Shown in pieces: positions 1 to 64,000 of a stretch of DNA of 64,000 nt. Under the pieces are notes generated by a model that was not told the DNA's origin, ran no database searches, and saw nothing but the letters and a program-made list of their open reading frames with translations. Numbering within the stretch: the stretch's first letter is position 1; each line of letters opens with the position of its first letter. The position numbers and the translations under genes were made by a program. The DNA comes from an uncultured Blautia sp. (GTDB taxonomy: Bacteria > Bacillota > Clostridia > Lachnospirales > Lachnospiraceae): assembly GCF_937880195.1 (NCBI RefSeq), contig NZ_CALFLA010000004.1, positions 21,134 to 85,133 on the forward strand, written 5' to 3'.

Positions 1-2
1 CA

Positions 3-971
3 GGGAAAGATACCATTTACCAGTTTATGACAGAGAATGGACTGGCTCTTGATCTGATGCCTTATATTAAAAAAGACCAGGAGTTTGCCAGAAGCCTTGC
101 TCCTGTAAATCTGGATTTCTGGACAACTGGAAAGAAACAGCTTTTTACTGTGTCGGATGTGCTTCTTTTAAGCGGCGGATACTGGTATGATGAGGAAATA
201 TTTGAACAGGCGGGAATAACAAAGATACCGGAAACTTGGGAGGAATTTCTTAAAGTCTGCGGACAGATTGAAGCCTGGGCAAAAAAAGAAAAGAACGGTG
301 TGGAATGTCTTCAAATGACCTCAGAAGCATATCTGTATTTTGTGGATCACCTTCTTGCAGTTCAGGATTCTCCCAGTGGCAGCGCCATCCGTAACAATCG
401 TCTGTTTATAGAGGAGAGGGCGGCAGAGGAAGTTCTTTCTATGCTGAAAAAGATTTATCCCTATTCCAGTTCAAAAGGGAATTACAGTTACCGGGACGAG
501 ACAGGGGCGTTTAACGATGGAAAAACTGCCATGTATATCAACGGGATCTGGGGAGCCCCTATGATTTCTGACAAGATTCAGGCTGCGTACGCGCTCTTTC
601 CTTCCAGAGAAGGCGAGAGAATTTCCTGCGAGTCTGCCTGTCTTGGATATCTTGTGGGAAACACAGGAGATAAAAAGAAACAGGAAGCCAGCGTACGCTT
701 TGTAAAATATATGCTGAGCCAGCCAGTGCAGGAGCGGATCTTAAAGGAGACAGAACAGGTTCCGGCAAATCCTCATGTGGATATCAAAAAATACAGAAAA
801 GGAATGGAGCGGTTTATTAAGGCGGCAGATACGGTAAAGGGAGCCGGACGGAAAATACAGGTTCCTGACAATCTGTGGAAGGAAAGCGCAAAACAGAATT
901 TTATGGAGGGAATCCTTGAGGTTCTGGAAGGAAAAATGGACGAACAGGAATTTATTCAGTCTCTAAGGTAA
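3..971 (+). CDS. Sugar ABC transporter substrate-binding protein (5' end outside window)
   Basis: The frame is already open at the first bases, so the signal peptide and start lie upstream and the ATG at 27 is internal; about 322 residues are visible. It resembles family 1 extracellular sugar-binding proteins: the stretch WYDEEIFEQAGI followed by PETWEEFL matches the hinge region of the next gene (WYNTDVFEQAGI), and GKTAMYINGIWGAP matches that gene's GKAAVLFNGVWNAS. Such lipid- or wall-tethered proteins capture a sugar outside the membrane and pass it to MalF/MalG-type permeases. It precedes a second binding protein and two permeases in the same direction, so it may be a diverged duplicate serving the same importer. 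Ligand unknown. The family call is firm; the pairing with the permeases is inference. Confidence 0.85.
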   Translation, partial: GKDTIYQFMTENGLALDLMPYIKKDQEFARSLAPVNLDFWTTGKKQLFTVSDVLLLSGGYWYDEEIFEQAGITKIPETWEEFLKVCGQIEAWAKKEKNGVECLQMTSEAYLYFVDHLLAVQDSPSGSAIRNNRLFIEERAAEEVLSMLKKIYPYSSSKGNYSYRDETGAFNDGKTAMYINGIWGAPMISDKIQAAYALFPSREGERISCESACLGYLVGNTGDKKKQEASVRFVKYMLSQPVQERILKETEQVPANPHVDIKKYRKGMERFIKAADTVKGAGRKIQVPDNLWKESAKQNFMEGILEVLEGKMDEQEFIQSLR

Positions 972-1009
972 AAATAATCCATGTTTTTGTGAAAAAGTAA
1001 AAATAATCC
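968..1009 (+). repeat. 13-bp direct repeat between the two binding-protein genes
   Basis: GTAAAAATAATCC occurs at 968-980, overlapping the end of the first gene, and again at 997-1009. The copies are exactly 29 bp apart, start to start. This could be an operator for the following gene or simply AT-rich drift. No regulator for it is visible in the window. Confidence 0.4.
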
Positions 1010-1123
1010 GCTGTTCCGGTCAATATTATTCATTCAAAATCACCATAAAATCAAATATCATATAAATATGTTAAGCAGAAATGCACAAGACGAAATAAAA
1101 ATGATGTTATGGAGGGAACAGAA

Positions 1124-2404
1124 ATGAAAAAAAGAACAATCAGTCTCCTTTTGGCCGGAGCAATGACAATGGCAGCGGCAATGGGAACAAGCGTAACTGC
1201 ATTTGCAGGAGAAGAAGATACACTGGAGTTTTATCATGGATATTACCATGATGAAAGCGAATGGCCGGCAGCTAAGGTTATGAGAGACATTTATGATGAG
1301 TTTGCTGCAAGCCATGCAGACGGTGAAGTTAAATTTGAGCCTATTGCAGTAGAAAACAGAGACGAGATCGTAAGCGCTGAGGTAGCGGGAGGAAACTTCC
1401 CGGATATGGTGGACTGCGGACTTCCTCTTTCTCTGGCAGCAATCAGCCAGGGACTGGTGCTTGACCTGAAACCGTATATTGATGAGAATAACCTTCAGGA
1501 TGCAGTAGGACTGAACTACACACAGAACGATGTAGACGGACATATTTACACTGTACATGATCAGCTTGAGAGCCGCGGCCTCTGGTACAACACAGATGTA
1601 TTTGAACAGGCAGGCATTACGGCAGAAGATGCTTTTAAGGACTGGGAAAGCTTTGGAACAGCTATGGATAAAGTACATGAGCTGGGCGGAGACATTTATG
1701 GATATGCGGCAGGACAGGGATCCCGTTATATTATAAACGCAGTTCTTGGATCTACAGAAGAAGGAAGAGCTCTTCTGGAGGGCGAACTGACACCGGAGGG
1801 AATCGAATCAGAGGCATTTGCCGAAGCGTTTAAGACAGCCGCTAAACTGGATCAGGCAAACGGTTCTGACCATACCACAGAGGATGTGGGAAATCTGATG
1901 GATGATTTCAATAAAAACGGAAAAGCTGCAGTTCTCTTTAACGGCGTATGGAATGCCAGCGGTATTTCAGAAGAACTTGCAGACAAGGTAGAATCCCAGA
2001 TCTTCCCGGGAAATATCGCTGTTGTAACAGCAGGCTCAGGACTTTCAGTTTCCGCAAACTTAAGCGAAGCAGAGACAGAGCTGGCTCTGGAATTTCTTGC
2101 ATACATGGTAAGCCCTGAGGTTCAGGCAAAGATCTTTACAGGAGTACAGGCAAATCCATGCAACACAACACTGGATCTTAACGCGCTTGCAGAAGAAAGC
2201 GGAGATCCTATTACAAAGAAACTGGCAGAGGCATGTACGCAGGTAAACGCTGCAGAAACAATTGTGAAAGACCTGAATCACGTATGGGGTTCAGACGTGG
2301 GAAGCGCTATTATCAATGCGCTGATGGAATCCGCTGTAGAAGGAACAGATATTGATGCGCGTTTTGAACAGTTAAAACAGGAGCTGACAGCTCTTGTAGC
2401 ATAA
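1124..2404 (+). CDS. Extracellular sugar-binding protein of ABC importer
   Basis: A secreted solute-binding protein of 426 residues. The start is placed at 1124 rather than the in-frame ATG at 1109, because GGAGGG at 1111-1116 is correctly spaced for it and a clean signal peptide follows: MKKR, a hydrophobic alanine-rich stretch, then AFA before GEED. No lipobox cysteine is present, so cell attachment is not obvious. The body has the family 1 binding-protein pattern, with a hinge segment RGLWYNTDVFEQAGI and a C-terminal helical region VQANPCN. A stable hairpin follows the stop, then two permeases, the classic order for a carbohydrate importer in which the binding protein is made in excess. 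No ATPase gene is nearby; importers of this kind usually share one MsmK/UgpC-like ATPase encoded elsewhere. Confidence 0.88.
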   Translation: MKKRTISLLLAGAMTMAAAMGTSVTAFAGEEDTLEFYHGYYHDESEWPAAKVMRDIYDEFAASHADGEVKFEPIAVENRDEIVSAEVAGGNFPDMVDCGLPLSLAAISQGLVLDLKPYIDENNLQDAVGLNYTQNDVDGHIYTVHDQLESRGLWYNTDVFEQAGITAEDAFKDWESFGTAMDKVHELGGDIYGYAAGQGSRYIINAVLGSTEEGRALLEGELTPEGIESEAFAEAFKTAAKLDQANGSDHTTEDVGNLMDDFNKNGKAAVLFNGVWNASGISEELADKVESQIFPGNIAVVTAGSGLSVSANLSEAETELALEFLAYMVSPEVQAKIFTGVQANPCNTTLDLNALAEESGDPITKKLAEACTQVNAAETIVKDLNHVWGSDVGSAIINALMESAVEGTDIDARFEQLKQELTALVA

Positions 2405-2428
2405 ATAAAAGAAATATCTGTAAAGGTT

Positions 2429-2452
2429 AGGAGGCGGCTTCGGCCGTCTCCT
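2429..2452 (+). terminator. UUCG-loop hairpin between binding protein and permeases
   Basis: A ten-pair stem (2429-2438 with 2443-2452) closed by a TTCG loop and followed by TTTTC. It lies between the binding-protein stop and the permease ribosome-binding site. It probably acts as a partial terminator or 3' stabiliser that sets a high ratio of binding protein to permeases. Confidence 0.7.
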
Positions 2453-2487
2453 TTTCAGCAAAAAAAACAAAAAGGAGGAATCCATTA

Positions 2488-3414
2488 ATGAAAACAAAGC
2501 GTATGAGCCGTAAGCGCAAAGGATTTATTCTGGCTTTTCTTACCCCCACAGTGATTGCGTTTGTTTTATTTTATCTTTATCCTATTGTGACGGTTTTTCT
2601 TACTTCATTCTGTAAATGGGATTACACAAATATTACCAGCCCGGAATTTTTCGGATTTGCAGACATGTGGAATAATTATCAGTATATTTTTGAACTTTAC
2701 CCATATTTCTGGGAGGCGCTTAAAAACTCCACAATATGGGCGCTTCTTGGAATTTTTGTGCAGATCCCTATTTCTGCGCTGATCGCCCTTGCGCTGTCTC
2801 GTAAGGTAAAAGGCGTAAAGTTTGTACGAAACGTTTACATTATTCCCTGTATGATCTCATCTGCGGCAATGGGTATGATCTTTCTTCAGTTATACAGCCC
2901 TCTTTACGGAGTGGTAAACCCCATTATCCGACTGTTTAAACCTGATTTTTCTGAAAATATTTTACTTCTCAGAGGGCCGGCTTTTATTGCCATGACCTGC
3001 GCTTATATTTTCTTTACAGGAACGACTACGCTTATGATCCTGGGAAATATTATGGCTGTGCCGGAGGACGTAAGAGAAGCCGCTATGCTGGACGGGGCAA
3101 GCGGACTGAAACAGGACTGGTATATTACGCTTCCTATGATAAAGGACACTTTAAGAACCGTATCTATCCTTTCTGCAACAGCCGGATTCCTGCTTTATAA
3201 CGAGGTTTATTTCCTGACAAAAGGAGCATCGGGAACATACAGTATCAGTTATGTGATCCGCGAGCTGGCGATCACCAGTTCCAGAACTCAGTTTGGCCGC
3301 GCCAACGCAGTGGCTGTGATCCAGATTCTTGCAGGAATGGTTATTATTATATTTGTAAACGTCTTATACAGCCAGCTCTTTAAGGGAAGAAAAATAAGAG
3401 GAGGTAAGTCATGA
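2488..3414 (+). CDS. Sugar ABC transporter permease, MalF/UgpA type
   Basis: An inner-membrane subunit of 308 residues with about six membrane segments. The first is at roughly residues 14-34, just after a basic N-terminus (KTKRMSRKRKG). The EAA loop that docks onto the ATPase is clear at residues 197-216 (EAAMLDGAS...ITLP). An AGGAGG site precedes the ATG, and the stop overlaps the next permease by ATGA, so the two are translationally coupled. Together with the next gene it should form the heterodimeric channel for the sugar bound by the upstream binding protein. Substrate not determinable from sequence. Confidence 0.92.
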   Translation: MKTKRMSRKRKGFILAFLTPTVIAFVLFYLYPIVTVFLTSFCKWDYTNITSPEFFGFADMWNNYQYIFELYPYFWEALKNSTIWALLGIFVQIPISALIALALSRKVKGVKFVRNVYIIPCMISSAAMGMIFLQLYSPLYGVVNPIIRLFKPDFSENILLLRGPAFIAMTCAYIFFTGTTTLMILGNIMAVPEDVREAAMLDGASGLKQDWYITLPMIKDTLRTVSILSATAGFLLYNEVYFLTKGASGTYSISYVIRELAITSSRTQFGRANAVAVIQILAGMVIIIFVNVLYSQLFKGRKIRGGKS

Positions 3415-4268
3415 GAAAAAAAGTAAAATCACATACTCAGGTTCAGACCCTGTCTCTGGGAACAAAAATCGTTACATATATCTGCCTTGCCTGGGCGCTT
3501 CTGGTAGCCCTTCTGCCTCTTGTATGGCTGTTTATTTCCAGTTTGAAAAAAGACCCTCTGGCAAGACCGGGCTTCCAGCTTCCGGATTCCATCTGCCTTG
3601 ACGGATATGTTTCTACCTTCCGCGACCTTCATGTTATGCGGTATTTTGGAAACAGTATGGTGATCGCCGGGGTTTCTGTTGTGATCAGTATCCTGATGAT
3701 CTCCATGTCCGCCTATGTGGTGGCGCGTATGGAATTTAAAGGGAAAAAACTGGTAAACCTTATGCTTTATTCTACCATGTTTATCCCTGCAACGGCCCTG
3801 ACCTACCCGGTTTATAATCTGGTAAATAAAATGCACATTTATAATACCAGAACAGCCCTTATTTTTATCTATGCCTGCAGCGGACTGGCGATCAGCTTTT
3901 TTGTAATAAAAAATTATTATGCGAATATTCCCCAGGAGCTTGAAGAGGCTGCCAGAATCGACGGCTGCGGTTATGCAATGACCTGGTGGAAAGTAATCTT
4001 TCCGATTGCAAGACCAGGGATCATGACTGCGGGAGTGCTTGCTTTTCTCAATAACTGGAACGAATACTACTGGGCGTCTCTTGTGATTGTAGACAGGGAA
4101 AAACTGACGGTTCCGGCGCTTCTGTCAACATTTACAACTTCCTTCCGCACAAATTACAACGGTCTTTTCTCAGCAATGGTGATCATTATCCTTCCGCCGG
4201 TTATTCTCTACTGTGTTTTCAGTAAGTTCTTTGTAGAAGCCCTTTCCGGCGGCGCGGTAAAAGGTTAA
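3411..4268 (+). CDS. Sugar ABC transporter permease, MalG/UgpE type
   Basis: Second permease half, 285 residues, starting at the ATG of an ATGA overlap with the previous gene. It shows the short N-terminal tail, a first membrane helix at about residues 22-43, and the EAA cytoplasmic loop starting at Glu179 (EAARIDGCG...FPIARPG). The FPIARPG ending and the conserved NNWNEYYW segment in the following loop are typical of MalG-type carbohydrate permeases. The gene is followed at 19 bp by an oxidoreductase, suggesting that the imported sugar is processed by the neighbouring enzymes. Confidence 0.92.
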   Translation: MRKKVKSHTQVQTLSLGTKIVTYICLAWALLVALLPLVWLFISSLKKDPLARPGFQLPDSICLDGYVSTFRDLHVMRYFGNSMVIAGVSVVISILMISMSAYVVARMEFKGKKLVNLMLYSTMFIPATALTYPVYNLVNKMHIYNTRTALIFIYACSGLAISFFVIKNYYANIPQELEEAARIDGCGYAMTWWKVIFPIARPGIMTAGVLAFLNNWNEYYWASLVIVDREKLTVPALLSTFTTSFRTNYNGLFSAMVIIILPPVILYCVFSKFFVEALSGGAVKG

Positions 4269-4287
4269 AAAGGAGGCGTACATACCA

Positions 4288-5556
4288 ATGAAAGTAATTA
4301 CAGCAGTTTTGATCGGGGCAGGCTTAAGAGGCGGCTGGGTATATGCAGACTATGCCAGAAATCACCCGGAAGATATGAAGATCGTAGCCGTAGCCGAGCC
4401 GGATGAAAAAAGAAGAAAACTGATAGCGTCTGTTCACGGACTGCCGGAAGACAAGTGCTATAAGGATTATAAGGAATTACTGGCAGAAGAAAAGATGGCG
4501 GACTGCGCTCTTATCTGCACCCAGGACACTATGCATTATGAACCGGTCATAAAAGCAATGGAAAAGGGCTATCATGTACTTTGCGAAAAACCCATGTCTC
4601 CGGACGCTTCGGAGATTGTGACAATGGGAAAAATGGCGGAAAAATACGACAGGATATTGATGATCTGTCATGTACTCCGCTACTCGGCCTTCTTTTCCAG
4701 AATTAAGAAACTTATTGATCAGGGAAGAATTGGGAAACTGATCAGTATTCAGCATATTGAAGAAGTGGGCTACTGGCATCACGCGCACAGCTTTGTCCGG
4801 GGAAACTGGAGAAGAAGCGAAGAAACCAGTCCCATGATCCTTCAGAAATGCTGTCATGATATGGATATTCTTTTATGGCTGGTGGGAAGTCCCTGCACAA
4901 AAGTAAGCTCCTTTGGAAATCTTACTTATTTCAGAGAAGAAAACGCGCCGGAGGGCGGTCCGGAATATTGTCTGGACGGCTGTCCGAAGAGAGATACCTG
5001 CGCCTTTTATGCGCCTAAATTTTATTTTGAGCATCCAAAGGCAGAATCAGACGGACTTATCCATGCAGTATCTACAGATACAGACAGGGAGGCAGTTCTT
5101 AAAGAACTGAAAACAGGCCCTTACGGAAGATGCGTGTTCCGCTGCGACAATACGGTGGTGGATCATCAGGTGGTAAATCTGGAATTTGAAAACCAGGTGA
5201 CAGTAAACATGACTATGTGCGCGTTTACAGAACAGTGCGCAAGACAGATCCATATCATGGGAACAGGCGGAGAGCTTCGGGGAGATATGGAAGAAGGGAA
5301 AATTGAAATATCAGATTTTGCAACAGGAGAGAAGGAAACCATCCGGCTTTATACGCCGCCTACAGGGCACAGCGGAAGCGATCAGAACATGATGAAGGAT
5401 TTCGTGCATTATCTTAGAGAGGACAGCGCCCGTATACGTTCTGCCGCATCGGTGTCTGTGGACAGCCATTTGATTGCTCTTGCGGCAGAAAAATCCAGAG
5501 TTGAAGGAGAAACTGTGGATTTCAAAAAATTCCGTCAGGAGATTGAGGAAAGATAA
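4288..5556 (+). CDS. Gfo/Idh/MocA family NAD(P)-dependent oxidoreductase
   Basis: A cytosolic dehydrogenase of 422 residues, larger than the usual 330-380. The N-terminal Rossmann fold begins at VLIGAGLRG (residues 8-16). The family's EKP motif, which holds the catalytic lysine, is at residues 100-102 (CEKPMS), and the substrate-side histidine region is CCHDMDILLW. Around residues 226-240 there is an inserted cysteine cluster (YCLDGCPKRDTC) with a further pair in GRCVFRCDN, which could bind a metal. Members oxidise or reduce sugars, inositols or sugar acids. Its place directly behind the sugar permeases suggests it acts on the imported compound. The family is certain, the substrate unknown. 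Confidence 0.9.
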   Translation: MKVITAVLIGAGLRGGWVYADYARNHPEDMKIVAVAEPDEKRRKLIASVHGLPEDKCYKDYKELLAEEKMADCALICTQDTMHYEPVIKAMEKGYHVLCEKPMSPDASEIVTMGKMAEKYDRILMICHVLRYSAFFSRIKKLIDQGRIGKLISIQHIEEVGYWHHAHSFVRGNWRRSEETSPMILQKCCHDMDILLWLVGSPCTKVSSFGNLTYFREENAPEGGPEYCLDGCPKRDTCAFYAPKFYFEHPKAESDGLIHAVSTDTDREAVLKELKTGPYGRCVFRCDNTVVDHQVVNLEFENQVTVNMTMCAFTEQCARQIHIMGTGGELRGDMEEGKIEISDFATGEKETIRLYTPPTGHSGSDQNMMKDFVHYLREDSARIRSAASVSVDSHLIALAAEKSRVEGETVDFKKFRQEIEER

Positions 5557-6381
5557 GTGCATCTTAGAAGATTTTGCAGAGAAATAAACCTTCCGCCGGA
5601 GGCAGTACAGATTGTAGAAAAGATGGACGGTCAGATTTCAGAATTGCAGTATGTGTATGTGAGAAACGGCTTCTGGACAGACAGACAAAAGATTTTTAAG
5701 GAAATCATTGCTTCTCCCGGTTACAGACAGAGATTTCTTTATTATTACTGCAGACTGGCTCTGGAAACCTTTGACAGGTACAAAGAAGAAGGAATCGAAG
5801 AAAAAGTGTTTTTTGATACCTTTTCTGATGTTGCGATCTGGTGCAGGGCATGTTTTCGACGGTACGGGGAATATGGTATTCAGGAATATGAATGGCTGTG
5901 GCGTCATGTGGAAATGACAATTTTCCGTTTTGGAAGACTGCAGTTTGAAAAAACGCTGTCTCCCTGGGAGTTCTGCAGCAAAGACAAAAAGCGGAATATC
6001 GGCGAGCCAATAATCAGCATCCACATCCCGGAGGGAGAACCGCTGGATGAGAAACTGTGCAGAGAATCCATTGCCCTGGGACAAAAGTTCTGGGGAAAAG
6101 ATCTTCCCTTTGTATGTCATTCCTGGCTTCTGTTTCCCGACTTAAAAAATCTTCTGGATGAAAATTCCAATATTATAAGATTCCAGGAAATGTTTGATAT
6201 CCAGTCTGTGGATTTTGAATTTCGGGAAGGAGAGGAAAGAATCTTCGGAAAAGTATTGGAGGATCCTCAAATGTACCCGGAAAAGACAAGGCTTCAGAGG
6301 GATGCCAGGAAATGGCTGATCCGGAGAAACAGGCTTGGAAGCGGGCTGGGAGTGCTGAAAACAGAATACGAAGAAAAATGA
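5557..6381 (+). CDS. Acyltransferase-domain (GNAT-like) protein
   Basis: A 274-residue cytosolic protein starting with GTG immediately after the preceding TAA, with GAGGAAAG just upstream inside the previous gene, so translation is coupled. I recognise it as the two-part acyltransferase-like family often found behind sugar ABC operons in Lachnospiraceae. The N-terminal helical half (about 1-140) contains RQRFLYYYCRLALETF. The GNAT-like C-terminal half (about 145-270) contains ISIHIPEGEPLDEKLCRESI and the conserved SWLLFPDLKNLLDENSNI. No acetyl-CoA pyrophosphate-loop motif could be identified, so enzymatic activity is not shown. Context suggests a role with the imported sugar. Confidence 0.65.
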   Translation: MHLRRFCREINLPPEAVQIVEKMDGQISELQYVYVRNGFWTDRQKIFKEIIASPGYRQRFLYYYCRLALETFDRYKEEGIEEKVFFDTFSDVAIWCRACFRRYGEYGIQEYEWLWRHVEMTIFRFGRLQFEKTLSPWEFCSKDKKRNIGEPIISIHIPEGEPLDEKLCRESIALGQKFWGKDLPFVCHSWLLFPDLKNLLDENSNIIRFQEMFDIQSVDFEFREGEERIFGKVLEDPQMYPEKTRLQRDARKWLIRRNRLGSGLGVLKTEYEEK

Positions 6382-6389
6382 CAGGATCT

Positions 6390-6416
6390 GAGAGGGGCGA
6401 CGGCTCCTCTCATTTT
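6390..6416 (+). terminator. Intrinsic terminator after the sugar operon
   Basis: GAGAGG (6390-6395) pairs with CCTCTC (6406-6411) around a ten-base loop, followed by ATTTTTG. It closes the sugar importer operon before the alarmone synthetase gene. Confidence 0.75.
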
Positions 6417-6489
6417 TGTGAAATAAGCCTGTACCGAAGGTTTTTCATATGATAAAATAAAAGGCAAGACCAATGGAGGAGGAAAGAAT

Positions 6490-7176
6490 TTGAACAGAAG
6501 CAGAAGTTTTACCTTTGATGAATTGATGACCGGAAACAGGTCCGAGGAGTTTATTGAATCAGCTTATCCTTTTATGAAGCTGATGATGCAGTATCGCTGC
6601 GCCATGCTTGAGGTACAGACAAAGTTTGAGGTTCTGAATACAGAGCTTTCTCTGGACAGCGACAGAAACCCCATCGAGTCCATATCCTGCAGGATTAAAA
6701 AGCCCATGAGCATTGCCGAAAAACTGAGGCGTAAAGGGTTGGAAGTAAGCCTGAAAAGTATAGAAGAACATCTTCACGACGTGGCGGGCATCCGTATTGT
6801 CTGCTTTTTTCCAAAGGATATTTATAAACTGGCAGAAAAGATCTGCTCTCAGGATGATATTCATCTTTTGGAAAAAAAGGATTATATAGCAAATCCCAAA
6901 CCCAACGGCTACAGAAGCCTGCATCTGATCCTGGAGGTTCCTGTATTTTTTGCAGACGAGAAGAAATGGATGCCTGTGGAAGTGCAGTTCCGCACCATTG
7001 CCATGGATTTCTGGGCCAGCATTGAACATAAGGTAAAGTACAAGAAAAATATTGATGATTCCAGAGCGGACATTGTGGAAAAACTGAAAGAATGCGCAGA
7101 AGGAATCCACTCTCTGGATATGCGGATGCAGGAGATCAGCGAATATATTGACGGCGGAGATTATGACGAGGAATAA
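6490..7176 (+). CDS. Small alarmone synthetase, RelQ-like GTP pyrophosphokinase
   Basis: A 228-residue single-domain (p)ppGpp synthetase. It starts at TTG 6490, preceded by GGAGGA. It carries the synthetase signature motifs: RIKKPMSIAEKL (ATP-contacting basic region), HDVAGIRIVCFF, NPKPNGYRSLHL and VEVQFRTIAMDFWASIEH...YK. There is no HD hydrolase domain, nor the TGS/ACT regulatory domains of long RelA/SpoT proteins. In Firmicutes such enzymes raise alarmone levels under envelope or antibiotic stress. Its direct neighbour is an ABC-F ribosomal ATPase, 65 bp downstream, so the pair may be co-expressed, although this is inference. Confidence 0.92.
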   Translation: MNRSRSFTFDELMTGNRSEEFIESAYPFMKLMMQYRCAMLEVQTKFEVLNTELSLDSDRNPIESISCRIKKPMSIAEKLRRKGLEVSLKSIEEHLHDVAGIRIVCFFPKDIYKLAEKICSQDDIHLLEKKDYIANPKPNGYRSLHLILEVPVFFADEKKWMPVEVQFRTIAMDFWASIEHKVKYKKNIDDSRADIVEKLKECAEGIHSLDMRMQEISEYIDGGDYDEE

Positions 7177-7241
7177 AGGAAGCGAAATATACAGACGTTT
7201 TCCTTTTGTAGATACAGAAGAAAATTTTCAGGGGGTACTTT

Positions 7242-8798
7242 ATGAGTATTTTAAATGTTGAGCATCTTTCCCATGGTTTTGGCGACCGGGCGATTTTTAC
7301 CGATGTGTCCTTCCGGCTTTTAAAGGGCGAGCATATCGGGTTTGTAGGCGCCAACGGGGAGGGAAAATCCACGTTTATGAATATTGTTACAGGAAAACTT
7401 ATGCCGGATGAAGGCAAGGTAGAGTGGGCGAAAAACGTCCGGGCAGGATATCTTGACCAGCATGCTGTCCTGGAAAAGGGAATGACCGTCAGAGACGTAC
7501 TGAAATCTGCCTTTGATCCACTTCTTCAAAAAGAGCAGAGAATGAACGAGATCTGCGATATGCTGGGAGAAGCAGATGAACAGGAAATGGAAGTTCTTAT
7601 GGAGGAACTGGGAACTATCCAGGATGAACTGACTCTTCATGATTTTTATGTGATCGACGCCAAGGTGGAGGAGGTTGCGAGAGCTTTAGGACTTTTGGAT
7701 CTGGGTCTGGAGCGGGATGTGACAGATTTAAGCGGAGGGCAGAGAACAAAGATCCTTCTTGCCAAGCTGCTTTTGGAAAAGCCGGATATTCTTCTTCTTG
7801 ACGAGCCTACCAATTATCTTGACGAGGAACATATCGCATGGCTGAAACGTTATCTTCTGGATTATGAAAACGCATTTATCCTTATTTCCCATGATATTCC
7901 ATTTTTAAACGAGGTGGTAAACCTTATTTATCATATGGAAAATCAGGAGCTTAACAGATATGTGGGAGATTACGATCATTTTCAGGAAGTTTACGCAGTA
8001 AAAAAGGCCCAGCTGGAGGCTGCTTATCGTCGTCAGCAGCAGGAGATCAGCGAACTGAAAGACTTTGTAGCAAGAAATAAAGCCCGTGTGTCCACAAGGA
8101 ATATGGCAATGTCCCGGCAGAAAAAGCTGGATAAGATGGATGTGATCGAGCTGGCGGCAGAGAAACCAAAGCCGGAATTTCATTTCCGCTACGGACGTAC
8201 TCCGGGGAAAATGCTGTTTGAAACTCATGATCTGGTGATCGGCTATGACCAGCCTCTGTCAAAGCCTTTGAACTTTTATATGGAAAGAGGGCAGAAGATC
8301 GCCCTTGTGGGAACAAACGGAATTGGAAAGACAACCCTTCTAAAAAGTATGCTGGGACTGATCCCTGCCCTTTCCGGTTCCTGTGAACAGGGAGAAAATC
8401 TTGCCATTGGATATTTTGAGCAGGAGGTTAAAGGCGATAATAAAAATACCTGCATTGAAGAGCTGTGGCAGGAGTTTCCCTCTTATAACCAGTATGAGAT
8501 CCGTTCTGCTCTTGCAAAGTGCGGTCTTACCACAAAACATATTGAAAGCCAGGTACGGGTTTTAAGCGGAGGCGAGCAGGCTAAGGTACGTCTGTGTAAA
8601 TTAGTGAACCGTGACACAAATATCCTGGCGCTGGACGAGCCTACAAACCATCTGGATGTAGATGCAAAGGATGAACTGAAAAAAGCCTTAAAGGAATACA
8701 GAGGAAGTCTGCTTCTGATCTGCCATGAGCCGGAGTTTTATCAGGATGTGGTAAATGAGGTATGGGATATGAGCAAATGGACGACCAGGGTCTTATAA
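7242..8798 (+). CDS. ABC-F family ATPase (ribosome-associated)
   Basis: A soluble protein of 518 residues with two ABC domains and no membrane segments, the mark of ABC-F translation factors. Walker A motifs are GANGEGKST and GTNGIGKTT, signatures are LSGGQRTK and LSGGEQAK, and Walker B/D-loop motifs are LLLDEPTNYLD and LALDEPTNHLD. The linker between the domains (about residues 240-320) is charged and helical, as expected for the P-site interaction motif. ABC-F proteins bind the ribosomal E site and either regulate elongation or confer resistance to ribosome-targeting antibiotics. The linker is fairly short, which favours a housekeeping type (YbiT/YkpA-like), but I cannot assign a subgroup. 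Confidence 0.92.
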   Translation: MSILNVEHLSHGFGDRAIFTDVSFRLLKGEHIGFVGANGEGKSTFMNIVTGKLMPDEGKVEWAKNVRAGYLDQHAVLEKGMTVRDVLKSAFDPLLQKEQRMNEICDMLGEADEQEMEVLMEELGTIQDELTLHDFYVIDAKVEEVARALGLLDLGLERDVTDLSGGQRTKILLAKLLLEKPDILLLDEPTNYLDEEHIAWLKRYLLDYENAFILISHDIPFLNEVVNLIYHMENQELNRYVGDYDHFQEVYAVKKAQLEAAYRRQQQEISELKDFVARNKARVSTRNMAMSRQKKLDKMDVIELAAEKPKPEFHFRYGRTPGKMLFETHDLVIGYDQPLSKPLNFYMERGQKIALVGTNGIGKTTLLKSMLGLIPALSGSCEQGENLAIGYFEQEVKGDNKNTCIEELWQEFPSYNQYEIRSALAKCGLTTKHIESQVRVLSGGEQAKVRLCKLVNRDTNILALDEPTNHLDVDAKDELKKALKEYRGSLLLICHEPEFYQDVVNEVWDMSKWTTRVL

Positions 8799-8838
8799 GT
8801 AAAAGAATATAAAGATTTTAAATTCAGGAGGTATTTTT

Positions 8839-10548
8839 ATGAACAGGAAAAGATCGTCGGGATCAGGGAAAAAAGGCAAACTGCTGATGTTTCTTGTGGT
8901 TGTTCTGGCAGCATGCATTTATTATTATGTAGCTATCCCTGCCATTAATATCCATGCCAGCGGTTTCTGGGCGTTTCTGATCGCCGTTGTGGTTTTTGGT
9001 CTTCTTCTCTATGCGGGAAAAAAGGGAATCCGTTCTCCGGGAGAGATCAAAAAGTCGAAGTTTTTGAAGCTGGGAGTTGGCTTTGCCGGGCTTCTGGTTC
9101 TGGTTTATGTAGCGGGAAGCATTCTTTCTTCTCCTATTGTAAACGCCAAGAAATACAGGGATTTGATGATCCCGGAAACAGGAGATTTTGCCGAGGATAT
9201 TGAACAGATCAGTTATGACCAGATTCCTCTTCTTGATAAGGAATCCGCAGCCCTTCTTGGAAACCGTAAAATGGGAAGTATGGTGGACATGGTATCTCAG
9301 TTTGAGGTCAGCGACCTTTATTCCCAGATCAATTATAAGGGCCGTCCGGTCCGGGTCACGCCTTTGGTTTACGCCAGCCCCATTAAATGGCTGACAAATA
9401 TGAAAGACGGTATTCCGGCTTATATTACCATTGATATGGCTACCCAGAATACAGAGCTGGTAAAACTGAAAAAGGGGATCCGGTATTCCCAGGCAGAGTA
9501 TTTTAACCGTAATATTTACAGACATTTAAGATTCCGTTATCCTACTTATATTTTTGACCAGATCAGTTTTGAGGTAGACGACCAGGGAGTTCCCTACTGG
9601 GTATGTCCGGTGAAGAAATTCAACATCGGTCTTTTTGGCGGACAGACCATCGGAAGAGTGGTGCTTTGCAACGCTGTGACAGGAGCATGTAAGGACTATA
9701 AGATCGAAGACTGTCCTACCTGGGTGGACCGCGCATATCCGGCAGAACTGCTGGTACAGCTTTATAATTACCATGGAACCCTGATCCATGGATTTATTAA
9801 CAGCGTCCTTGGACAGAAAGGCTGTCTGAAAACAACAGAAGGCTATAATTATCTTGCCATTGACGACGACGTATGGGTATATACAGGCGTTACCTCTGTC
9901 AGCGGGGACCGTTCTAACGTAGGTTTCGTCCTTATGAACCAGAGAACAAAGGAAACCAAATATTATGAGATCCCCGGGGCTGAGGAATACTCGGCTATGG
10001 AATCTGCAGAAGGACAGGTTCAGAATCTGGGCTACCGGGCTACCTTCCCGCTGCTTTTGAATATTGCGGACGAGCCGACATATTTTATCGCCCTTAAGGA
10101 TAACGCAGGCCTGGTAAAGAAATACGCTATGCTGAATATCCAGAAATACCAGAACGTAGCTATCGGAGATACGGTCAAACAGTGTGAAAAAACTTACCTT
10201 AAAATGATTAAGGGAAGCGGAGCCGCAGTTGCGGGAGAAAACACCAAAAAGCTCACAGGCGAGATCAGGAGAATGGCTCAGGGTGTCATTGACGGAAACA
10301 CCCATTATTATATTGTGCTGGAAGGCCATGACGATTTGATCTTTGACGTTCCGATCACAGATTTCCTGGGAATTGTCAAATATGATGTGGGAGACAGGAT
10401 CACTATTTCCTACAACGAAGCAGAACCGGCAAATAACGTGGTTTCTGTGGAAGGAGACGCAGGAAGCGCAGAGGGAAGCGTGGAAGTCGGAGGAAATACC
10501 CCGGAAGACGGGGAGGCTGATCCAGCCGCAGAGATATCAGCAGAATAA
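8839..10548 (+). CDS. Unrecognised membrane-anchored protein with large extracytoplasmic domain
   Basis: A 569-residue protein that I do not recognise. The N-terminus is basic (NRKRSSGSGKKGK), followed by membrane helices at about residues 14-34, 40-58 and 75-94. A globular region of about 400 residues, predicted outside the membrane, comes next. It is rich in aromatic residues and has compact motifs such as VPYWVCPV, TEGYNYLAIDDDVWVYTG and PTYFIALKD. The C-terminal 40 residues are low-complexity acidic and glycine/alanine-rich, probably disordered. An AGGAGG site precedes the ATG, and a strong terminator follows the stop. It stands alone between the ABC-F gene and a convergent branching enzyme, so context gives no functional hint. 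Confidence 0.8.
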   Translation: MNRKRSSGSGKKGKLLMFLVVVLAACIYYYVAIPAINIHASGFWAFLIAVVVFGLLLYAGKKGIRSPGEIKKSKFLKLGVGFAGLLVLVYVAGSILSSPIVNAKKYRDLMIPETGDFAEDIEQISYDQIPLLDKESAALLGNRKMGSMVDMVSQFEVSDLYSQINYKGRPVRVTPLVYASPIKWLTNMKDGIPAYITIDMATQNTELVKLKKGIRYSQAEYFNRNIYRHLRFRYPTYIFDQISFEVDDQGVPYWVCPVKKFNIGLFGGQTIGRVVLCNAVTGACKDYKIEDCPTWVDRAYPAELLVQLYNYHGTLIHGFINSVLGQKGCLKTTEGYNYLAIDDDVWVYTGVTSVSGDRSNVGFVLMNQRTKETKYYEIPGAEEYSAMESAEGQVQNLGYRATFPLLLNIADEPTYFIALKDNAGLVKKYAMLNIQKYQNVAIGDTVKQCEKTYLKMIKGSGAAVAGENTKKLTGEIRRMAQGVIDGNTHYYIVLEGHDDLIFDVPITDFLGIVKYDVGDRITISYNEAEPANNVVSVEGDAGSAEGSVEVGGNTPEDGEADPAAEISAE

Positions 10549-10562
10549 AAAGAATTATATGA

Positions 10563-10600
10563 CAAGACCGCCGATCTTTCCGGCGGTCTTGTTGTTTTCT
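10563..10600. terminator. Terminator between convergent genes
   Basis: An eleven-pair perfect stem (10563-10573 with 10581-10591) with a seven-base loop is followed on the plus strand by TTGTTTTCT. On the minus strand it is followed by an AT-rich tract. It ends transcription of the membrane-protein gene and may also serve glgB arriving from the other side. Confidence 0.85.
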
Positions 10601-12383
10601 ATTCGATTGTGTAATATACAGCGGAAAACGCAGGAAGACTGATCTTTGTGGAGGCTTCTGTCAGCTTTTTGGCAGGATGGCGGCGTTTTTGGCTGCCTCC
10701 GTAGATTTCCATATCACTGGAAAGAAGTTCCCGGATTTTGGGGCATCCGGGCAGATGAAGCTCATAATCCAGATCCTTATCAGAGAAATTAAAGGCAGCA
10801 AGGATTGTTTCTTCCATACTGCTGCGTTCCAGAACATAGACGCAGTACGCCTCCTGATGGCAGTCGATCCAGCGGAAGCCGTCAGCCTCGTAATCCTTTT
10901 CCCAAAAAGCAGGATGTTTCAGATAGAGCCGGTTCAGATCCTTCATAAATCGGGCAAATCCGCTGTGAATGGGGTAATCCAGAAGCATCCAGTCCTGTTC
11001 TCTTTTTTCGTCCCATTCTCTAAGCTGTCCAAATTCATTTCCCATAAAATTCAGTTTTTTGCCGGGGTGAGCATACATATACATATAAAAAGCTCTTGCC
11101 TGAGGAAATTTTCCGTCGTAGTCTCCGTTCATTTTCTGAAGAATGGTAGCTTTGCCATGAACGACTTCGTCATGGGAAAGAGGCAGAAGAAAGCGGGAAT
11201 CATAATAATACATCATGGAAAAGGTCAGACGGTGATAATCGCGGCTTCTGTATTCCGGCGCAGAGCGGAAATAATCCAGAGTATCGTTCATCCATCCCAT
11301 ATCCCATTTGTAGTCAAAACCAAGCCCGCCCTGTGATACAGGATCGGTTACTTTGGGAAAAGAAGTAGAATCCTCAGCGGCAAGGATGGCAGAAGGATGA
11401 AGCTCTTTTAGCCCCTGATTCATATACCGGAGAAATTCTACAGCGTTTCCGTTAACGCCCCGGGCAGGATCCCCCTGCCAGTAGATGGCTCTGCTGATCG
11501 CGTCCATGCGAAGACCGTCTATATGAAATTCACTGAGCCAGTAGTTTGCAGCCGACTGGAGAAAACTTCTTACTTCTCCTCTGGAATGCATGAAATTACA
11601 GCTTCCCCATTCGCTGACCCCTACGGCGGAATTGGGATATTCATAAAGGGAAGAGCCGTCATACTGAGAAAGGGCATAATTGTCCAGGGCAAAATGAACA
11701 GGAACAAAATCCATAATAACGCCTATATTGTTTTTATGGCAGGCGTCCACGAAATATTTTAACTGGTTGGCAGTTCCGTATCTGGAGGTAGGACTGAAAA
11801 ATCCAGTTGCCTGATATCCCCAGGAATCGTCGCAGGGATATTCGTTCAGAGGCATGATCTCCAGATAATTGTAGCTGTTCTCTTTCAGATAAGGGATCAG
11901 GATATCAGCCATTTCTTCATAAGTGTACCAGGAATCAGGTTTCTCCTCTGGTTTACGGAAAGAGCCAAAATGAAGCTCATAAATATTCAGAGGGCCTTTG
12001 CGGCAGTCGCTTCTCTGTTCCATCCAGTCCTGATCACGGAAAGAATAAGTGTTAAGATCGCGGACAACAGAGGCAAAGCCGGGGCGAAGCTCCATGCCGA
12101 ATCCATAAGGGTCACAGTGTTCTACGCGGCTGCCAGAACGGTTATAAATACAATATTTGTACATCATTCCTTCCCTGGCTCCTGGAACAATAAGCTCCCA
12201 GAAATTGCCGTCTGCGATCCGGTTCATATCCCATTCCTGCCAGTTGTTAAATTCACCGATCACAGCAATCTTTGAGGCGGCAGGGGCAAAAGTGCGAAAA
12301 ACAACTCCATTGTCCTGAACATGGGCGCCCAGGTATTTGTAAGCGTCAAAAATTTTTCCTGTATAAAATCCGTAGTAATCCAT
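10599..12383 (-). CDS. glgB: 1,4-alpha-glucan branching enzyme
   Basis: Introduces alpha-1,6 branches into glycogen. The start is set at 12383 (MDYYGFYTG), not the in-frame ATG at 12410, because an AAGGAGGA site (12388-12395) lies five bases ahead; this gives 594 residues. A CBM48-type N-terminal domain (about 20-95, FRTFAPAASK...IGEFNNW) is followed by the GH13 barrel. Catalytic residues are visible: nucleophile Asp294 (DGLRMDAIS), acid/base Glu337 (AAEDST) and transition-state Asp405 (LSHDEVVHG). The protein is shorter than many GlgB enzymes, lacking an extra N-terminal module. No other glycogen genes (glgC, glgA, glgP) are in the window, so it is a stand-alone copy. Confidence 0.93.
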   Translation of the reverse strand: MDYYGFYTGKIFDAYKYLGAHVQDNGVVFRTFAPAASKIAVIGEFNNWQEWDMNRIADGNFWELIVPGAREGMMYKYCIYNRSGSRVEHCDPYGFGMELRPGFASVVRDLNTYSFRDQDWMEQRSDCRKGPLNIYELHFGSFRKPEEKPDSWYTYEEMADILIPYLKENSYNYLEIMPLNEYPCDDSWGYQATGFFSPTSRYGTANQLKYFVDACHKNNIGVIMDFVPVHFALDNYALSQYDGSSLYEYPNSAVGVSEWGSCNFMHSRGEVRSFLQSAANYWLSEFHIDGLRMDAISRAIYWQGDPARGVNGNAVEFLRYMNQGLKELHPSAILAAEDSTSFPKVTDPVSQGGLGFDYKWDMGWMNDTLDYFRSAPEYRSRDYHRLTFSMMYYYDSRFLLPLSHDEVVHGKATILQKMNGDYDGKFPQARAFYMYMYAHPGKKLNFMGNEFGQLREWDEKREQDWMLLDYPIHSGFARFMKDLNRLYLKHPAFWEKDYEADGFRWIDCHQEAYCVYVLERSSMEETILAAFNFSDKDLDYELHLPGCPKIRELLSSDMEIYGGSQKRRHPAKKLTEASTKISLPAFSAVYYTIE

Positions 12384-12527
12384 AGGTTCCTCCTTGCGGG
12401 TGATAGACATAAACCTGTATTCTGATTATAATATAAGAAAACACACAGGTATCGTCTACCAACATTTTAAACAAAGAGGCGGATAAACAACAATTTGACA
12501 AAAGTGTCGGATAACCGGGAGGAGAAA

Positions 12528-13073
12528 ATGGACATCAGAACAGAAAAAACAGAAAGGGCTATCAAAAACGCTTTTTTGGAGCTGCGGGCAAAGAAACCGC
12601 TGGAAAAGATAACAGTCAGGGAGCTTTGCGCCCTTGCCTGCATTAACAAATCTACTTTTTACGGACATTATCAGGATATTTATGCTCTTTCTGAATTTAT
12701 GGAGGCAGAAACTGTTACTTCTGTAATAAAAACTATTTCCGCCCGCCAGGAAGATCCCTTCCGGGAACCGGAGATTTTTACCAGAAATCTGTACGTGGCT
12801 CTTCTTTCCAACAATTCCATGATCAGCATTCTTTTTTCAGGGAGAGAAAAGGCGCGCCTGGGCGACTGTCTGGAGGCAGAATTACAAAAACTGATATGCG
12901 CCGGACGCCCGGAATACAGAGAAGACACAGAAAGGAGTATTCTTTTGTCTTTCTGTATCCAGGGCGCTTTTCACGCGTATCTGAATTACAAAGATCGGGA
13001 TCCGGACGCTGTGATCCGAGTCAGTGAAAAAGTGGTAAAGGAACTCAGCACTCTGTATTTTCGGAAAGAGTGA
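12528..13073 (+). CDS. TetR/AcrR family transcriptional regulator
   Basis: A 181-residue regulator. The start at 12528 is chosen over the upstream TTG (12495), because GGGAGGAG stands right before this ATG. The N-terminal TetR helix-turn-helix is clear: TERAIKNAFLEL, then KITVRELCALACINKSTFYGHY, with the typical STFY/HY end of the recognition helix, and KDIYAL-like QDIYALSEF after it. The C-terminal ligand domain is not distinctive. It is divergent from glgB (about 145 bp between starts) and tail-to-tail with the pilus regulator, overlapping it by 29 bp. Possible targets are its own gene or glgB; nothing in the sequence decides this. Confidence 0.88.
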   Translation: MDIRTEKTERAIKNAFLELRAKKPLEKITVRELCALACINKSTFYGHYQDIYALSEFMEAETVTSVIKTISARQEDPFREPEIFTRNLYVALLSNNSMISILFSGREKARLGDCLEAELQKLICAGRPEYREDTERSILLSFCIQGAFHAYLNYKDRDPDAVIRVSEKVVKELSTLYFRKE

Positions 13074-14568
13074 GAAGACGGTAAGATTCGTTAATCTCAT
13101 ATTGAAGGACAGCCATGCGGACAGCTTCGATATCGTCGGGAGCCATTTCCGACGTAATGGTGAGAAAGACGTTACTGTCGGAAACGCCTAATTTACGGAT
13201 CATCCGGTCAAATTTTTTGTAAACAAGGAAAAGGCTGTTTTTATAGCTTTGCAGAACAGAAAGAGGCTCCGCGTTTAGCTGAAAGGAAACGATCGTTACC
13301 CGTATAGGAGAAAAAAGCCTGGAAAAAACAAGGCGGGCGGATTCAATCTCAGCTACGATATCCGAAACGATCACCAAAGTCACAGGCGAAATAAGCCTGG
13401 ACAGAACGGTTCCAAGCTGCGCGGTGAGATACAGGGTATGCCCCGGATCCATTTCATACTGGATTTTGTTTGCGGCCTTCCAGTCCTTTAAGAGAAGGGT
13501 CACGCTGTCGTTAAGAGAAAAAAGGAGCTGGCTGTTGGAGCCGTGAAGATAAAAGTGTTTGTCGGGAATCAGGCATTGCAGCTCCAGCAGGCTCTTTTTG
13601 TAAAAGTACACCAGCGTCGCTTTCAGTTCTCTGCCCCGGGTGATTTCGTTTCCGAACTTCTGACTGAGACGGTTCAGAAGATCTTTAAAGGCAGGCGCGG
13701 AAAGAACGATCTGATGAAGCTGTTCAATATCCTTCCGCGTCCATTTGTCCGATAAAACACAGTTATTGGTGCAGCAGTAGCACAGTAAAACATAATCATA
13801 ATCCGTTTCAGTAAAATCATCCGTCAGCTCTTTTTCTATTGTTTCTTTAAAACACTGTTTTATCTTTTTATAAAAAAACATTTCTTTCAGCTTATCCATA
13901 TCCCCGGAACCAGGAAGAACGGGAGGAAATTTTTTACGTTTCCATGTAAGGATCAGCAGGCATTCAAAAAAACTGTATTCTTCTGTGGAATACTCCAGAA
14001 AATCCCTGTCGATCACTGAATTGGAGGACAGGACAAACGTCCTGGCAAGAGAGACAGAAGCCTGGTCTATACCGCAGCAATCAAAGCCGTATTTGTAATA
14101 CAAAAGAGCGATCAGAAAACGGATCCGGTATTCTTCTCCGGAAACTCTGTTGCGCTGTATAAAAAGCCCCACGCTTCGCAGATAATCCGCGCAGGACTGG
14201 CGGACGCGGTATGCGGCGGACTTACTGAGAAAAGATTCGTCAATAAATACAGAAAAAGGAAGCCCTTCCGTATTGGAAGTCAAAAATGACAGACAGCGGA
14301 GAATATTGGAATCTCTGTAAAGGGCATGAAGAAGTTCGAGAAAAGAAACGTTCTCATATACAGAAAAAAAGGCGTGGGAATCCGATACCCGGATTTCGGC
14401 AAGCCCCCAGAGGTCGTTTTTTAACTCATTAAGAAGAGTGAAGGTATTGGTCTGTGTCGTTTGGTTTATCTGGTTCAGTTCTTTTATGGAAACTTCCATC
14501 CGGGTTCTTAAAAGATAAAAAATTCTCAGTTTATTTTGGATGGAAGGTTCCAGATATTTGTCAAGCAT
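13045..14568 (-). CDS. Mga/RofA-type transcriptional regulator of the pilus island
   Basis: A 507-residue stand-alone regulator of the Mga/RofA class. A winged HTH of the Mga type is readable at residues 111-150: LSKSAAYRVRQSCADYL, then GEEYRIRFLIALLYYKYG, the family's conserved 'S...YR...L..YL...G.E..IR' pattern. An earlier N-terminal HTH lies at about 25-60, and the long C-terminal part probably holds PRD-like and EIIB-like folds. It is divergent from the pilus operon with 188 bp between starts, exactly as rofA/nra stand to cpa in streptococci, so it most likely activates or represses the pili. There is no ordinary Shine-Dalgarno; nine G residues occupy its place. A TATAAT-like -10 lies on this strand at 14616-14611. 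Confidence 0.8.
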   Translation of the reverse strand: MLDKYLEPSIQNKLRIFYLLRTRMEVSIKELNQINQTTQTNTFTLLNELKNDLWGLAEIRVSDSHAFFSVYENVSFLELLHALYRDSNILRCLSFLTSNTEGLPFSVFIDESFLSKSAAYRVRQSCADYLRSVGLFIQRNRVSGEEYRIRFLIALLYYKYGFDCCGIDQASVSLARTFVLSSNSVIDRDFLEYSTEEYSFFECLLILTWKRKKFPPVLPGSGDMDKLKEMFFYKKIKQCFKETIEKELTDDFTETDYDYVLLCYCCTNNCVLSDKWTRKDIEQLHQIVLSAPAFKDLLNRLSQKFGNEITRGRELKATLVYFYKKSLLELQCLIPDKHFYLHGSNSQLLFSLNDSVTLLLKDWKAANKIQYEMDPGHTLYLTAQLGTVLSRLISPVTLVIVSDIVAEIESARLVFSRLFSPIRVTIVSFQLNAEPLSVLQSYKNSLFLVYKKFDRMIRKLGVSDSNVFLTITSEMAPDDIEAVRMAVLQYEINESYRLLTLSENTEC

Positions 14569-14577
14569 AGGTCTGTA

Positions 14578-14586
14578 CCCCCCCCC
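14578..14586 (-). repeat. Homopolymeric G9 (C9 on + strand) tract at the regulator's ribosome-binding site
   Basis: Nine consecutive C residues on the plus strand are nine G residues in the regulator mRNA. They end nine bases before its ATG (14568), where the Shine-Dalgarno belongs. Tracts of this length are prone to slipped-strand length change. No other purine-rich site lies before the start codon, so tract length could set translation of the pilus regulator. Confidence 0.75.
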
Positions 14587-14756
14587 GGTATAAAATTTTC
14601 ATATAGTGATATTATACCATATTTTGTATGGAAAAAGGGCATAAATTCCCATGTTTTTAAAATCCTGATGAAAAAAACAGGGAAAAATTTACATAAAAAC
14701 ATGCTATTATTTAGAGTAAATGAGTATAGTATAAAAGGAAATGAAAGGATAGAAAT

Positions 14757-17147
14757 ATGCACAGAAAAAGAAAAAAACAGCGCTGCCTGTACTCGGCGCT
14801 ATTGGCTTTCTTACTTCTTTTTACCAGTATCGGTTCTGTTTTTGCAGCGGAAAACCCTGCTCCTGAAGAGAGTTTTCTGGAAGAGGAGGTTTTTCAGTCG
14901 GAGCCGGAAGAGCCTGTTGAAGAAGAACCCCTTTTTGAGGAAGAACCTATTGAAGGGGATACGTCCGGTGAGGAAGAACCGTTTCTGGAGGAAGAGCCTT
15001 CCGGAGACGCCCCCCTGTTTGAAGAACTTCCTCCGGCTGAGGAAGAACCTCCGGTTGCGCCGGAAGAAGAGGAAAGTACAGAAGATTTGTCTGACGGAAG
15101 CGCAGAACTGTTTGCAGATGGGGGGAATGGAGCGCATATTAAGTACGAGAATGGGTTTCATTATATATGGGATGAGACATATCAGAGAGATATTCTTCTT
15201 TATTGTATGAATCGTGATCGGCTGTGGCCTCATGTTGAGGAGGGACAAGACGGTCACGATACCGTTCCGGGGTATGAGGAAGGCTACTTGACGGAAGAGA
15301 ATTTTGAAAATAAAGCAGAGTATGACGAGTGTATGCGGCGGCTGTCGAAGATCCTGTATGCCGGATATCCGTATAACGGAGAACGCCTCTATAAAATAGT
15401 GGATAATTCTGAAGGTCATAAGCCTACGGTGGAAGAATTTAATAAAATGTTGGTTCCGCTTCCGATTTTGCAGACGGCATTTCCATATCTGGGACATCAT
15501 GATTTTAAATATTCAGACTGGAATATAGATGAAAATAAACAAAATAAAGAACATCTGGACTTATTGATGAAATTTTGGGGAGATGTGGCGAAATTATATA
15601 ATGGAGGAACCACTGAAAATGGACTTCACTATGCGGATATTAAAGCAATGCCTTTTCATCATGCTGTTGAATGTATGCTTATGGCAATGACTAATAACAC
15701 AGATCCGCTTGAGTATTATAAAGATAATTTTAGTAAAGCTTATTTTGTAACAAAGAGAGAGGCCTATGATGCTACACAGATGGCAGTATGGGCGTTGATG
15801 CATGAATATGGGATAGAGGATAATAAAGAGTTTAATGAACATGGAATGATTGGACATGTTCTTGCGCAATCTCTGTATACTTATTCTGAACGAGGCGGTC
15901 TTTTGCAATATAAACCTACTCCTGAACAGATAAACATAGAGGGCGATCTTACTTTTCGGTATAATAACAAAGACGGATATTATCACAGCGGAGTGCTGAA
16001 AATTACAGAACCTCCTGAGTTTCACGGACTTTATAACCTTATCCTTCCACAGGGGGTCAGAGCGCTATGCGATAATCTGACGTATGTATATGGAGACGAG
16101 GATTATGAACTGGTATCGGAAACCATGCCTCCTGAAGGATCTCAGTTTAGTATAGACGCACATTTTGTATGGATGAAGGAATTTAAGCAGTATCACCCTG
16201 CTGAAGAGTTGACAGGACAAAATGGTAAGAAATACCAGAATATGGTAGGCGCGGTGATAAATACAGAACATATTACAAAAAGCGCGCCTTTTAAGAGAGG
16301 GCAGGAGGGAAGCCTGAAGATTACCAAGGAAAAGGTAATTGAAAACAATCCGAACTCGGATCGTGAATTTGAGTTTTTTGTGACTTTTCTTGAAAGAACA
16401 GATATTAACGGGCAATATGGTGATCTTATATTTAAGAATGGCACTTCTGAGACATTTGCGCTAAAAGAAGGAGAGTCAAAAACAGTGTCTCATATTCCGC
16501 CGGGAACAAAATATGAGGTAATAGAATCTGACAGCGGAAGTTACGTCATAACCGGAACCGGCACAACCGGAACGATTCAGGACAGTATTACTGCGGAAGC
16601 AAAATTTACCAATATCAGACGTCCTCAGCTTACTCTTAGCAAGGAAGTAACAGGAGAAGCCGGAAATAAAAAAGAAACGTTTACATTTGAAATTACCCTG
16701 AAGGACAAGAATAGTCAGCCGGTTACGGGAACGTTCCAATATCAGGGAGGCGTGAAACCAGGTTTTGAAAATCAGGGCGTTACGGCTCCGAAGAATGGTT
16801 GGCTGGAATTTAAAAATGGAAAAGCCACAGTCAGTCTTTCCCATGGACAGCAGATCACTGTTTTGGATCTTCCTGACAAAAGCGCCTATACCATACAGGA
16901 AACAGGCGCAGACACCTATATAACTACATATAACGATAAACAGGGGCCTGCCGCAGGTACTTTGGACTCCCAGGAAAAGAAACATGTGACGGAGACAGTC
17001 CATGTAGTTAATAATAAGGAATTTGCACCGGATACAGGTTTTAAGGACGCTAACGGTAAAGGAACTGCCGCAGCTCTGGCTGTTGCGCTGTCAGGCGCTC
17101 TGCTGCTGGCAGGAGAAATTCTTCTGAAAAAAAGGATAAAGAAATGA
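14757..17147 (+). CDS. Pilus tip adhesin with thioester domain (Cpa-like)
   Basis: A wall-anchored surface protein of 796 residues. The signal peptide runs to about residue 30 (SVFA before AENP). Residues 35-112 are a Glu/Pro-rich low-complexity segment. A TQXA thioester domain follows: Cys150 (LLYC) and Gln341 (ATQMAVW) are the pair that forms the internal thioester used to bind host surfaces covalently. Two Ig-like isopeptide domains occupy about 545-740, each with a Lys, a Glu (YEVIES; YTIQET) and an Asn (FTN; VVNN). The C-terminus has an APDTG sorting motif (757-761), a membrane helix and a KKRIKK tail. It corresponds to streptococcal Cpa/Spy0125 at the pilus tip and is the first gene of the pilus operon. 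Confidence 0.88.
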   Translation: MHRKRKKQRCLYSALLAFLLLFTSIGSVFAAENPAPEESFLEEEVFQSEPEEPVEEEPLFEEEPIEGDTSGEEEPFLEEEPSGDAPLFEELPPAEEEPPVAPEEEESTEDLSDGSAELFADGGNGAHIKYENGFHYIWDETYQRDILLYCMNRDRLWPHVEEGQDGHDTVPGYEEGYLTEENFENKAEYDECMRRLSKILYAGYPYNGERLYKIVDNSEGHKPTVEEFNKMLVPLPILQTAFPYLGHHDFKYSDWNIDENKQNKEHLDLLMKFWGDVAKLYNGGTTENGLHYADIKAMPFHHAVECMLMAMTNNTDPLEYYKDNFSKAYFVTKREAYDATQMAVWALMHEYGIEDNKEFNEHGMIGHVLAQSLYTYSERGGLLQYKPTPEQINIEGDLTFRYNNKDGYYHSGVLKITEPPEFHGLYNLILPQGVRALCDNLTYVYGDEDYELVSETMPPEGSQFSIDAHFVWMKEFKQYHPAEELTGQNGKKYQNMVGAVINTEHITKSAPFKRGQEGSLKITKEKVIENNPNSDREFEFFVTFLERTDINGQYGDLIFKNGTSETFALKEGESKTVSHIPPGTKYEVIESDSGSYVITGTGTTGTIQDSITAEAKFTNIRRPQLTLSKEVTGEAGNKKETFTFEITLKDKNSQPVTGTFQYQGGVKPGFENQGVTAPKNGWLEFKNGKATVSLSHGQQITVLDLPDKSAYTIQETGADTYITTYNDKQGPAAGTLDSQEKKHVTETVHVVNNKEFAPDTGFKDANGKGTAAALAVALSGALLLAGEILLKKRIKK

Positions 17148-17656
17148 CAGAAAACAAAAAAGACAGCTCCGTAAAGTATGACCTGATTTCCCTGCTGATG
17201 AAAGTTATGATATTTGCCGCGCTTCTGGCAGTTACCTTTTTCTTCATATTCGGGATTCACCGATGCGACGATAACATGATGTCTCCGGCATTTAAAGACG
17301 GCGATCTTGCAGTTTACTACAGACTGCAAAAAGAATTTCAGCCGTCGGACGTTGTGGTTATTGAGAAAGACGGAGAAACACAGGTTCGCAGGATTGTGGC
17401 AAAGTCCGGAGACAGGGTGGAGATCACTGCGGAAGGACTGAAAATCAACGGATATTTTCAGCAGGAAGCAGGAATTTATACAGAGACGCTGCCTTATACA
17501 GAGGGAATTTCTTTTCCTTTGACATTGGGGGAAGAGGAATACTTTGTGCTGGGAGACAACCGCTTCGGCGCAAAAGACAGCCGGATTTACGGCGCGGTAA
17601 AAAAAGAAGAAATAAAAGGAACCATCATTACTCTTCTCAGACACAGAGGATTTTAG
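17144..17656 (+). CDS. SipA/LepA-like pseudo-signal peptidase of the pilus locus
   Basis: A 170-residue membrane protein with the type I signal peptidase fold: one helix at about 17-37, then the family boxes. It has lost both catalytic residues. The serine of the S-M-x-P box is replaced by Met45 (MMSP, Pro48 conserved), and the lysine of the V-K-R box by Arg82 (QVRRIVAKSGD). The structural boxes remain (LGDNR...DSR.YG). In streptococcal FCT pilus islands SipA occupies the same place, also lacks the dyad, and is needed for pilus assembly, so a chaperone-like role is the best inference. The ATGA overlap with the tip gene means coupled translation. Confidence 0.85.
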   Translation: MTENKKDSSVKYDLISLLMKVMIFAALLAVTFFFIFGIHRCDDNMMSPAFKDGDLAVYYRLQKEFQPSDVVVIEKDGETQVRRIVAKSGDRVEITAEGLKINGYFQQEAGIYTETLPYTEGISFPLTLGEEEYFVLGDNRFGAKDSRIYGAVKKEEIKGTIITLLRHRGF

Positions 17657-17710
17657 AATAGCACTGGCTTTGCTAGATGATATAAAAGTAAAAAGAAAGA
17701 AGGAAAACAA

Positions 17711-18823
17711 ATGTTAAAAAAAGTAAGAAAAGGAATCAGCGGTTTGTTTCTGGCAGGGGTATTATTTCTAAACGCAGGAACTACAGCGCTGGCGGCAGAT
17801 ATCACGCCTACGCCTGTACCGACTATAACGAGTAACTTGAAAGTTATGAAATATTTTGAAATGGCAGAGGGACTGGAAACGCCGGCAGAGACGTTTACCT
17901 TTGAAATTGAATCTAATTCAAATAATCCGAAAAATACGCCGCTTCCTGCTGTTGATGATGCTGTTTATACTAAAGATGATAGCGCAGATGTTGTAAACGG
18001 CAAAAGAACAATAAAAAAAGAGGCGACTATCACATTACCGAAAGTAACTCAGTTCCCCCACGCGGGAGAGTATCTGTACACGTTGACAGAAGTGACGCCT
18101 GTACAGAAGAATGAAAATATTACATATTCCAATGAATCTTACACGCTTCGCGTTCGCGTAAAAAATGCGGCTACAGGCAACGGACTTGATATTGCGTCTG
18201 TGACAGCCAACAAAAACCCGGATGGAGATACCGCAAACAATCAAAATAAGGTTGGCGAAATTTCTTTTACTAACACCTATGCAAAAAATGCCGGTCTTAC
18301 CATTGAGAAAAAGACAACAGGCGATTATGCAGACAGAACAAAAAAATTTAAATTTACCATTACCTTTACAAAAAAATCCGAGACTGATGCGACGAAATAT
18401 ACAGGAAAGATAGGAAATACCGAGGTACAATGTACGGCGGGCGAGAAAGCAGAATTTTATCTCGGAAATGGAGACAAGTTGATCTTTAACGCTGTTCCGG
18501 TAGGAACAAGATATGTGGTTGAGGAAACCGCCGAACCAGGCGACGGATATACGCCTGTTTCAGTAACAGTAACAGAAAACGGAACAGAAACTAAAAAAAC
18601 AAACAACAATGAAAAATCAGGCATTTCTTCTGAGCCGCAAAACGGAACGGATTCTCTGGTAGGAGAAAAAACAAACAAAGTTGTTTTTGAAAACCACTAT
18701 GATGATATTCCGATTACAGGTATTATTATGAACAACCTTCCATTTATTCTTTTGATCGGCGTTGCTGTTCTTGCTTTTGGCGCACTTGTTATTTTGAAAA
18801 AGCGCAGCGCCTCTAAGAGATAG
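17711..18823 (+). CDS. Major pilin (FctA/Spy0128-like) with LPXTG-type anchor
   Basis: The backbone pilin, 370 residues. The signal peptide is cut after TTALA (about residue 28). Domain 1 (about 42-192) is a Spy0128-type pilin domain with an isopeptide triad: Lys47 (LKVMK), Glu127 (YTLTE) and Asn188 (FTNTY). Domain 2 (about 195-330) is a second Ig-like domain with Lys200/201, Glu271/272 and Asn328. The sorting signal is IPITG (333-337), a hydrophobic helix and a basic tail. The sortase gene starts on the last base of the stop codon. Gene order and domain plan match S. pyogenes fctA; the lysine used for polymer linkage cannot be identified by eye. Confidence 0.88.
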   Translation: MLKKVRKGISGLFLAGVLFLNAGTTALAADITPTPVPTITSNLKVMKYFEMAEGLETPAETFTFEIESNSNNPKNTPLPAVDDAVYTKDDSADVVNGKRTIKKEATITLPKVTQFPHAGEYLYTLTEVTPVQKNENITYSNESYTLRVRVKNAATGNGLDIASVTANKNPDGDTANNQNKVGEISFTNTYAKNAGLTIEKKTTGDYADRTKKFKFTITFTKKSETDATKYTGKIGNTEVQCTAGEKAEFYLGNGDKLIFNAVPVGTRYVVEETAEPGDGYTPVSVTVTENGTETKKTNNNEKSGISSEPQNGTDSLVGEKTNKVVFENHYDDIPITGIIMNNLPFILLIGVAVLAFGALVILKKRSASKR

Positions 18824-19584
18824 TGTTGAGCAAGATACTCCAGATAGCAGATAAAGCGGTAAACCTGCTGATGATACTGTGTTTTTTGCCAATCCTCTGC
18901 TACGGCATTTATGTTTTATGGGATTCGCAGCACATCAGTCAGCAGGCAGACGCTTCGCTTTATGAAACGTATCGGCCAACCGGGGACGATCATGTATCTT
19001 TTGCAGAACTTCAGAAACAGAATCCGGAAGTATTCGGATGGCTGACAGTGGAAGACACTCATATAAATTATCCCCTGGTACAGGCTGAAAATAATTCCAA
19101 ATATGTAAACACAGATGTGATGGGAGAATTTTCTCTGTCAGGAAGTCTTTTTCTTGACTGCCGTAATCATAAAGATTTTTCGGATTTTAACAATATTATT
19201 TACGGACATCATATGGAAAAGGACGCCATGTTCGGAGAACTGGAATCCTATGAACAGGCGTCCTTTTTTGAGAAACATTTAAAAGGCTCGCTGTTTTATG
19301 AAAACGCATGGCATGATATAGAATTTTTTGCCTTTTTAAAAGCAGACGCATATGATACGGTACTTTATAATGTCTCTTTAACAAACGAAGATATGCCGGC
19401 TTATCTGGATGCAGTCAGAGAACGTGCAGTTCATTACAGAGATCTGCCTTTTGGTACGGAAGAACAGTTGATAGCCTTATCCACCTGTACCTCTGAAAGC
19501 ACCAACGGCAGACACCTTTTAATAGGAAGGATTTTGGAACAGAGTAAACACAAACAGGGAGAACTTCAATATGAAAAAGAGTAG
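18823..19584 (+). CDS. Class B sortase (pilus polymerase)
   Basis: A 253-residue transpeptidase with an N-terminal membrane helix (about 12-33). Catalytic residues are visible: His129 (IIYGHHM), Cys222 (LSTCTSES) and Arg230 (TNGRHLLIGR). The long region between His and Cys and the Cys context TCTSE...RH mark class B rather than the class C sortases of most pili. This is the same choice as in streptococcal FCT islands, where the class B enzyme SrtC (Spy0129) polymerises the Spy0128 pilin. Translation starts at GTG 18823, sharing one base with the pilin stop, with only a weak AAGAGA site, so coupling is likely. The enzyme faces outward at the membrane. Confidence 0.92.
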   Translation: MLSKILQIADKAVNLLMILCFLPILCYGIYVLWDSQHISQQADASLYETYRPTGDDHVSFAELQKQNPEVFGWLTVEDTHINYPLVQAENNSKYVNTDVMGEFSLSGSLFLDCRNHKDFSDFNNIIYGHHMEKDAMFGELESYEQASFFEKHLKGSLFYENAWHDIEFFAFLKADAYDTVLYNVSLTNEDMPAYLDAVRERAVHYRDLPFGTEEQLIALSTCTSESTNGRHLLIGRILEQSKHKQGELQYEKE

Positions 19585-20236
19585 ACGGATATTCGGGATC
19601 ATGGTTCTGTTCTTTTGTTTCCTGAGTTTTCCTGTAAATCATGTTTTTGCGGCGTCGGGTATGGCTGAAGTGTCGCTGAGGGTAACCCAGAATTTTGCAG
19701 TAAAAAATCCTGCAAAAAAAATGGATTTTACAGGGAATTATGAATTTAGCGCTTTGGACAAAGGCGCGCCTTTGCCGGAGAAAGCAGAAAATGGAAAATA
19801 TTCCTTTTCCCTTGAGGGGGAAAAGGCGGAGCTTCCCATTCATTTACAGTATTCCCACGCAGGCGTTTATCAGTATCGGCTGATACAGACAACCGAAGAT
19901 AAAGAAGGGTATCAGTATGACAAAAATTCTTATCAGATCACTGTTTATGTAAAAAACAGTGATAAGGGAGAGTTACATACGCAGGTAGTGGCAGAAAAAG
20001 AAAACGGAAGGAAATCCGGCAGGCTGGAATTTCAAAATTTTTATCAGGGAAAAGAACCGGACGGGTCTGATCCCAACGGCTCCAACGGATCCGCAGGATA
20101 CGGCGGATCGTCGGCAAATCCGGTAAAAACCGGAGATTCCACAAATGTTACGCCGTATATTTTAACCGCTGCAGCGGCGTTATTGCTGGCGGCAGTGATT
20201 GTTTTTGTAAAAAAATTCAACCGGAAAAAAGAATAG
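19571..20236 (+). CDS. Minor/basal pilin (FctB-like)
   Basis: A 221-residue wall-anchored pilin overlapping the sortase end by 14 bp. The signal peptide ends near HVFA (residue 27). One Spy0128-type domain spans about 30-160 (GVYQYRL, SYQITVYV, LEFQNFY), followed by a Gly/Ser/Asn linker. The sorting motif is PVKTG (184-188), with a membrane helix and basic tail. Aligned to the major pilin, the isopeptide lysine and glutamate are both glutamine (Gln40, Gln106), while Asn156 is kept, so the internal isopeptide bond should be absent. Its position after the sortase matches streptococcal FctB, which anchors the pilus to the wall. Confidence 0.82.
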   Translation: MKKSRRIFGIMVLFFCFLSFPVNHVFAASGMAEVSLRVTQNFAVKNPAKKMDFTGNYEFSALDKGAPLPEKAENGKYSFSLEGEKAELPIHLQYSHAGVYQYRLIQTTEDKEGYQYDKNSYQITVYVKNSDKGELHTQVVAEKENGRKSGRLEFQNFYQGKEPDGSDPNGSNGSAGYGGSSANPVKTGDSTNVTPYILTAAAALLLAAVIVFVKKFNRKKE

Positions 20237-20244
20237 AGTAAATA

Positions 20245-20490
20245 ATGGCAGGGATGGTTATGAAGATAGCTGTCCCTGTTGCATACCGGATAAAAATAAC
20301 CGTAAATGGGAAAATCGTAGGAAATAATCTTAATTCACAGGGCATAGGCGACCTTGTGGTATTAAATAAAAGGAAGCAGGCGTCGTTGTCGGCAATCATG
20401 GAATTGTTCTTGCAGCGGGAACGGTTCTGATCGGTTTGCTGGGATATGGAGCGCTGTGCATGGCGCGTAAGCGCAGAAGAAAGAAATAAC
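20245..20490 (+). pseudogene. Remnant of a wall-anchored protein's C-terminal sorting signal
   Basis: Directly after the minor pilin, the frame 20370-20490 encodes a hydrophobic helix ending in a basic tail (VLIGLLGYGALCMARKRRRKK, then stop). This is the shape of a sortase sorting signal without its LPXTG motif or start codon. The preceding 61-codon frame (20245-20430) is in another register. The two could be joined by a frameshift near the A-rich stretch 20364-20375. This is likely debris of a further pilin or surface-protein gene; a spurious match is possible. Confidence 0.4.
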
Positions 20491-20509
20491 AGTTGCTCTC
20501 AGGAGCTTA

Positions 20510-20576
20510 TCGACTTATACCCCTTTCTGTGATATGATAAAACCATTATCATACATTACAGAAAGGGGTATTTTCT
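20510..20576 (+). promoter_or_regulatory. Promoter within a long interrupted palindrome covering the ribosome-binding site
   Basis: ATACCCCTTTCTGT (20517-20530) is the exact inverse of 20558-20571, and inside it TATGATAA (20533-20540) pairs with TTATCATA (20546-20553). The 3' arm contains the only Shine-Dalgarno (GAAAGGGG, 20561-20568) of the next gene and is followed by TTTTC. A promoter fits inside: TCGACT (20510-20515), 17 bp, TATGAT (20533-20538), start near 20545. Upstream read-through RNA would form the full hairpin, acting as terminator and hiding the site; RNA from this promoter would not. Confidence 0.7.
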
Positions 20577-23336
20577 ATGGGAAATACATCCGAAAATCAA
20601 AAGAAACAATCGGATAAAACTTCATTAAAACATATATGCGCAGGGATTCTCGCCCATGTAGACGCAGGCAAAACAACCCTTTCCGAGGGTCTTCTTTATC
20701 TTTGCGGAGAAATAAGAAAGCTGGGAAGGGTAGATCATGGGGACGCGTTTCTGGATACTTATGAGCTGGAAAAAGAAAGAGGAATTACTATTTTTTCCAA
20801 ACAGGCAGTTTTAAAAACAGAAAATATGGAGATCACCCTTCTTGATACGCCGGGACATGTGGATTTCTCGGCAGAGATGGAACGGACGCTGCAGGTTCTG
20901 GATTATGCTATATTGGTCATCAATGGAATGGACGGAGTGCAGAGCCATACCATGACGCTTTGGAGACTGCTGGAAAGATATGAGATCCCTGTTTTTATTT
21001 TTATAAATAAAATGGATCAGCAGGGGACAGACAGAGAAGCCATTTTGGAAGAATTAAAAAAGAGGCTGAATGAGAACTGTCTGGACTTTGGACATATGGA
21101 TGGAGAAGGGACGGAAAAAGAGGAGCTTATGGAAAGTCTTGCCGTATGCGAGGAGGGACTTTTGGAAAACTATCTGGAAACAGGAGAGGTGGAGCATGGG
21201 GAGATCTGCCGTCTGATCGCAGAGCGAAAAGTCTTTCCCTGCTGGTTTGGTTCCGCTTTAAAAATGCAGGGGGTACAGGAGCTGTTAAGGGCGCTGGAAA
21301 ATTATACAGTACAAAAATCATACCCAGAGGAGTTTGGCGCAAAGGTTTTTAAGATTGCCCGTGATCCTTCTGGGAACCGTCTGACGTATTTGAAGGTGAC
21401 AGGAGGAAACCTGAAAGTAAAAACACTTCTGGGAGAAGAAAAGATCGATCAGCTTCGTATATATTCAGGCGCAAAATATGAGACTGCAGCACAGATAGAG
21501 GCAGGAGGAGTCTGCGCCGTTACCGGGCTGTCCAAAACATATCCGGGACAGGGGCTTGGGATAGAAACAGAATCCAAAATGCCTGTACTGGAGCCGGTTT
21601 TGAACTATCAGATTATTTTTCCAAAGGACTGCGATCCCCACAGGATGCTCCAGAATTTAAAAGAGCTGGAGGAGGAAGAACCCCAGCTTCATATCATATG
21701 GGACAAAAGTCTTGGCGAAGTTCACGCCCAGCTTATGGGGGAGGTACAGACCGAAATCCTGAAAACAATGATCTGGGACCGTTTTCATGTGACTGTGGAA
21801 TTTGGATCGGGAAATATTGTTTATAAAGAGACTGTTGCAGAGCCAGTAGAGGGCGTGGGACATTTTGAACCTCTGCGTCATTATGCAGAGGTACATCTTC
21901 TCATAGAGCCGGGAGAACCGGGAAGCGGATGTCAGTTTTTTACTGCATGCAGCGAAGACGTTCTTGCACGGAACTGGCAAAGACTGATCCTTACTCATTT
22001 GGAAGAAAGAGAACATCCAGGCGTACTTACCGGATCTGTTCTAACAGACGTACAGATCACTCTTCTTACAGGAAAGGCCCACACCAAGCACACAGAGGGC
22101 GGCGATTTTCGGCAGGCTACCTACAGGGCGGTGCGCCAGGGATTAAAAAAAGCCAAAAATATACTTTTGGAGCCTTATTATGAATTTAGACTGGAGGTTC
22201 CGTCAGAAATGATCGGACGGGCCATGTCGGATATTCAGCAGATGCAGGGAAGTTTTGAGCCGCCGGAAACAGATGGGGAGACTTCGGTCCTTACCGGAAC
22301 AGCGGCAGTTTCCAAGATGCGTGATTATCAGAAACAGGTGGTTTCTTATACAAGCGGACGGGGCAGACTTTTTTGCAGTCTGAAAGGCTACGCTCCCTGT
22401 AAAAATCAGGAGGCAGTGGTACAGGCAGTGGGTTATGATTCAGAGAGGGATCTGGAAAATCCTACAGGATCTGTATTTTGCGCTCATGGAGCAGGCTTTG
22501 TGGTGCCGTGGGATCAGGTGGAAGAATATATGCATCTGGACAGCGGAATTGATGTGAAAAAGATTTCGGAAAATGGGGAAACCTGGTATGAGTTTCAGGA
22601 GGAAGAAGAGAACAGCGGGCAGATACAGCCTTCAAAAAAGATTGGAAAGGGATATTCCTACAGCGGAAGCTATGAGGATGAAATGGAACTGCAGGCAATC
22701 TTTGAAAGAACCTTCGGCCCGGTAAAAAGAGACAGGGCCATGTATGCTTCCAGGACCACAGTGGGAAGCCAGAGGGAAACAGTTCGTTATCGTCCCGGCA
22801 AACCCAAAAAAGAGGAGTATCTCCTGGTAGACGGATACAATATTGTTTTTGCCTGGGAGGAGCTTAGAGAGCTTGCCAAAGAAAATATCCATGCAGCCTG
22901 CGACAAGCTGATGGATATTTTAAGCGATTATCAGGGCTACAGAGGATGTACGCTGATTCTTGTATTCGACGCTTATAAAGTAGAAGGACACAGAGAGGAA
23001 GTAATTCCCTATCATAATATTTATGTGGTATATACCCGGGAGGCAGAGACGGCAGACCAGTATATTGAAAAAACAGTTCACAGGATCGGCCGCCAGTATC
23101 AGGTAACAGTTGCCACTTCTGACGGGCTGGAGCAAATGATCATCCTGGGCCAGGGAGCTCAGAGACTTTCCGCTATTGGTCTTAAAAAAGAGATCGAGGA
23201 TGCTAAGAAAAATGGAAAACAGGACTGGAGAGAACGGCGGCAGAGCAGCAAAACATACCTGTTTGATAATGTTTCAGAAGAGCTTTCGGCGCATCTGGAA
23301 AAGATCAGAACAGGAAAAGACGAGGAACTTCTGTGA
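20577..23336 (+). CDS. TetM-like ribosomal GTPase fused to a Rae1/YacP NYN nuclease domain
   Basis: A 919-residue two-part protein. Residues 1 to about 690 form an EF-G/TetM-type translational GTPase: G1 AHVDAGKT (26-33), RGITIF (69-73), DTPGH (90-94), NKMD (144-147), then the domains II-V usual for ribosomal protection proteins, which enter the A site. Residues about 690-740 are a linker. Residues about 746-919 are a complete YacP/Rae1-type NYN domain with its acidic motifs: LLVDGYN, LVFDAY, ETADQYIE, VATSD and GQGA.R.SA. Rae1 of Bacillus is a ribosome-bound endonuclease cutting mRNA in the A site. The fusion suggests GTPase-directed mRNA cleavage or ribosome rescue; true tetracycline resistance is untested. 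Confidence 0.88.
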   Translation: MGNTSENQKKQSDKTSLKHICAGILAHVDAGKTTLSEGLLYLCGEIRKLGRVDHGDAFLDTYELEKERGITIFSKQAVLKTENMEITLLDTPGHVDFSAEMERTLQVLDYAILVINGMDGVQSHTMTLWRLLERYEIPVFIFINKMDQQGTDREAILEELKKRLNENCLDFGHMDGEGTEKEELMESLAVCEEGLLENYLETGEVEHGEICRLIAERKVFPCWFGSALKMQGVQELLRALENYTVQKSYPEEFGAKVFKIARDPSGNRLTYLKVTGGNLKVKTLLGEEKIDQLRIYSGAKYETAAQIEAGGVCAVTGLSKTYPGQGLGIETESKMPVLEPVLNYQIIFPKDCDPHRMLQNLKELEEEEPQLHIIWDKSLGEVHAQLMGEVQTEILKTMIWDRFHVTVEFGSGNIVYKETVAEPVEGVGHFEPLRHYAEVHLLIEPGEPGSGCQFFTACSEDVLARNWQRLILTHLEEREHPGVLTGSVLTDVQITLLTGKAHTKHTEGGDFRQATYRAVRQGLKKAKNILLEPYYEFRLEVPSEMIGRAMSDIQQMQGSFEPPETDGETSVLTGTAAVSKMRDYQKQVVSYTSGRGRLFCSLKGYAPCKNQEAVVQAVGYDSERDLENPTGSVFCAHGAGFVVPWDQVEEYMHLDSGIDVKKISENGETWYEFQEEEENSGQIQPSKKIGKGYSYSGSYEDEMELQAIFERTFGPVKRDRAMYASRTTVGSQRETVRYRPGKPKKEEYLLVDGYNIVFAWEELRELAKENIHAACDKLMDILSDYQGYRGCTLILVFDAYKVEGHREEVIPYHNIYVVYTREAETADQYIEKTVHRIGRQYQVTVATSDGLEQMIILGQGAQRLSAIGLKKEIEDAKKNGKQDWRERRQSSKTYLFDNVSEELSAHLEKIRTGKDEELL

Positions 23337-23365
23337 TAAACGTTTCAAAAGGAAAGGAGATAATA

Positions 23366-24274
23366 ATGATCTGTACAGTAACCTTTAATCCATCTCTGGA
23401 CTATATCGTAGACGTAGAAAATTTCAGGCTTGGTCTGACTAACCGTACCAGCGCAGAACAAATACTTCCAGGGGGAAAGGGGATCAATGTATCTACGGTT
23501 CTTATGAACCTGGGAATCCCCAGTACAGCTCTTGGGTTTATGGGCGGTTTTACCGGAGAGGAGCTGGTCAAAAGACTGAAAGAAATGGGCGTAGAATCTG
23601 ACTTTATACAGATTCCAGATGGGCTGACCAGAATCAACGTAAAACTGAAATCCATTGACGGCACAGAAATTAACGGAGCCGGACCCATGATCGGCAGGGA
23701 ACAGACAGAGGAGCTTATGAAAAAGCTGGATGGCCTTAAGAAGGGAGACATACTGTTTCTGGCAGGAAGTATTCCATCCGGTATGCCGGAGGATATGTAT
23801 GAAAGGATCATGAAGCGCCTGGATGGAAAAGGGATCATAACAGTGGTGGACGCTTCCAGAGATCTTCTTGTAAATGTTTTAAAATATCATCCCTTTCTTA
23901 TTAAGCCAAATAACCATGAGCTTGGAGAGATTTTTGGAGTGGAACTGAACACAAGAGAAGATGTGATTCCCTATGGAAAGAAGCTGCAGGAAATGGGAGC
24001 AGAGAACGTTTTGATCTCCATGGCAGGAGAAGGCGCGGTTCTTATTGCGCAAAACGGAGAAATCTATAAAAAGCCTGCTCCAGAGGGCAGGCTTGTAAAC
24101 GCAGTAGGCGCCGGAGATTCCATGGCGGCCGGATTTATGGCAGGATGGATGGAAAAAAAAGATTATTGCCATGCTTTTTATATGGGAATCGCGGCAGGAA
24201 GCGCCAGCGCGTTTTCTGAAAACCTGGCCACAGGAGAAGAGATCAAGGCAGTTTATTGTCAGGTGGCGCCATAA
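23366..24274 (+). CDS. PfkB family sugar kinase, 1-phosphofructokinase-like
   Basis: A 302-residue sugar-phosphate kinase. Start 23366 is preferred over the upstream in-frame ATG at 23333, because AAAGGAGA lies just ahead and homologues begin M-I-x-T-V-T-x-N-P. N-terminal TFNPSLDYIV and LPGGKGINVS (substrate lid and first PfkB signature) and C-terminal NAVGAGDSMAAGF (second signature with catalytic Asp) are typical of FruK/LacC-type enzymes, which phosphorylate fructose 1-phosphate or tagatose 6-phosphate. No phosphotransferase genes adjoin, so the substrate is open. The 3' end overlaps the convergent LysR gene by 16 bp. Confidence 0.87.
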   Translation: MICTVTFNPSLDYIVDVENFRLGLTNRTSAEQILPGGKGINVSTVLMNLGIPSTALGFMGGFTGEELVKRLKEMGVESDFIQIPDGLTRINVKLKSIDGTEINGAGPMIGREQTEELMKKLDGLKKGDILFLAGSIPSGMPEDMYERIMKRLDGKGIITVVDASRDLLVNVLKYHPFLIKPNNHELGEIFGVELNTREDVIPYGKKLQEMGAENVLISMAGEGAVLIAQNGEIYKKPAPEGRLVNAVGAGDSMAAGFMAGWMEKKDYCHAFYMGIAAGSASAFSENLATGEEIKAVYCQVAP

Positions 24275-25155
24275 AAGCTCTGAGTAAACTGGATGAATTG
24301 CCTTACATGAGGTTTCAGGATCCGGTTTCTGCTGTATACAATATAAAAATTCCTTCGGCTCTCTGTGTCGCCGAGGGGAAAAATGAGAATCTGTTTTGTT
24401 CCTGCAAGATCCTGTACAGAACGAGCGGAAAGTATGGAGATACCAAGTCCGTTGACAATGGATTGCTTAATACTTTCCAGATCGTTCATTCTTGCGATCA
24501 CATTGAGATCTGAAGGGGCGATACCGGATTTTTCCAGAAAAAAATCCATTTCTTTTTTTGTTCCAGAGCCTTTTTCACGGACTATCATAGGTTCCCTTAT
24601 CAGCTCCTCCAAAGTGGCGTTCTTCTCTTTCAGCTTAAGATAGTGAGGCGTTACAGGGGCGGCGATCAAAAGAGAATCTTGACAGAAGGGGATATAACAG
24701 CAGTCGTCCTTTTCAATATACTGTCCTACCAGGCCAAGATCCACGCTTCCGTCAATTACCTTCTGGATAGCCTCCGCGCTGTCAGACTGGAGAGAATGAA
24801 AGTATACGTCAGGACAGATTTTTCCAAAGCCTGCCAGAAGCTCAGGAAGCAGATAAGAAGAGGGAATGGTAGAGGCGCTGAGATCAATAATGTGTTTTTT
24901 TGATCCGGTAAAATCCTCCAGAAGATTATTTCGTATATGAAGGATGCGCACTGCGCTGTCATAAAGCTGATAGCCTTTTGTAGTGATCGTAAGTTTTTTG
25001 GTGGTGCGTATGATCAGCTTTACTTTCAGTTCGTTTTCCAGAGCCCGGATATGGGCGCTGATGGTAGGCTGGGTCAGATAAAGACGGCGGGCAGCTTCAG
25101 AAAAACTGCCGTAATCTACTACAGCGGCAAAAGCCTCCAGTTGTTTAAAATCCAT
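24259..25155 (-). CDS. LysR family regulator of the selenium/sulfur module
   Basis: A 298-residue LysR-type regulator. The winged HTH covers residues 1-60 (MDFKQLEAFAAVVDYGSFSE is the usual first helix, then AARRLYLTQPTISAHIRALE). The substrate-binding domain follows (about 90-295), with the typical VDLGLVGQ segment. It sits 12 bp behind the cysteine-desulfurase-like gene on the same strand and divergent from yedE, so it probably controls both arms in response to a sulfur or selenium compound. The effector is unknown. Confidence 0.92.
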   Translation of the reverse strand: MDFKQLEAFAAVVDYGSFSEAARRLYLTQPTISAHIRALENELKVKLIIRTTKKLTITTKGYQLYDSAVRILHIRNNLLEDFTGSKKHIIDLSASTIPSSYLLPELLAGFGKICPDVYFHSLQSDSAEAIQKVIDGSVDLGLVGQYIEKDDCCYIPFCQDSLLIAAPVTPHYLKLKEKNATLEELIREPMIVREKGSGTKKEMDFFLEKSGIAPSDLNVIARMNDLESIKQSIVNGLGISILSARSVQDLAGTKQILIFPLGDTESRRNFYIVYSRNRILKPHVRQFIQFTQSFYGAT

Positions 25156-25167
25156 AAATACCTCCTA

Positions 25168-26355
25168 CTAGGAAAGTCCGGTAATGTCCATAAGAGCAGA
25201 AAGGGCAGATCGGACTTCTTCTTTTGTGTTTTGGGCGCCAAAGGAAAAGCGGATGGTTCCCTGAGGGTAGGTTCCAAGAGTTTTGTGAGCAGAGGGCGCG
25301 CAGTGAAGCCCTACCCGAGTCATGATCCCATAATCGGAATCCAGGCGAAAGGCAGCCTCAGCCATATCAATTTGTGGCGTCTGGATGGAAACCACAGCGC
25401 ACCGTGTGGCCTGATCCAGACCATGGGGGCAGTCTGTTCTTCCAAGGATCCTGATATGTTTTTCTTCCGGGTCCATGGATTTTAGCTCCTGGATGAAATA
25501 TCCGGTGAGTTCCATTTCATGGATGAAATTTTTTGGAGAACACATCAGATCCGGACAGGAAAGGGCAGCGTGAAGACCAAGAATACCGGGGATGTTTGGG
25601 GTTCCCGGCTCAAAGCGGTCAGGCATAAAATCAGGGATCTCTTCTGTATGGGAAATGCTTCCTGTACCTCCGCTGAGAAGAGGCGTGATTTCCGGAACAA
25701 GAGCTTCCCGTACAAGAAAACCGCCGATTCCCTGAGGCCCCCGAAGCCCTTTATGCCCGGTAAAGGCAAGCGCGTCTATGTGACAGGCTTCCATATCTAT
25801 GGGAAGGACGCCTGCTGTCTGGGCCGTATCAAGGATAAAGAGAATCCTGTGTTTTTTACAGAAATCTCCGATCTTTTTAACAGGCATCAGAGTACCGCAG
25901 ACGTTGGAACCATGAAGACATACAAAAAGACGGGTATTGGGTCGGATAAGAGTTTCGGCCTGATCCAGAAGAAGATTTCCAAAGGTATCGCAGGGAACCC
26001 GGTCAAAAGAAATTCCTGTATGGCTTAACTGTACCAGAGGGCGCATAACGGCGTTGTGTTCCATGGAACTTACCAGAACATGATCTTCGGGGCGGAGAAT
26101 ACCTTTTAAAAGAATATTCAGACTTGATGTAACGTTTGCTGTAAAAATAACATTCCGGCTTTTGTCTGGAAAATGAAAAAGCTGTTTTAACTGCTCTCTT
26201 GTTTCAAAAATCTGCTCTTCAACAGAAAAAGCAGAATCATAGCTTCCACGGTTGATATTTACTGCATCATTGGACAGATAACAAAAGACTGCCTCTGCAA
26301 CGCCGGGGGCCTTGGGGCAGGAAGTGCTGGCCTGATCCAGATATATTTTTTTCAT
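25168..26355 (-). CDS. Cysteine desulfurase family aminotransferase (class V)
   Basis: A 395-residue PLP enzyme. Start 26355 (MKKIYLDQAST) is chosen because homologues begin with IYLD.A.T; an AGGAAAGG site lies about 12 bases upstream, slightly far. The PLP lysine is in FTGHKGLRGPQG, and the mobile active-site cysteine is in GLHCAPSAH, followed by GTIRFSFG. It belongs to the NifS/CsdA-like subgroup that often travels with YedE/YedF and selenium genes. It should release sulfur from cysteine or selenium from selenocysteine and pass it to a carrier such as the nearby YedF protein. It forms an operon with the LysR gene. Confidence 0.88.
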   Translation of the reverse strand: MKKIYLDQASTSCPKAPGVAEAVFCYLSNDAVNINRGSYDSAFSVEEQIFETREQLKQLFHFPDKSRNVIFTANVTSSLNILLKGILRPEDHVLVSSMEHNAVMRPLVQLSHTGISFDRVPCDTFGNLLLDQAETLIRPNTRLFVCLHGSNVCGTLMPVKKIGDFCKKHRILFILDTAQTAGVLPIDMEACHIDALAFTGHKGLRGPQGIGGFLVREALVPEITPLLSGGTGSISHTEEIPDFMPDRFEPGTPNIPGILGLHAALSCPDLMCSPKNFIHEMELTGYFIQELKSMDPEEKHIRILGRTDCPHGLDQATRCAVVSIQTPQIDMAEAAFRLDSDYGIMTRVGLHCAPSAHKTLGTYPQGTIRFSFGAQNTKEEVRSALSALMDITGLS

Positions 26356-26450
26356 GATGTTTCTTATCCTTTCCTGAGATAGCATAAGTTTACTATAACA
26401 CAATATATTGAAAGAATCTATAAATAACCTAAAAAAGTAACTATAATTAA

Positions 26451-26532
26451 TTGGTAAAAAAATATAAAAAATGGTATGATTTTAATGTACGAAATATGCG
26501 TTTGCTACAATAATGACAGAATAAAACGCATA
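26451..26532 (+). promoter_or_regulatory. Candidate promoter and leader hairpin of yedE
   Basis: TTGGTA (26451-26456), an 18-bp spacer and TATGAT (26475-26480) form a plausible promoter. The transcript would contain a nine-pair hairpin, TATGCGTTT (26495-26503) with AAACGCATA (26524-26532), ending about ten bases before the AAGGAGG site. It could be a regulatory leader or a dyad for the LysR protein. Confidence 0.5.
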
Positions 26533-26553
26533 GGGAAAAGGAGGAAATAACAG

Positions 26554-27627
26554 ATGAAAAACGAGAAAAAAGCCATTGTGGCAGCAGGGCTTGTGATCGG
26601 TGTGATCTCAGCTTTGCTGGTATTTTTTGGCAATCCGGTAAATATGGGATTTTGTATCGCATGTTTCCTGAGAGATACTTCAGGAGCTTTAGGATTCCAT
26701 GCAGCCCCGGTAGTGCAGTACATACGTCCAGAGATTATCGGACTGGTACTTGGAGCCTGCATCATGGCTATGGTGTCAGGAGAGTTTAAAGCAAGAGGCG
26801 GTTCCGCCCCTGTTACCAGATTTATCCTTGCTGTGTTTGTAATGATCGGCTGCCTGATGTTCCTGGGCTGTCCTTTCCGTATGATCCTGAGACTGGCAGG
26901 AGGAGACGGAAATGCAATTTTAGGTCTTGTGGGATTTGCTCTTGGTATTCTTGCAGGAGTATTTTTCCTGAAAAGAGGATATACGCTGAAACGTTCTTAT
27001 AAGATGCCCGCGCTGGAAGGACAGCTTTTCCCGGCGCTTCAGATCGTATTTCTGATCCTTCTGATCGCTGCTCCGGCATTTATTCATTTTTCCAAAGAAG
27101 GTCCGGGATCTCTTCATGCGCCGATCTGGATCGCTCTGGCGGCCGGTCTGATCGTAGGAGCCCTTGCTCAGAAAACACGCCTCTGTATGGTTGGCGGTAT
27201 CCGCGACGCAGTTCTTTTCCGTGAGTGGAAGCTTCTGATGGGTTTTGTGGCTATTTTTGCCAGCGCTCTTGTAATGAACTTTATTCTTGGCGCTGTAACA
27301 GGAACTCCGTTCTTTAATCCTGGGTTTGCAGGACAGCCTGTTGCTCATACAGACGGCTTATGGAACGCTCTTGGAATGCTTCTGGCAGGATTTGGCTGCG
27401 TACTTCTTGGAGGCTGTCCGCTTCGTCAGCTTGTGCTTTCCGGCGAGGGAAATACAGACTCTGCCATTACTGTTATGGGTCTGATGGTTGGAGCGGCTGT
27501 GGCTCACAACTTTGGACTTGCATCTTCTGGAGAAGGCCCTACAGCTAACGGAAAGATTGCCGTTATCATTGGAATTGCAGTGGTAACAGTGATCGCTTTT
27601 ATGAATTCAAGAAAAAAAGCAGATTAA
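26554..27627 (+). CDS. yedE: YedE-type selenium/sulfur membrane transporter
   Basis: A polytopic membrane protein of 357 residues with two repeated halves of the YeeE/YedE fold, about nine helices. Each half carries cysteines at conserved spots: GFCIACFLRDTSG, FLGCPFRM, TRLCMVGGIRDA and LLGGCPLRQ. This subtype, in a cluster with YedF, DUF3343 and a cysteine-desulfurase-like protein, is the selenium-metabolism-associated form, presumed to move a selenium or sulfur species across the membrane. AAAGGAGG stands at proper distance from the ATG. Substrate identity is inference from cluster context. Confidence 0.9.
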   Translation: MKNEKKAIVAAGLVIGVISALLVFFGNPVNMGFCIACFLRDTSGALGFHAAPVVQYIRPEIIGLVLGACIMAMVSGEFKARGGSAPVTRFILAVFVMIGCLMFLGCPFRMILRLAGGDGNAILGLVGFALGILAGVFFLKRGYTLKRSYKMPALEGQLFPALQIVFLILLIAAPAFIHFSKEGPGSLHAPIWIALAAGLIVGALAQKTRLCMVGGIRDAVLFREWKLLMGFVAIFASALVMNFILGAVTGTPFFNPGFAGQPVAHTDGLWNALGMLLAGFGCVLLGGCPLRQLVLSGEGNTDSAITVMGLMVGAAVAHNFGLASSGEGPTANGKIAVIIGIAVVTVIAFMNSRKKAD

Positions 27628-27658
27628 AGATTATTTCATAAGAAAAGAGGAAAAAGAC

Positions 27659-27865
27659 ATGAAACAGGTAGACGCAAGAGGATTATCCTGCCCGGAACCG
27701 GTAATTATGACAAAAAATGCCCTGGCCTCCAATGAGGCGGCATATGAGGTTCTGGTGGATAACATTACTGCAAAAGAAAACGTAACAAGATTTGCCACAC
27801 ATCAGGGCTATCAGGTAAAGGCAGAAGAGAAGGGCGAAGATTTCCTGCTTCGCATTACAAAATGA
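27659..27865 (+). CDS. yedF: YedF/TusA-like sulfur (selenium) carrier protein
   Basis: A 68-residue SirA/TusA-fold protein. The family motif C-P-x-P appears as LSCPEPVI at about residues 10-17; its cysteine carries a persulfide or selenide. It is the short stand-alone form, without the second domain found in longer YedF proteins. It lies 31 bp after yedE and overlaps the DUF3343 gene by ATGA, so the three are one transcription unit. It likely accepts sulfur or selenium from the divergent desulfurase-like enzyme. Confidence 0.9.
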   Translation: MKQVDARGLSCPEPVIMTKNALASNEAAYEVLVDNITAKENVTRFATHQGYQVKAEEKGEDFLLRITK

Positions 27866-28113
27866 CAGAGTATATTGCAACTTTTTATTCTCATTACGGC
27901 GCAGTATGTTTTAAGAAAAATTGTGAAAAACTGGGAATCGGCACAAAGATCATGCCGGTTCCCAGAAATTTAAGCTCATCCTGCGGAACCTGCGTCAGGT
28001 TCTGGATGGAAAAAGAGTTTGAAGAGGTTTCTCTGGAACTGAACGAAGAGATTGAACAGATCGTTCAGGTATGCGGCGAAGGCTACAGAGAGATCTACCG
28101 TGTGGAGGAATGA
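27862..28113 (+). CDS. DUF3343 family protein
   Basis: An 83-residue protein of the DUF3343 family. N-terminal YIATFYSHYGAVCFKKNCEK and the central SSSCGTCVRF are the usual features; two of the cysteines form a C-x-x-C redox or binding motif. Its function is unknown, but it is regularly the last gene of yedE-yedF clusters and is assumed to help deliver selenium or sulfur. Its stop overlaps a decayed permease gene coming from the other strand by 19 bp. Confidence 0.85.
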   Translation: MTEYIATFYSHYGAVCFKKNCEKLGIGTKIMPVPRNLSSSCGTCVRFWMEKEFEEVSLELNEEIEQIVQVCGEGYREIYRVEE

Positions 28114-28385
28114 ATCTCAAGCTGTCGGCGAAGCCCGGAAAGAGTTTTTAAAAATACAGCATAAAAGAGAAGGGCGATCACAGCGATCACTTCCAGACAT
28201 ACCAGGAATCCGGCGATCTCCGATTGTGTATAGCGGTTGTCATTGGCATACAGCATCATTTCATAGAGAAGGACCATACAGCTCATTCCCACAACAGCCG
28301 GAATCTTAAAGACAGAACCGGCCTGACGGCGAAGCTCCCGGCTGAGATATTCGGGAGAAGCTCCAAGACGCTTCAGATCATAAAA
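28095..28385 (-). pseudogene. 3' remnant of an ABC transporter permease (FtsX/BceB-like)
   Basis: On this strand residues starting at FYDLKRLGASPEYL and continuing through two hydrophobic helices (about 28300-28150) look like the last 90-95 residues of an FtsX-type permease. Upstream of about 28385 the similarity stops and the frame becomes an unrelated shadow of the kinase fragment. There is no start codon or ribosome-binding site at the break. I read it as a 5'-truncated gene; the family call rests on the YDLKRLGAS motif and the terminal helices only. Confidence 0.5.
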
Positions 28386-28388
28386 TAC

Positions 28389-29057
28389 ATGGTAGTTCTG
28401 GCAAAGCAGCAGAAAATGAAGGAAGACGCGCTTTTGGCGGCACAGAACGTTCAATATTATCAGACAATGGAAAAACAGCATTTTGAGGTAAGGCGTCTGA
28501 AACATGATATGGTAAATCATCTTCAGGCGGCGCTGGGACTTCCTGAGAACCAGAGAGAAAAGTATTTAAGGGAACTTCTGAAAGCTCCTGTTTTTTCCCA
28601 GACATTAAAATACTGCGGGGACAATACAGTAAATATTATCCTCAGCGCAAAAGCCGCAGCCATGGAGCAGAAGAATATAGAGTTTCATGTTCTGGCAGAC
28701 ATCCCAGAGGAGCTTCCCATGGAAAAACCGGATATCAGCGCAGTTTTGGGAAACGCCCTGGATAATGCCATAGAAGCCGTTGAAAAACTTCCGAAAGAAA
28801 AGAGAAGGATTTCGCTGGAAATCCGATGCGCCCGCGGAATCCTTGCTTCTGCTCTGAGAAACCCCAGAAAGCTGGAAGAAGGGGCAGGGAAACAGGATTT
28901 CCCCGGCACTATAAAACCGGATAAAACCTCCCATGGACTGGGGCTTTTAAGTATTCGGACAGTCCTTAAAAAATATGACGGGATCATGGAACTGAGACAG
29001 GAGGCAGAAGAGGTCTGCCTGTTTATCTATTGCCACATGAAGAATAATCATAAATAA
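28389..29057 (+). pseudogene. 3' remnant of an AgrC-like (GHKL) sensor histidine kinase
   Basis: About 220 residues of the cytoplasmic part of a GHKL histidine kinase. Phospho-acceptor helix: RRLKHDMVNHL. N box: LGNALDNAIEAVE. G box: HGLGLLSIRTVL. All membrane sensor helices are missing and the frame runs into the neighbouring permease fragment upstream, so the gene lost its 5' half. The ATG at 28389 is in frame but has no convincing ribosome-binding site. No response regulator is nearby. A soluble kinase fragment could in principle still be made. Confidence 0.6.
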
Positions 29058-29655
29058 AAAAGTTCATTTTTGCCCGCTGTCCCTTGATCTGAAAAACATG
29101 CTCTTTTTTGCAGCGGCGGGTCATGCCCTGATGCTCATAAAAACCGTAATTGTAGCTAGTATCTGTAAAAAGATAAAATTCTTTTAAATCCTTTTTTTTA
29201 AGATAATCAAGAGCAGACTGGAACAGTTTTTTTCCGATATCAAGGCCCCGGCAGGAGGAGCTTACGGCAAAAAGAGCCAGCTCTGCCGGATAGGGATGAG
29301 GACATTCCTCTAAAAGATGTTTGTCAATTCCGTTGACATTTCCGAATATTTTAAAGACGTTTCGCCCTTCTTTGCTGAGATATAGAGAAAGAATGGACTG
29401 GATCTGTCGGAAACGGTTTACAAAATGGGGCTTATGGTCCGCCTTGTTTTTTACCAGAATAATGCCTACGGTTTTTCCGTCCATAACTGCTACTCTGGAG
29501 AAGGTATAATTTGTCAGGCAGCTGCTTAAAAATACTTTTGCCAGTTTGGCGGCAGTTTTGGGGCTGCAGAGCTGGTCATAATTCCAGGTTTCACGGATGA
29601 CGCTCTGTAAGGGCTTAAAATCCTGTTTCTGATATTCTCTAAATTCTAAGCTCAT
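29023..29655 (-). CDS. GNAT family N-acetyltransferase
   Basis: A 210-residue acetyltransferase. The start is placed at 29655 (MSLEFREYQKQD), where AAGGAGAAC precedes the ATG by four bases; the longer frame upstream is non-coding. GNAT landmarks: ELALFAVSSSCRGLDIGKKLF (motif A, acetyl-CoA loop Q/R-G-x-G/A in a relaxed form R-G-L-D-I-G) and YNYGFYEHQGM (motif B). The substrate is unknown. Its 3' end overlaps the kinase remnant by 35 bp, and it is divergent from another GNAT gene with about 100 bp between starts. Confidence 0.8.
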   Translation of the reverse strand: MSLEFREYQKQDFKPLQSVIRETWNYDQLCSPKTAAKLAKVFLSSCLTNYTFSRVAVMDGKTVGIILVKNKADHKPHFVNRFRQIQSILSLYLSKEGRNVFKIFGNVNGIDKHLLEECPHPYPAELALFAVSSSCRGLDIGKKLFQSALDYLKKKDLKEFYLFTDTSYNYGFYEHQGMTRRCKKEHVFQIKGQRAKMNFFIYDYSSCGNR

Positions 29656-29761
29656 AATTGTTCTCCTTGTATTTGTTTTCTGTATTTTGTATAATAAAGT
29701 ATACAGTAAGTGTAAAGTCAATAGGAATTTAAAAAATATAAATGAGAAACGGAGAGAGGAA

Positions 29762-30247
29762 ATGCTGATCAGAAACGCAGTACAGAAGGATCTTCCACAG
29801 ATCATGAAAATATATGAAAACGCCCGCAGCTACATGAGAAAAACCGGGAATCCTACCCAGTGGAGTGGAGGATATCCGGGAGAGGACGTGATCCGCCAGG
29901 ATATGGATAAAGGGAATTTTTATGTCTGTGAAAACGAGAACCGTATTGTTGGAGTATTTACTTTTTTTATGGGGGGAGATCCCAATTATATAAGGATCGA
30001 TCAGGGAAGCTGGCACAGTGACGCTCCCTATGGGACCATCCACAGAGTGGCCTCTGACGGAAGCACCCGGGGATTTGCAGCGGTATGTTTTTCATTCTGT
30101 CTGGAAAAGTGCAGTTATCTCCGCATTGACACCCACAGAGACAACCGCCCCATGCAGAAGGCTCTTCATAAATTCGGATTCAGGCAGTGCGGGATCGTAT
30201 ATATGGAAGACGGAACAGAGCGGATCGCTTTTGATTTTAATTTATAA
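29762..30247 (+). CDS. GNAT family N-acetyltransferase
   Basis: A 161-residue acetyltransferase starting at 29762 behind GGAGAGAGG; codons before this do not look coding. It begins with the common IRNAVQKDLPQIMKIYENAR and carries RVASDGSTRGFAAVCFSFCLE (acetyl-CoA region), LRIDTHRDNRPMQKALHKFGF and a final FDFNL. This pattern belongs to a widespread subfamily of small GNAT enzymes in gut Firmicutes with unknown acceptors. No operon partner. Confidence 0.85.
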   Translation: MLIRNAVQKDLPQIMKIYENARSYMRKTGNPTQWSGGYPGEDVIRQDMDKGNFYVCENENRIVGVFTFFMGGDPNYIRIDQGSWHSDAPYGTIHRVASDGSTRGFAAVCFSFCLEKCSYLRIDTHRDNRPMQKALHKFGFRQCGIVYMEDGTERIAFDFNL

Positions 30248-30250
30248 AAT

Positions 30251-30325
30251 TTTCATATCTTTCATAGCTTTTTCATATCTTTTTCTTTGGCTCTGATTGA
30301 AGAAATATCTTAAAACTGTTATACT
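30251..30325 (+). promoter_or_regulatory. Direct repeats and promoter of the ABC exporter operon
   Basis: TTTCATATCT occurs at 30251-30260 and 30271-30280, with a near copy (TTCATAGCTT) at 30261-30270, giving a 10-bp phased array as bound by OmpR-class regulators. Just downstream lies a good promoter, TTGAAG (30297-30302), 17 bp, TATACT (30320-30325). Binding by a response regulator is inference; no such gene remains nearby except the kinase remnant. Confidence 0.6.
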
Positions 30326-30340
30326 TTAAATATAGTAAGG

Positions 30341-30435
30341 AAAGGAGGGTGCCGCAGTTTCATAATGGATCTGTGGAGGCCTCCTTTTTATAAAATCAAG
30401 AAGGGATCCAGTGGAAAAATCTTTCCTAAGGATCC
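30341..30435 (+). terminator. Leader attenuator hairpins before the ABC exporter
   Basis: AAAGGAGG (30341-30348) pairs with CCTCCTTT (30380-30387), followed by TTATAAAA. A second dyad, GGGATCC and GGATCCC (about 30403-30435), follows. Together they make a structured 5' leader between the promoter and the ABC ATPase start at 30511. Premature termination is plausible, but the signals are moderate. Confidence 0.5.
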
Positions 30436-30510
30436 CTTAGAATCCATATAAAGAGAATTATTATCATGCCGGATTGCATAATGATTACAGAAGAAAAGGC
30501 AGGAAAAAAT

Positions 30511-31227
30511 ATGAGCAGTCATAACAGGTCATATGTAAAACTTGAAAATGTATCAAAGATTTACGGCTCTGGAGATGTAAAGATCGTTGCCGTAGACGGG
30601 ATCAGTTTTGAGATCAATAAAGGAGAATTTGTGGTAGTAGTAGGACCCAGCGGCGCAGGAAAGACAACAGTCCTTAACATTCTGGGAGGAATGGATAAGG
30701 CAAGCTCCGGCAGGGTTCTGGTAGACGGCGTGGACATTGCAGGATTTTCCAATAAACAGCTTACCAGCTACCGAAGAGAAGATATTGGATTTGTGTTCCA
30801 GTTTTATAATCTGGTTCCCAATCTTACTGCGCTGGAGAACGTGGAGCTGGCCCTTCAGATCTGTAAAGAGCCTCTTGACGCCAGAACAGTCCTTGAAGAG
30901 GTGGGATTAAAAAACCGCCTGGGTAATTTCCCGGCCCAGCTTTCCGGGGGCGAACAGCAGAGAGTGTCCATAGCAAGGGCTCTGGCAAAGAATCCCAAGC
31001 TCCTTCTTTGCGACGAACCTACAGGAGCCCTTGATTACCAGACCGGCAAGGCTATTTTGAAGCTTCTGCAGGATATGTGCAGAGAAAAGGGAATGACGGT
31101 AATTGTCATTACCCATAACTCGGCTCTGACGCCTATGGCGGACCGGGTGATCAAGATCAAAAACGGAAAGGTATCGTCCATGGTTCAGAATGAACGTCCT
31201 ACCTCCGTAGAAGAGATTGAATGGTAG
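30511..31227 (+). CDS. ABC exporter ATP-binding protein (MacB/LolD type)
   Basis: A 238-residue ATPase. Start 30511 is supported by GGCAGGA six bases upstream, against the earlier ATG at 30466. Walker [11 protein letters not shown]-loop [21 protein letters not shown] (the N-L-x-P-x-L-T-A-x-E-N-V pattern of MacB/LolD exporters), signature LSGGEQQR and Walker [13 protein letters not shown] are all present. It is followed at once by a giant FtsX-type permease, with which it should form a mechanotransmitting exporter or envelope-remodelling complex rather than an importer. Confidence 0.93.
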
Positions 31228-31236
31228 GTGAAGCTG

Positions 31237-34200
31237 ATGAAAAAAGCACTTCATAAAGATTTTCGCATGGAAATAAAAAAGACAAGAGCCAGGTTTATTT
31301 CCATTTTCTGTATTGTATCTCTGGGTGTGGCGTTTTTTTCTGGAATCCAGGCTAGTTCCCCGGATATGAGGCTTTCCGGGGACGCCTACTATACAGAAAG
31401 CAAAATGATGGATCTTAAGGTAATGGGAACCCTGGGACTTACAGAGAAAGATGTGGAAGCAGTCAGAAGTACAGAGGGAGTGGAGTGGGCGGAAGGCGCC
31501 TTTTCCACAGACGTACTCTGCGGAGAAGCCGACGCCCAGAAGGTGCTTCATGTGGAATCTGTCAATGAGAATGTAAACGGCCTTACAGTAACAGAAGGTC
31601 GACTTCCAGGGAAGAGCGGAGAATGTTTTCTTGACGTGACCTTTGCCAAGGGACAGGGTTATAAGATTGGAGATCAGATAGAACTTCGGGAGGATACGGA
31701 TGATCCTCTGCTTAAAACAAAGACCTACACCATTACCGGATTTGGAAGAACGCCTCTTTACATATCCTTTAATAGAGGAAATACCACTCTTGGCTCAGGA
31801 GAGGTAAATGGATTTGTTTATGTACTTCCAGAGGATTTTGAGCAGGATATTTACACTCAGATCTATATTCGAGCTCATGGAACCGAGCAGGTAACAAGCT
31901 ATACCGACGCTTACGACAGCCTGATTGAGAGACTTACAGAGCGTGTTGAGGGAATCCAGGAAGAACGCTGCCAGGTACGGTATGATGAGATTATATCTGA
32001 AGCGGAAGAAAAACTTGCCGACGCAGAAAAAGAACTGGAAGAGGGAAAAGAAGAGGCGGACAAAGAGCTTGCCGACGCAAAAAAAGAGCTGGAGGACGGC
32101 GAAAAGGAATATGCCGACGGCCTGAAGGAATATGAGGACGGCAAAAAGAAGCTTGCGGATGCAAAGACACAGATAGCAGACGCCAAAAACCAGTCGGCTT
32201 CTGCCGCTCAGACCATTTCAGAGGGATGGAGCCAGATCGCTTCTGCAAAGGAAGAACTAAACAGCGGCTGGAACGAGATCAACGCAGGAAAAAAAGAATT
32301 TGAAAAGGGTCTCAGCCAGTTTAATAAAGCGCAGAAAAAGCTGGACAAAGGCTGGAATGAGTACAACAGCGGAAAAAAGGAATTTGACGCAGGAGCGGCC
32401 CAGCTTGAGGCGGCAAAGAATCAGCTCTCCCAGGGAAAACAAAAAATAGAAGAAGGAAAAAAACAACTTGACGCGCAGCAGCAGCAGATTACAGAGGGAA
32501 TTGCTCTGGCTCAGGCAGGAATCACAGAAATTGACGCACAGATTGCCCAGTTAAACGGACAGATCCCTCAGATTGAAGAAGGAATCAAAATGGCTGGCGA
32601 GGCGGCGGCAAATCTTCCAGCTCTTCTGGAAGCTCTGGCAGCAGCCCAGGAGGGGGCGGCAAATGCTCAGACTGCCGTAGATACAGCCCAGGCCGCCCTT
32701 CAGGAAGCCATGGGAAAACTGGAAGCAGGAGAGATCACAGAGGAGGAGCTGGTTCCTTACCAGGAGGCTCTTGGGACGGCTCAGGCGCAGTTGGAAGCAG
32801 CTAATGGGGCAGTAGCCCAGGCCCACACAGCAGTAGACGCCTGCAATACGGCGGCGGCCAAAAAGGCAGAACTGGAAGCAGCCCTTACGGCAGTGAAGGA
32901 TGGGATTGCCCAGGCGGAAGCAAAAAAAACAGAACTGAACACCACCATTGCATCCCTTCAGGCCGGCCAGACAGCCATCGACCAGGGCAGGGAAGCTCTG
33001 GCGGAGGAGGAGGCGAAGCTTCCGGCTGCGGAAAAGGAAATAGCGGCAAATGAGCAAAAACTTGCTGCCAGTGAAAAGACCTTAAACGAAAGTCTTGCCA
33101 CCTTAAAAAGCGGTCAGGCAGAGCTTGACGCCAACAAAAAAGTCCTGGACTCTTCAAAGGCAGAGCTTGACGCAGGAATCCAGAAGCTGAATGCAGGAGC
33201 GGCGGAAATAAACGCCAACGAGCAGAAACTTATCTCAGGAGAAGCGGAACTGGAAGCGGGACAGCAGAAGATCGCAGAAGGCGAAGCAGAGATCAAAACA
33301 AATGAACAGAAACTGACAGACGCCAAGGAAGAGCTTAAAGACGCCAAAGAAAAGCTGGAAGACGGCTGGAAGGAATATAAAGACGGGGAAAAAGAAGCCA
33401 AAGAGGAAATCGAGAAGGGAGAAAAAGAGATCGAAGACGCCCGAAAAGAGATTGAGGAGATCGAAAAGCCTGAATGGCTTATTACGGACAGAAACGATCT
33501 TCCTGAATATTCCGATTACGGGGATAATGCAGACCGTATCAAAAATATCGGAGAGGTCTTTCCTGTGATCTTTTTCCTGGTGGCGGCTCTGATAAGCCTT
33601 ACTACCATGACAAGAATGGTAGAGGAGCAGAGAACCCAGATCGGAACCTTAAAGGCGCTGGGCTACGGCAAATACGCCATTGCTTCTAAATACCTGGATT
33701 ATGCTTTGCTGGCAACTGTGGGAGGAAGCGTGGCAGGAATCCTGATCGGTGAAAAAATCCTACCATATATAATCATCAAGGCATATGGAATTATGTACCA
33801 TAATGTAGGAGACAGCCTGCAGATCCATTACGAATTGAAATTTGCCCTGACAGCATCTCTGGCAGCTATTGTGTGTACAGTAGGCGCTACTGTATTTTCC
33901 TGCTATAAGGTGCTTTCCGAGACTCCGGCTTCTCTGATGCGTCCTCCGGCGCCCAAGGAGGGCAAGCGTGTTCTTGTGGAACGGATCACGATTTTGTGGA
34001 AGCATTTGAATTTTTCCTGGAAGTCCTGTCTCCGAAATCTTTTCCGGTACAAGAAGCGTCTGTTTATGACGATCTTTGGAATTTCAGGAAGTATGGCTTT
34101 GATGCTGGTAGGATTTGGAATCCGGGATTCTATTTCAGATATTGTGGTAAAACAGTATGAGGAGCTTCAGCATTATGACGGAACCATTATTACAGATGAA

Positions 34201-35148
34201 GACGCCACAGAAGCCCAGAGGGAAGAACTGAGAGAATATCTGAAACAGAACAATAAGATAGAACGGGCCACCAGTATCCAGTTTACCAAGATCACGGCTC
34301 CAGGAGAAAAGTCAAACATCAGCATTTATCTCTATGTTCCGCAAAATATGGAAACTTTCCGTCAGGATGTGACTTTGAGGAACAGGATTACCAGGGAGGC
34401 TTATGAATTGACAGACGAAGGCGCTGTGATCAGTGAAAAAACAGCAAAACTTTTGAATCTTCAGGTAGGGGATAACATTACTCTGGAAAAAGATCATACA
34501 GAATATAAGGCAAAGGTTGCTGTGATCACAGAAAACTATATGGGTCATTATGTATATATGACTCCCCTTGTTTATGAAAAAACCTTTGGGGAAAAACCGG
34601 TTTACGAGGATATGATCTTTTCTGTAAAAGAGGAATATCTGGATCAGGCGGAGGAGATCGGAAGACAGATCCTTTCCCAGCCTGCTGCTTTAAGCATCAG
34701 CTACACCTCCAGTCTGGCAGCCCAGGTAGACAGAATGTTAAGCACTTTGGGAATCGTCATTGTGGTTTTGATCGTTTCCGCAGGAATGCTGGCCTTTGTA
34801 GTTCTTTATAATCTGAATAATATCAATATCACAGAGCGTCAGAGAGAGCTGGCAACCCTTAAGGTCCTGGGATTTTATGATAAGGAGGTTTCCCAGTACG
34901 TATTGCGGGAAAATATTCTCCTGACCATAGCCGGAATCATTTTTGGCTCTGGGTTCGGCGTGATCCTCCACCGTTATATTATTGTGACTGTAGAAGTGGA
35001 TGCGGTAATGTTTGGAAGAAATATACGCCCTGTCAGCTTTTTGTACTGCGCAGTGATCACCTGCATTTTTTCAGTAGTGGTAAATCTGTTTATGCACTGG
35101 AAGCTGAAAAAGATCGATATGGTAGAATCGCTGAAATCTGTAGAATAA
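31237..35148 (+). CDS. FtsX-family ABC permease with a ~490-residue extracellular coiled coil
   Basis: A 1303-residue permease. The ATG at 31237 is preferred over GTG 31228 because AGGTGA is correctly spaced. One membrane helix lies near residues 18-38, an extracytoplasmic globular part at about 45-245, and a very long heptad-like coiled coil at about 250-741 rich in Lys, Glu, Ala and Gly, with recurring L-x-x-G-x-x-E/K-Y/L units. Then come three helices of the first FtsX domain (about 765-905), a second helix-plus-globular-plus-three-helix unit (about 940-1300). It pairs with the upstream ATPase. Such proteins transmit ATP hydrolysis to the cell exterior. Cargo unknown; the coiled coil could span much of the cell wall. 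Confidence 0.88.
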   Translation: MKKALHKDFRMEIKKTRARFISIFCIVSLGVAFFSGIQASSPDMRLSGDAYYTESKMMDLKVMGTLGLTEKDVEAVRSTEGVEWAEGAFSTDVLCGEADAQKVLHVESVNENVNGLTVTEGRLPGKSGECFLDVTFAKGQGYKIGDQIELREDTDDPLLKTKTYTITGFGRTPLYISFNRGNTTLGSGEVNGFVYVLPEDFEQDIYTQIYIRAHGTEQVTSYTDAYDSLIERLTERVEGIQEERCQVRYDEIISEAEEKLADAEKELEEGKEEADKELADAKKELEDGEKEYADGLKEYEDGKKKLADAKTQIADAKNQSASAAQTISEGWSQIASAKEELNSGWNEINAGKKEFEKGLSQFNKAQKKLDKGWNEYNSGKKEFDAGAAQLEAAKNQLSQGKQKIEEGKKQLDAQQQQITEGIALAQAGITEIDAQIAQLNGQIPQIEEGIKMAGEAAANLPALLEALAAAQEGAANAQTAVDTAQAALQEAMGKLEAGEITEEELVPYQEALGTAQAQLEAANGAVAQAHTAVDACNTAAAKKAELEAALTAVKDGIAQAEAKKTELNTTIASLQAGQTAIDQGREALAEEEAKLPAAEKEIAANEQKLAASEKTLNESLATLKSGQAELDANKKVLDSSKAELDAGIQKLNAGAAEINANEQKLISGEAELEAGQQKIAEGEAEIKTNEQKLTDAKEELKDAKEKLEDGWKEYKDGEKEAKEEIEKGEKEIEDARKEIEEIEKPEWLITDRNDLPEYSDYGDNADRIKNIGEVFPVIFFLVAALISLTTMTRMVEEQRTQIGTLKALGYGKYAIASKYLDYALLATVGGSVAGILIGEKILPYIIIKAYGIMYHNVGDSLQIHYELKFALTASLAAIVCTVGATVFSCYKVLSETPASLMRPPAPKEGKRVLVERITILWKHLNFSWKSCLRNLFRYKKRLFMTIFGISGSMALMLVGFGIRDSISDIVVKQYEELQHYDGTIITDEDATEAQREELREYLKQNNKIERATSIQFTKITAPGEKSNISIYLYVPQNMETFRQDVTLRNRITREAYELTDEGAVISEKTAKLLNLQVGDNITLEKDHTEYKAKVAVITENYMGHYVYMTPLVYEKTFGEKPVYEDMIFSVKEEYLDQAEEIGRQILSQPAALSISYTSSLAAQVDRMLSTLGIVIVVLIVSAGMLAFVVLYNLNNINITERQRELATLKVLGFYDKEVSQYVLRENILLTIAGIIFGSGFGVILHRYIIVTVEVDAVMFGRNIRPVSFLYCAVITCIFSVVVNLFMHWKLKKIDMVESLKSVE

Positions 35149-35153
35149 AAAAG

Positions 35154-35190
35154 AGGAAGGTCTTTTCCCTGTTGGAAGGCCTTCCTTTTT
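35154..35190 (+). terminator. Terminator of the ABC exporter operon
   Basis: AGGAAGG (35154-35160) pairs with CCTTCCT (35180-35186), followed by TTTTC, a few bases after the permease stop. Confidence 0.8.
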
Positions 35191-35236
35191 CTGACATAAG
35201 GGGAAATAAATATCTGTGAAATTTGTGCGTTCTCGC

Positions 35237-35265
35237 TTGACAACCGCAAAAAATGTAATTATAGT
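35237..35265 (+). promoter_or_regulatory. valS promoter
   Basis: TTGACA (35237-35242), a 17-bp spacer and TATAGT (35260-35265), close to the vegetative consensus. Transcription should start near 35272, at the head of the T-box leader. Confidence 0.85.
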
Positions 35266-35271
35266 ATGAGA

Positions 35272-35600
35272 CATAGCAAAGGCAAGGAAGAAGAGGAGTA
35301 TGCTGTGATCGCTGACAGAGAGGAACGCCCCAGGCTGGAAGGCGTTCTCAGAAGGAGACAGCAGAAGGTAGCTTTGGAGCCGGAAGGCTGATGGCCGTAA
35401 GCAATAGCCGCGGCAGCAGGCTTTCACGTAGATCCTGCGTTAAAGGACAATGAGATGTGCAGAACAAGTCCCACAAGGATTGAGGGATTTAGGGAGTTCG
35501 AGGCGGACTTGTCCGCTTTGTTCGAAAGACTGCATAATGAAGGTGGTACCGCGATAAGATTCGCCCTTCACACTTAGGTGTGAGGGGCTTACTTTTTTCT
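35272..35600 (+). promoter_or_regulatory. T-box riboswitch controlling valS
   Basis: A leader of about 330 nt. The T-box sequence AAGGTGGTACCGCG is at 35540-35553. It precedes a terminator whose ten-pair stem (35564-35573 with 35578-35587, one G-U) and TTAG loop are followed by a run of T. Uncharged tRNA binding the specifier and T-box should form the antiterminator. A possible valine specifier is GTA at 35368-35370 within GAAGGTAGC; this choice is tentative. valS follows at 35639. Confidence 0.93.
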
Positions 35601-35638
35601 TCCCCTCACCGTTTATCAAAAAGACACAGGAGGTTATT

Positions 35639-38293
35639 ATGAGCAAAGAACTTGCAAAGACGTATGATCCCAAGGGACTGGAGGAACGTCTCTATCAGAA
35701 ATGGATGGATAATGGATATTTCCATGCAAAAGTAAACCCCGATAAGAAACCCTTTACTATTGTAATGCCGCCGCCCAATGTTACAGGACAGCTTCACATG
35801 GGACATGCTCTTGACGAAACCATGCAGGATATCCTGATCCGTTTTAAGAGAATGCAGGGCTATGAAGCTCTCTGGCAGCCGGGAACCGACCATGCGGCCA
35901 TTGCCACAGAGGTTAAGGTTATCGACAAGCTGAAACAGGAAGGAATCGACAAGCATGAGATCGGCCGTGAAGAATTTCTGAAACATGCCTGGGCATGGAA
36001 AGAAGAGTACGGCGGAAAGATCATTAACCAGCTTAAGAAACTGGGCGCTTCCGCAGACTGGGAAAGAGAACGCTTTACTATGGACGAGGGCTGTTCTAAG
36101 GCGGTTCAGGAAGTATTTATCAAACTTTATGAAAAAGGCTATATTTACAAAGGTTCCAGAATCATCAACTGGTGTCCGGTATGCCAGACTTCTATTTCTG
36201 ACGCAGAGGTAGAGCATGAAGACCAGGATGGATTTTTCTGGCATATTAATTATCCCATCGTAGGCGAAGAGGGACGTTTTGTGGAGATCGCAACCACACG
36301 TCCGGAAACACTTCTGGGAGATACGGCAGTAGCGGTAAATCCTGAGGACGAAAGATATAAAGACCTGGTTGGAAAGATGCTGAAACTTCCTCTGACAGAC
36401 AGGGAGATCCCTGTGGTGGCAGACGAATATGTAGACAAGGAATTTGGAACAGGCTGTGTAAAGATCACACCTGCCCATGACCCTAACGATTTTGAGGTTG
36501 GAAAGCGTCACAACCTTCCTGAGATCAATATTATGAACGACGACGCTACCATCAATTCTCTTGGAGGCAAATATGCGGGAATGGACCGCTATGAAGCGCG
36601 TAAGGCAATGGTGGCTGATCTTGAGGCTCAGGGCCTTCTTGTAAAAGTAGTTCCTCATTCCCACAGCGTAGGAACTCATGACCGCTGCGGCACTACAGTA
36701 GAGCCTATGATCAAACCACAGTGGTTTGTTCGCATGGACGAGATGGCAAAGGCTGCTATTGACGTTCTCAATGAAGGTGATCTGGAATTTGTTCCGGCAA
36801 GTTTTGGCAAGACATACCTTCACTGGCTGGAAAATATCCGTGACTGGTGTATTTCCCGTCAGCTTTGGTGGGGACACAGAATCCCGGCTTATTACTGCGA
36901 TGAGTGCGGAGAGGTTGTGGTTGCCCGCCAGATGCCGGAAAAATGTCCGAAGTGCGGATGCACCCATCTTCATCAGGATGAGGACACTCTGGATACCTGG
37001 TTCAGCTCTGCTCTGTGGCCTTTCTCTACTTTGGGATGGCCGGACAAGACAGAAGAGATGGAATACTTCTATCCTACAGACGTACTTGTAACAGGATACG
37101 ACATTATTTTCTTCTGGGTTATCCGTATGGTATTCTCCGCTTTGGAACAGACAGGCAAGGCACCTTTCCATCATGTTCTGATCCACGGCCTTGTAAGAGA
37201 TTCCCAGGGAAGAAAAATGAGCAAATCCCTTGGAAACGGAATTGATCCTCTTGAAGTAATTGATAAATACGGCGCAGACGCTCTCCGTCTTACCTTGATC
37301 ACAGGAAACGCTCCGGGAAATGATATGCGTTTCTACTGGGAGAGAGTAGAATCCAGCCGTAACTTTGCAAATAAGATCTGGAACGCATCCAGATTTATTA
37401 TGATGAACCTGGAGGGACGGACTGTAACCGCGCCTGAGAATCTGAAAGAGCTTTGCCTGGAGGATCAGTGGATCTTATCCAGACTGAACACAGTTGTTCG
37501 TGAAGTTACTGAAAACATGGAAAAATATGAGCTTGGAATTGCGGTACAGAAGGTTTACGACTTCCTGTGGGATGAGCTTTGCGACTGGTATATCGAAATG
37601 GCAAAGGTTCGTCTCTGGAAGGCAGAGGAAGATCCAAAAGCAGCGGGAGAGGCTCTTTGGACCCTTCGCACCGTTCTTACAGAAGGCCTGAAACTTCTTC
37701 ATCCGTTTATGCCGTTTATTACAGAAGAGATTTATTGTACGCTTCTTCCTGAGGAAGATTCTATTATGATCTCTCAGTGGCCGGAATATACAGAAGAGAG
37801 ATGCTTTGCAGGGGCAGAAAAGGCAGTGGAAGGATTTAAAGAAGCGGTAAGAGGCATCCGTAACATCCGTACAGAGATGAACGTTCCGGTAAACCGCAAA
37901 ACCAGCCTTTACATTGTAGGAAGAGACAAAGATACCTGCGCAAGATATGAGGCATGTAAAAAATCTTTTGTAAACCTTGCGTTCTCCAAGGAAATCCATG
38001 TACAGGAAAATAAAGAGGGAATCGGAGAGGACGCTGTTTCAGTTGTGGTTTCCGACGCAGTAGTTTATCTGCCTCTGGAAGATCTGGTAGACAGAGAAAA
38101 AGAAATCGAACGTCTCAAAAAAGAGCAGGAGCGTCTCACAAAGGAGATCGCCCGCTGTCAGGGTATGCTGAATAACCCGAATTTTGTCAACAAAGCACCT
38201 GCGGCAAAGGTTGACGCAGAAAAAGAAAAACTTCAGAAATACGAAGAAATGATGGAAAAGGTAAACGTACAGCTTTCACAGATGCAGAAGTGA
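35639..38293 (+). CDS. valS: Valyl-tRNA synthetase
   Basis: Class I aminoacyl-tRNA synthetase, 884 residues, attaching valine to tRNA-Val. The HIGH motif appears as HMGH (53-56, after PPPNVTGQL) and KMSKS at 526-530. The editing domain (about 190-345) includes [15 protein letters not shown] zinc-ribbon-like Cys set lies at about 420-440 ([14 protein letters not shown]). The C-terminal coiled-coil arm (about 815-884) that grips the tRNA is present ([20 protein letters not shown]). AGGAGG precedes the ATG at 35639. Expression is controlled by the T-box directly upstream. Confidence 0.98.
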
Positions 38294-38308
38294 TAAAGGA
38301 GCATTAAG

Positions 38309-40342
38309 ATGAAATTGAAATTGTCTGATATATGCAACAAAATTTCTTTGCTGCTTCATGCTCTTGCCAGCGGGGCAGGATACTTTTTGATAGAAGCGAT
38401 CAGCAGACATTCCTTTACAGAGGCCTGGGACTTTATGACAGGCAGGCCTCTGGTGTTTGCCTACAATGCGGGACTGATTTTTACCTCTTCCCTGATCGTG
38501 TATCTGTTTCGGAGAAGATGCTTTATCCGCGTACTTTTGACAATGTTCTGGCTGCTTCTGGGAATTATCAACGGCGTGATCCTGGCTACGAGGGTAACTC
38601 CGTTTACAGGGCCGGACCTCCATCTTCTTACAGACGGAATGGCGCTTCTGGAAAAATACCTTCCAAAATGGGGAGTGATCGTTGCGCTGATCGTCCTGGG
38701 ACTGTTTGCCCTGACTTTGCTTGCGCTGATCGTCAAAGGACCTAAGTATAAGGGAAAGCTGAAATACAGATGGAATATTCCTCTGGTGCTTTTAAGTGTG
38801 GTTGCCTTTTTTGGGATTACACAGCTTGCTCTGGAAAAGAGAGTGCTTTCTAATTATTTTGGAAATATTGCTTTTGCCTATGAGGATTATGGCTATCCTT
38901 ATTGTCTGGGGGTTACGATTTTTAATACGGGAATCAGCTGCCCAAGAGATTATTCGGAAACAGAGATCAAGCGGATTGAAGATACAGAAAAAAATCTTCC
39001 GAAAACAAAAGAAGGGGATCATCCAAATATTATTTTCCTGCAGCTGGAATCCTTCTTTGACCCGGAACTGGTAAATTATCTGGAAATCTCTGAGGATCCC
39101 ATTCCGATTTTCAGGAAACTTATGAAGGAATATACTTCAGGGTATTATAAAGTTCCTTCTGTGGGCGCCGGAACAGCAAATACAGAATTTGAGTCTATTA
39201 CGGGAATGAGCCTTCACTATTTTGGACCGGGAGAATATCCCTATAAGAGTATTCTCAAGGAAACTACCTGTGAGAGCGCGCCTTATGTGCTGAAAGATCT
39301 TGGATATTCTACCCATGCCATACATAACAACGAGGCGAATTTCTATGGAAGAAGATCTATTTTTCCTAATCTTGGCTTTGATACCTTTACTTCTGCCGAG
39401 TACATGGCGGAGGAAGATGACAAAAACCCTCTGGGCTGGACAAAGGATAAGGTGCTGACAGAAGAGATCATGAAATGTCTGGAATCCACAGAGGATCAGC
39501 CAGATTATGTATATACCATTTCCGTACAGGGACACGGCGCTTATCCAGAGGAACCGGAAATCGAAGAAGCAGAGATTACAGTAACAGGTTCTCCAACAGA
39601 GTCAAAGAATAATCAGTGGGAATATTACGTAAATCAGCTTAAGGAAATGGATGATTTTGTAGGAGAGCTTACGGCTGCCCTGGAAGAATATCCAGAGGAT
39701 GTGGTTCTTGTTATGTATGGAGATCATCTTCCCACCATGGACCTTACGGTAGAAGATGTGGACAACAGATATCTTTTCCAGACTCAGTATGTGATGTGGG
39801 ATAATTTTGGTCTTGAGAAAAAGGATGTGAATCTTGCTGCATACCAGATGGCGGCAGAGGTTATGGATCGTGTAGGCATTCATGAGGGAACTGTGTTCCG
39901 CTATCATCAGGCAAGAAGAAACACAAAGAACTATCAGGTGGATCTGGAAACTCTTCAGTATGATCTTTTGTATGGAAAAAGGTTCTCCTATCAGGGAGAA
40001 AATCCCTACAAGCGTACAAAGATGCGTCTGGGAATCTACGATACTACTCTGGACGGTATTTCTCTGGTGTCTGCCTGGGATCACACTTACAGGATCACAG
40101 GAACGAATTTTACGCCTTCAAGCCAGGTGAAACTTAACGGAGAATGGTATGAAACAGTATATGTGAATCCAACCACTTTGATGATCTCAGGAACAGAGCT
40201 TGAGGATTTCGACAGACTTTCTGTTGTACAGAGAAGCAACAGCTCCACAAGAAAGGCGCTGAGTAAGAGCTATGACCGCTCCTGCTATATGCTGTTTGAT
40301 GAAAACAGATGGAAGCTGCCGACGGAAGAAATAAAATCCTGA
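38309..40342 (+). CDS. LtaS-like sulfatase-fold phosphoglycerol transferase
   Basis: A 677-residue membrane enzyme. Five helices occupy about residues 15-175, followed by an extracellular sulfatase/alkaline-phosphatase fold. The metal ligand Glu247 (FLQLESFFD), nucleophile Thr289 (GAGTANTEF), HNNEANFYGR and YGDHLPT are the LtaS family marks. The family polymerises glycerol phosphate into lipoteichoic acid or transfers it to glycolipids. After the catalytic domain a further 100 or so residues (about 570-670) look like a small beta domain of the IPT/TIG kind (YRITGTNFTPSSQV), unusual for LtaS. It lies 15 bp after valS and may be transcribed with it. Confidence 0.87.
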   Translation: MKLKLSDICNKISLLLHALASGAGYFLIEAISRHSFTEAWDFMTGRPLVFAYNAGLIFTSSLIVYLFRRRCFIRVLLTMFWLLLGIINGVILATRVTPFTGPDLHLLTDGMALLEKYLPKWGVIVALIVLGLFALTLLALIVKGPKYKGKLKYRWNIPLVLLSVVAFFGITQLALEKRVLSNYFGNIAFAYEDYGYPYCLGVTIFNTGISCPRDYSETEIKRIEDTEKNLPKTKEGDHPNIIFLQLESFFDPELVNYLEISEDPIPIFRKLMKEYTSGYYKVPSVGAGTANTEFESITGMSLHYFGPGEYPYKSILKETTCESAPYVLKDLGYSTHAIHNNEANFYGRRSIFPNLGFDTFTSAEYMAEEDDKNPLGWTKDKVLTEEIMKCLESTEDQPDYVYTISVQGHGAYPEEPEIEEAEITVTGSPTESKNNQWEYYVNQLKEMDDFVGELTAALEEYPEDVVLVMYGDHLPTMDLTVEDVDNRYLFQTQYVMWDNFGLEKKDVNLAAYQMAAEVMDRVGIHEGTVFRYHQARRNTKNYQVDLETLQYDLLYGKRFSYQGENPYKRTKMRLGIYDTTLDGISLVSAWDHTYRITGTNFTPSSQVKLNGEWYETVYVNPTTLMISGTELEDFDRLSVVQRSNSSTRKALSKSYDRSCYMLFDENRWKLPTEEIKS

Positions 40343-40366
40343 CGAATAAAAGATTACGATTGGTAC

Positions 40367-40468
40367 TGGACATATTTCACCACTCATATATAATGATATC
40401 GTAGCGGTTATTATTGGAGCAGAGCTCCTGCCGCTGCGAATACATTATGATGAAGTGGTGAATTTTTT
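40367..40468 (+). promoter_or_regulatory. folC promoter embedded in a long interrupted palindrome
   Basis: TGGACA (40367-40372), 16 bp and TATAAT (40389-40394) form a promoter with a start near 40401. It lies inside a nested dyad: TTCACCACT (40376-40384) with AGTGGTGAA (40454-40462), then ATAATG with CATTAT, GTAGCGG with CCGCTGC, and GGAGC-AGA-GCTCC at the tip. The 3' arm covers the folC ribosome-binding region and is followed by TTTTTT. Read-through RNA from the upstream gene can form the full stem; RNA from this promoter only the inner part. Confidence 0.7.
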
Positions 40469-41761
40469 ATGAATTACGAAGAAGCAGTTGCTTATATTGA
40501 AGAAACTCCAAAATTTACAACAAAAAACAAACTTTCCCATACAAAAGAATGTCTGAAGCGTCTGGGAAACCCGGAAAAAAATTTTAAAGTTATCCATGTG
40601 GCAGGAACCAACGGTAAGGGAAGCACCTGCGCCTTTTTGACTTCTGTTTTCAGAGAGGCGGGATATTCCTGCGGACTTTTTACCTCCCCTCACCTTGTGG
40701 TGATTAATGAAAGATTTCAGATCAATGAACAGAACATTGACGACCAGTCTTTTCTTCGGGCTTTTCACCGGGTAAAGGAGCTGGCGGATGAGCTTGTGGC
40801 AGAGGGAAATTATCATCCTACGTATTTTGAGATGCTGTTTCTTATGGGAATGGTGATCTTTGCAGAAGCAGGGGTGGATTATGTGATGCTGGAAACAGGA
40901 CTTGGCGGCCGTCTGGACGCCACAACAGCAGTGGAGGATCCGGCGGCATGTGTGATCACTTCTATCAGTTTTGATCATATGCAGTATCTTGGCAATACTA
41001 TTGCCGAGATTGCCGGGGAAAAAGCCGGGATCATTGTTCCGGGAGTTCCTGTGATCTATGATGGAAATAACCAGGAGGCGGCAGAGGTGATCCGCGCTCA
41101 GGCAGAGACCCTGGGAAGTCCCTGTTATGAGGTAAAGAGATCACAGATGGAAATCCTTCGAAATACCAGTGCAGGCATTGATTTTTCTTATGAGAATGAG
41201 TATTATGGAAACACAGCTTTCTCCATTCCTTTTATTGCCGGATATCAGGTGATGAATGCCGGACTTGCCCTGAAAACAGCAGAAGTGCTGGCTGATAAGA
41301 TCAGGATCCCTTTGGAAGCAGTCAAAAAGGGGCTTAAAGAAACCAGATGGCAGGGACGTATGGAAACTGTTCTTCCAGGCGTGATTGTGGACGGTGCCCA
41401 TAATGAGGATGGAGTAGAAAAATTTGTGGAAACAGCAGAGCATTTTCAAAAGGAGTATCCGCTGACACTTTTGTTTTCCGCTGTGGAGGATAAGGACTAT
41501 ACGGATATGATCCGTACTATTCTTAGAAGGATCCGCTTCCGCCATGTGATAGTGACCCAGGTTGGCGGTTATCGGAAGGTTCCGGCAAAGATGCTGGCAG
41601 ATATTTTCCGTAAGGAGGGCTGCCAGTCCACAGAATATTGTGAAGATGTAAAGGAAGCGTTCCAACGGGCCCTTTCCCAAAAAGGCGAGGACGGAATGCT
41701 GTTCTGCGCAGGCTCTCTGTATCTGGTAGGCGAGATCAAGGCTATGATCGGAGAGCAGTAA
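40469..41761 (+). CDS. folC: Folylpolyglutamate synthase / dihydrofolate synthase
   Basis: A 430-residue Mur-ligase-family enzyme that adds glutamate to (dihydro)folates, keeping them in the cell. The P-loop is GTNGKGST (46-53), the folate-binding omega loop FTSPHLVVINERF follows, then EMLFLMGMVIF and LETGLGGRLDATTA. ITSISFDHMQYLGNT holds the magnesium-site histidine. The C-terminal domain includes VDGAHNEDGVEKF. It has its own promoter in the preceding palindrome and is followed by two closely spaced genes (a 51-residue ORF and a TPR protein), each with a good ribosome-binding site. Confidence 0.95.
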   Translation: MNYEEAVAYIEETPKFTTKNKLSHTKECLKRLGNPEKNFKVIHVAGTNGKGSTCAFLTSVFREAGYSCGLFTSPHLVVINERFQINEQNIDDQSFLRAFHRVKELADELVAEGNYHPTYFEMLFLMGMVIFAEAGVDYVMLETGLGGRLDATTAVEDPAACVITSISFDHMQYLGNTIAEIAGEKAGIIVPGVPVIYDGNNQEAAEVIRAQAETLGSPCYEVKRSQMEILRNTSAGIDFSYENEYYGNTAFSIPFIAGYQVMNAGLALKTAEVLADKIRIPLEAVKKGLKETRWQGRMETVLPGVIVDGAHNEDGVEKFVETAEHFQKEYPLTLLFSAVEDKDYTDMIRTILRRIRFRHVIVTQVGGYRKVPAKMLADIFRKEGCQSTEYCEDVKEAFQRALSQKGEDGMLFCAGSLYLVGEIKAMIGEQ

Positions 41762-41772
41762 GGAGGATTTTG

Positions 41773-41928
41773 ATGATAGATTACGAAGAGGAACTGAAGA
41801 AGTTTGAGCCGTGTCTTGATGTGACGGACGCGGAAGGCGCGATATACGAAAAAGAACTGACGGATATTCTTGACGTGCTTCAGGAGGTACTGCGTGAGGC
41901 CAAAAGCGGCAGACGTGTAAGACAATAA
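41773..41928 (+). CDS. Small conserved-looking acidic protein of 51 residues
   Basis: A short gene between folC and the TPR protein. AAGGAGG (41760-41766) overlaps the folC stop and is followed by ATG at 41773; the frame runs to TAA at 41926, 14 bases before the next start. The product is MIDYEEELKKFEPCLDV... with an acidic amphipathic first half, a helical second half (LTDILDVLQEVLREA) and a basic end (GRRVRQ). No signal peptide or membrane helix. Function unknown. The ideal start signal and tight spacing argue for a real gene in the folC operon. Confidence 0.72.
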   Translation: MIDYEEELKKFEPCLDVTDAEGAIYEKELTDILDVLQEVLREAKSGRRVRQ

Positions 41929-41942
41929 GGAGAACTCTCAGG

Positions 41943-43238
41943 ATGAATTGTGTGAACTGCGGTGCGTTTCTCACAGACGCAGATCTGGATTACTGTCCGA
42001 ACTGTGGGTATAATGTACTGATTCAGAAAAAAGTGGATTATCTTTCCAAAAGTTTGTATAATCAGGGTCTGGAAAAAGCCAGCATACGGGATCTTTCGGG
42101 AGCGATTGCCTGTCTGAAGCAGAGCTTGATTTATGATAAACGGAATATCCAGGCAAGAAATCTTCTTGGCCTTGTATATTTTGAAACCGGCGAGGTAGTG
42201 GCCGCTTTAAGCGAGTGGGTCATCAGCAAAAACCTGCAGCCGGCAAGAAACCTGGCTTCGGAATATATTGCCAAGCTTCAGGCCAATTCCAATAAGTTGA
42301 AAGCCATTAATGTCACCATAAAAAAATATAATCATGCTCTGCTTTTGTGCAGGGAAGGCCACGACGATATGGCGGCGATCCAGCTTCGCAGGATTCTTTC
42401 TCAGAATCCCAAGCTGATCAAGGGCTACCATCTTCTTGCCCTGATCCAGATCAAAAACCATGAATGGAACCGGGCCAGAAGAATACTGAAAAAAGCGGCA
42501 AAGATCGACAAAACAAATACGACCACCCTTCGTTTTTTACGGGAGGTAGAGGAACAGACTGGCGTTCCCACCCGTTTGGAACGGCAGAAAAAAGGATTTT
42601 TCCAGAACTTTCGGAAAAAAAGTATGGACTATGATCCTATTGAAAGCGAGTTCTCTGTACAGACCCCGATATACCGGGAAAAATCCAGGCTTCCTGTTTT
42701 CCTTCTTTTGATGTCAGGCATGACTGCCGGAGCCGTTGCCTTTTGGCTTTTGGCTGTTCCGGCTATTCGCCAGGGCATTTATAAAGAAGCAAACGAACAG
42801 ATCGTCCAGTACAGTGAATCGCTGGCTACCCAGGGGGCGGAGCTTACGAAGGCTCAGGGAGAAGCCCAGGAGTCAGGAAACACGGCAGAGGCGGTATCGG
42901 CCAAGCTGACCCAGGAACAGGCAAAAAGCCAGAGCTATGAAGCTCTTCTTACCGCTTATTTCTATTACCAGCAGCAAAACCTGGACGAGGCGGCAATGGC
43001 TGTTAAGAATGTTCAGGTGGACACCCTTTCGGATTCCATGAAATCTATTTATACAACAGTACGGGACGCTACCGGCGTTGCCGGTATTGGAGATGAGGAG
43101 GGAGCCCAGCCTTCAGATTTCGGGGACGAAGGATATGACGAGGGAAGCTATGACCAGGGTTCTTATGATGAAGAATCCTATGACGACGGCTCCTATGACG
43201 ACAGCTATTATGATGACGGTTATTACGAAGAATACTAA
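41943..43238 (+). CDS. Zinc-ribbon and TPR membrane protein with Tyr/Asp-rich tail
   Basis: A 431-residue protein of unknown role. An N-terminal zinc ribbon (CVNCG ... YCPNCG, residues 3-21) is followed by TPR-like helical repeats (about 35-205: YNQGLEKASIRDLSGAIACL, NLLGLVYFETGEVVAALSEW). A single membrane helix lies at about 247-270, a coiled coil at about 280-330 (AQGEAQESGNTAEAV), more helices, then a final 40 residues of repeated S-Y-D/E-G units. The ribbon and TPR part is predicted cytosolic and the tail outside. It ends the folC operon; a terminator follows. Confidence 0.8.
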   Translation: MNCVNCGAFLTDADLDYCPNCGYNVLIQKKVDYLSKSLYNQGLEKASIRDLSGAIACLKQSLIYDKRNIQARNLLGLVYFETGEVVAALSEWVISKNLQPARNLASEYIAKLQANSNKLKAINVTIKKYNHALLLCREGHDDMAAIQLRRILSQNPKLIKGYHLLALIQIKNHEWNRARRILKKAAKIDKTNTTTLRFLREVEEQTGVPTRLERQKKGFFQNFRKKSMDYDPIESEFSVQTPIYREKSRLPVFLLLMSGMTAGAVAFWLLAVPAIRQGIYKEANEQIVQYSESLATQGAELTKAQGEAQESGNTAEAVSAKLTQEQAKSQSYEALLTAYFYYQQQNLDEAAMAVKNVQVDTLSDSMKSIYTTVRDATGVAGIGDEEGAQPSDFGDEGYDEGSYDQGSYDEESYDDGSYDDSYYDDGYYEEY

Positions 43239-43256
43239 AAGAGAAACCTCAAAGCA

Positions 43257-43286
43257 GGGGATGTGCAGATATGCACATCCCTTTTT
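43257..43286 (+). terminator. Terminator after the folC operon
   Basis: GGGATGTGC (43258-43266) pairs with GCACATCCC (43273-43281) around AGATAT, followed by TTTTT. Confidence 0.92.
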
Positions 43287-43408
43287 GCATAATTAAAAAG
43301 CAGTACGTTCTGTACGAAAAACAGAAAGATCAAAGGGAAATTCTAACCATAATTTGGGGGATTTTGGGGAAAACAGGAATAAAAACAGAAAATAAGGGGG
43401 ATAATAGA

Positions 43409-43738
43409 ATGAATGAGATGTTTGAGCTGGAAGGAACGGCGCTTATGATACATCTTCCGGCAGAGGTGGATCATCCGGTATCTGACGAAATACGAAAAGA
43501 GTCAGACCGTATCTTGAGCAAACAGTACATCCGTACTATGTTTTTTGACTTTGAAAAAACAGCCTTTATGGACAGTTCTGGAATCGGATTGCTTATGGGA
43601 CGTTACCGGGCTCTGGGAATGCGCCAGGGTTGCATATGCGCCGTAAAGGTAAACAGCCGTATAGATAAACTTCTGCATCTGTCAGGAGTACACCGATATA
43701 TAGAAATCAAAAAAATCCAGGAGGAGGAAAACAGATAA
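43409..43738 (+). CDS. spoIIAA: Anti-sigma F factor antagonist SpoIIAA
   Basis: A 109-residue STAS-domain protein. Start 43409 (MNEMFELEGTALMIHLPAEV) is fixed by AAGGGGG just upstream; the longer frame before it is non-coding. The phosphorylatable serine lies in FMDSSGIGLLMGRY. Dephosphorylated SpoIIAA frees sigma F from SpoIIAB in the forespore. The stop overlaps spoIIAB by TAATG, the standard coupled arrangement. Confidence 0.96.
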   Translation: MNEMFELEGTALMIHLPAEVDHPVSDEIRKESDRILSKQYIRTMFFDFEKTAFMDSSGIGLLMGRYRALGMRQGCICAVKVNSRIDKLLHLSGVHRYIEIKKIQEEENR

Positions 43739-44163
43739 TGGAAAACACCAATGAAATGACAATTATTTTTGACAGCAGACCTGTTAATGAAGGAATGGCC
43801 CGGATTGCAGCAGCTTCTTTTTGTACGCAGCTGAATCCTACGCTGGAGGAGGTTGCAGATCTGAAAACAGCTGTTTCTGAAGCAGTGACCAACTGTATTA
43901 TCCATGGTTATGAAGGAGAAGTACATAAGATACGAATGGATTTAAGACTCTGTGAAAGAGATCTGTATGTAGATATCAGTGACGAAGGCGCAGGAATCCC
44001 GGATATAAAAAAGGCCATGGAGCCTCTTTATACTACCAAGCCGGAAAAGGAAAGATCTGGAATGGGATTTACCTTTATGGAGGCCTTTATGGATCAGGTA
44101 TCAGTAGAATCGGAGCCGGGGAAGGGAACCACGGTTCATATGAAAAAAACCATCCGGCGGTAA
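43738..44163 (+). CDS. spoIIAB: Anti-sigma F factor and serine kinase SpoIIAB
   Basis: A 141-residue GHKL-fold kinase that holds sigma F inactive and phosphorylates SpoIIAA. The N box is AVSEAVTNCIIHGYEG, the G1 box DEGAGIPD and the ATP-lid region ERSGMGFTFMEAFMD. Start and stop are coupled to its neighbours (TAATG before, 9 bp to sigF after). Canonical length and order. Confidence 0.96.
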   Translation: MENTNEMTIIFDSRPVNEGMARIAAASFCTQLNPTLEEVADLKTAVSEAVTNCIIHGYEGEVHKIRMDLRLCERDLYVDISDEGAGIPDIKKAMEPLYTTKPEKERSGMGFTFMEAFMDQVSVESEPGKGTTVHMKKTIRR

Positions 44164-44172
44164 GGAGGAGGA

Positions 44173-44895
44173 ATGGAACATACTCTTGCCCTGATCGGGC
44201 ACGCGCACCAGGGGGATAAAGAGGCAAGAGATACCATATTTGAAGAAAATACAGGGCTGGTCTACAGTGTGGCAAGAAGGTTTTTGGGACGAGGCGCAGA
44301 GCTTGAGGACCTGTTCCAGATTGGAAGCATCGGACTTTTAAAAGCAGTGGATAAATTTGATCCTTCTTTTGAAGTGCGGTTTTCCACCTATGCCGTTCCT
44401 ATGATCGCAGGAGAGATACGAAGATTCTTAAGGGACGACGGTATGCTGAAAGTCAGCCGTTCTATGAAAGAAAATTACGGAAAGATCTGCCAGGCAAGAG
44501 AAAGACTGGAGCGGTCTTTAGGCAGAGAGCCGGATATGGGAGAGCTTTCCCGGGAGCTTGGAATGGCTCCTGAGGAGCTGGCCCTGACGCTGGAATCAGG
44601 AGCTCCGGTAGAATCTATTTACAAAACAGTTTATCAGGGAGAAGGAACTGAGATCACTTTGGCGGACAGGCTGGAAGAAAAAAAGGACAGCCAGGAAAAA
44701 CTCCTGAACCGTATTTTTCTGGAAGAGATTCTTGAGCGGCTGGAAAAGGATGAACGGAAATTGATCTGTATGCGTTATTTCCGGGATATGACACAGGGGG
44801 AGATCGCCGGATATTTTGGCGTCTCCCAGGTGCAGGTGTCGCGTATGGAAAAAAGGATCCTTGCCAGGCTGAAATCTTTTTATGAGGGAGGCTGA
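44173..44895 (+). CDS. sigF: Forespore RNA polymerase sigma factor SigF (SpoIIAC)
   Basis: A 240-residue sigma-70 family factor directing early forespore genes. Region 2 is readable in LEDLFQIGSIGLLKAVDKFDP and STYAVPMIAGEIRRFLRDDG. Region 3 follows, and region 4 HTH is GEIAGYFGVSQVQVSRMEKRIL. AAGGAGGAG precedes the ATG. It faces the spoVA operon tail to tail with a 16-bp overlap of coding ends. Confidence 0.96.
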   Translation: MEHTLALIGHAHQGDKEARDTIFEENTGLVYSVARRFLGRGAELEDLFQIGSIGLLKAVDKFDPSFEVRFSTYAVPMIAGEIRRFLRDDGMLKVSRSMKENYGKICQARERLERSLGREPDMGELSRELGMAPEELALTLESGAPVESIYKTVYQGEGTEITLADRLEEKKDSQEKLLNRIFLEEILERLEKDERKLICMRYFRDMTQGEIAGYFGVSQVQVSRMEKRILARLKSFYEGG

Positions 44896-45515
44896 TCTTT
44901 TGGACAGGGCTGTTTTCGGTTCCTGTCTTCAATGATCGTATGATTTACCTGATCTTCGTAGGTACGCATCTGTACCTGCATGGGAGAGGGATCGGAAGTA
45001 AGTTTAAGGCCGCTGAAATGGTTGAAGAAAAACAGCACTCCCAGAAACAGCCCTACAGAATAAGCGATCTCCAGAATGGTAAATCCATCGGAGGGCTGTC
45101 CTGTCACCTGCTGGTAGATCTGACGGAACAGGTTCCCCACATCAGCGTCAGCGTTAAAAGTCATAATAGAAAAGCCCGCGCCGAAAAATGAGGCGAGAGA
45201 CACAAGCAGGATCTTGCTGAATCGAAGAAGGAGGCTCTTTGGGGCAGCCTTTTCGTAAGTAAGGATAAAATCAGGCTCTCCCAGATGAGTGATCGTAAGT
45301 GTGGGCTCTTTTTTCTGTATCAGGCCGATCAGGTCTGTGACAGACATTACGTAACGCCCCGGTTTGTCCGGGGGAAGATTACATACCAGAAGTACCCGGA
45401 GACGATTAAGGACTTTGGGGTTGGTGCAGGTAAGTCCGGCGATATCCTGCAGATAAACATGAGGGTGGTGAACCTCTATATTCTGGTCAGTCTGAAGATA
45501 AAGGATGTCGCTCAT
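44880..45515 (-). CDS. spoVAA: Stage V sporulation protein AA
   Basis: A 211-residue protein of the SpoVA dipicolinic-acid channel complex in the spore inner membrane. The N-terminal soluble part (to about 115) is followed by two membrane helices at about 125-145 and 165-185. AAAGGAG lies ahead of the ATG at 45515. It is the last gene of the spoVA operon here, whereas in Bacillus spoVAA is first. Assignment rests on the family's overall pattern (ILYLQTDQNIEV at the start, ILEIAYSVGLFLGVLFFFNHF in the second helix) and its operon. Confidence 0.88.
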   Translation of the reverse strand: MSDILYLQTDQNIEVHHPHVYLQDIAGLTCTNPKVLNRLRVLLVCNLPPDKPGRYVMSVTDLIGLIQKKEPTLTITHLGEPDFILTYEKAAPKSLLLRFSKILLVSLASFFGAGFSIMTFNADADVGNLFRQIYQQVTGQPSDGFTILEIAYSVGLFLGVLFFFNHFSGLKLTSDPSPMQVQMRTYEDQVNHTIIEDRNRKQPCPKDQPPS

Positions 45516-45536
45516 GGAAGATACTCCTTTCTGAAA

Positions 45537-45893
45537 TTATTCCTTCATTCGAGGACGGAAGATAAGGCTGGCGATCCAGGAAAAAATAAGGGCGGCAGAC
45601 ACTCCGGCAGCACAGGCAGTAAAGCCTCCGGTAAAAAGTCCCAGAAATCCCTGCTGGTCAATGGCTTTTTTCATTCCTTTCCAAAGGACCTGGCCAAATC
45701 CCAGAAGAGGGACGGCTGCCCCCGCCCCGGCATAGTCGGCAAAGGGCTGATAAATGCCCACAGCGCTTAACACAGCGCCTGACACAACAAGAAGAACCAT
45801 TACTCTTCCGGGAAGCAGCTTTGTTTTATCGAGAAGTATCTGGACAAGGGCGCAGATAAGGCCCCCTGTCCAGAAGGCGTTAAAATAATCCAT
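45537..45893 (-). CDS. spoVAE: Stage V sporulation protein AE
   Basis: A 118-residue membrane protein with about four helices, belonging to the SpoVAC/SpoVAEb family: it shares with SpoVAC the FxxGGLICAxxQ start and the GAGAAVPLLGFG core loop. It forms part of the channel that loads dipicolinic acid into spores and releases it in germination. AAGGAGG precedes the ATG, and it lies 12 bp after spoVAD. Confidence 0.93.
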   Translation of the reverse strand: MDYFNAFWTGGLICALVQILLDKTKLLPGRVMVLLVVSGAVLSAVGIYQPFADYAGAGAAVPLLGFGQVLWKGMKKAIDQQGFLGLFTGGFTACAAGVSAALIFSWIASLIFRPRMKE

Positions 45894-45905
45894 TTTTGAT
45901 CCTCC

Positions 45906-46973
45906 TTATATTTTTACATGTTCAATTACAACAGCGTGGGCGATTCCTGGTACAGAAGCCCCTTCGTTATAGCTGACTTTAGAAAGTAGGGCTCCGGTAG
46001 GAACAAAAAGAATACGCTTCCAGGTTCCTCTGGCAACCTCAGGCAGAATATAGGCAGAAAGCACAGCTGCAGAACAGCCGCAGCCGCTTCCGCCGGAATG
46101 GGTATCCTGTGTTTCATTGTCATAGATCAAAAGACCGCAGTCCTGATGGAAACGCCCAAGGTCAACACCCCTTTTAAGAAGGAGATCCAGAAGGATTTTT
46201 TGTCCTACTTTTCCAAGATCTCCGGTAAAAACAGCATCGTAATCTTCCGGGATCCTGCCAAAGTCAAAGAGATTCTGCCAGATCGTATCGCTGGCAGCAG
46301 GAGCCATACAGCCGCCCATATTCAGAGAATCTTTAAGACCGTAGTCTACGATTTTTCCGGTAGTGATTCCGGTGATGGCGGCGCGACCGTTTTCATAACA
46401 GAGAAGACCGGAGGGATTCTTTTTCGGTACAGCAGGTCTGGGGCTGATGACGCAGGCGCCGCTTCCCGTTACTGTCCATGTGGCGGAAAGAGGGCGCTGG
46501 TTTCCATACCCCAGAGGGAAACGGAACTCTTTTTCTGCTGTGGCAAAATGGCTGGAGGCAGCGCAGAGGATATGCTCTCCGCATCCGGCCGCAGCGGCAA
46601 CAGCGCCCAGAGAAAGGGCTTCGCCCATGGTGGAACAGGCTCCGTACAGACCGTAAAAAGGGATTCCCATGTCAGCGATCCCAAAGGAAGAGGCAATGGT
46701 CTGGGCAAGCAGATCCCCGGCAAAGGCTATACGGATCTCCTCAGGTTTTAATCCGGCTTTTCCAATGGCCAGAGAAGCAGTTTCTTTCTGCAGTGTGCTT
46801 TCAGCCTCCTCCCAGGTCTTAGTACCGAAAAGAGGATCCTGGGAAACCATATCAAAGAGATGCCCCAAAGGCCCCTCTCCTTCTTTTTTTCCTGTAATAG
46901 AAGCAGCGCTTTCAATGTAAATAGGCTCTGTAAACTGTATACTTGCCTGTCCTGTCTGCTTTACAGACGTCAT
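45906..46973 (-). CDS. spoVAD: Stage V sporulation protein AD
   Basis: A 355-residue thiolase-fold protein that binds dipicolinic acid. The start is at 46973, giving an ATGA overlap with spoVAC and a GGGGGTG ribosome site; the longer frame upstream lies inside spoVAC. GLYGACSTMGEALSLG, HFATAEKEFRFPLGYGNQRP, TGSGACVIS and GGSGCGCSA are conserved SpoVAD segments. Confidence 0.95.
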   Translation of the reverse strand: MTSVKQTGQASIQFTEPIYIESAASITGKKEGEGPLGHLFDMVSQDPLFGTKTWEEAESTLQKETASLAIGKAGLKPEEIRIAFAGDLLAQTIASSFGIADMGIPFYGLYGACSTMGEALSLGAVAAAAGCGEHILCAASSHFATAEKEFRFPLGYGNQRPLSATWTVTGSGACVISPRPAVPKKNPSGLLCYENGRAAITGITTGKIVDYGLKDSLNMGGCMAPAASDTIWQNLFDFGRIPEDYDAVFTGDLGKVGQKILLDLLLKRGVDLGRFHQDCGLLIYDNETQDTHSGGSGCGCSAAVLSAYILPEVARGTWKRILFVPTGALLSKVSYNEGASVPGIAHAVVIEHVKI

Positions 46974-47440
46974 GCGATCACCCCCAAAAGTTTTAGAACA
47001 TAATAAATAGCGCCCAGTCCCCAGGAGCCTAGGATCCCATAAAGGATCACAGGTCCTGCGATGGTAAAGATTTTGCACCCGATGCCAAAAACCTGTCCTT
47101 CTGGACGGAACTCAATGGCAGAGGCGGCTACAGAGTTGGCAAAGCCAGTAATGGGAACAAGGCTTCCGGCGCCGCCGAATTTACCGATTTTGGAATAGAG
47201 ATTCAGTCCGGTAAGAATCACGCTTATAAAGATTAGAACAAGAGAACACCAGATTCCGGCAGTTTCCTTGTCTGCGCCCAGGTTTTTGGCAAAGTTCTGG
47301 ATCCATTGTCCGAAGACGCAGATAAGTCCTCCTGTCAGAAAGGCTTTTATCATGTTCATAGGAAGACTGTGAGAGGGTGTGACTTGTTTCACGTATTGTT
47401 CGTATTGTTTCTGTTTTTTTGATTGCTGAGAAGCCGACAT
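46970..47440 (-). CDS. spoVAC: Stage V sporulation protein AC
   Basis: A 156-residue membrane protein with about four helices after a charged N-terminus (SKKQKQYEQYVK). It is reported in Bacillus to act as a mechanosensitive channel for dipicolinic acid. AFLTGGLICVFGQ and GAGSLVPITGFANSVAASAIEFRPEG are hallmark segments. The stop overlaps spoVAD by ATGA; spoVAB lies upstream on the same strand. Confidence 0.95.
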   Translation of the reverse strand: MSASQQSKKQKQYEQYVKQVTPSHSLPMNMIKAFLTGGLICVFGQWIQNFAKNLGADKETAGIWCSLVLIFISVILTGLNLYSKIGKFGGAGSLVPITGFANSVAASAIEFRPEGQVFGIGCKIFTIAGPVILYGILGSWGLGAIYYVLKLLGVIA

Positions 47441-47498
47441 AGTATTTTCCTTTCTGTTTGATTTTGCTCTTACATTTATAAAACTTCAGAAGAGGCAG

Positions 47499-47915
47499 CT
47501 ACTGCCATCCGAAATAATAGTAGAGAAGAGAGCCTGTCAGTTTTCCGGCAGCGATGAACAGAATGATAATTGGAAGTCCAAAAACCAGCCGGATTCTTCT
47601 GGTGAATATGGGGAACATATCCGCCACCTCGGCAAGAGCCAGGATCCATCCTCCAAGAAAAAAACCGGAAAAAACTCCAAGAACCATAAGAAAAGGATTT
47701 CCGGCTGGAAGAGGAAGGCGGAACAGATAAAAAAGATTCCCAAGGACAATGCCGAGAAGACTCATATCCTCATAAAGAAGAACATGATCTGCAGTCCTGG
47801 TGATCCCGGCATAGCGGGGAATGATGGACAGCCCAATGAGCAGTCCCGCAACGCCGCTGGCCACGATGATACCTGCGCAAAGGCCGAGAAATCCCATAAA
47901 AAGCTGCTGCCACAT
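47499..47915 (-). CDS. spoVAB: Stage V sporulation protein AB
   Basis: A 138-residue membrane protein with about four helices. Start 47915 (MWQQLFMGFLGL) is chosen for the AAAGGAG site eight bases upstream. GIIVASGVAGLLIGLSIIPR and LALAEVADMFPIFTRRI match SpoVAB. It is the first gene of this spoVA operon. A sigma-G promoter is expected upstream, but I could not identify one with the right spacing. Confidence 0.92.
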   Translation of the reverse strand: MWQQLFMGFLGLCAGIIVASGVAGLLIGLSIIPRYAGITRTADHVLLYEDMSLLGIVLGNLFYLFRLPLPAGNPFLMVLGVFSGFFLGGWILALAEVADMFPIFTRRIRLVFGLPIIILFIAAGKLTGSLLYYYFGWQ

Positions 47916-48082
47916 AAGCTGTCTCCTTTCTGGACAAATTGATATAAAGCTCATGAACAGTGGCTTATTATATGGAAAAATATAAAAAATATACTCTAAT
48001 TCTTAAAAAACTATGAAAACCTGTACTTTTCTTATTGCGGATAGTATAATTAATGTGATAAAAAAGCGCAGGAGGTTTGTGT

Positions 48083-48796
48083 ATGTACGACGCATATTCC
48101 CGAATGGAATTATTATTGGGACCGTCAGGCGTGGACAGGCTGGGACGGGCACAGATCGCAGTGTTCGGACTGGGGGGAGCAGGTTCTTATGCAGTGGAGG
48201 CTTTTGCTCGCTGCGGAGTAGGAAGTCTTACCCTGGTAGATCATGACGTGGTGTCTGCCACGAACATTAACAGACAGCTTTTTGCCCTGCACTCTACCAT
48301 TGGCAAAAGGAAGGTACAGATTGCCCAGGAGCGTATCAGGGATATTGATGAGAATATTCTGGTTCATACCTATGAGACTTTTTATAATCAGGATACGGCG
48401 GGAATGTTTGATCTGAGAGCCTATGATTATATTGTGGATGCTCTTGACACTATGGAATCCAAGCTGCTTTTGATCCAGCAGGCAAGAGCCTGCCGAACTC
48501 CGGTGATTTCCTGCCTGGCTACAGAAGGAAGGATGAATCCTTCAAGATTTGAGATCGCAGATATTTCCAGAACGGGTAATGTCTGTCCGGCGGCAAGGAT
48601 CATGCGTTCAGAGCTTCACAAGCGGGGAATCCGTAAAGTGAAGGTCCTTTATTCAAAGGAGCGGTGCCCCAGAAGGAGAGGGAAGGAAGAGCAGGAACAG
48701 CAGACCGGAAGTATTTCCTTTGTACCCAGCGTGGCGGGAATGCTGATCGCCGGGGAGGTTGTAAGAGATCTTCTGCTTGAAAAGAAAAATAAATAA
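48083..48796 (+). CDS. tcdA: tRNA threonylcarbamoyladenosine dehydratase
   Basis: A 237-residue E1/ThiF-fold enzyme that cyclises the t6A base at tRNA position 37 in an ATP-dependent step. Start 48083 is seven bases after AGGAGG. The nucleotide loop is FGLGGAGSYAVEAFARCGVG, followed by LVDHDVVSATNINRQ and DALDTMESK. The late C-terminal SFVPSVAGMLIAGEVVRDL is typical for TcdA. A TATAAT at 48045-48050 marks a promoter. Confidence 0.94.
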   Translation: MYDAYSRMELLLGPSGVDRLGRAQIAVFGLGGAGSYAVEAFARCGVGSLTLVDHDVVSATNINRQLFALHSTIGKRKVQIAQERIRDIDENILVHTYETFYNQDTAGMFDLRAYDYIVDALDTMESKLLLIQQARACRTPVISCLATEGRMNPSRFEIADISRTGNVCPAARIMRSELHKRGIRKVKVLYSKERCPRRRGKEEQEQQTGSISFVPSVAGMLIAGEVVRDLLLEKKNK

Positions 48797-48825
48797 TTTA
48801 ATAGAAAGATAGAGGAACAAAATCT

Positions 48826-49737
48826 GTGAAAGAAGAAATCAGAAATAAATTTATCCAGGCTCTTGGAGCTGAGAGAGTGATTTTTGACGAGCCAATGAGT
48901 AAGCATACTACTTTTCGGATCGGAGGGCCGGCGGATGTGTTCGCTATGCCGGAAACATATGAACAGATCGGGGAGATCCTGAAGCTGTGTAAGGCGGAGG
49001 GACTTCCATTTTTTGTTCTGGGAAACGGAAGTAATCTTCTGGTCAGTGATAAGGGATATCGCGGCGTGATCATTCAGATGGACAGGAATATGCAGGAAAT
49101 CCGTCTGGAAGGAAATACTATCCGCGCCTGTGCAGGAGCCCTTTTGTCCAGCATTGCAGTGGCAGCCAGAAATGCGTCTCTGACAGGGTTTGAGTTTGCA
49201 GGAGGGATTCCGGGAACTCTGGGAGGAGCCTGTGTGATGAACGCCGGAGCTTACGGCGGAGAAATGAAGGACGTCCTGAAAGAAGTTATGGTAATGACTC
49301 GGGACGGAGAAATCCTGACCCTTCCTGCCGAAAAGCTGGAAATGGGCTATCGGACAAGCGTTATCAAAAAAATGGGATATCTTGTACTTGAGGCGGTGAT
49401 CTCACTGGAAAAGGGAGATGAGGAAGCCATAAGAGACAGAATGAAGGAGCTTTCTGATCTTCGTACTCAGAAGCAGCCTTTGGATCTTCCAAGCGCAGGA
49501 AGCACCTTTAAACGTCCAGAGGGATACTTTGCAGGAAAGCTGATCATGGATAGCGGACTTCGAGGCTGCAGGATCGGAGGAGCTCAGGTTTCCGAAAAAC
49601 ACTGCGGCTTTGTGGTAAATGCCGACGGAGCAACTGCCGGGGATGTGAGGGCGCTGATGGATCATGTGATACAGGTTGTAAAAGAAAAACATGGAGTCAC
49701 ACTGGAACCTGAGGTGAAATTCCTGGGAGATTTTTAA
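48826..49737 (+). CDS. murB: UDP-N-acetylenolpyruvoylglucosamine reductase
   Basis: A 303-residue FAD enzyme of peptidoglycan precursor synthesis, reducing the enolpyruvyl group to UDP-MurNAc. It starts at GTG 48826 after AGAGGAAC. THTTFRIGGPAD-like KHTTFRIGGPADV, GNGSNLLVSDKGYRGVII, GIPGTLGGACVMNAGAYG and GSTFKRPEGYFAGKLI (proton-donor serine region) identify a type IIb MurB. It is followed at 20 bp by rapZ. Confidence 0.97.
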   Translation: MKEEIRNKFIQALGAERVIFDEPMSKHTTFRIGGPADVFAMPETYEQIGEILKLCKAEGLPFFVLGNGSNLLVSDKGYRGVIIQMDRNMQEIRLEGNTIRACAGALLSSIAVAARNASLTGFEFAGGIPGTLGGACVMNAGAYGGEMKDVLKEVMVMTRDGEILTLPAEKLEMGYRTSVIKKMGYLVLEAVISLEKGDEEAIRDRMKELSDLRTQKQPLDLPSAGSTFKRPEGYFAGKLIMDSGLRGCRIGGAQVSEKHCGFVVNADGATAGDVRALMDHVIQVVKEKHGVTLEPEVKFLGDF

Positions 49738-49757
49738 CTTTTTACGGGAGATACGAG

Positions 49758-50639
49758 ATGAGGCTTGTAATTGTTACTGGTTTATCCGGGGCGGGTAAGA
49801 CCACTGCCCTGAAAATGCTGGAAGATGCCAGGTATTTTTGCGTGGACAATCTTCCGATCCCCCTGGTGAGCAAATTTGTTTCCCTGATGGCAGGGATGCA
49901 GGGGGAGGACGTTCAGAATGCTGCTATTGGAATTGACGCCAGAAGCGGAAGAGCTTTAGGAGAGCTGGAAACAGTTCTGGAGCAGATGAAAGAACAGGGA
50001 TATGAATTTGAAATTTTGTTTCTGGACGCTGAGGACAGAGTACTTGTAAAACGATATAAAGAATCCAGAAGAAGTCATCCTCTTTCCATGTATGGAAGAG
50101 TGGATGAAGGGATCCAGAGAGAAAGAGAAAAAATGCGTTTCCTGAAGGAAAGAGCAGATTATATTATAGATACCACTCATCTCCTTACGCGAGAACTTAA
50201 AAAAGAAGTAAACCGTATTTTTGTGGACAATGACAAATTTGGAAATATGGTGATCTCTGTTCTTTCTTTTGGATTTAAGTATGGGATTCCTGATGATGCG
50301 GATCTGGTGTTTGACGTGAGATTTCTTCCGAATCCCTATTATGTGGATGAACTGCGGCCTCATACAGGTATGGACGAGGACGTTTTCCGCTATGTCATGG
50401 ACAGCCCGGCGGCAGAGGAATTTGCTGATAAACTTACGGACATGGTTCAGTTTTTGATTCCCAATTACGTAAAAGAAGGAAAGACCAGCCTGGTGATCGC
50501 AGTGGGATGCACAGGCGGTAAACACAGGTCAGTGACTTTGGCGCGTGTTCTTCACGAAAGACTTTCCAACACCAGAGAGTACGGTCTTCGTCTGGAACAC
50601 AGAGATATAGGAAAAGACGCCCTTTTAAAAAATAAATAA
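49758..50639 (+). CDS. rapZ: RapZ/YvcJ nucleotide-binding protein
   Basis: A 293-residue P-loop protein: GLSGAGKTTALKMLED at the N-terminus and the C-terminal GCTGGKHRSVTLA metabolite/RNA-binding motif. In enterobacteria RapZ adapts RNase E to small RNAs; in Bacillus the homologue YvcJ has GTPase activity and a less clear role. It stands between murB and whiA, but the usual yvcK gene between rapZ and whiA is absent. Confidence 0.95.
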   Translation: MRLVIVTGLSGAGKTTALKMLEDARYFCVDNLPIPLVSKFVSLMAGMQGEDVQNAAIGIDARSGRALGELETVLEQMKEQGYEFEILFLDAEDRVLVKRYKESRRSHPLSMYGRVDEGIQREREKMRFLKERADYIIDTTHLLTRELKKEVNRIFVDNDKFGNMVISVLSFGFKYGIPDDADLVFDVRFLPNPYYVDELRPHTGMDEDVFRYVMDSPAAEEFADKLTDMVQFLIPNYVKEGKTSLVIAVGCTGGKHRSVTLARVLHERLSNTREYGLRLEHRDIGKDALLKNK

Positions 50640-50656
50640 GACGGGAGTGTTGGAAA

Positions 50657-51595
50657 TTGTCTTTTTCAGGGATGGTGAAAGAAGAACTTTCCAGGCAGAT
50701 CAGTCCGGCAAGGCACTGCAGGATCGCAGAGACTGCAGCGCTTTTGTGTGCCTGCGGACGGATCACGGCAAAGGAGAATCTGAGGATTCAGACAGAAAAT
50801 GCAGCAGTCGTAAGAAAATGCTTTACATTACTGCAAAAAACATTTAATATAGAAACAGAAATAGCAATCCGCGAAAGCTGTCAAATGAAAAAAGGAAATG
50901 TCTACTTTGTAGAGATTTGTGATCCGAATGAAATTCGGAACGTTCTTCAGGGTACGAAACTTTCTGTAAACAGAGAAACTCTTTGTTTTGACAATACGCT
51001 GGTGACACAGCAGAGCTGCTGTAAGAGAGCGTTTATCCGCGGAGCTTTTCTTGCGTCTGGGTCTATCAGCGATCCTGAAAAGGGATATCATTTTGAGATC
51101 GTCTGTCCGGACCGGCAAAAGGCAGAGCAGTTACAGGAACTCATCCGCAGCTTCCAGATTGACGCTAAGATCGTGCTTCGGAAAAAATCATATGTGGTCT
51201 ATGTGAAAGAAGGAGCCCAGATCGTAGATATCTTGGCAGTGATGGAAGCCAACGTGGCGCTGATGAACCTGGAAAACATCCGGATACTGAAAGAAATGCG
51301 AAATTCTGTCAACCGGAAAGTAAACTGTGAAACAGCAAATATTAATAAAACGGTTAGTGCAGCAGTGAAGCAGATCGAAGATATCAGGCTTATTGAGAGC
51401 CAAAAAGGGTTTCATACCCTGAACGAAGGACTTGCAGAGATTGCCGAGTTGAGGCTGCAGTATCCGGAAGCTACACTAAAAGAATTGGGTATGATGCTAA
51501 ATCCGCAGGTTGGCAAGTCCGGGGTAAACCACCGGCTTAGAAAGCTGAGTGAGATTGCGGATGAACTGCGGAATAACAAGGAGGAGCAATTATGA
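50657..51595 (+). CDS. whiA: DNA-binding protein WhiA
   Basis: A 312-residue protein with LAGLIDADG-like folds at the N-terminus (SRQISPARHCRIAETAALLC, RAFIRGAFLASGSISDPEKGYHFE) and a C-terminal HTH (ATLKELGMMLNPQVGKSGVNHRLRKL). It starts at TTG 50657, matching the common MSF...VKEELSR beginning. WhiA influences cell division and chromosome segregation in Firmicutes. The stop overlaps the HPr-like gene by four bases. Confidence 0.96.
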   Translation: MSFSGMVKEELSRQISPARHCRIAETAALLCACGRITAKENLRIQTENAAVVRKCFTLLQKTFNIETEIAIRESCQMKKGNVYFVEICDPNEIRNVLQGTKLSVNRETLCFDNTLVTQQSCCKRAFIRGAFLASGSISDPEKGYHFEIVCPDRQKAEQLQELIRSFQIDAKIVLRKKSYVVYVKEGAQIVDILAVMEANVALMNLENIRILKEMRNSVNRKVNCETANINKTVSAAVKQIEDIRLIESQKGFHTLNEGLAEIAELRLQYPEATLKELGMMLNPQVGKSGVNHRLRKLSEIADELRNNKEEQL

Positions 51596-51849
51596 TTAAA
51601 AAACCTGTCACGATCCAACTGTCTACTGGACTTGAGGCACGCCCGGTGGCGCAGCTAGTACAGGTGGCAAGCCAGTTTAACAGCGAAATTTATGTGGAGA
51701 TTGGCAAGAAAAAAGTGAATGCAAAGAGCATTATGGGTATGATGACTCTTGGTTTGGATTCAGGTGAAGAAATCACTCTTTCCGCAAACGGAGAGGATGA
51801 AGAAGCTGCCATGAGCAGTATAGAGAAGTATCTTAGTAATCAAAATTAA
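51592..51849 (+). CDS. crh: Crh-like HPr homologue lacking the PTS histidine
   Basis: An 85-residue HPr-fold protein. The position of the phosphotransferase histidine is Glu15 (TGLEARPVA), while the regulatory serine Ser46 (NAKSIMGMMTLGL) is kept. Bacillus Crh likewise lacks His15 (Gln there), keeps Ser46, and is encoded after yvcJ-yvcK-whiA, so both sequence and position indicate a catabolite-repression cofactor for CcpA rather than a sugar phosphocarrier. Overlaps whiA by ATGA; terminator follows. Confidence 0.85.
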   Translation: MIKKPVTIQLSTGLEARPVAQLVQVASQFNSEIYVEIGKKKVNAKSIMGMMTLGLDSGEEITLSANGEDEEAAMSSIEKYLSNQN

Positions 51850-51868
51850 ATAAATAAGATCAATAATA

Positions 51869-51908
51869 AAACCGCCCGGAGGGAAGACCAACTCTCGGGC
51901 GGTTTCTG
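51869..51908 (+). terminator. Terminator after crh
   Basis: AAACCGCCCG (51869-51878) pairs with CGGGCGGTTT (51896-51905), with T residues at its end. It may serve both this operon and the convergent phosphatase gene. Confidence 0.9.
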
Positions 51909-51924
51909 CTATATATGATTTCAA

Positions 51925-52830
51925 TTATTTGTTCTGCGTTCCAGAAATTTTCTTGCCTTTTTTGTAAAAGACATAGGGATATACGGTAATGATCCAAAAA
52001 ACAACAAGGAAGTACCGGATAAAGGAAGCGGCAAGGCTCTGGCCTATGATTGGTTTTAAGCCGGCCTGCAAAAGCAGAGTTACGGCAATACCTATGATAA
52101 AACGTAGAGCCTGTCCCTGGAAGGAGTCCGGCGGCGTAAAGGGAATATAGGTTTCCGTAAGGTAATATCCCAATGAAAAAGCAGCCCCTGCGCCGCAGGC
52201 CTTTATACAGTCCTGGGCATAATGGAATTCAATGGCGCCGCTTTTATAAAGGAAAAGAGTATATCCAAGCAGAACAACGCAGACAATTCCCATAAAAACA
52301 GAAACAAGAGATTCTCTGTTTTTGAAGTATTCCTTCTTATATAAAAAGTGATAGCAAAGAAATACGCATACAATACTTACCCCAAATGAAACAAGCACGT
52401 CCTGGGGAGTGTGGCAGCCCAGATACATTCTGGAGAATCCTACCAGAAATACAAAGAGGAAGCAGAGAAAACGAAGCGGCTTCTTTTTTGTATAAAAGCC
52501 CAGAGTTCCAAGAAGGGCTGTGATGCTCTGAGTATGTCCGCTTGGAAAAGAATAGCCTGTGGCGCCGGGGACTGCAGAGGCAACCGGCTGGAAATTAGGA
52601 TCCAGAAGCCAGGGACGGGGAACACGGAAGGTGATCTTCAGTCCCTGAACAAGAAGGCCGGAGCTAAAATAAGTAAAACCAAGACAGTAGGCAAGCTTCT
52701 TATTAGAACACCAGAAAAGCCAGCAGATCACAACTACGACAAAGGTTTCCTGGGCCAGCAGAGTAACAGCCTGAAAAAAAGCGTCGCCCAAAGGGGTACG
52801 GTATTGAGCCAGCAGATTTAAAAATTCCAT
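51925..52830 (-). CDS. PAP2-family membrane phosphatase
   Basis: A 301-residue polytopic membrane protein with the three-part acid phosphatase signature: K-x6-RP as KITFRVPRP, PSGH in YSFPSGHTQS, and SR-x5-H as SRMYLGCHTPQD. These residues sit at the outer membrane face and usually hydrolyse lipid phosphates such as undecaprenyl pyrophosphate or phosphatidate. About eight helices are visible, more than the six of the minimal family. Monocistronic, convergent with crh and divergent from the next gene. Confidence 0.9.
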   Translation of the reverse strand: MEFLNLLAQYRTPLGDAFFQAVTLLAQETFVVVVICWLFWCSNKKLAYCLGFTYFSSGLLVQGLKITFRVPRPWLLDPNFQPVASAVPGATGYSFPSGHTQSITALLGTLGFYTKKKPLRFLCFLFVFLVGFSRMYLGCHTPQDVLVSFGVSIVCVFLCYHFLYKKEYFKNRESLVSVFMGIVCVVLLGYTLFLYKSGAIEFHYAQDCIKACGAGAAFSLGYYLTETYIPFTPPDSFQGQALRFIIGIAVTLLLQAGLKPIIGQSLAASFIRYFLVVFWIITVYPYVFYKKGKKISGTQNK

Positions 52831-52917
52831 AAAATGTCCTTTCTTAAATTACTGTTACTGTGATAGCCAACAGCAATTTAATTACTATATTTTCCTTCTG
52901 ATAAGTTAGATTATAAG

Positions 52918-53010
52918 TTGACCGTAGCAAAAAAACAAGGTATAATAACTAAAGTATCTATGTAACTGTTCCCACAAGGTTATTCTTTTGTGAAGGTCGT
53001 GAACAGTAAC
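52918..53010 (+). promoter_or_regulatory. Promoter and leader hairpin
   Basis: TTGACC (52918-52923), 17 bp and TATAAT (52941-52946) give a strong promoter with a start near 52953. The leader carries an imperfect hairpin, GTAACTGTTC (52962-52971) with GAACAGTAAC (53001-53010), one mismatch, and inside it CCACAA with TTGTG. No known riboswitch class recognised. Confidence 0.65.
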
Positions 53011-53056
53011 GTATTTATAACATTAACATCACAAAACAGAAGTGAGGGAGATACAA

Positions 53057-54175
53057 ATGTCTAAATTTTTGAAATTTATCGTACATTTTGTAATTATCTG
53101 TACGATAGGTATAGTGCTTGGATTGGCGCTTCCGCCGTTTTTTGGAGTGGCAACTGTGATCGTGGACAGTCCTGATAAGGTGACAAACCTGGCTATGGGG
53201 TCTGTGACCTATGCGATTCCGGTAAAGACAGAGGAGGTAAACGCAGGGGCTCCGATTATCGTCAGAGATGAAGAAGGAACTTACCGTTATAATCTTGTAA
53301 GCGTTGACAGAGCTACAAATACAGGTGTTGTGATCGACCCTGACGCTTCTGCATCACAGAATATCAACGTATCTGTAAAGAATTGGGTACCAAAGGTTGT
53401 AGTTACTATTCCGCTGATCGGATATCTGCTTACTGCAACAGAGAGCACAGAGGGAATGATCGTTCTCGGTCTTGTACTTCTTTTCCTGATCATTCTTTAT
53501 GTGATCGCAGAGCTTTGGAAGAAACCTGAGACTCTTGATGAATATGAGGATCTCCAGGGAGACCGCAGATATCTTAAGACCTCTAAGGAACTTAAGATGG
53601 AAGAAAAGGCTCGCGAGAGAAGAATGCAGGAGGAAGACAGAGAGCTTCTTTACGGAGAAAAGGCCCGCAGGAAAAAGGCCAAAAAAGAGCAGAGAAAGAA
53701 AATCCACACAGGCGGTTTTGTGGATGAGATTTATGAGGATGATCTGGAAGAAGAGACAGAGAGCCGTCCAGTCAGAAGACAGGCGGCAAAAGTTCAGCCG
53801 GAGAATATGCAGGCGGCAGCCAGCGAGGCTCATGAGCTTCTGAAAAAAGAAATTGCCGCAGCTACGGCAGAAGAGCCTGCAGATGATTATGAAGATATCC
53901 CAGATAACCTGACAGAGCGTCTTCCAAGTTTCAGGGAGCTTCAGGAAGAGAGAGCGAGGCTTCACAGAGAAGAGGAGATGTGGGAAGAAGAGGAAGAAGA
54001 ACCGGCTGAGATCCAGAAACTGGCTATGCCGGCATGGACCGCTTCCCAGCTTGCTGACAGAGCAAAAAAAGCAGGAGATGCTCCTGATATTGTAAGAGAC
54101 TCCATTACAAAAGTAACCCTTTTTGATTATTCTGATATTATCGGAGAAGAAGATCTGGAGAGCGAAGAAGATTAA
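53057..54175 (+). CDS. Membrane protein with degenerate signal-peptidase (S26B-like) fold and charged cytosolic tail
   Basis: A 372-residue protein starting at 53057 behind GGGAGA. A helix at about 7-29 is followed by an outside segment of about 100 residues and a second helix at about 132-155, then a 210-residue highly charged cytosolic tail with coiled-coil (KMEEKARERRMQEEDRELL) and acidic stretches. The outside segment and second helix resemble SipW-type signal peptidases: MGSVTYAIPV for GSMEPxIPV, and VVVTIPLIGYLL for the V.FSIPY.GY element. The catalytic histidine box is not kept (YRYNLVSV). This likeness is by eye and tentative. Function unknown. Confidence 0.6.
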   Translation: MSKFLKFIVHFVIICTIGIVLGLALPPFFGVATVIVDSPDKVTNLAMGSVTYAIPVKTEEVNAGAPIIVRDEEGTYRYNLVSVDRATNTGVVIDPDASASQNINVSVKNWVPKVVVTIPLIGYLLTATESTEGMIVLGLVLLFLIILYVIAELWKKPETLDEYEDLQGDRRYLKTSKELKMEEKARERRMQEEDRELLYGEKARRKKAKKEQRKKIHTGGFVDEIYEDDLEEETESRPVRRQAAKVQPENMQAAASEAHELLKKEIAAATAEEPADDYEDIPDNLTERLPSFRELQEERARLHREEEMWEEEEEEPAEIQKLAMPAWTASQLADRAKKAGDAPDIVRDSITKVTLFDYSDIIGEEDLESEED

Positions 54176-54186
54176 ATTACCATATG

Positions 54187-54227
54187 ATGCAGACAGGAAG
54201 AAGATAAACTTCCTGTCTGCATTTCTT
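54187..54227 (+). terminator. Terminator before the ribosomal operon
   Basis: A perfect 14-pair stem, ATGCAGACAGGAAG (54187-54200) with its inverse (54209-54222), eight-base loop, followed by TTCTTTG. Confidence 0.9.
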
Positions 54228-54276
54228 TGTTTATTAGGAAAGTAGTATGTTCTGTACTACTTTCCTAATAAACAAA
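54226..54276. repeat. Perfect 22-bp inverted repeat
   Basis: Arms 54226-54247 and 54255-54276 are exact inverse copies around the 7-base loop TGTTCTG. No T-run follows on either strand, so it is not a simple terminator; it comes directly after one. It could be a small palindromic mobile repeat, an RNase III site or the footprint of an inserted element. Confidence 0.8.
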
Positions 54277-54400
54277 AAACGCTCCGCGAGGATGCGACCA
54301 GATGCAGATTCCGTACTAACTTTTCTGCTGCGCATAAATAAGAAAAAAGAGATTCTTTCCATATATAATATGAAGAAAGTCCTGTCAGAATTGTTCTTGT

Positions 54401-54459
54401 AAAAAAACATAAAAAAACATAAAAAAATACTTGCAATAAGAGAAAGCATTGTGTATACT
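54401..54459 (+). promoter_or_regulatory. S10 operon promoter with phased A-tract upstream element
   Basis: TTGCAA (54431-54436), 17 bp and TATACT (54454-54459). Directly upstream three 10-base units (54401-54430), each starting with seven A, form helically phased A-tracts, i.e. a bent-DNA or UP-element region as at strong ribosomal promoters. Confidence 0.8.
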
Positions 54460-54465
54460 AATACT

Positions 54466-54689
54466 TGCTGTGACATGATAGCAATGAAGCGAGAGGTTGC
54501 TGCTAGAAATAGCAGGTTTTCCGTGGAGCGAATGTCAAGTTAGGAAACTGACGACAAGTCACTGTACAGAGTTCAATAACCATCTAGGGATGGGCGTGTG
54601 AAGAGATGTCTTAGGACACACACGGAGATGTGTACAGTCGCCGCTTGTCGTACTGCATAATTGAGTACGAGTAGGAGGAGACTTTTTTT
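54466..54689 (+). promoter_or_regulatory. Structured 5' leader of the S10 operon (candidate ribosomal-protein regulatory RNA)
   Basis: About 220 nt. A long-range stem is formed by ACGACAAG (54551-54558) with CTTGTCGT (54644-54651) and, inside it, ACTGTACA (54561-54568) with TGTACAGT (54631-54638). These enclose CCATC-TAGG-GATGG and CGTGTG (54595-54600) with CACACG (54619-54624). Further hairpins flank it: CTGCTA-GAAA-TAGCAG upstream, and CGTACT with AGTACG just before the AGGAGG. No known Firmicutes S10 leader class matched by memory. Regulation by a protein of this operon is inference. Confidence 0.65.
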
Positions 54690-55007
54690 ATGGCAAATCA
54701 GGTAATGAGAATCACATTAAAAGCTTATGATCATCAGTTAGTAGATGCTTCTGCAGCAAAAATCATCGACACTGTTAAGAAGAACGGTGCAAAGGTAAGC
54801 GGCCCGGTTCCGCTTCCGACAAAGAAAGAGGTTGTGACAATCTTAAGAGCTGTTCACAAATATAAAGATTCCAGAGAACAGTTTGAGCAGAGAACTCACA
54901 AGAGACTCATCGATATCCTGACACCAACCCAGAAGACAGTAGATGCACTTTCCAGACTGGAAATGCCGGCTGGCGTTCACATTGATATCAAGATGAAAAC
55001 TAAATAA
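54690..55007 (+). CDS. rpsJ: 30S ribosomal protein S10
   Basis: First gene of the S10-spc operon, 105 residues, canonical length. [20 protein letters not shown] and the [20 protein letters not shown] segment with the exposed loop are typical. S10 (NusE) also takes part in antitermination. AGGAGGAG precedes the ATG, which follows the long structured leader. Confidence 0.98.
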
Positions 55008-55090
55008 GGTAAGTCCATTCGGCAAAGCCGAATGCTTCAAAAACTATATGATTGCCCCAACGGGTAATCCGCTATAAGGAGGAAATAAGA

Positions 55091-55723
55091 ATGAAGAAAG
55101 CTATCTTAGCTACAAAAGTCGGAATGACACAGATCTTCAATGAAGATGGTCTTCTGATTCCGGTAACAGTTTTACAGGCTGGTCCGTGTGTGGTAACTCA
55201 GGTTAAAACTGAGAACAATGACGGCTATGCAGCAGTTCAGGTTGGTTTCGGTGAAGTCAGAGAAAAACTGGTGAACAAACCGGAGAAAGGCCACTTTGAG
55301 AAAGCAGGCGTTGACGCTAAGAGATTCCTGAAGGAATTCAAATTCGATAACGCTGCTGAATATGAAGTAGGACAGGAAATCAAGGCTGATATCTTTGCAG
55401 CAGGCGATCACATCGATGCAACTGCAATCTCCAAAGGTAAAGGCTTCCAGGGCGCGATCAAGAGACACGGACAGTCCAGAGGACCTATGACTCACGGTTC
55501 CAAATACCATCGTCATGCTGGTTCCAACGGCGCTGCATCTGATCCAAGCAAGGTATTCAAAGGAAAGAAAATGCCAGGACAGATGGGAAATGTACAGGTA
55601 ACTGTTCAGAATCTTGAAATCGTACGTGTAGATACAGAAAACAATTTACTGTTAGTAAAAGGTGCTGTTCCAGGACCTAAGAAATCTTTGGTAACAATCA
55701 AAGAGTCAGTAAAGTCTTTATAA
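55091..55723 (+). CDS. rplC: 50S ribosomal protein L3
   Basis: 210 residues. The start at 55091 ([16 protein letters not shown]) follows AAGGAGG; the frame extends further upstream without a start signal. [18 protein letters not shown] is the conserved peptidyl-transferase-proximal region. L3 starts assembly of the large subunit. Confidence 0.98.
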
Positions 55724-55745
55724 TTGAGAAAGGAGGAGCATCAGA

Positions 55746-56366
55746 ATGGCAAACGTAACTGTTTATAATATGGAAGGCAATGAAGTTGGAACAATGGAGC
55801 TGAACGACGCAGTTTTCGGCGTAGAGATCAACGAGCATCTTGTTCACCTTGCTGTTGTTCGCCAGCTTGCAAATAAACGCCAGGGTACTCAGAAAGCAAA
55901 AACTCGTTCTGAAGTAAGCGGCGGCGGAAGAAAACCGTGGAGACAGAAAGGAACAGGTCATGCAAGACAGGGTTCCATCCGTGCACCACAGTGGACTGGC
56001 GGCGGTGTTGTATTCGCTCCGGTTCCGAGAGACTATGAAGTAAAAATGAACAAGAAAGAAAGAAGAGCAGCTCTGAAATCCGCTCTGACTTCCAAAGTTC
56101 AGGACAATCAACTGGTAGTTGTTGATAGCCTGACACTTGCTGAGGCTAAGACAAAAGAAATGCAGAAAGTTCTCACAAATCTGAAAGCTGACAAGGCTCT
56201 TGTTATCACAGCAGCAGATGATAAGAACGTAGTACTTTCCGCAAGGAACATCGCTGATGTACAGACTGCAACAGTAAACACTATGAACGTATATGATGTA
56301 ATGAAACACAATACTGTAGTGGTTACTAAAGATGCAGTAGCATCCATTGAGGAGGTGTACGCATAA
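55746..56366 (+). CDS. rplD: 50S ribosomal protein L4
   Basis: 206 residues, with the exit-tunnel loop [20 protein letters not shown] and [17 protein letters not shown]4 is the autoregulator of the S10 operon in enterobacteria; whether it binds the leader here is open. The stop overlaps rplW by TAATG. Confidence 0.98.
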
Positions 56367-56665
56367 TGGCAGATATCAAGTATTATGACGTAATCCTGAA
56401 ACCTGTGATTACAGAGAAATCCATGAACATCATGGGCGAAAAGAAATATACATTCCTCGTACATCCGGAAGCAAACAAGGCTCAGATCAAAGAGGCTGTT
56501 GAGAAGATGTTTGAAGGGACAAAGGTTAAGAGCGTAAACACCATGAACAATGATGGTAAGAAGAAACGCCGCGGTATGGTTGTTGGAAAAACAGCTAAGA
56601 CTAAAAAGGCGATCGTAGCTCTTACAGAGGAAAGCAAGGATATCGAGATCTTCGAGGGACTTTAA
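56366..56665 (+). CDS. rplW: 50S ribosomal protein L23
   Basis: 99 residues, canonical. [13 protein letters not shown] [20 protein letters not shown] and [15 protein letters not shown] are family segments. L23 lies at the tunnel exit and docks trigger factor and SRP. Coupled to rplD by a one-base stop/start overlap; an unusually structured spacer follows. Confidence 0.97.
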
Positions 56666-56791
56666 TCGAAGATGGCGATAACGAGTGTCCCTGGGAAGCA
56701 AGCATGACCACCTATTCTTCGAAATCCCGACACTCTGAAATCCTAACTATGTGCACGAAAGCACGATAACAAATTCGAAAGGAGAAACATC
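56666..56791 (+). promoter_or_regulatory. Structured spacer between rplW and rplB
   Basis: 126 nt. TCGAAGA (56666-56672) is complementary to TCTTCGA (56716-56722), and GAGTGTC (56683-56689) to GACACTC (56729-56735). The pairs interleave, which means a pseudoknot or two exclusive folds. A small hairpin, GTGC/GCAC (56751-56764), precedes the AAAGGAG of rplB. Confidence 0.5.
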
Positions 56792-57637
56792 ATGGGAATC
56801 AAAACCTATAACCCATATACACCGTCAAGAAGACATATGACTGGTTCCGACTTCTCTGAGATTACAACAAGCACTCCAGAGAAATCCTTAGTAGTGTCTT
56901 TAAAGAAAAATGCCGGACGTAACAACCAGGGCAAGATCACTGTAAGACACCGCGGAGGCGGAAGCAGAAGAAAATACAGAATCATCGACTTCAAGAGAAG
57001 AAAAGATGGTATCCCTGCAACTGTTAAAACAATCGAGTACGATCCGAATAGGACAGCAAACATCGCTCTGATCTGCTACGCAGACGGCGAGAAGGCTTAC
57101 ATCCTTGCTCCAGAAGGACTTAAGGTTGGCCAGAAGGTTATGAACGGACCGGAAGCTGAGATCCGCGTAGGAAACTGCCTGCCGCTGGAACTTATCCCGA
57201 TTGGTACTATGATCCACAACATTGAGCTTCATCCTGGAAAAGGCGGACAGATGGTTCGTTCTGCAGGAAATGGCGCTCAGTTAATGGCTAAAGAAGGCAA
57301 ATATGCAACATTAAGATTACCGTCAGGCGAAATGAGAATGGTTCCGCTTGTATGCCGCGCAACAGTCGGCGAAGTAGGAAACGGAGATCACAGCCTTATT
57401 AATATCGGTAAAGCTGGACGTAAACGTCACATGGGAATCAGACCTACTGTTCGTGGTTCTGTAATGAACCCGAATGACCATCCACATGGTGGTGGTGAAG
57501 GAAAGACCGGTATCGGTCGCCCAGGTCCGTGTACACCATGGGGCAAACCTGCTCTTGGTCTGAAGACCAGAAAGAAAAACAAACAGTCCAACAAGCTCAT
57601 CGTAAGAAGACGCGATGGAAAAGCTTTAGCGAAATAA
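56792..57637 (+). CDS. rplB: 50S ribosomal protein L2
   Basis: 281 residues, canonical. [16 protein letters not shown] in the N-terminal part and [20 protein letters not shown] with the conserved histidine near the peptidyl-transferase centre. L2 is needed for subunit joining. AAAGGAG precedes the ATG, and rpsS follows at 15 bp. Confidence 0.98.
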
Positions 57638-57652
57638 TAAGGAGGGTACAGA

Positions 57653-57934
57653 ATGTCTCGTTCATTGAAAAAAGGACCTTTCGCAGATGCAAGCCTGCTG
57701 AAAAAGGTTGACGCTATGAATGCTGCAAACGATAAATCCGTGATCAAAACATGGTCACGTCGTTCCACCATCTTCCCATCCTTCGTAGGACATACAATCG
57801 CTGTCCATGACGGAAGAAAGCATGTTCCGGTATACGTTACAGAGGATATGGTAGGACATAAGCTCGGTGAGTTCGTTGCTACAAGAACTTACAGAGGACA
57901 CGGAAAAGACGAGAAGAAATCCGGTGTCAGATAA
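57653..57934 (+). CDS. rpsS: 30S ribosomal protein S19
   Basis: 93 residues, canonical. [12 protein letters not shown] and [21 protein letters not shown] are universal S19 segments. It contacts S13 and the A-site finger at the head of the small subunit. GGAGGG lies before the ATG; a 129-nt structured spacer follows. Confidence 0.98.
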
Positions 57935-58063
57935 TTTGTGAACCTGTAATAACAGTTCGCAGATGAAATAAGAATATCCGCCTGGTCACCAAAGGGTTCA
58001 TCAGAGCCAGGTGGCCACGGTGATTCCTATAAAGATCGATTACAAGAAAGGAGGCACTTTAAA
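57935..58063 (+). promoter_or_regulatory. Structured spacer between rpsS and rplV
   Basis: A bulged hairpin, GAACCTGT (57940-57947) with ACAGTTC (57952-57958), is followed by CCGCCTGG (57978-57985) pairing with CCAGGTGG (58007-58014, one G-U). TCACC (57986-57990), inside that loop, can pair with GGTGA (58019-58023) outside it, a pseudoknot-like topology. Confidence 0.45.
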
Positions 58064-58453
58064 ATGGCAAAGGGACATAGAAGCCAGATTAAGAGAGCCA
58101 GAAATGAGAATAATAAAGAGACAAGACCGTCTGCAAAATTATCTTATGCAAGAATTTCTGTTCAGAAAGCATGCTATGTATTAGATGCAATCCGTGGCAA
58201 AGATGTGCAGACAGCGCTTGGTATCCTGACATATAATCCGAGATATGCTTCCAGCGTTCTCAAGAAACTTCTTGAGTCAGCAATTGCAAACGCTGAGAAC
58301 AACAACGGAATGAGCGCAGATAACCTCTACATTGCAGAGTGCTATGCAAACAAAGGACCTACAATGAAGCGGATTCAGCCAAGAGCACAGGGTAGAGCTT
58401 ACAGAATCGAGAAGAGAACAAGCCATATCACCATCGTGCTGGATGAAAGATAA
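58064..58453 (+). CDS. rplV: 50S ribosomal protein L22
   Basis: 129 residues. [25 protein letters not shown] and the tunnel-lining beta hairpin [21 protein letters not shown] are clear. Mutations in this hairpin give macrolide resistance in many bacteria; nothing unusual is seen here. AAGGAGG ahead of the ATG. Confidence 0.98.
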
Positions 58454-58464
58454 GGAGGAAAAGC

Positions 58465-59121
58465 ATGGGACAGAAAGTTAATCCACATGGCCTTAGAGTC
58501 GGTGTTATTAAGGATTGGGATTCCAGATGGTATGCTGAAGCAGACTTCGCAGATTATCTGGTAGAAGACTACAATATCAGAACATTTTTGAAGAAAAAAC
58601 TCTACAGCGCAGGCGTTTCCAAGATTGAGATCGAAAGAGCATCTGACAGAGTTAAGATCATCATTTACACAGCTAAGCCAGGTATCGTAATCGGTAAGGG
58701 CGGCGCTGAGATCGAAAAGGTAAAAGCAGAGCTTCAGAAATTTACAGATAAAAAACTTATCGTAGATATCAAAGAAGTAAAGAGACCGGACAGAGACGCA
58801 CAGCTTGTTGCAGAGAACATCGCGCTTCAGCTTGAAAACCGTATTTCTTTCCGTCGTGCAATGAAATCTACAATGCAGAGAACTATGAAGGCCGGAGCAA
58901 AGGGAATCAAAACATCCGTATCTGGACGTCTTGGCGGAGCTGATATGGCTCGTACAGAGTTCTACAGCGAAGGAACTATCCCGCTTCAGACACTTCGTGC
59001 TGACATCGACTATGGCTTCGCAGAAGCAGACACAACTTACGGCAAAGTTGGCGTAAAGGCTTGGGTCTACAATGGTGAAGTACTTCCCACAAAAGGAACT
59101 AAGGAAGGGAGCGATAAATAA
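58465..59121 (+). CDS. rpsC: 30S ribosomal protein S3
   Basis: 218 residues. [13 protein letters not shown] start, KH domain with [15 protein letters not shown], and C-terminal [11 protein letters not shown]3 lines the mRNA entry channel. Overlaps rplP by one base (TAATG). Confidence 0.98.
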
Positions 59122-59558
59122 TGTTAATGCCAAAAAGAGTAAAACGTCGTAAACAATTCCGTGGCTCCATGAGAGGTAAAGCCCTTAGAGGTAATAAGAT
59201 CAATTATGGTGAATTCGGTCTTGTTGCAACCGAACCGTGCTGGATCAGATCTAACCAGATCGAGGCAGCCCGTATTGCCATGACACGTTACATCAAACGT
59301 GGCGGACAGGTTTGGATCAAGATTTTCCCAGATAAACCAGTAACAGCGAAACCAGCAGAAACACGTATGGGTTCCGGTAAGGGCGCCCTGGAGTACTGGG
59401 TAGCAGTTGTTAAGCCAGGACGTGTAATGTTCGAGATCGCAGGTGTGTCCGAAGAGATCGCCCGTGAAGCATTACGTCTTGCAATGCACAAGTTACCATG
59501 TAAATGTAAAATCGTTTCTCGTGCAGACTTAGAAGGCGGTGATAACAGTGAAAATTAA
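59121..59558 (+). CDS. rplP: 50S ribosomal protein L16
   Basis: 145 residues. [19 protein letters not shown] start and [19 protein letters not shown] core. L16 sits near the A-site tRNA elbow. The final codons overlap the start of rpmC. Confidence 0.98.
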
Positions 59559-59757
59559 TAAATTCGTAGAAGATTTAAAAGCAAAATCAGCTGCAGAATT
59601 AAATGAAGAATTAGTAGCTGCTAAGAAAGAACTTTTTAACCTGAGATTTCAGAATGCAACCAATCAATTAGACAATACAAGCCGGATCAAAGAGGTTCGC
59701 AAGAATATTGCCAGAATCCAGACAGTAATCACTGAGCAGGCTAACGCTGCGAAATAG
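59548..59757 (+). CDS. rpmC: 50S ribosomal protein L29
   Basis: 69 residues from GTG 59548 ([14 protein letters not shown]). The in-frame GTG at 59539 is less likely, because GGCGG is spaced for the second one. [28 protein letters not shown] is the conserved helical hairpin. It overlaps rplP by 11 bp. Confidence 0.96.
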
Positions 59758-59778
59758 TGAATATAGGAGGACATAATC

Positions 59779-60033
59779 GTGGAAAGAAATCTGAGAAAAA
59801 CCCGTGTGGGTAAGGTTGTCAGCAATAAGATGGACAAGACCATCGTCGTTGCAATTGAAGACCATGTAAAACATCCTCTTTACAAAAAAATCGTGAAGAG
59901 AACATATAAATTAAAAGCTCATGATGAACAGAATGAGTGCAATATCGGTGATACCGTAAAAGTTATGGAGACCAGACCGCTGTCCAAGGATAAGAGATGG
60001 AGACTGGTTGAGATCGTAGAGAAAGCTAAATAA
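59779..60033 (+). CDS. rpsQ: 30S ribosomal protein S17
   Basis: 84 residues starting at GTG 59779 after [25 protein letters not shown] and the OB-fold segment [19 protein letters not shown] are typical. Primary binder of 16S rRNA. Confidence 0.98.
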
Positions 60034-60046
60034 GGAGGAAACCAGT

Positions 60047-60415
60047 ATGATTCAGCAGGAAAGCAGATTAAAAGTTGCCGATAACACTGGTGCAAAAGAA
60101 ATCCTTTGTATTCGTGTTATGGGCGGCTCTACAAGAAGATATGCAAATATCGGCGACACTATCATCGCTACTGTTAAAGATGCAACACCAGGCGGCGTTG
60201 TTAAAAAAGGCGATGTTGTAAAAGCTGTTGTTGTTCGTTCTAAAAAAGGCGCTCGTCGTAAAGACGGATCTTACATCCGTTTCGATGAGAATGCAGCCGT
60301 AATCATTAAAGACGACTTAACTCCGAGAGGAACACGTATTTTTGGACCAGTTGCCAGAGAACTTCGTGAGAAGAAATTCATGAAGATCGTTTCCTTAGCT
60401 CCGGAAGTATTATAG
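60047..60415 (+). CDS. rplN: 50S ribosomal protein L14
   Basis: 122 residues, exact family length. [18 protein letters not shown] and [16 protein letters not shown]14 forms an intersubunit bridge and binds the silencing factor RsfS. AAGGAGG precedes the ATG. Confidence 0.98.
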
Positions 60416-60426
60416 GAGGGTGCCTA

Positions 60427-60741
60427 ATGTCAGCTATGAAGATTAAAAAAGGCGACACTGTTAAAGTGATCGCTGGTAAAGATAAAGGCAAAGAGGGTAA
60501 AGTCCTTGCCGTTAATGTAAAAGACAACACCGTAATCGTTGAAAACGTCAACATGGTTACTAAGCACAGCAAACCTTCTGCAGCAAACCAGAACGGCGGA
60601 ATTATCAAGAAGGAAGCTGCTCTTCATGTATCTAACGTGATGCTCGTAGTAAACGGCAAAGCAACCAGAGTTGGATTCAAGATGGACGGAGACAAAAAAG
60701 TCCGCGTTGCAAAAGCAACAGGCGAGGTTATCGATAAATAA
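60427..60741 (+). CDS. rplX: 50S ribosomal protein L24
   Basis: 104 residues. [22 protein letters not shown] is the KOW motif; [18 protein letters not shown] follows. One of the two proteins starting large-subunit assembly. AGGAGGG lies before the ATG. Confidence 0.98.
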
Positions 60742-60758
60742 GAGAGGAGGCATGACAG

Positions 60759-61298
60759 GTGAGTAGATTAAAAGAACTTTACAAAAATGAGATCATGGAT
60801 AACATGACCAAAAAATTCGGATACAAAAACGTTATGGAAGTGCCGAAGCTCGAAAAAATCGTTGTAAATATGGGCGTTGGAGAAGCTAAGGAGAACGCGA
60901 AGCTTCTTGATGCAGCTATCGCAGATATGGAGCTGATCACAGGACAGAAGGCCGTTGCAACAAAGGCTAAAAAATCTGTGGCTAACTTCAAGATCAGAGA
61001 GGGTATGGCAATCGGATGTAAAGTAACCTTAAGAGGCGAAAAAATGTACGAGTTTGCTGATCGTCTGATCAACCTTGCACTTCCTCGTGTACGTGACTTC
61101 CGCGGCGTTAATCCTAACGCATTCGACGGAAGAGGAAACTATGCTCTTGGAATCAAAGAGCAGCTGATCTTCCCGGAAGTTGAGTATGATAAAGTAGACA
61201 AAGTAAGAGGTATGGACGTTATCTTTGTTACAACAGCAAAGACTGACGAAGAAGCACGTGAGCTTCTGACACAGTTCAATATGCCTTTTGCTAAATAA
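60759..61298 (+). CDS. rplE: 50S ribosomal protein L5
   Basis: 179 residues starting at GTG 60759. [16 protein letters not shown], the P-site loop region and [19 protein letters not shown] are conserved. L5 binds 5S rRNA. GAGAGGAGG lies upstream. Confidence 0.98.
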
Positions 61299-61312
61299 GG
61301 AGGAGAATTCAA

Positions 61313-61498
61313 ATGGCTAAAACAGCAATGAAAATCAAACAGCAGCGCAAACCGAAATTCTCCACAAGAGAATACAGCCGCTGCAGAATTTGTGGTCGTC
61401 CCCACGCTTACTTAAGAAAATACGGTATCTGCCGTATCTGCTTCCGTGAACTGGCTTACAAGGGTCAGATCCCGGGCGTTAAGAAAGCTTCCTGGTAA
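61313..61498 (+). CDS. rpsZ: 30S ribosomal protein S14, zinc-binding type Z
   Basis: 61 residues, the short zinc form: Cys24, Cys27, Cys40 and Cys43 in [10 protein letters not shown]...[11 protein letters not shown]. Many Firmicutes carry a zinc-free paralogue elsewhere for zinc starvation; none is in this window. AAGGAGG precedes the ATG. Confidence 0.97.
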
Positions 61499-61575
61499 GA
61501 CCTAGAACACTTAATATATAAAGATAATAACAGATCATGTAAAGTCTGAAAAGAAAATTAGAGGAGGAAACTAAC

Positions 61576-61977
61576 ATGACAATGAGCGATCCGATTGCAG
61601 ATATGCTTACAAGAATCCGTAACGCTAACACTGCAAAACATGACACAGTAGATGTTCCGGCATCCAAAATGAAAATTGCTATTGCAAATATTCTTCTTGA
61701 CGAGGGATACATTGCAAAGTATGATTTAGTTGAAGACGGTGCTATTAAGACACTTCACATCACACTGAAATATGGTGAGACAAAGAACGATAAGATCATC
61801 ACAGGACTGAAGAGAATCTCCAAACCTGGTCTTCGCGTATACGCAGGCAAGGATGAGCTGCCGAGAGTTCTTGGCGGACTTGGAATCGCTATTCTTTCTA
61901 CAAACAAAGGTGTTATCACTGACAAAGAGGCTCGTAAGCTTCAGGTCGGCGGAGAAGTTCTGGCATTTGTTTGGTAG
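61576..61977 (+). CDS. rpsH: 30S ribosomal protein S8
   Basis: 133 residues. [21 protein letters not shown] start and [19 protein letters not shown] end. S8 binds helix 21 of 16S rRNA and represses the spc operon in enterobacteria by binding its mRNA. A 206-nt spacer follows, which is unusually long for this operon. Confidence 0.98.
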
Positions 61978-62183
61978 GCCGAAAGCAACTTAATGAATGC
62001 AATCCGTCAGGCGTAGCATGAATTTAGTGCGAGGCCCATCCCGAACCTTAACGAGCCCAGCTATGGCGCGGGCGAGTTTAGTTGAGGGATGTGTGAGTAA
62101 TTGAGATATCTTAAAAGATATATAAACTGAAAACAGAGAGGGATGATTCCCTCTCCGACAATTTAAGTAAGGAGGACAATATT
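61978..62183 (+). promoter_or_regulatory. Long structured spacer between rpsH and rplF
   Basis: 206 nt without an ORF. Visible stems: CATCCC (62037-62042) with GGGATG (62086-62091), enclosing GCCC (62054-62057) with GGGC (62070-62073); ATATCTT with AAGATAT near 62106-62121; and a perfect eight-pair hairpin GAGAGGGA-TGAT-TCCCTCTC (62136-62155) ahead of the AAGGAGG. No T-run follows the last stem, so it is not a terminator. A regulatory or processing role is possible. Confidence 0.5.
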
Positions 62184-62723
62184 ATGTCACGTATCGGCAG
62201 ACTTCCGGTAGCTATTCCTGCAGGCGTTGAAGTAAACGTTGCAGCAGGCAATGTAGTAACCGTTAAAGGGCCAAAAGGAACACTTGAAAGAGCGCTTCCG
62301 ACAGAAATGGAAATCAAGGTTGAAGATGGTCATGTAGTTGTTACAAGACCAAACGATCTTAAGAAAATGAAAGCTTTGCACGGTTTAACAAGAAGCCTTA
62401 TCCACAACATGGTTGTTGGTGTAAGCGAAGGCTACACAAAAGAGCTTGAGGTAAACGGTGTAGGTTATAGAGCTCAGAAGCAGGGCAAGAAACTTGTGCT
62501 TTCTCTTGGATATTCTCACCCGGTAGAGATGGAAGATCCGGAAGGAATCGAATCTAAGGTTGATGGAAACAAGATCATTGTTTCCGGTATCAGCAAAGAA
62601 AAAGTTGGTCAGTTCGCAGCAGAAATCAGAGATAAGAGAAGACCTGAGCCATATAAGGGCAAGGGAATCAAATATGCTGATGAAGTAATCAGACGTAAAG
62701 TCGGCAAGACCGGTAAGAAATAA
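62184..62723 (+). CDS. rplF: 50S ribosomal protein L6
   Basis: 179 residues. [17 protein letters not shown] start and the C-terminal [21 protein letters not shown] signature. L6 lies near the factor-binding site. AAGGAGG precedes the ATG after the long spacer. Confidence 0.98.
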
Positions 62724-62740
62724 ATAAGGAGAGTGAGAAC

Positions 62741-63109
62741 ATGATTAAGAAAGCATCCAGAGCGGAAATTCGTGAAAAGAAACATAGAAGACTCCGTCAT
62801 CATCTGAATGGAACAGCTACCACTCCAAGACTGGCAGTATTCCGTTCCAATAAGCACATTTACGCACAGATCATTGATGACAGCGTGGGCAAAACTTTAG
62901 TATCAGCTTCTACTCTTCAGAAAGATGTAAAAGCAGAGCTTGAGCATACAGACGATGTAAAAGCTGCAGCATATCTTGGAACTGTAATCGGTAAGAAAGC
63001 AGTGGAAGCAGGTATCGAGAGCGTAGTTTTCGATAGAGGAGGCTACATCTACCACGGTAAAATAAAAGCATTAGCAGACGCAGCAAGAGAAGCTGGACTG
63101 AAATTCTAA
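62741..63109 (+). CDS. rplR: 50S ribosomal protein L18
   Basis: 122 residues. [25 protein letters not shown] and [24 protein letters not shown]. Binds 5S rRNA together with L5. Confidence 0.98.
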
Positions 63110-63127
63110 AAGGGAGGAAAAAGACAC

Positions 63128-63637
63128 ATGAAACATAATCTTATTGATGCTAGTCAGTTAGAATTAGAAGATAAAGTAGTGTCAATCAAACGTGTTACCA
63201 AGGTTGTTAAAGGTGGCCGTAACTTCCGTTTCACAGCTTTGGTTGTTGTAGGTGACGGCAACGGACATGTTGGTGCAGGTTTAGGAAAGGCGGCTGAAAT
63301 TCCGGAAGCGATCCGCAAAGGAAAAGAAGACGCTATGAAAAAACTGGTAACAGTTGCAAGGGATGAGAATGGTTCCATTACACATGACTTTATCGGAAAA
63401 TTTGGAAGCGCTGAGATGCTTCTGAAACGCGCCCCGGAAGGTACTGGTGTAATCGCCGGAGGTCCGGCTCGTGCTGTAATCGAGCTTGCAGGTATCAAAA
63501 ACATCCGTACAAAATGTATGGGCTCCAGAAATAAACAGAATGTTGTCCTGGCTACAATCGAGGGATTAAGCCAGCTTAAGACTCCGGAAGAAGTTGCAAA
63601 ACTTCGTGGAAAATCTGTAGATGAGATTCTGGCATAA
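63128..63637 (+). CDS. rpsE: 30S ribosomal protein S5
   Basis: 169 residues. [35 protein letters not shown] and a C-terminal [10 protein letters not shown]5 contributes to decoding accuracy. GGGAGGAAA lies upstream. Confidence 0.98.
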
Positions 63638-63651
63638 GGAGGAAACGAAAA

Positions 63652-63831
63652 ATGGCAGATACAATTAAGGTTACATTAGTAAAGTCTCCAATCGGTGCAG
63701 TTCCGAAACACAAAAAGACTGTAGTTGCAATGGGACTTACAAAAATGCACAAGACAGTTGAAATGCCTGATAATGCAGCTACAAGAGGCATGATCAAGCA
63801 GGTTCAGCACCTTGTAAAAGTAGAAGAGTAA
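63652..63831 (+). CDS. rpmD: 50S ribosomal protein L30
   Basis: 59 residues, the usual short length. MADTIKVTLVKSPIGAVPKH, LGLTK-like MGLTKMHKTVEMPD and TRGMIKQVQHLVKVEE are typical. AAGGAGG precedes the ATG at 63652; the gene lies 14 bp after rpsE. Confidence 0.97.
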   Translation: MADTIKVTLVKSPIGAVPKHKKTVVAMGLTKMHKTVEMPDNAATRGMIKQVQHLVKVEE

Positions 63832-63869
63832 TTCGAGATAGTCAAGATAAATAAAAGGAGGTGCCAAAC

Positions 63870-64000
63870 ATGGATTTATCAAACCTTAGACCTGCAGAGG
63901 GTTCCAAGCACAGCGATAATTTCAGAAGAGGCCGTGGACATGGTTCCGGAAACGGAAAGACAGCCGGAAAAGGACATAAAGGACAGTTAGCACGTTCCGG
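63870..64000 (+). CDS. rplO: 50S ribosomal protein L15 (3' end outside window)
   Basis: Only the first 43 codons are present, cut by the window end. [14 protein letters not shown] and the glycine-rich [20 protein letters not shown] identify L15. AAAGGAGG lies just upstream. Confidence 0.97.

Follow-up and report, generated by a model that had tools for sequence, protein, structure and literature searches.

The window, i.e., the 64,000-nucleotide stretch of DNA analysed here, carries a gene in which an EF-G/Tet-type GTPase is joined by a long tether to a Rae1-type endoribonuclease. We put at roughly 0.55 the probability that this fusion is a widespread translation factor in one class of Firmicutes, built from a distinct EF-G/Tet-type GTPase subfamily and a long-tethered endoribonuclease. 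The joined form replaces the separate nuclease gene in many relatives, which suggests that the two parts work together. On balance, we infer a mechanism in which an EF-G-like factor would deliver its tethered nuclease to stalled ribosomes.

Architecture and conservation of the fusion protein

The fusion gene is an intact single reading frame with an ATG start (Table 1). Pfam assigned to its product all of the EF-G-like domains G, III, IV and V, as well as an NYN_YacP domain that scored 175.7 bits against a cut-off (gathering score) of 24.6 and covered positions 1-165 of the 166 in the profile. An earlier note on this DNA had described one gene that fuses a ribosomal GTPase with a complete Rae1/YacP nuclease, and the Pfam domains (residues 18-611 and 749-911) agree with that description. 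Its extension of the GTPase to about residue 690 did not stand, as the domains end near residue 611.

Table 1. Features of the fusion gene and its leader, in window positions
Feature	Position	Strand	Basis or remark
Fusion gene: EF-G/Tet-type GTPase, mini-domain, tether and NYN_YacP (Rae1-type) nuclease, 919 aa	20577..23336	+	ORF and Pfam
G domain, residues 18-244	20628..21308	+	GTP_EFTU, E 1e-52
G-domain motifs: G1 AHVDAGKT; G3 DTPGHVDF, including His94 (77/78); G4 NKMD	20628..21308	+	Alignment
EF-G domain III, residues 339-410	21591..21806	+	EFG_III
EF-G domain IV, residues 413-527	21813..22157	+	EFG_IV
Domain IV tip loop, residues 499-512	22071..22112	+	Near-invariant K504-H505-T506-E507-G508-G509-D510-F511-R512
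EF-G domain V, residues 530-611	22164..22409	+	EFG_C
C/H-rich mini-domain, residues 604-656	22386..22544	+	Conserved; no Pfam match
Tether, about residues 657-746	22545..22814	+	Mostly pLDDT <50
Short helix inside tether, residues 700-713, ELxxIFxRTYG-like	22674..22715	+	pLDDT low
NYN_YacP (Rae1-type) nuclease domain, residues 749-911	22821..23309	+	E 1e-51
Leader hairpin, 24 pairs	20517..20571	+	Holds promoter-like -10 and Shine-Dalgarno-like AAAGGGG of the fusion gene
Promoter-like TCGACT-17-TATGAT, extended -10	20510..20538	+	Overlaps hairpin

An alignment of 78 fusion proteins was assembled from the window's own protein and 77 of 80 fetched loci; the other three (L027, L054 and L073) were left out because no single frame passed the filter. 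Active-site residues were kept in both halves of these proteins, the lowest identity to the window's protein being 49% (40 aligned). D752, D798, D827 and D849, which we take to be the catalytic residues of the NYN site, were each present in 78/78, confirming that the acidic YacP residues picked out earlier are conserved across homologues. H27, D29, K32, D90, G93, K145 and D147 of the G motifs were likewise each found in 78/78.

The mini-domain retained C608, C635, W645 and H653 in 77/78 proteins each and H637 in 75/78, and could form a metal site. Among the best 50 Foldseek matches to residues 529-656, no separate mini-domain fold was recognised; these matches were EF-G/EF-2-type proteins (81-99 of 128 alignment columns) and BipA. 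With VIA-align on the full model, the best 50 matches covered the GTPase domains only and Rae1 structures were absent from them, although the sequence search does find these structures. Tether length ranged from 61 to 145 aa (median 80.5). A loose pattern for the tether helix was found in 39/78 tethers versus 0.55 in shuffles, and a stricter one, EL..IF, in 46/78; by eye, this helix may resemble the C-terminal helix of Tet(M). Promoter-like matches such as that upstream of the gene were no commoner here than in shuffles (4 versus 6.2). Leader stems were compared for likeness by visual inspection of a sequence alignment.

Distribution of the fusion and of stand-alone yacP

The survey sample comprised 393 genomes from the class of genome G010, and NYN_YacP was counted as fused in frames of at least 780 aa and as stand-alone in those of 100-230 aa. 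The fusion was detected in 128/393 genomes, and in 128/128 a GTPase match lay on the contig, strand and reading frame of NYN_YacP, 198-483 bases upstream; such recurrence excludes chance or an assembly error as the origin of the join. A YacP match at E 0.001 was obtained in 250 genomes, and 143 had none. Nine genomes with an intermediate frame size were excluded from both classes, among them three in which the fusion is split across two frames (G084, G229, G274) and one with an apparent stand-alone YacP bearing a long tail (G325). YacP matches below the cut-off were left uncounted, namely those in G300, G446, G458 and G495 and one short match each in G013, G159, G213, G247 and G409.

The possibility, raised in the earlier note, that genomes with the fusion lack a stand-alone yacP was borne out: the two forms occurred together in 1/393 genomes, compared with 36.8 expected when kinship is ignored. 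Among the genomes holding the fetched fusion loci, every YacP match above the cut-off is fused (40/40), G010 and G026 belonging both to this set of 40 and to the survey sample. Stand-alone yacP adjoins the rRNA methyltransferase gene rlmB in most loci examined. The rlmB-sigH site was readable, i.e., the two genes adjoined, in 21 fused genomes, and 20 of them had no intact yacP there: four contained remnants (best E 3e-14 to 5e-7), one a marginal remnant, and in 15 nothing was found, leaving a single genome with an intact gene. An 81-aa yacP piece just above the cut-off in G409 is one of the remnants. These counts agree with the idea that yacP was absorbed into a GTPase.

Stand-alone YacP without a GTPase match at E 1e-110 was found in 90 genomes, a count that may be too high because this threshold missed 19 of the 128 fused genes. 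Neither half strictly requires the other. Across 651 flanking ORFs, no conserved neighbours of the fused genes were found, the best family occurring in 10/78 loci, and the neighbourhood therefore gave no pathway hint.

Unfused relatives and phylogeny

The GTPase subfamily also exists in an unfused form, with 41-46% identity (three compared). Of 27 such proteins, 26 possessed the mini-domain and terminated 2-13 residues past its last His. Among the 27 genomes that carry the unfused GTPase, 22 had a stand-alone YacP, five had no YacP match and none had the fusion.

For the trees, 40 of the 78 fused rows were used. Of the 28 unfused loci, 27 were included (L103 failed the filter), as were 31 of the 32 stand-alone ones (L148 was dropped), with L093 and L132 being the same gene. 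The GTPase tree placed all 40 fused rows in one clade (SH-aLRT 100) within paraphyletic unfused rows. It came from a quick search that left 25 of 71 inner branches open, and the program flagged long branches (L119, L126), the joining of EF-G and Tet as long branches, and unusual composition in 29 rows. In the tree of NYN domains, a stand-alone protein (L146, from G248) lay inside the fused group, also in all 200 bootstrap trees, and owing to it the fused rows needed two label changes, with the bootstrap not settled. Because of this placement, a single clean fusion event cannot be read from the NYN tree by itself.

Identity of the GTPase and alternative explanations

One explanation, put forward in 2015, would make the fusion a ribosomal protection protein against antibiotics of the tetracycline type that has acquired an RNase, whose activity was proposed as a possible new mode of resistance (Atkinson 2015, PMC4342817). 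Consistent with this, TetO and TetM were the best PDB matches of the profile and tet_protect was the best NCBIfam match. Its score of 424.4 bits, however, lies below the curated cut-off of 775, near those of five true EF-Gs (384-409 bits) and within those of four unfused relatives (408-460 bits). The EF-G model TIGR00484 scored 313.5 bits, also below its curated cut-off (659.4), and identity was 30% to a Tet(M) and 33-35% to two further Tet-type relatives. At the tip of domain IV, the column of Tet(M) Pro509, a residue that sits in the drug site and contacts C1054 (PMC8161019), was aligned by HMMER with Lys504, and lysine occupied it in 77/78 fusions. Moreover, genome G032 has, besides the fusion, a Tet(M) that exceeds the cut-off (L126). 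All three fusion genomes checked for a separate EF-G (G010, G020 and G323) had one above the cut-off. Judged by its sequence, the fusion GTPase is not a tetracycline-protection protein. We therefore consider drug protection quite improbable, and the label "TetM-like" given in the earlier note finds no support as far as function is concerned.

The position of stand-alone yacP beside rlmB would suit a factor for ribosome biogenesis or rRNA/tRNA processing, with the GTPase inspecting subunits and the NYN domain trimming RNA. More recent studies of Rae1 instead indicate mRNA in the A site, which the B. subtilis protein is described as cutting (PMC12320835, PMC6613710). Since 143/393 genomes have no YacP match, YacP is no core maturation step in this class, and we regard a biogenesis role as improbable. 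Alternatively, Rae1 might work as usual, with the GTPase half acting only as a ribosome anchor and no GTP-driven handover taking place. A long tether modelled mostly at very low confidence, together with the genomes that have a stand-alone YacP and no GTPase match, would fit such an arrangement. Against it, the motifs of the GTPase and the tip of domain IV hardly vary among proteins that have otherwise diverged considerably, as expected of an active factor; we judge mere anchoring to be unlikely, if the least so of these alternatives.

Proposed mechanism

In the reading that we favor, in which an EF-G-like factor delivers a tethered Rae1-type nuclease, the GTP form of the GTPase would bind a ribosome that is stalled or whose A site is blocked, as EF-G and Tet factors do, and the KHTEGGDFR tip of domain IV would be placed in the decoding centre. 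Domain IV and the Rae1 domain would compete for one A site and probably act in turn; the model is sequential because both halves, if they need the A site, cannot act at once. The tip would clear or probe the A site, GTP hydrolysis would then withdraw it, and the nuclease, held by the tether at high local concentration, could enter the emptied site and cut the mRNA. With the mRNA shortened, ribosome rescue would proceed and the message would decay. Where a relative encodes an unfused GTPase and a stand-alone YacP/Rae1 as separate proteins, the two would do this job jointly. Ribosome binding, the order of events, mRNA as the substrate and the biological trigger are all elements that we infer. 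More tentatively, and at less than even odds, the fusion could define a GTPase-delivered, nuclease-based pathway of bacterial ribosome quality control.

In favor of the proposed model are the active-site residues kept in both halves, the unfused GTPase subfamily and its frequent company with stand-alone YacP (22/27 genomes), the near-exclusion of fused and stand-alone YacP, the single fused clade in the GTPase tree and the loss of yacP from rlmB-sigH. From B. subtilis come the described cutting of A-site mRNA by Rae1 and the finding that an efp mutant's impaired motility is suppressed by losing either rae1 or the ABC-F gene ydiF (PMC6613710). Several observations count against the proposed model, i.e., the unfused-GTPase genomes without a YacP match (5/27), the 90 genomes with stand-alone YacP but no GTPase match, the placement of L146 in the NYN tree and the lack of conserved gene neighbours.

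Roughly one in three genomes sampled from a single class has the fusion, and going by its family score, one could readily take it for a factor of tetracycline resistance. Tet-like matches of about 850-1000 aa are by themselves no evidence of drug resistance. If true, the model would show how bacteria with the fusion clear stalled ribosomes and would provide a GTPase partner for the ribosome-associated nuclease Rae1, and the question of what recruits Rae1 to the A site would become testable.

Comparison with known systems

The fusion as such is already known: Atkinson 2015 (PMC4342817) reported "Tet proteins" with a YacP domain from ten species of Clostridiales. These share the domain combination and the bacterial group of the window's fusion and very probably belong to the same family. 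The available excerpts of that paper file them under Tet, link them to drug resistance and make no mention of an unfused partner family, the mini-domain or loss of stand-alone yacP. In a partial survey of the literature on the fusion, Rae1 and Tet(M), no other paper reporting the fusion was found. New here are the non-Tet reading of the GTPase, the unfused form with its mini-domain, the nesting in the tree, the exclusion and loss of yacP and the hairpin leader. A paper on Rae1 distribution, reportedly so titled, may mention the fusion, and no priority over it is claimed.

The EF-G-like domain set is common to the fusion and Tet(M)/Tet(O) (PDB 3j9y, 4v6v), from which the fusion differs in its tip loop, its extra mini-domain, its nuclease and its low identity to a Tet(M); from EF-G it is set apart by its score below the EF-G cut-off. 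B. subtilis Rae1/YacP (PDB 5mq8, 5mq9) consists of NYN_YacP over its full length and matches fusion residues 748-913. It is, however, a separate protein (a 181-aa PDB chain), whereas the nuclease domain of the fusion is tethered to a GTPase and encoded away from rlmB-sigH.

Domain architecture of the fusion protein

From its ATG, the fusion gene (20577-23336, + strand) runs as an uninterrupted reading frame of 919 aa, in which Pfam matched translation-factor domains as well as almost the entire NYN_YacP profile. Sequence matches in the PDB were to EF-G, TetO and TetM and, from residue 748 onward, to YacP (5mq8/5mq9). Both the G motifs of an EF-G/TetM-type factor and the acidic motifs of YacP/Rae1, as claimed in the earlier note, are present. 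The proposed extent of the GTPase, to about residue 690, was off, its last Pfam domain (EFG_C) ending at 611.

An alignment of 78 fusion proteins comprised the window protein and the 77 of 80 loci with one open frame under our filter. G-motif residues and His94 were invariant or almost so, and the nuclease residues D752, D798, D827 and D849, whose conservation across homologues was in question, were each kept in 78/78. Judged by this conservation, both halves look active.

Features of the fusion gene and its leader, and YacP remnants in the rlmB-sigH gap of fused genomes
Feature	Position	Strand	Basis or E value
GTP_EFTU	residues 18-244	+	Pfam
EFG_III	residues 339-410	+	Pfam
EFG_IV	residues 413-527	+	Pfam
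EFG_C	residues 530-611	+	Pfam
Mini-domain, between domain V and tether	residues 604-656		alignment conservation
NYN_YacP	residues 749-911	+	Pfam
24-pair hairpin	20517-20571, 55 bases shortly 5' of the fusion gene	+	folding
Genome G409, remnant in two colinear pieces			3e-14
Genome G062, remnant in two colinear pieces			3e-14
Genome G136, remnant in one piece			2e-9
Genome G383, remnant in one piece			5e-7
Genome G175, marginal YacP piece			2e-4

The domain IV tip, G-R-A-H-x-K-H-T-E-G-G-D-F-R, was near-invariant across the 78 proteins (H502 in 76, K504 and H505 in 77, T506 and G508 in 78). A HMMER alignment set Lys504 opposite Pro509 of Tet(M), which a review locates in the tetracycline site (PMC8161019). 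The mini-domain, for which Pfam gave no match, carries C608, C635 and H653 (77/78 each) and H637 (75/78), may hold a metal site, and is predicted to be folded, with block mean pLDDT values of 84-93 in the full model and 70-87 when modelled alone. The tether that follows is 61-145 aa long (median 80.5) and was modelled mostly with very low confidence, except for a short helix at 700-713 (pLDDT about 58).

The fusion recurs across genomes

At least 7987 homologues were scored, and PF00009 and PF05991 occurred together in all of the best 120 (120/120). Scanning of named genome contigs yielded at least 80 fusion loci, with hosts among the loci listed including Lachnospiraceae, Oscillospiraceae, Anaerovorax, Fusibacter, a Peptostreptococcaceae MAG, Holdemania and others. 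Our main sample was 393 genomes from the class of Anaerovorax odorimutans (genome G010; NCBI class Clostridia), with YacP frames classified as fused (at least 780 aa) or stand-alone (100-230 aa). NYN_YacP scored above cut-off in 249 of these genomes, i.e., 128 fused, 113 stand-alone and nine intermediate, with genome G323 counted in both main classes. A GTPase match lay in the same frame, 198-483 bases upstream of YacP, in 128/128 fused genomes. Among 120 genomes sampled from the class of Holdemania, YacP was above cut-off in 14, in 13 frames of at least 831 aa and one of 615 aa, and none of the 14 was stand-alone. The GTPase was matched in 12 of the 13 long frames by one search and in the thirteenth, Holdemania itself, by another. 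The fusion is not an artefact: the earlier note had raised a frameshift or assembly error, and one frame recurs in 128 genomes and 77 of 80 loci.

An unfused partner family

The GTPase half was searched in seven fusion genomes and in six with stand-alone yacP only, three of which (G202, G253, G185) encoded an unfused GTPase in a frame of 654-729 aa. Using one unfused protein as query (E 1e-110), we found this form in 27 of the 393 genomes: 22 also had a stand-alone YacP, five had no YacP match and none had the fusion. Its association with stand-alone YacP gave a Fisher p of 5e-9 over all genomes and 5e-5 among the 256 outside the fused and intermediate classes, both ignoring kinship. These genomes with separate genes suggest that the GTPase-nuclease partnership predates the fusion. 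One genome, G145, carried two copies of the unfused GTPase (L100, L101), and in locus L094 (G253:C2) an efflux-pump-like gene adjoined a Tet-type gene with broken frames.

By pattern, the KHTxGGDFR tip was present in 26/27 unfused proteins (exception L108). The C/H core was also found in 26/27, with the C-terminus 2-13 residues past the last His, which assigns the mini-domain to the GTPase, the nuclease having been added behind. The exception, L119 (G415), is the most divergent and has lost the core, its tip reading EHTHGGDFR.

A probable single fusion and the fate of yacP

In a tree of 74 GTPases, 40 fused rows formed a single clade (SH-aLRT 100) nested among unfused ones, with EF-G and Tet outside, and in the NYN tree every fused row fell in one group (98/99), together with one stand-alone row, L146. 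This protein groups inside the fused NYN domains, and its genome (G248) also has an unfused GTPase, L118; it could be the closest pre-fusion relative, have arisen through a later split or be misplaced in the tree.

The survey proposed earlier, of whether fusion genomes lack a stand-alone yacP, found both forms together in 1/393 genomes versus 36.8 expected, ignoring kinship, and a stand-alone YacP above cut-off in 0/40 genomes with fetched fusion loci; one of the latter, G033, had two YacP matches in long frames. The usual place of stand-alone yacP is the gap between the rlmB and sigH genes. Genes related to these two recurred in 11/12 and 12/12 loci, respectively, including the remnant locus L088, where RlmB and SigH both exceeded NCBIfam cut-offs. 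With sigH as query, 28 of 30 fused genomes were matched, with rlmB adjoining in 21. Of these 21 gaps, one (G323, carrying both forms) held an intact yacP, four held remnants, one (G175) held a marginal piece and 15 gave nothing in a search for YacP; the longest open frame was at most 85 aa in the 20 gaps without intact yacP. The decayed remnants between rlmB and sigH in fusion-bearing genomes lie at L088 (about 5210-5445), L167, L159 and L158. Loss of the stand-alone gene appears to be under way or finished, in keeping with a fusion that has taken over the role of the nuclease. The absent or decayed yacP supports the earlier idea that yacP was absorbed into a GTPase. Together with the single clade among unfused GTPases, it points to one fusion event, then DISPLACEMENT of the old stand-alone gene. 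Horizontal spread is also possible, the comparison having been made without a species tree. The rlmB-sigH evidence comes from relatives, which speak for an empty site in the window's organism.

Leader hairpin and neighbourhood

Folding of 20505-20600 gave -34 kcal/mol (z -7.5; 0/200 shuffles equally low). In this leader (20510-20577), the hairpin contains promoter-like -10 and Shine-Dalgarno-like sequences; promoter-like matches in the leader region numbered four versus 6.2 in shuffles, i.e., no excess. The 29-base promoter-like string of this leader recurred 5' of the fusion gene in 4/77 loci (L005, L032, L010, L004; 21-29 letters matching), and no shuffle reached that match level. By eye, L005, L032, L062, L004 and L035 share the arrangement: TCGAC precedes a hairpin whose stem differs in sequence but matches itself. 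Since only 8/77 loci folded below z -3 (L004 -2.7; median -0.74), the hairpin is restricted to some lineages. It may protect the fusion gene from read-through transcription: a transcript from the gene's own promoter would start within the hairpin, leaving the ribosome-binding site open, and read-through RNA from upstream would fold the hairpin and shut it.

Just upstream (14757-20236) lies a pilus-like cluster encoding a TED/DUF7601 surface protein, an S26 signal peptidase, two FctA/Spy0128-like isopeptide proteins and a sortase, adjoined by a divergent regulator with a Mga helix-turn-helix domain (13045-14568, - strand). Downstream, a PfkB-family sugar kinase (23366-24274) has its likely ATG 29 bases past the fusion gene's stop; it is not a conserved neighbour in other fusion loci.

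Proposed function and comparison with known systems

The architecture is already published (Atkinson 2015; PMC4342817). A literature search covering part of the Rae1 papers found no experiment on the fusion and no description of the unfused partner family, the mini-domain, yacP displacement or the leader. We infer the function of the fusion as a whole. Rae1 has been described as an endonuclease acting on mRNA within the ribosomal A site (PMC12320835, PMC6613710, PMC10100781), where Tet-type factors and EF-G take overlapping positions (PMC8161019). Because each half would use the A site, the two could hardly both be there at once, and a long tether makes sense if they must take turns: the GTPase would occupy the site first, and the nuclease would enter after it withdraws. 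Tetracycline protection is a less likely use, since Lys504 stands opposite the Tet(M) proline and the fusion protein scored 424.4 bits with tet_protect, the NCBIfam model of tetracycline ribosomal protection proteins (cut-off 775). Four unfused proteins scored 408-460 with this model, which says little since five true EF-Gs reached 384-409. The GTPase of the fusion is 30% identical to a Tet(M) and 33-35% to two other Tet-type relatives, both below the 41-46% that it shares with the unfused proteins of G202, G253 and G185.
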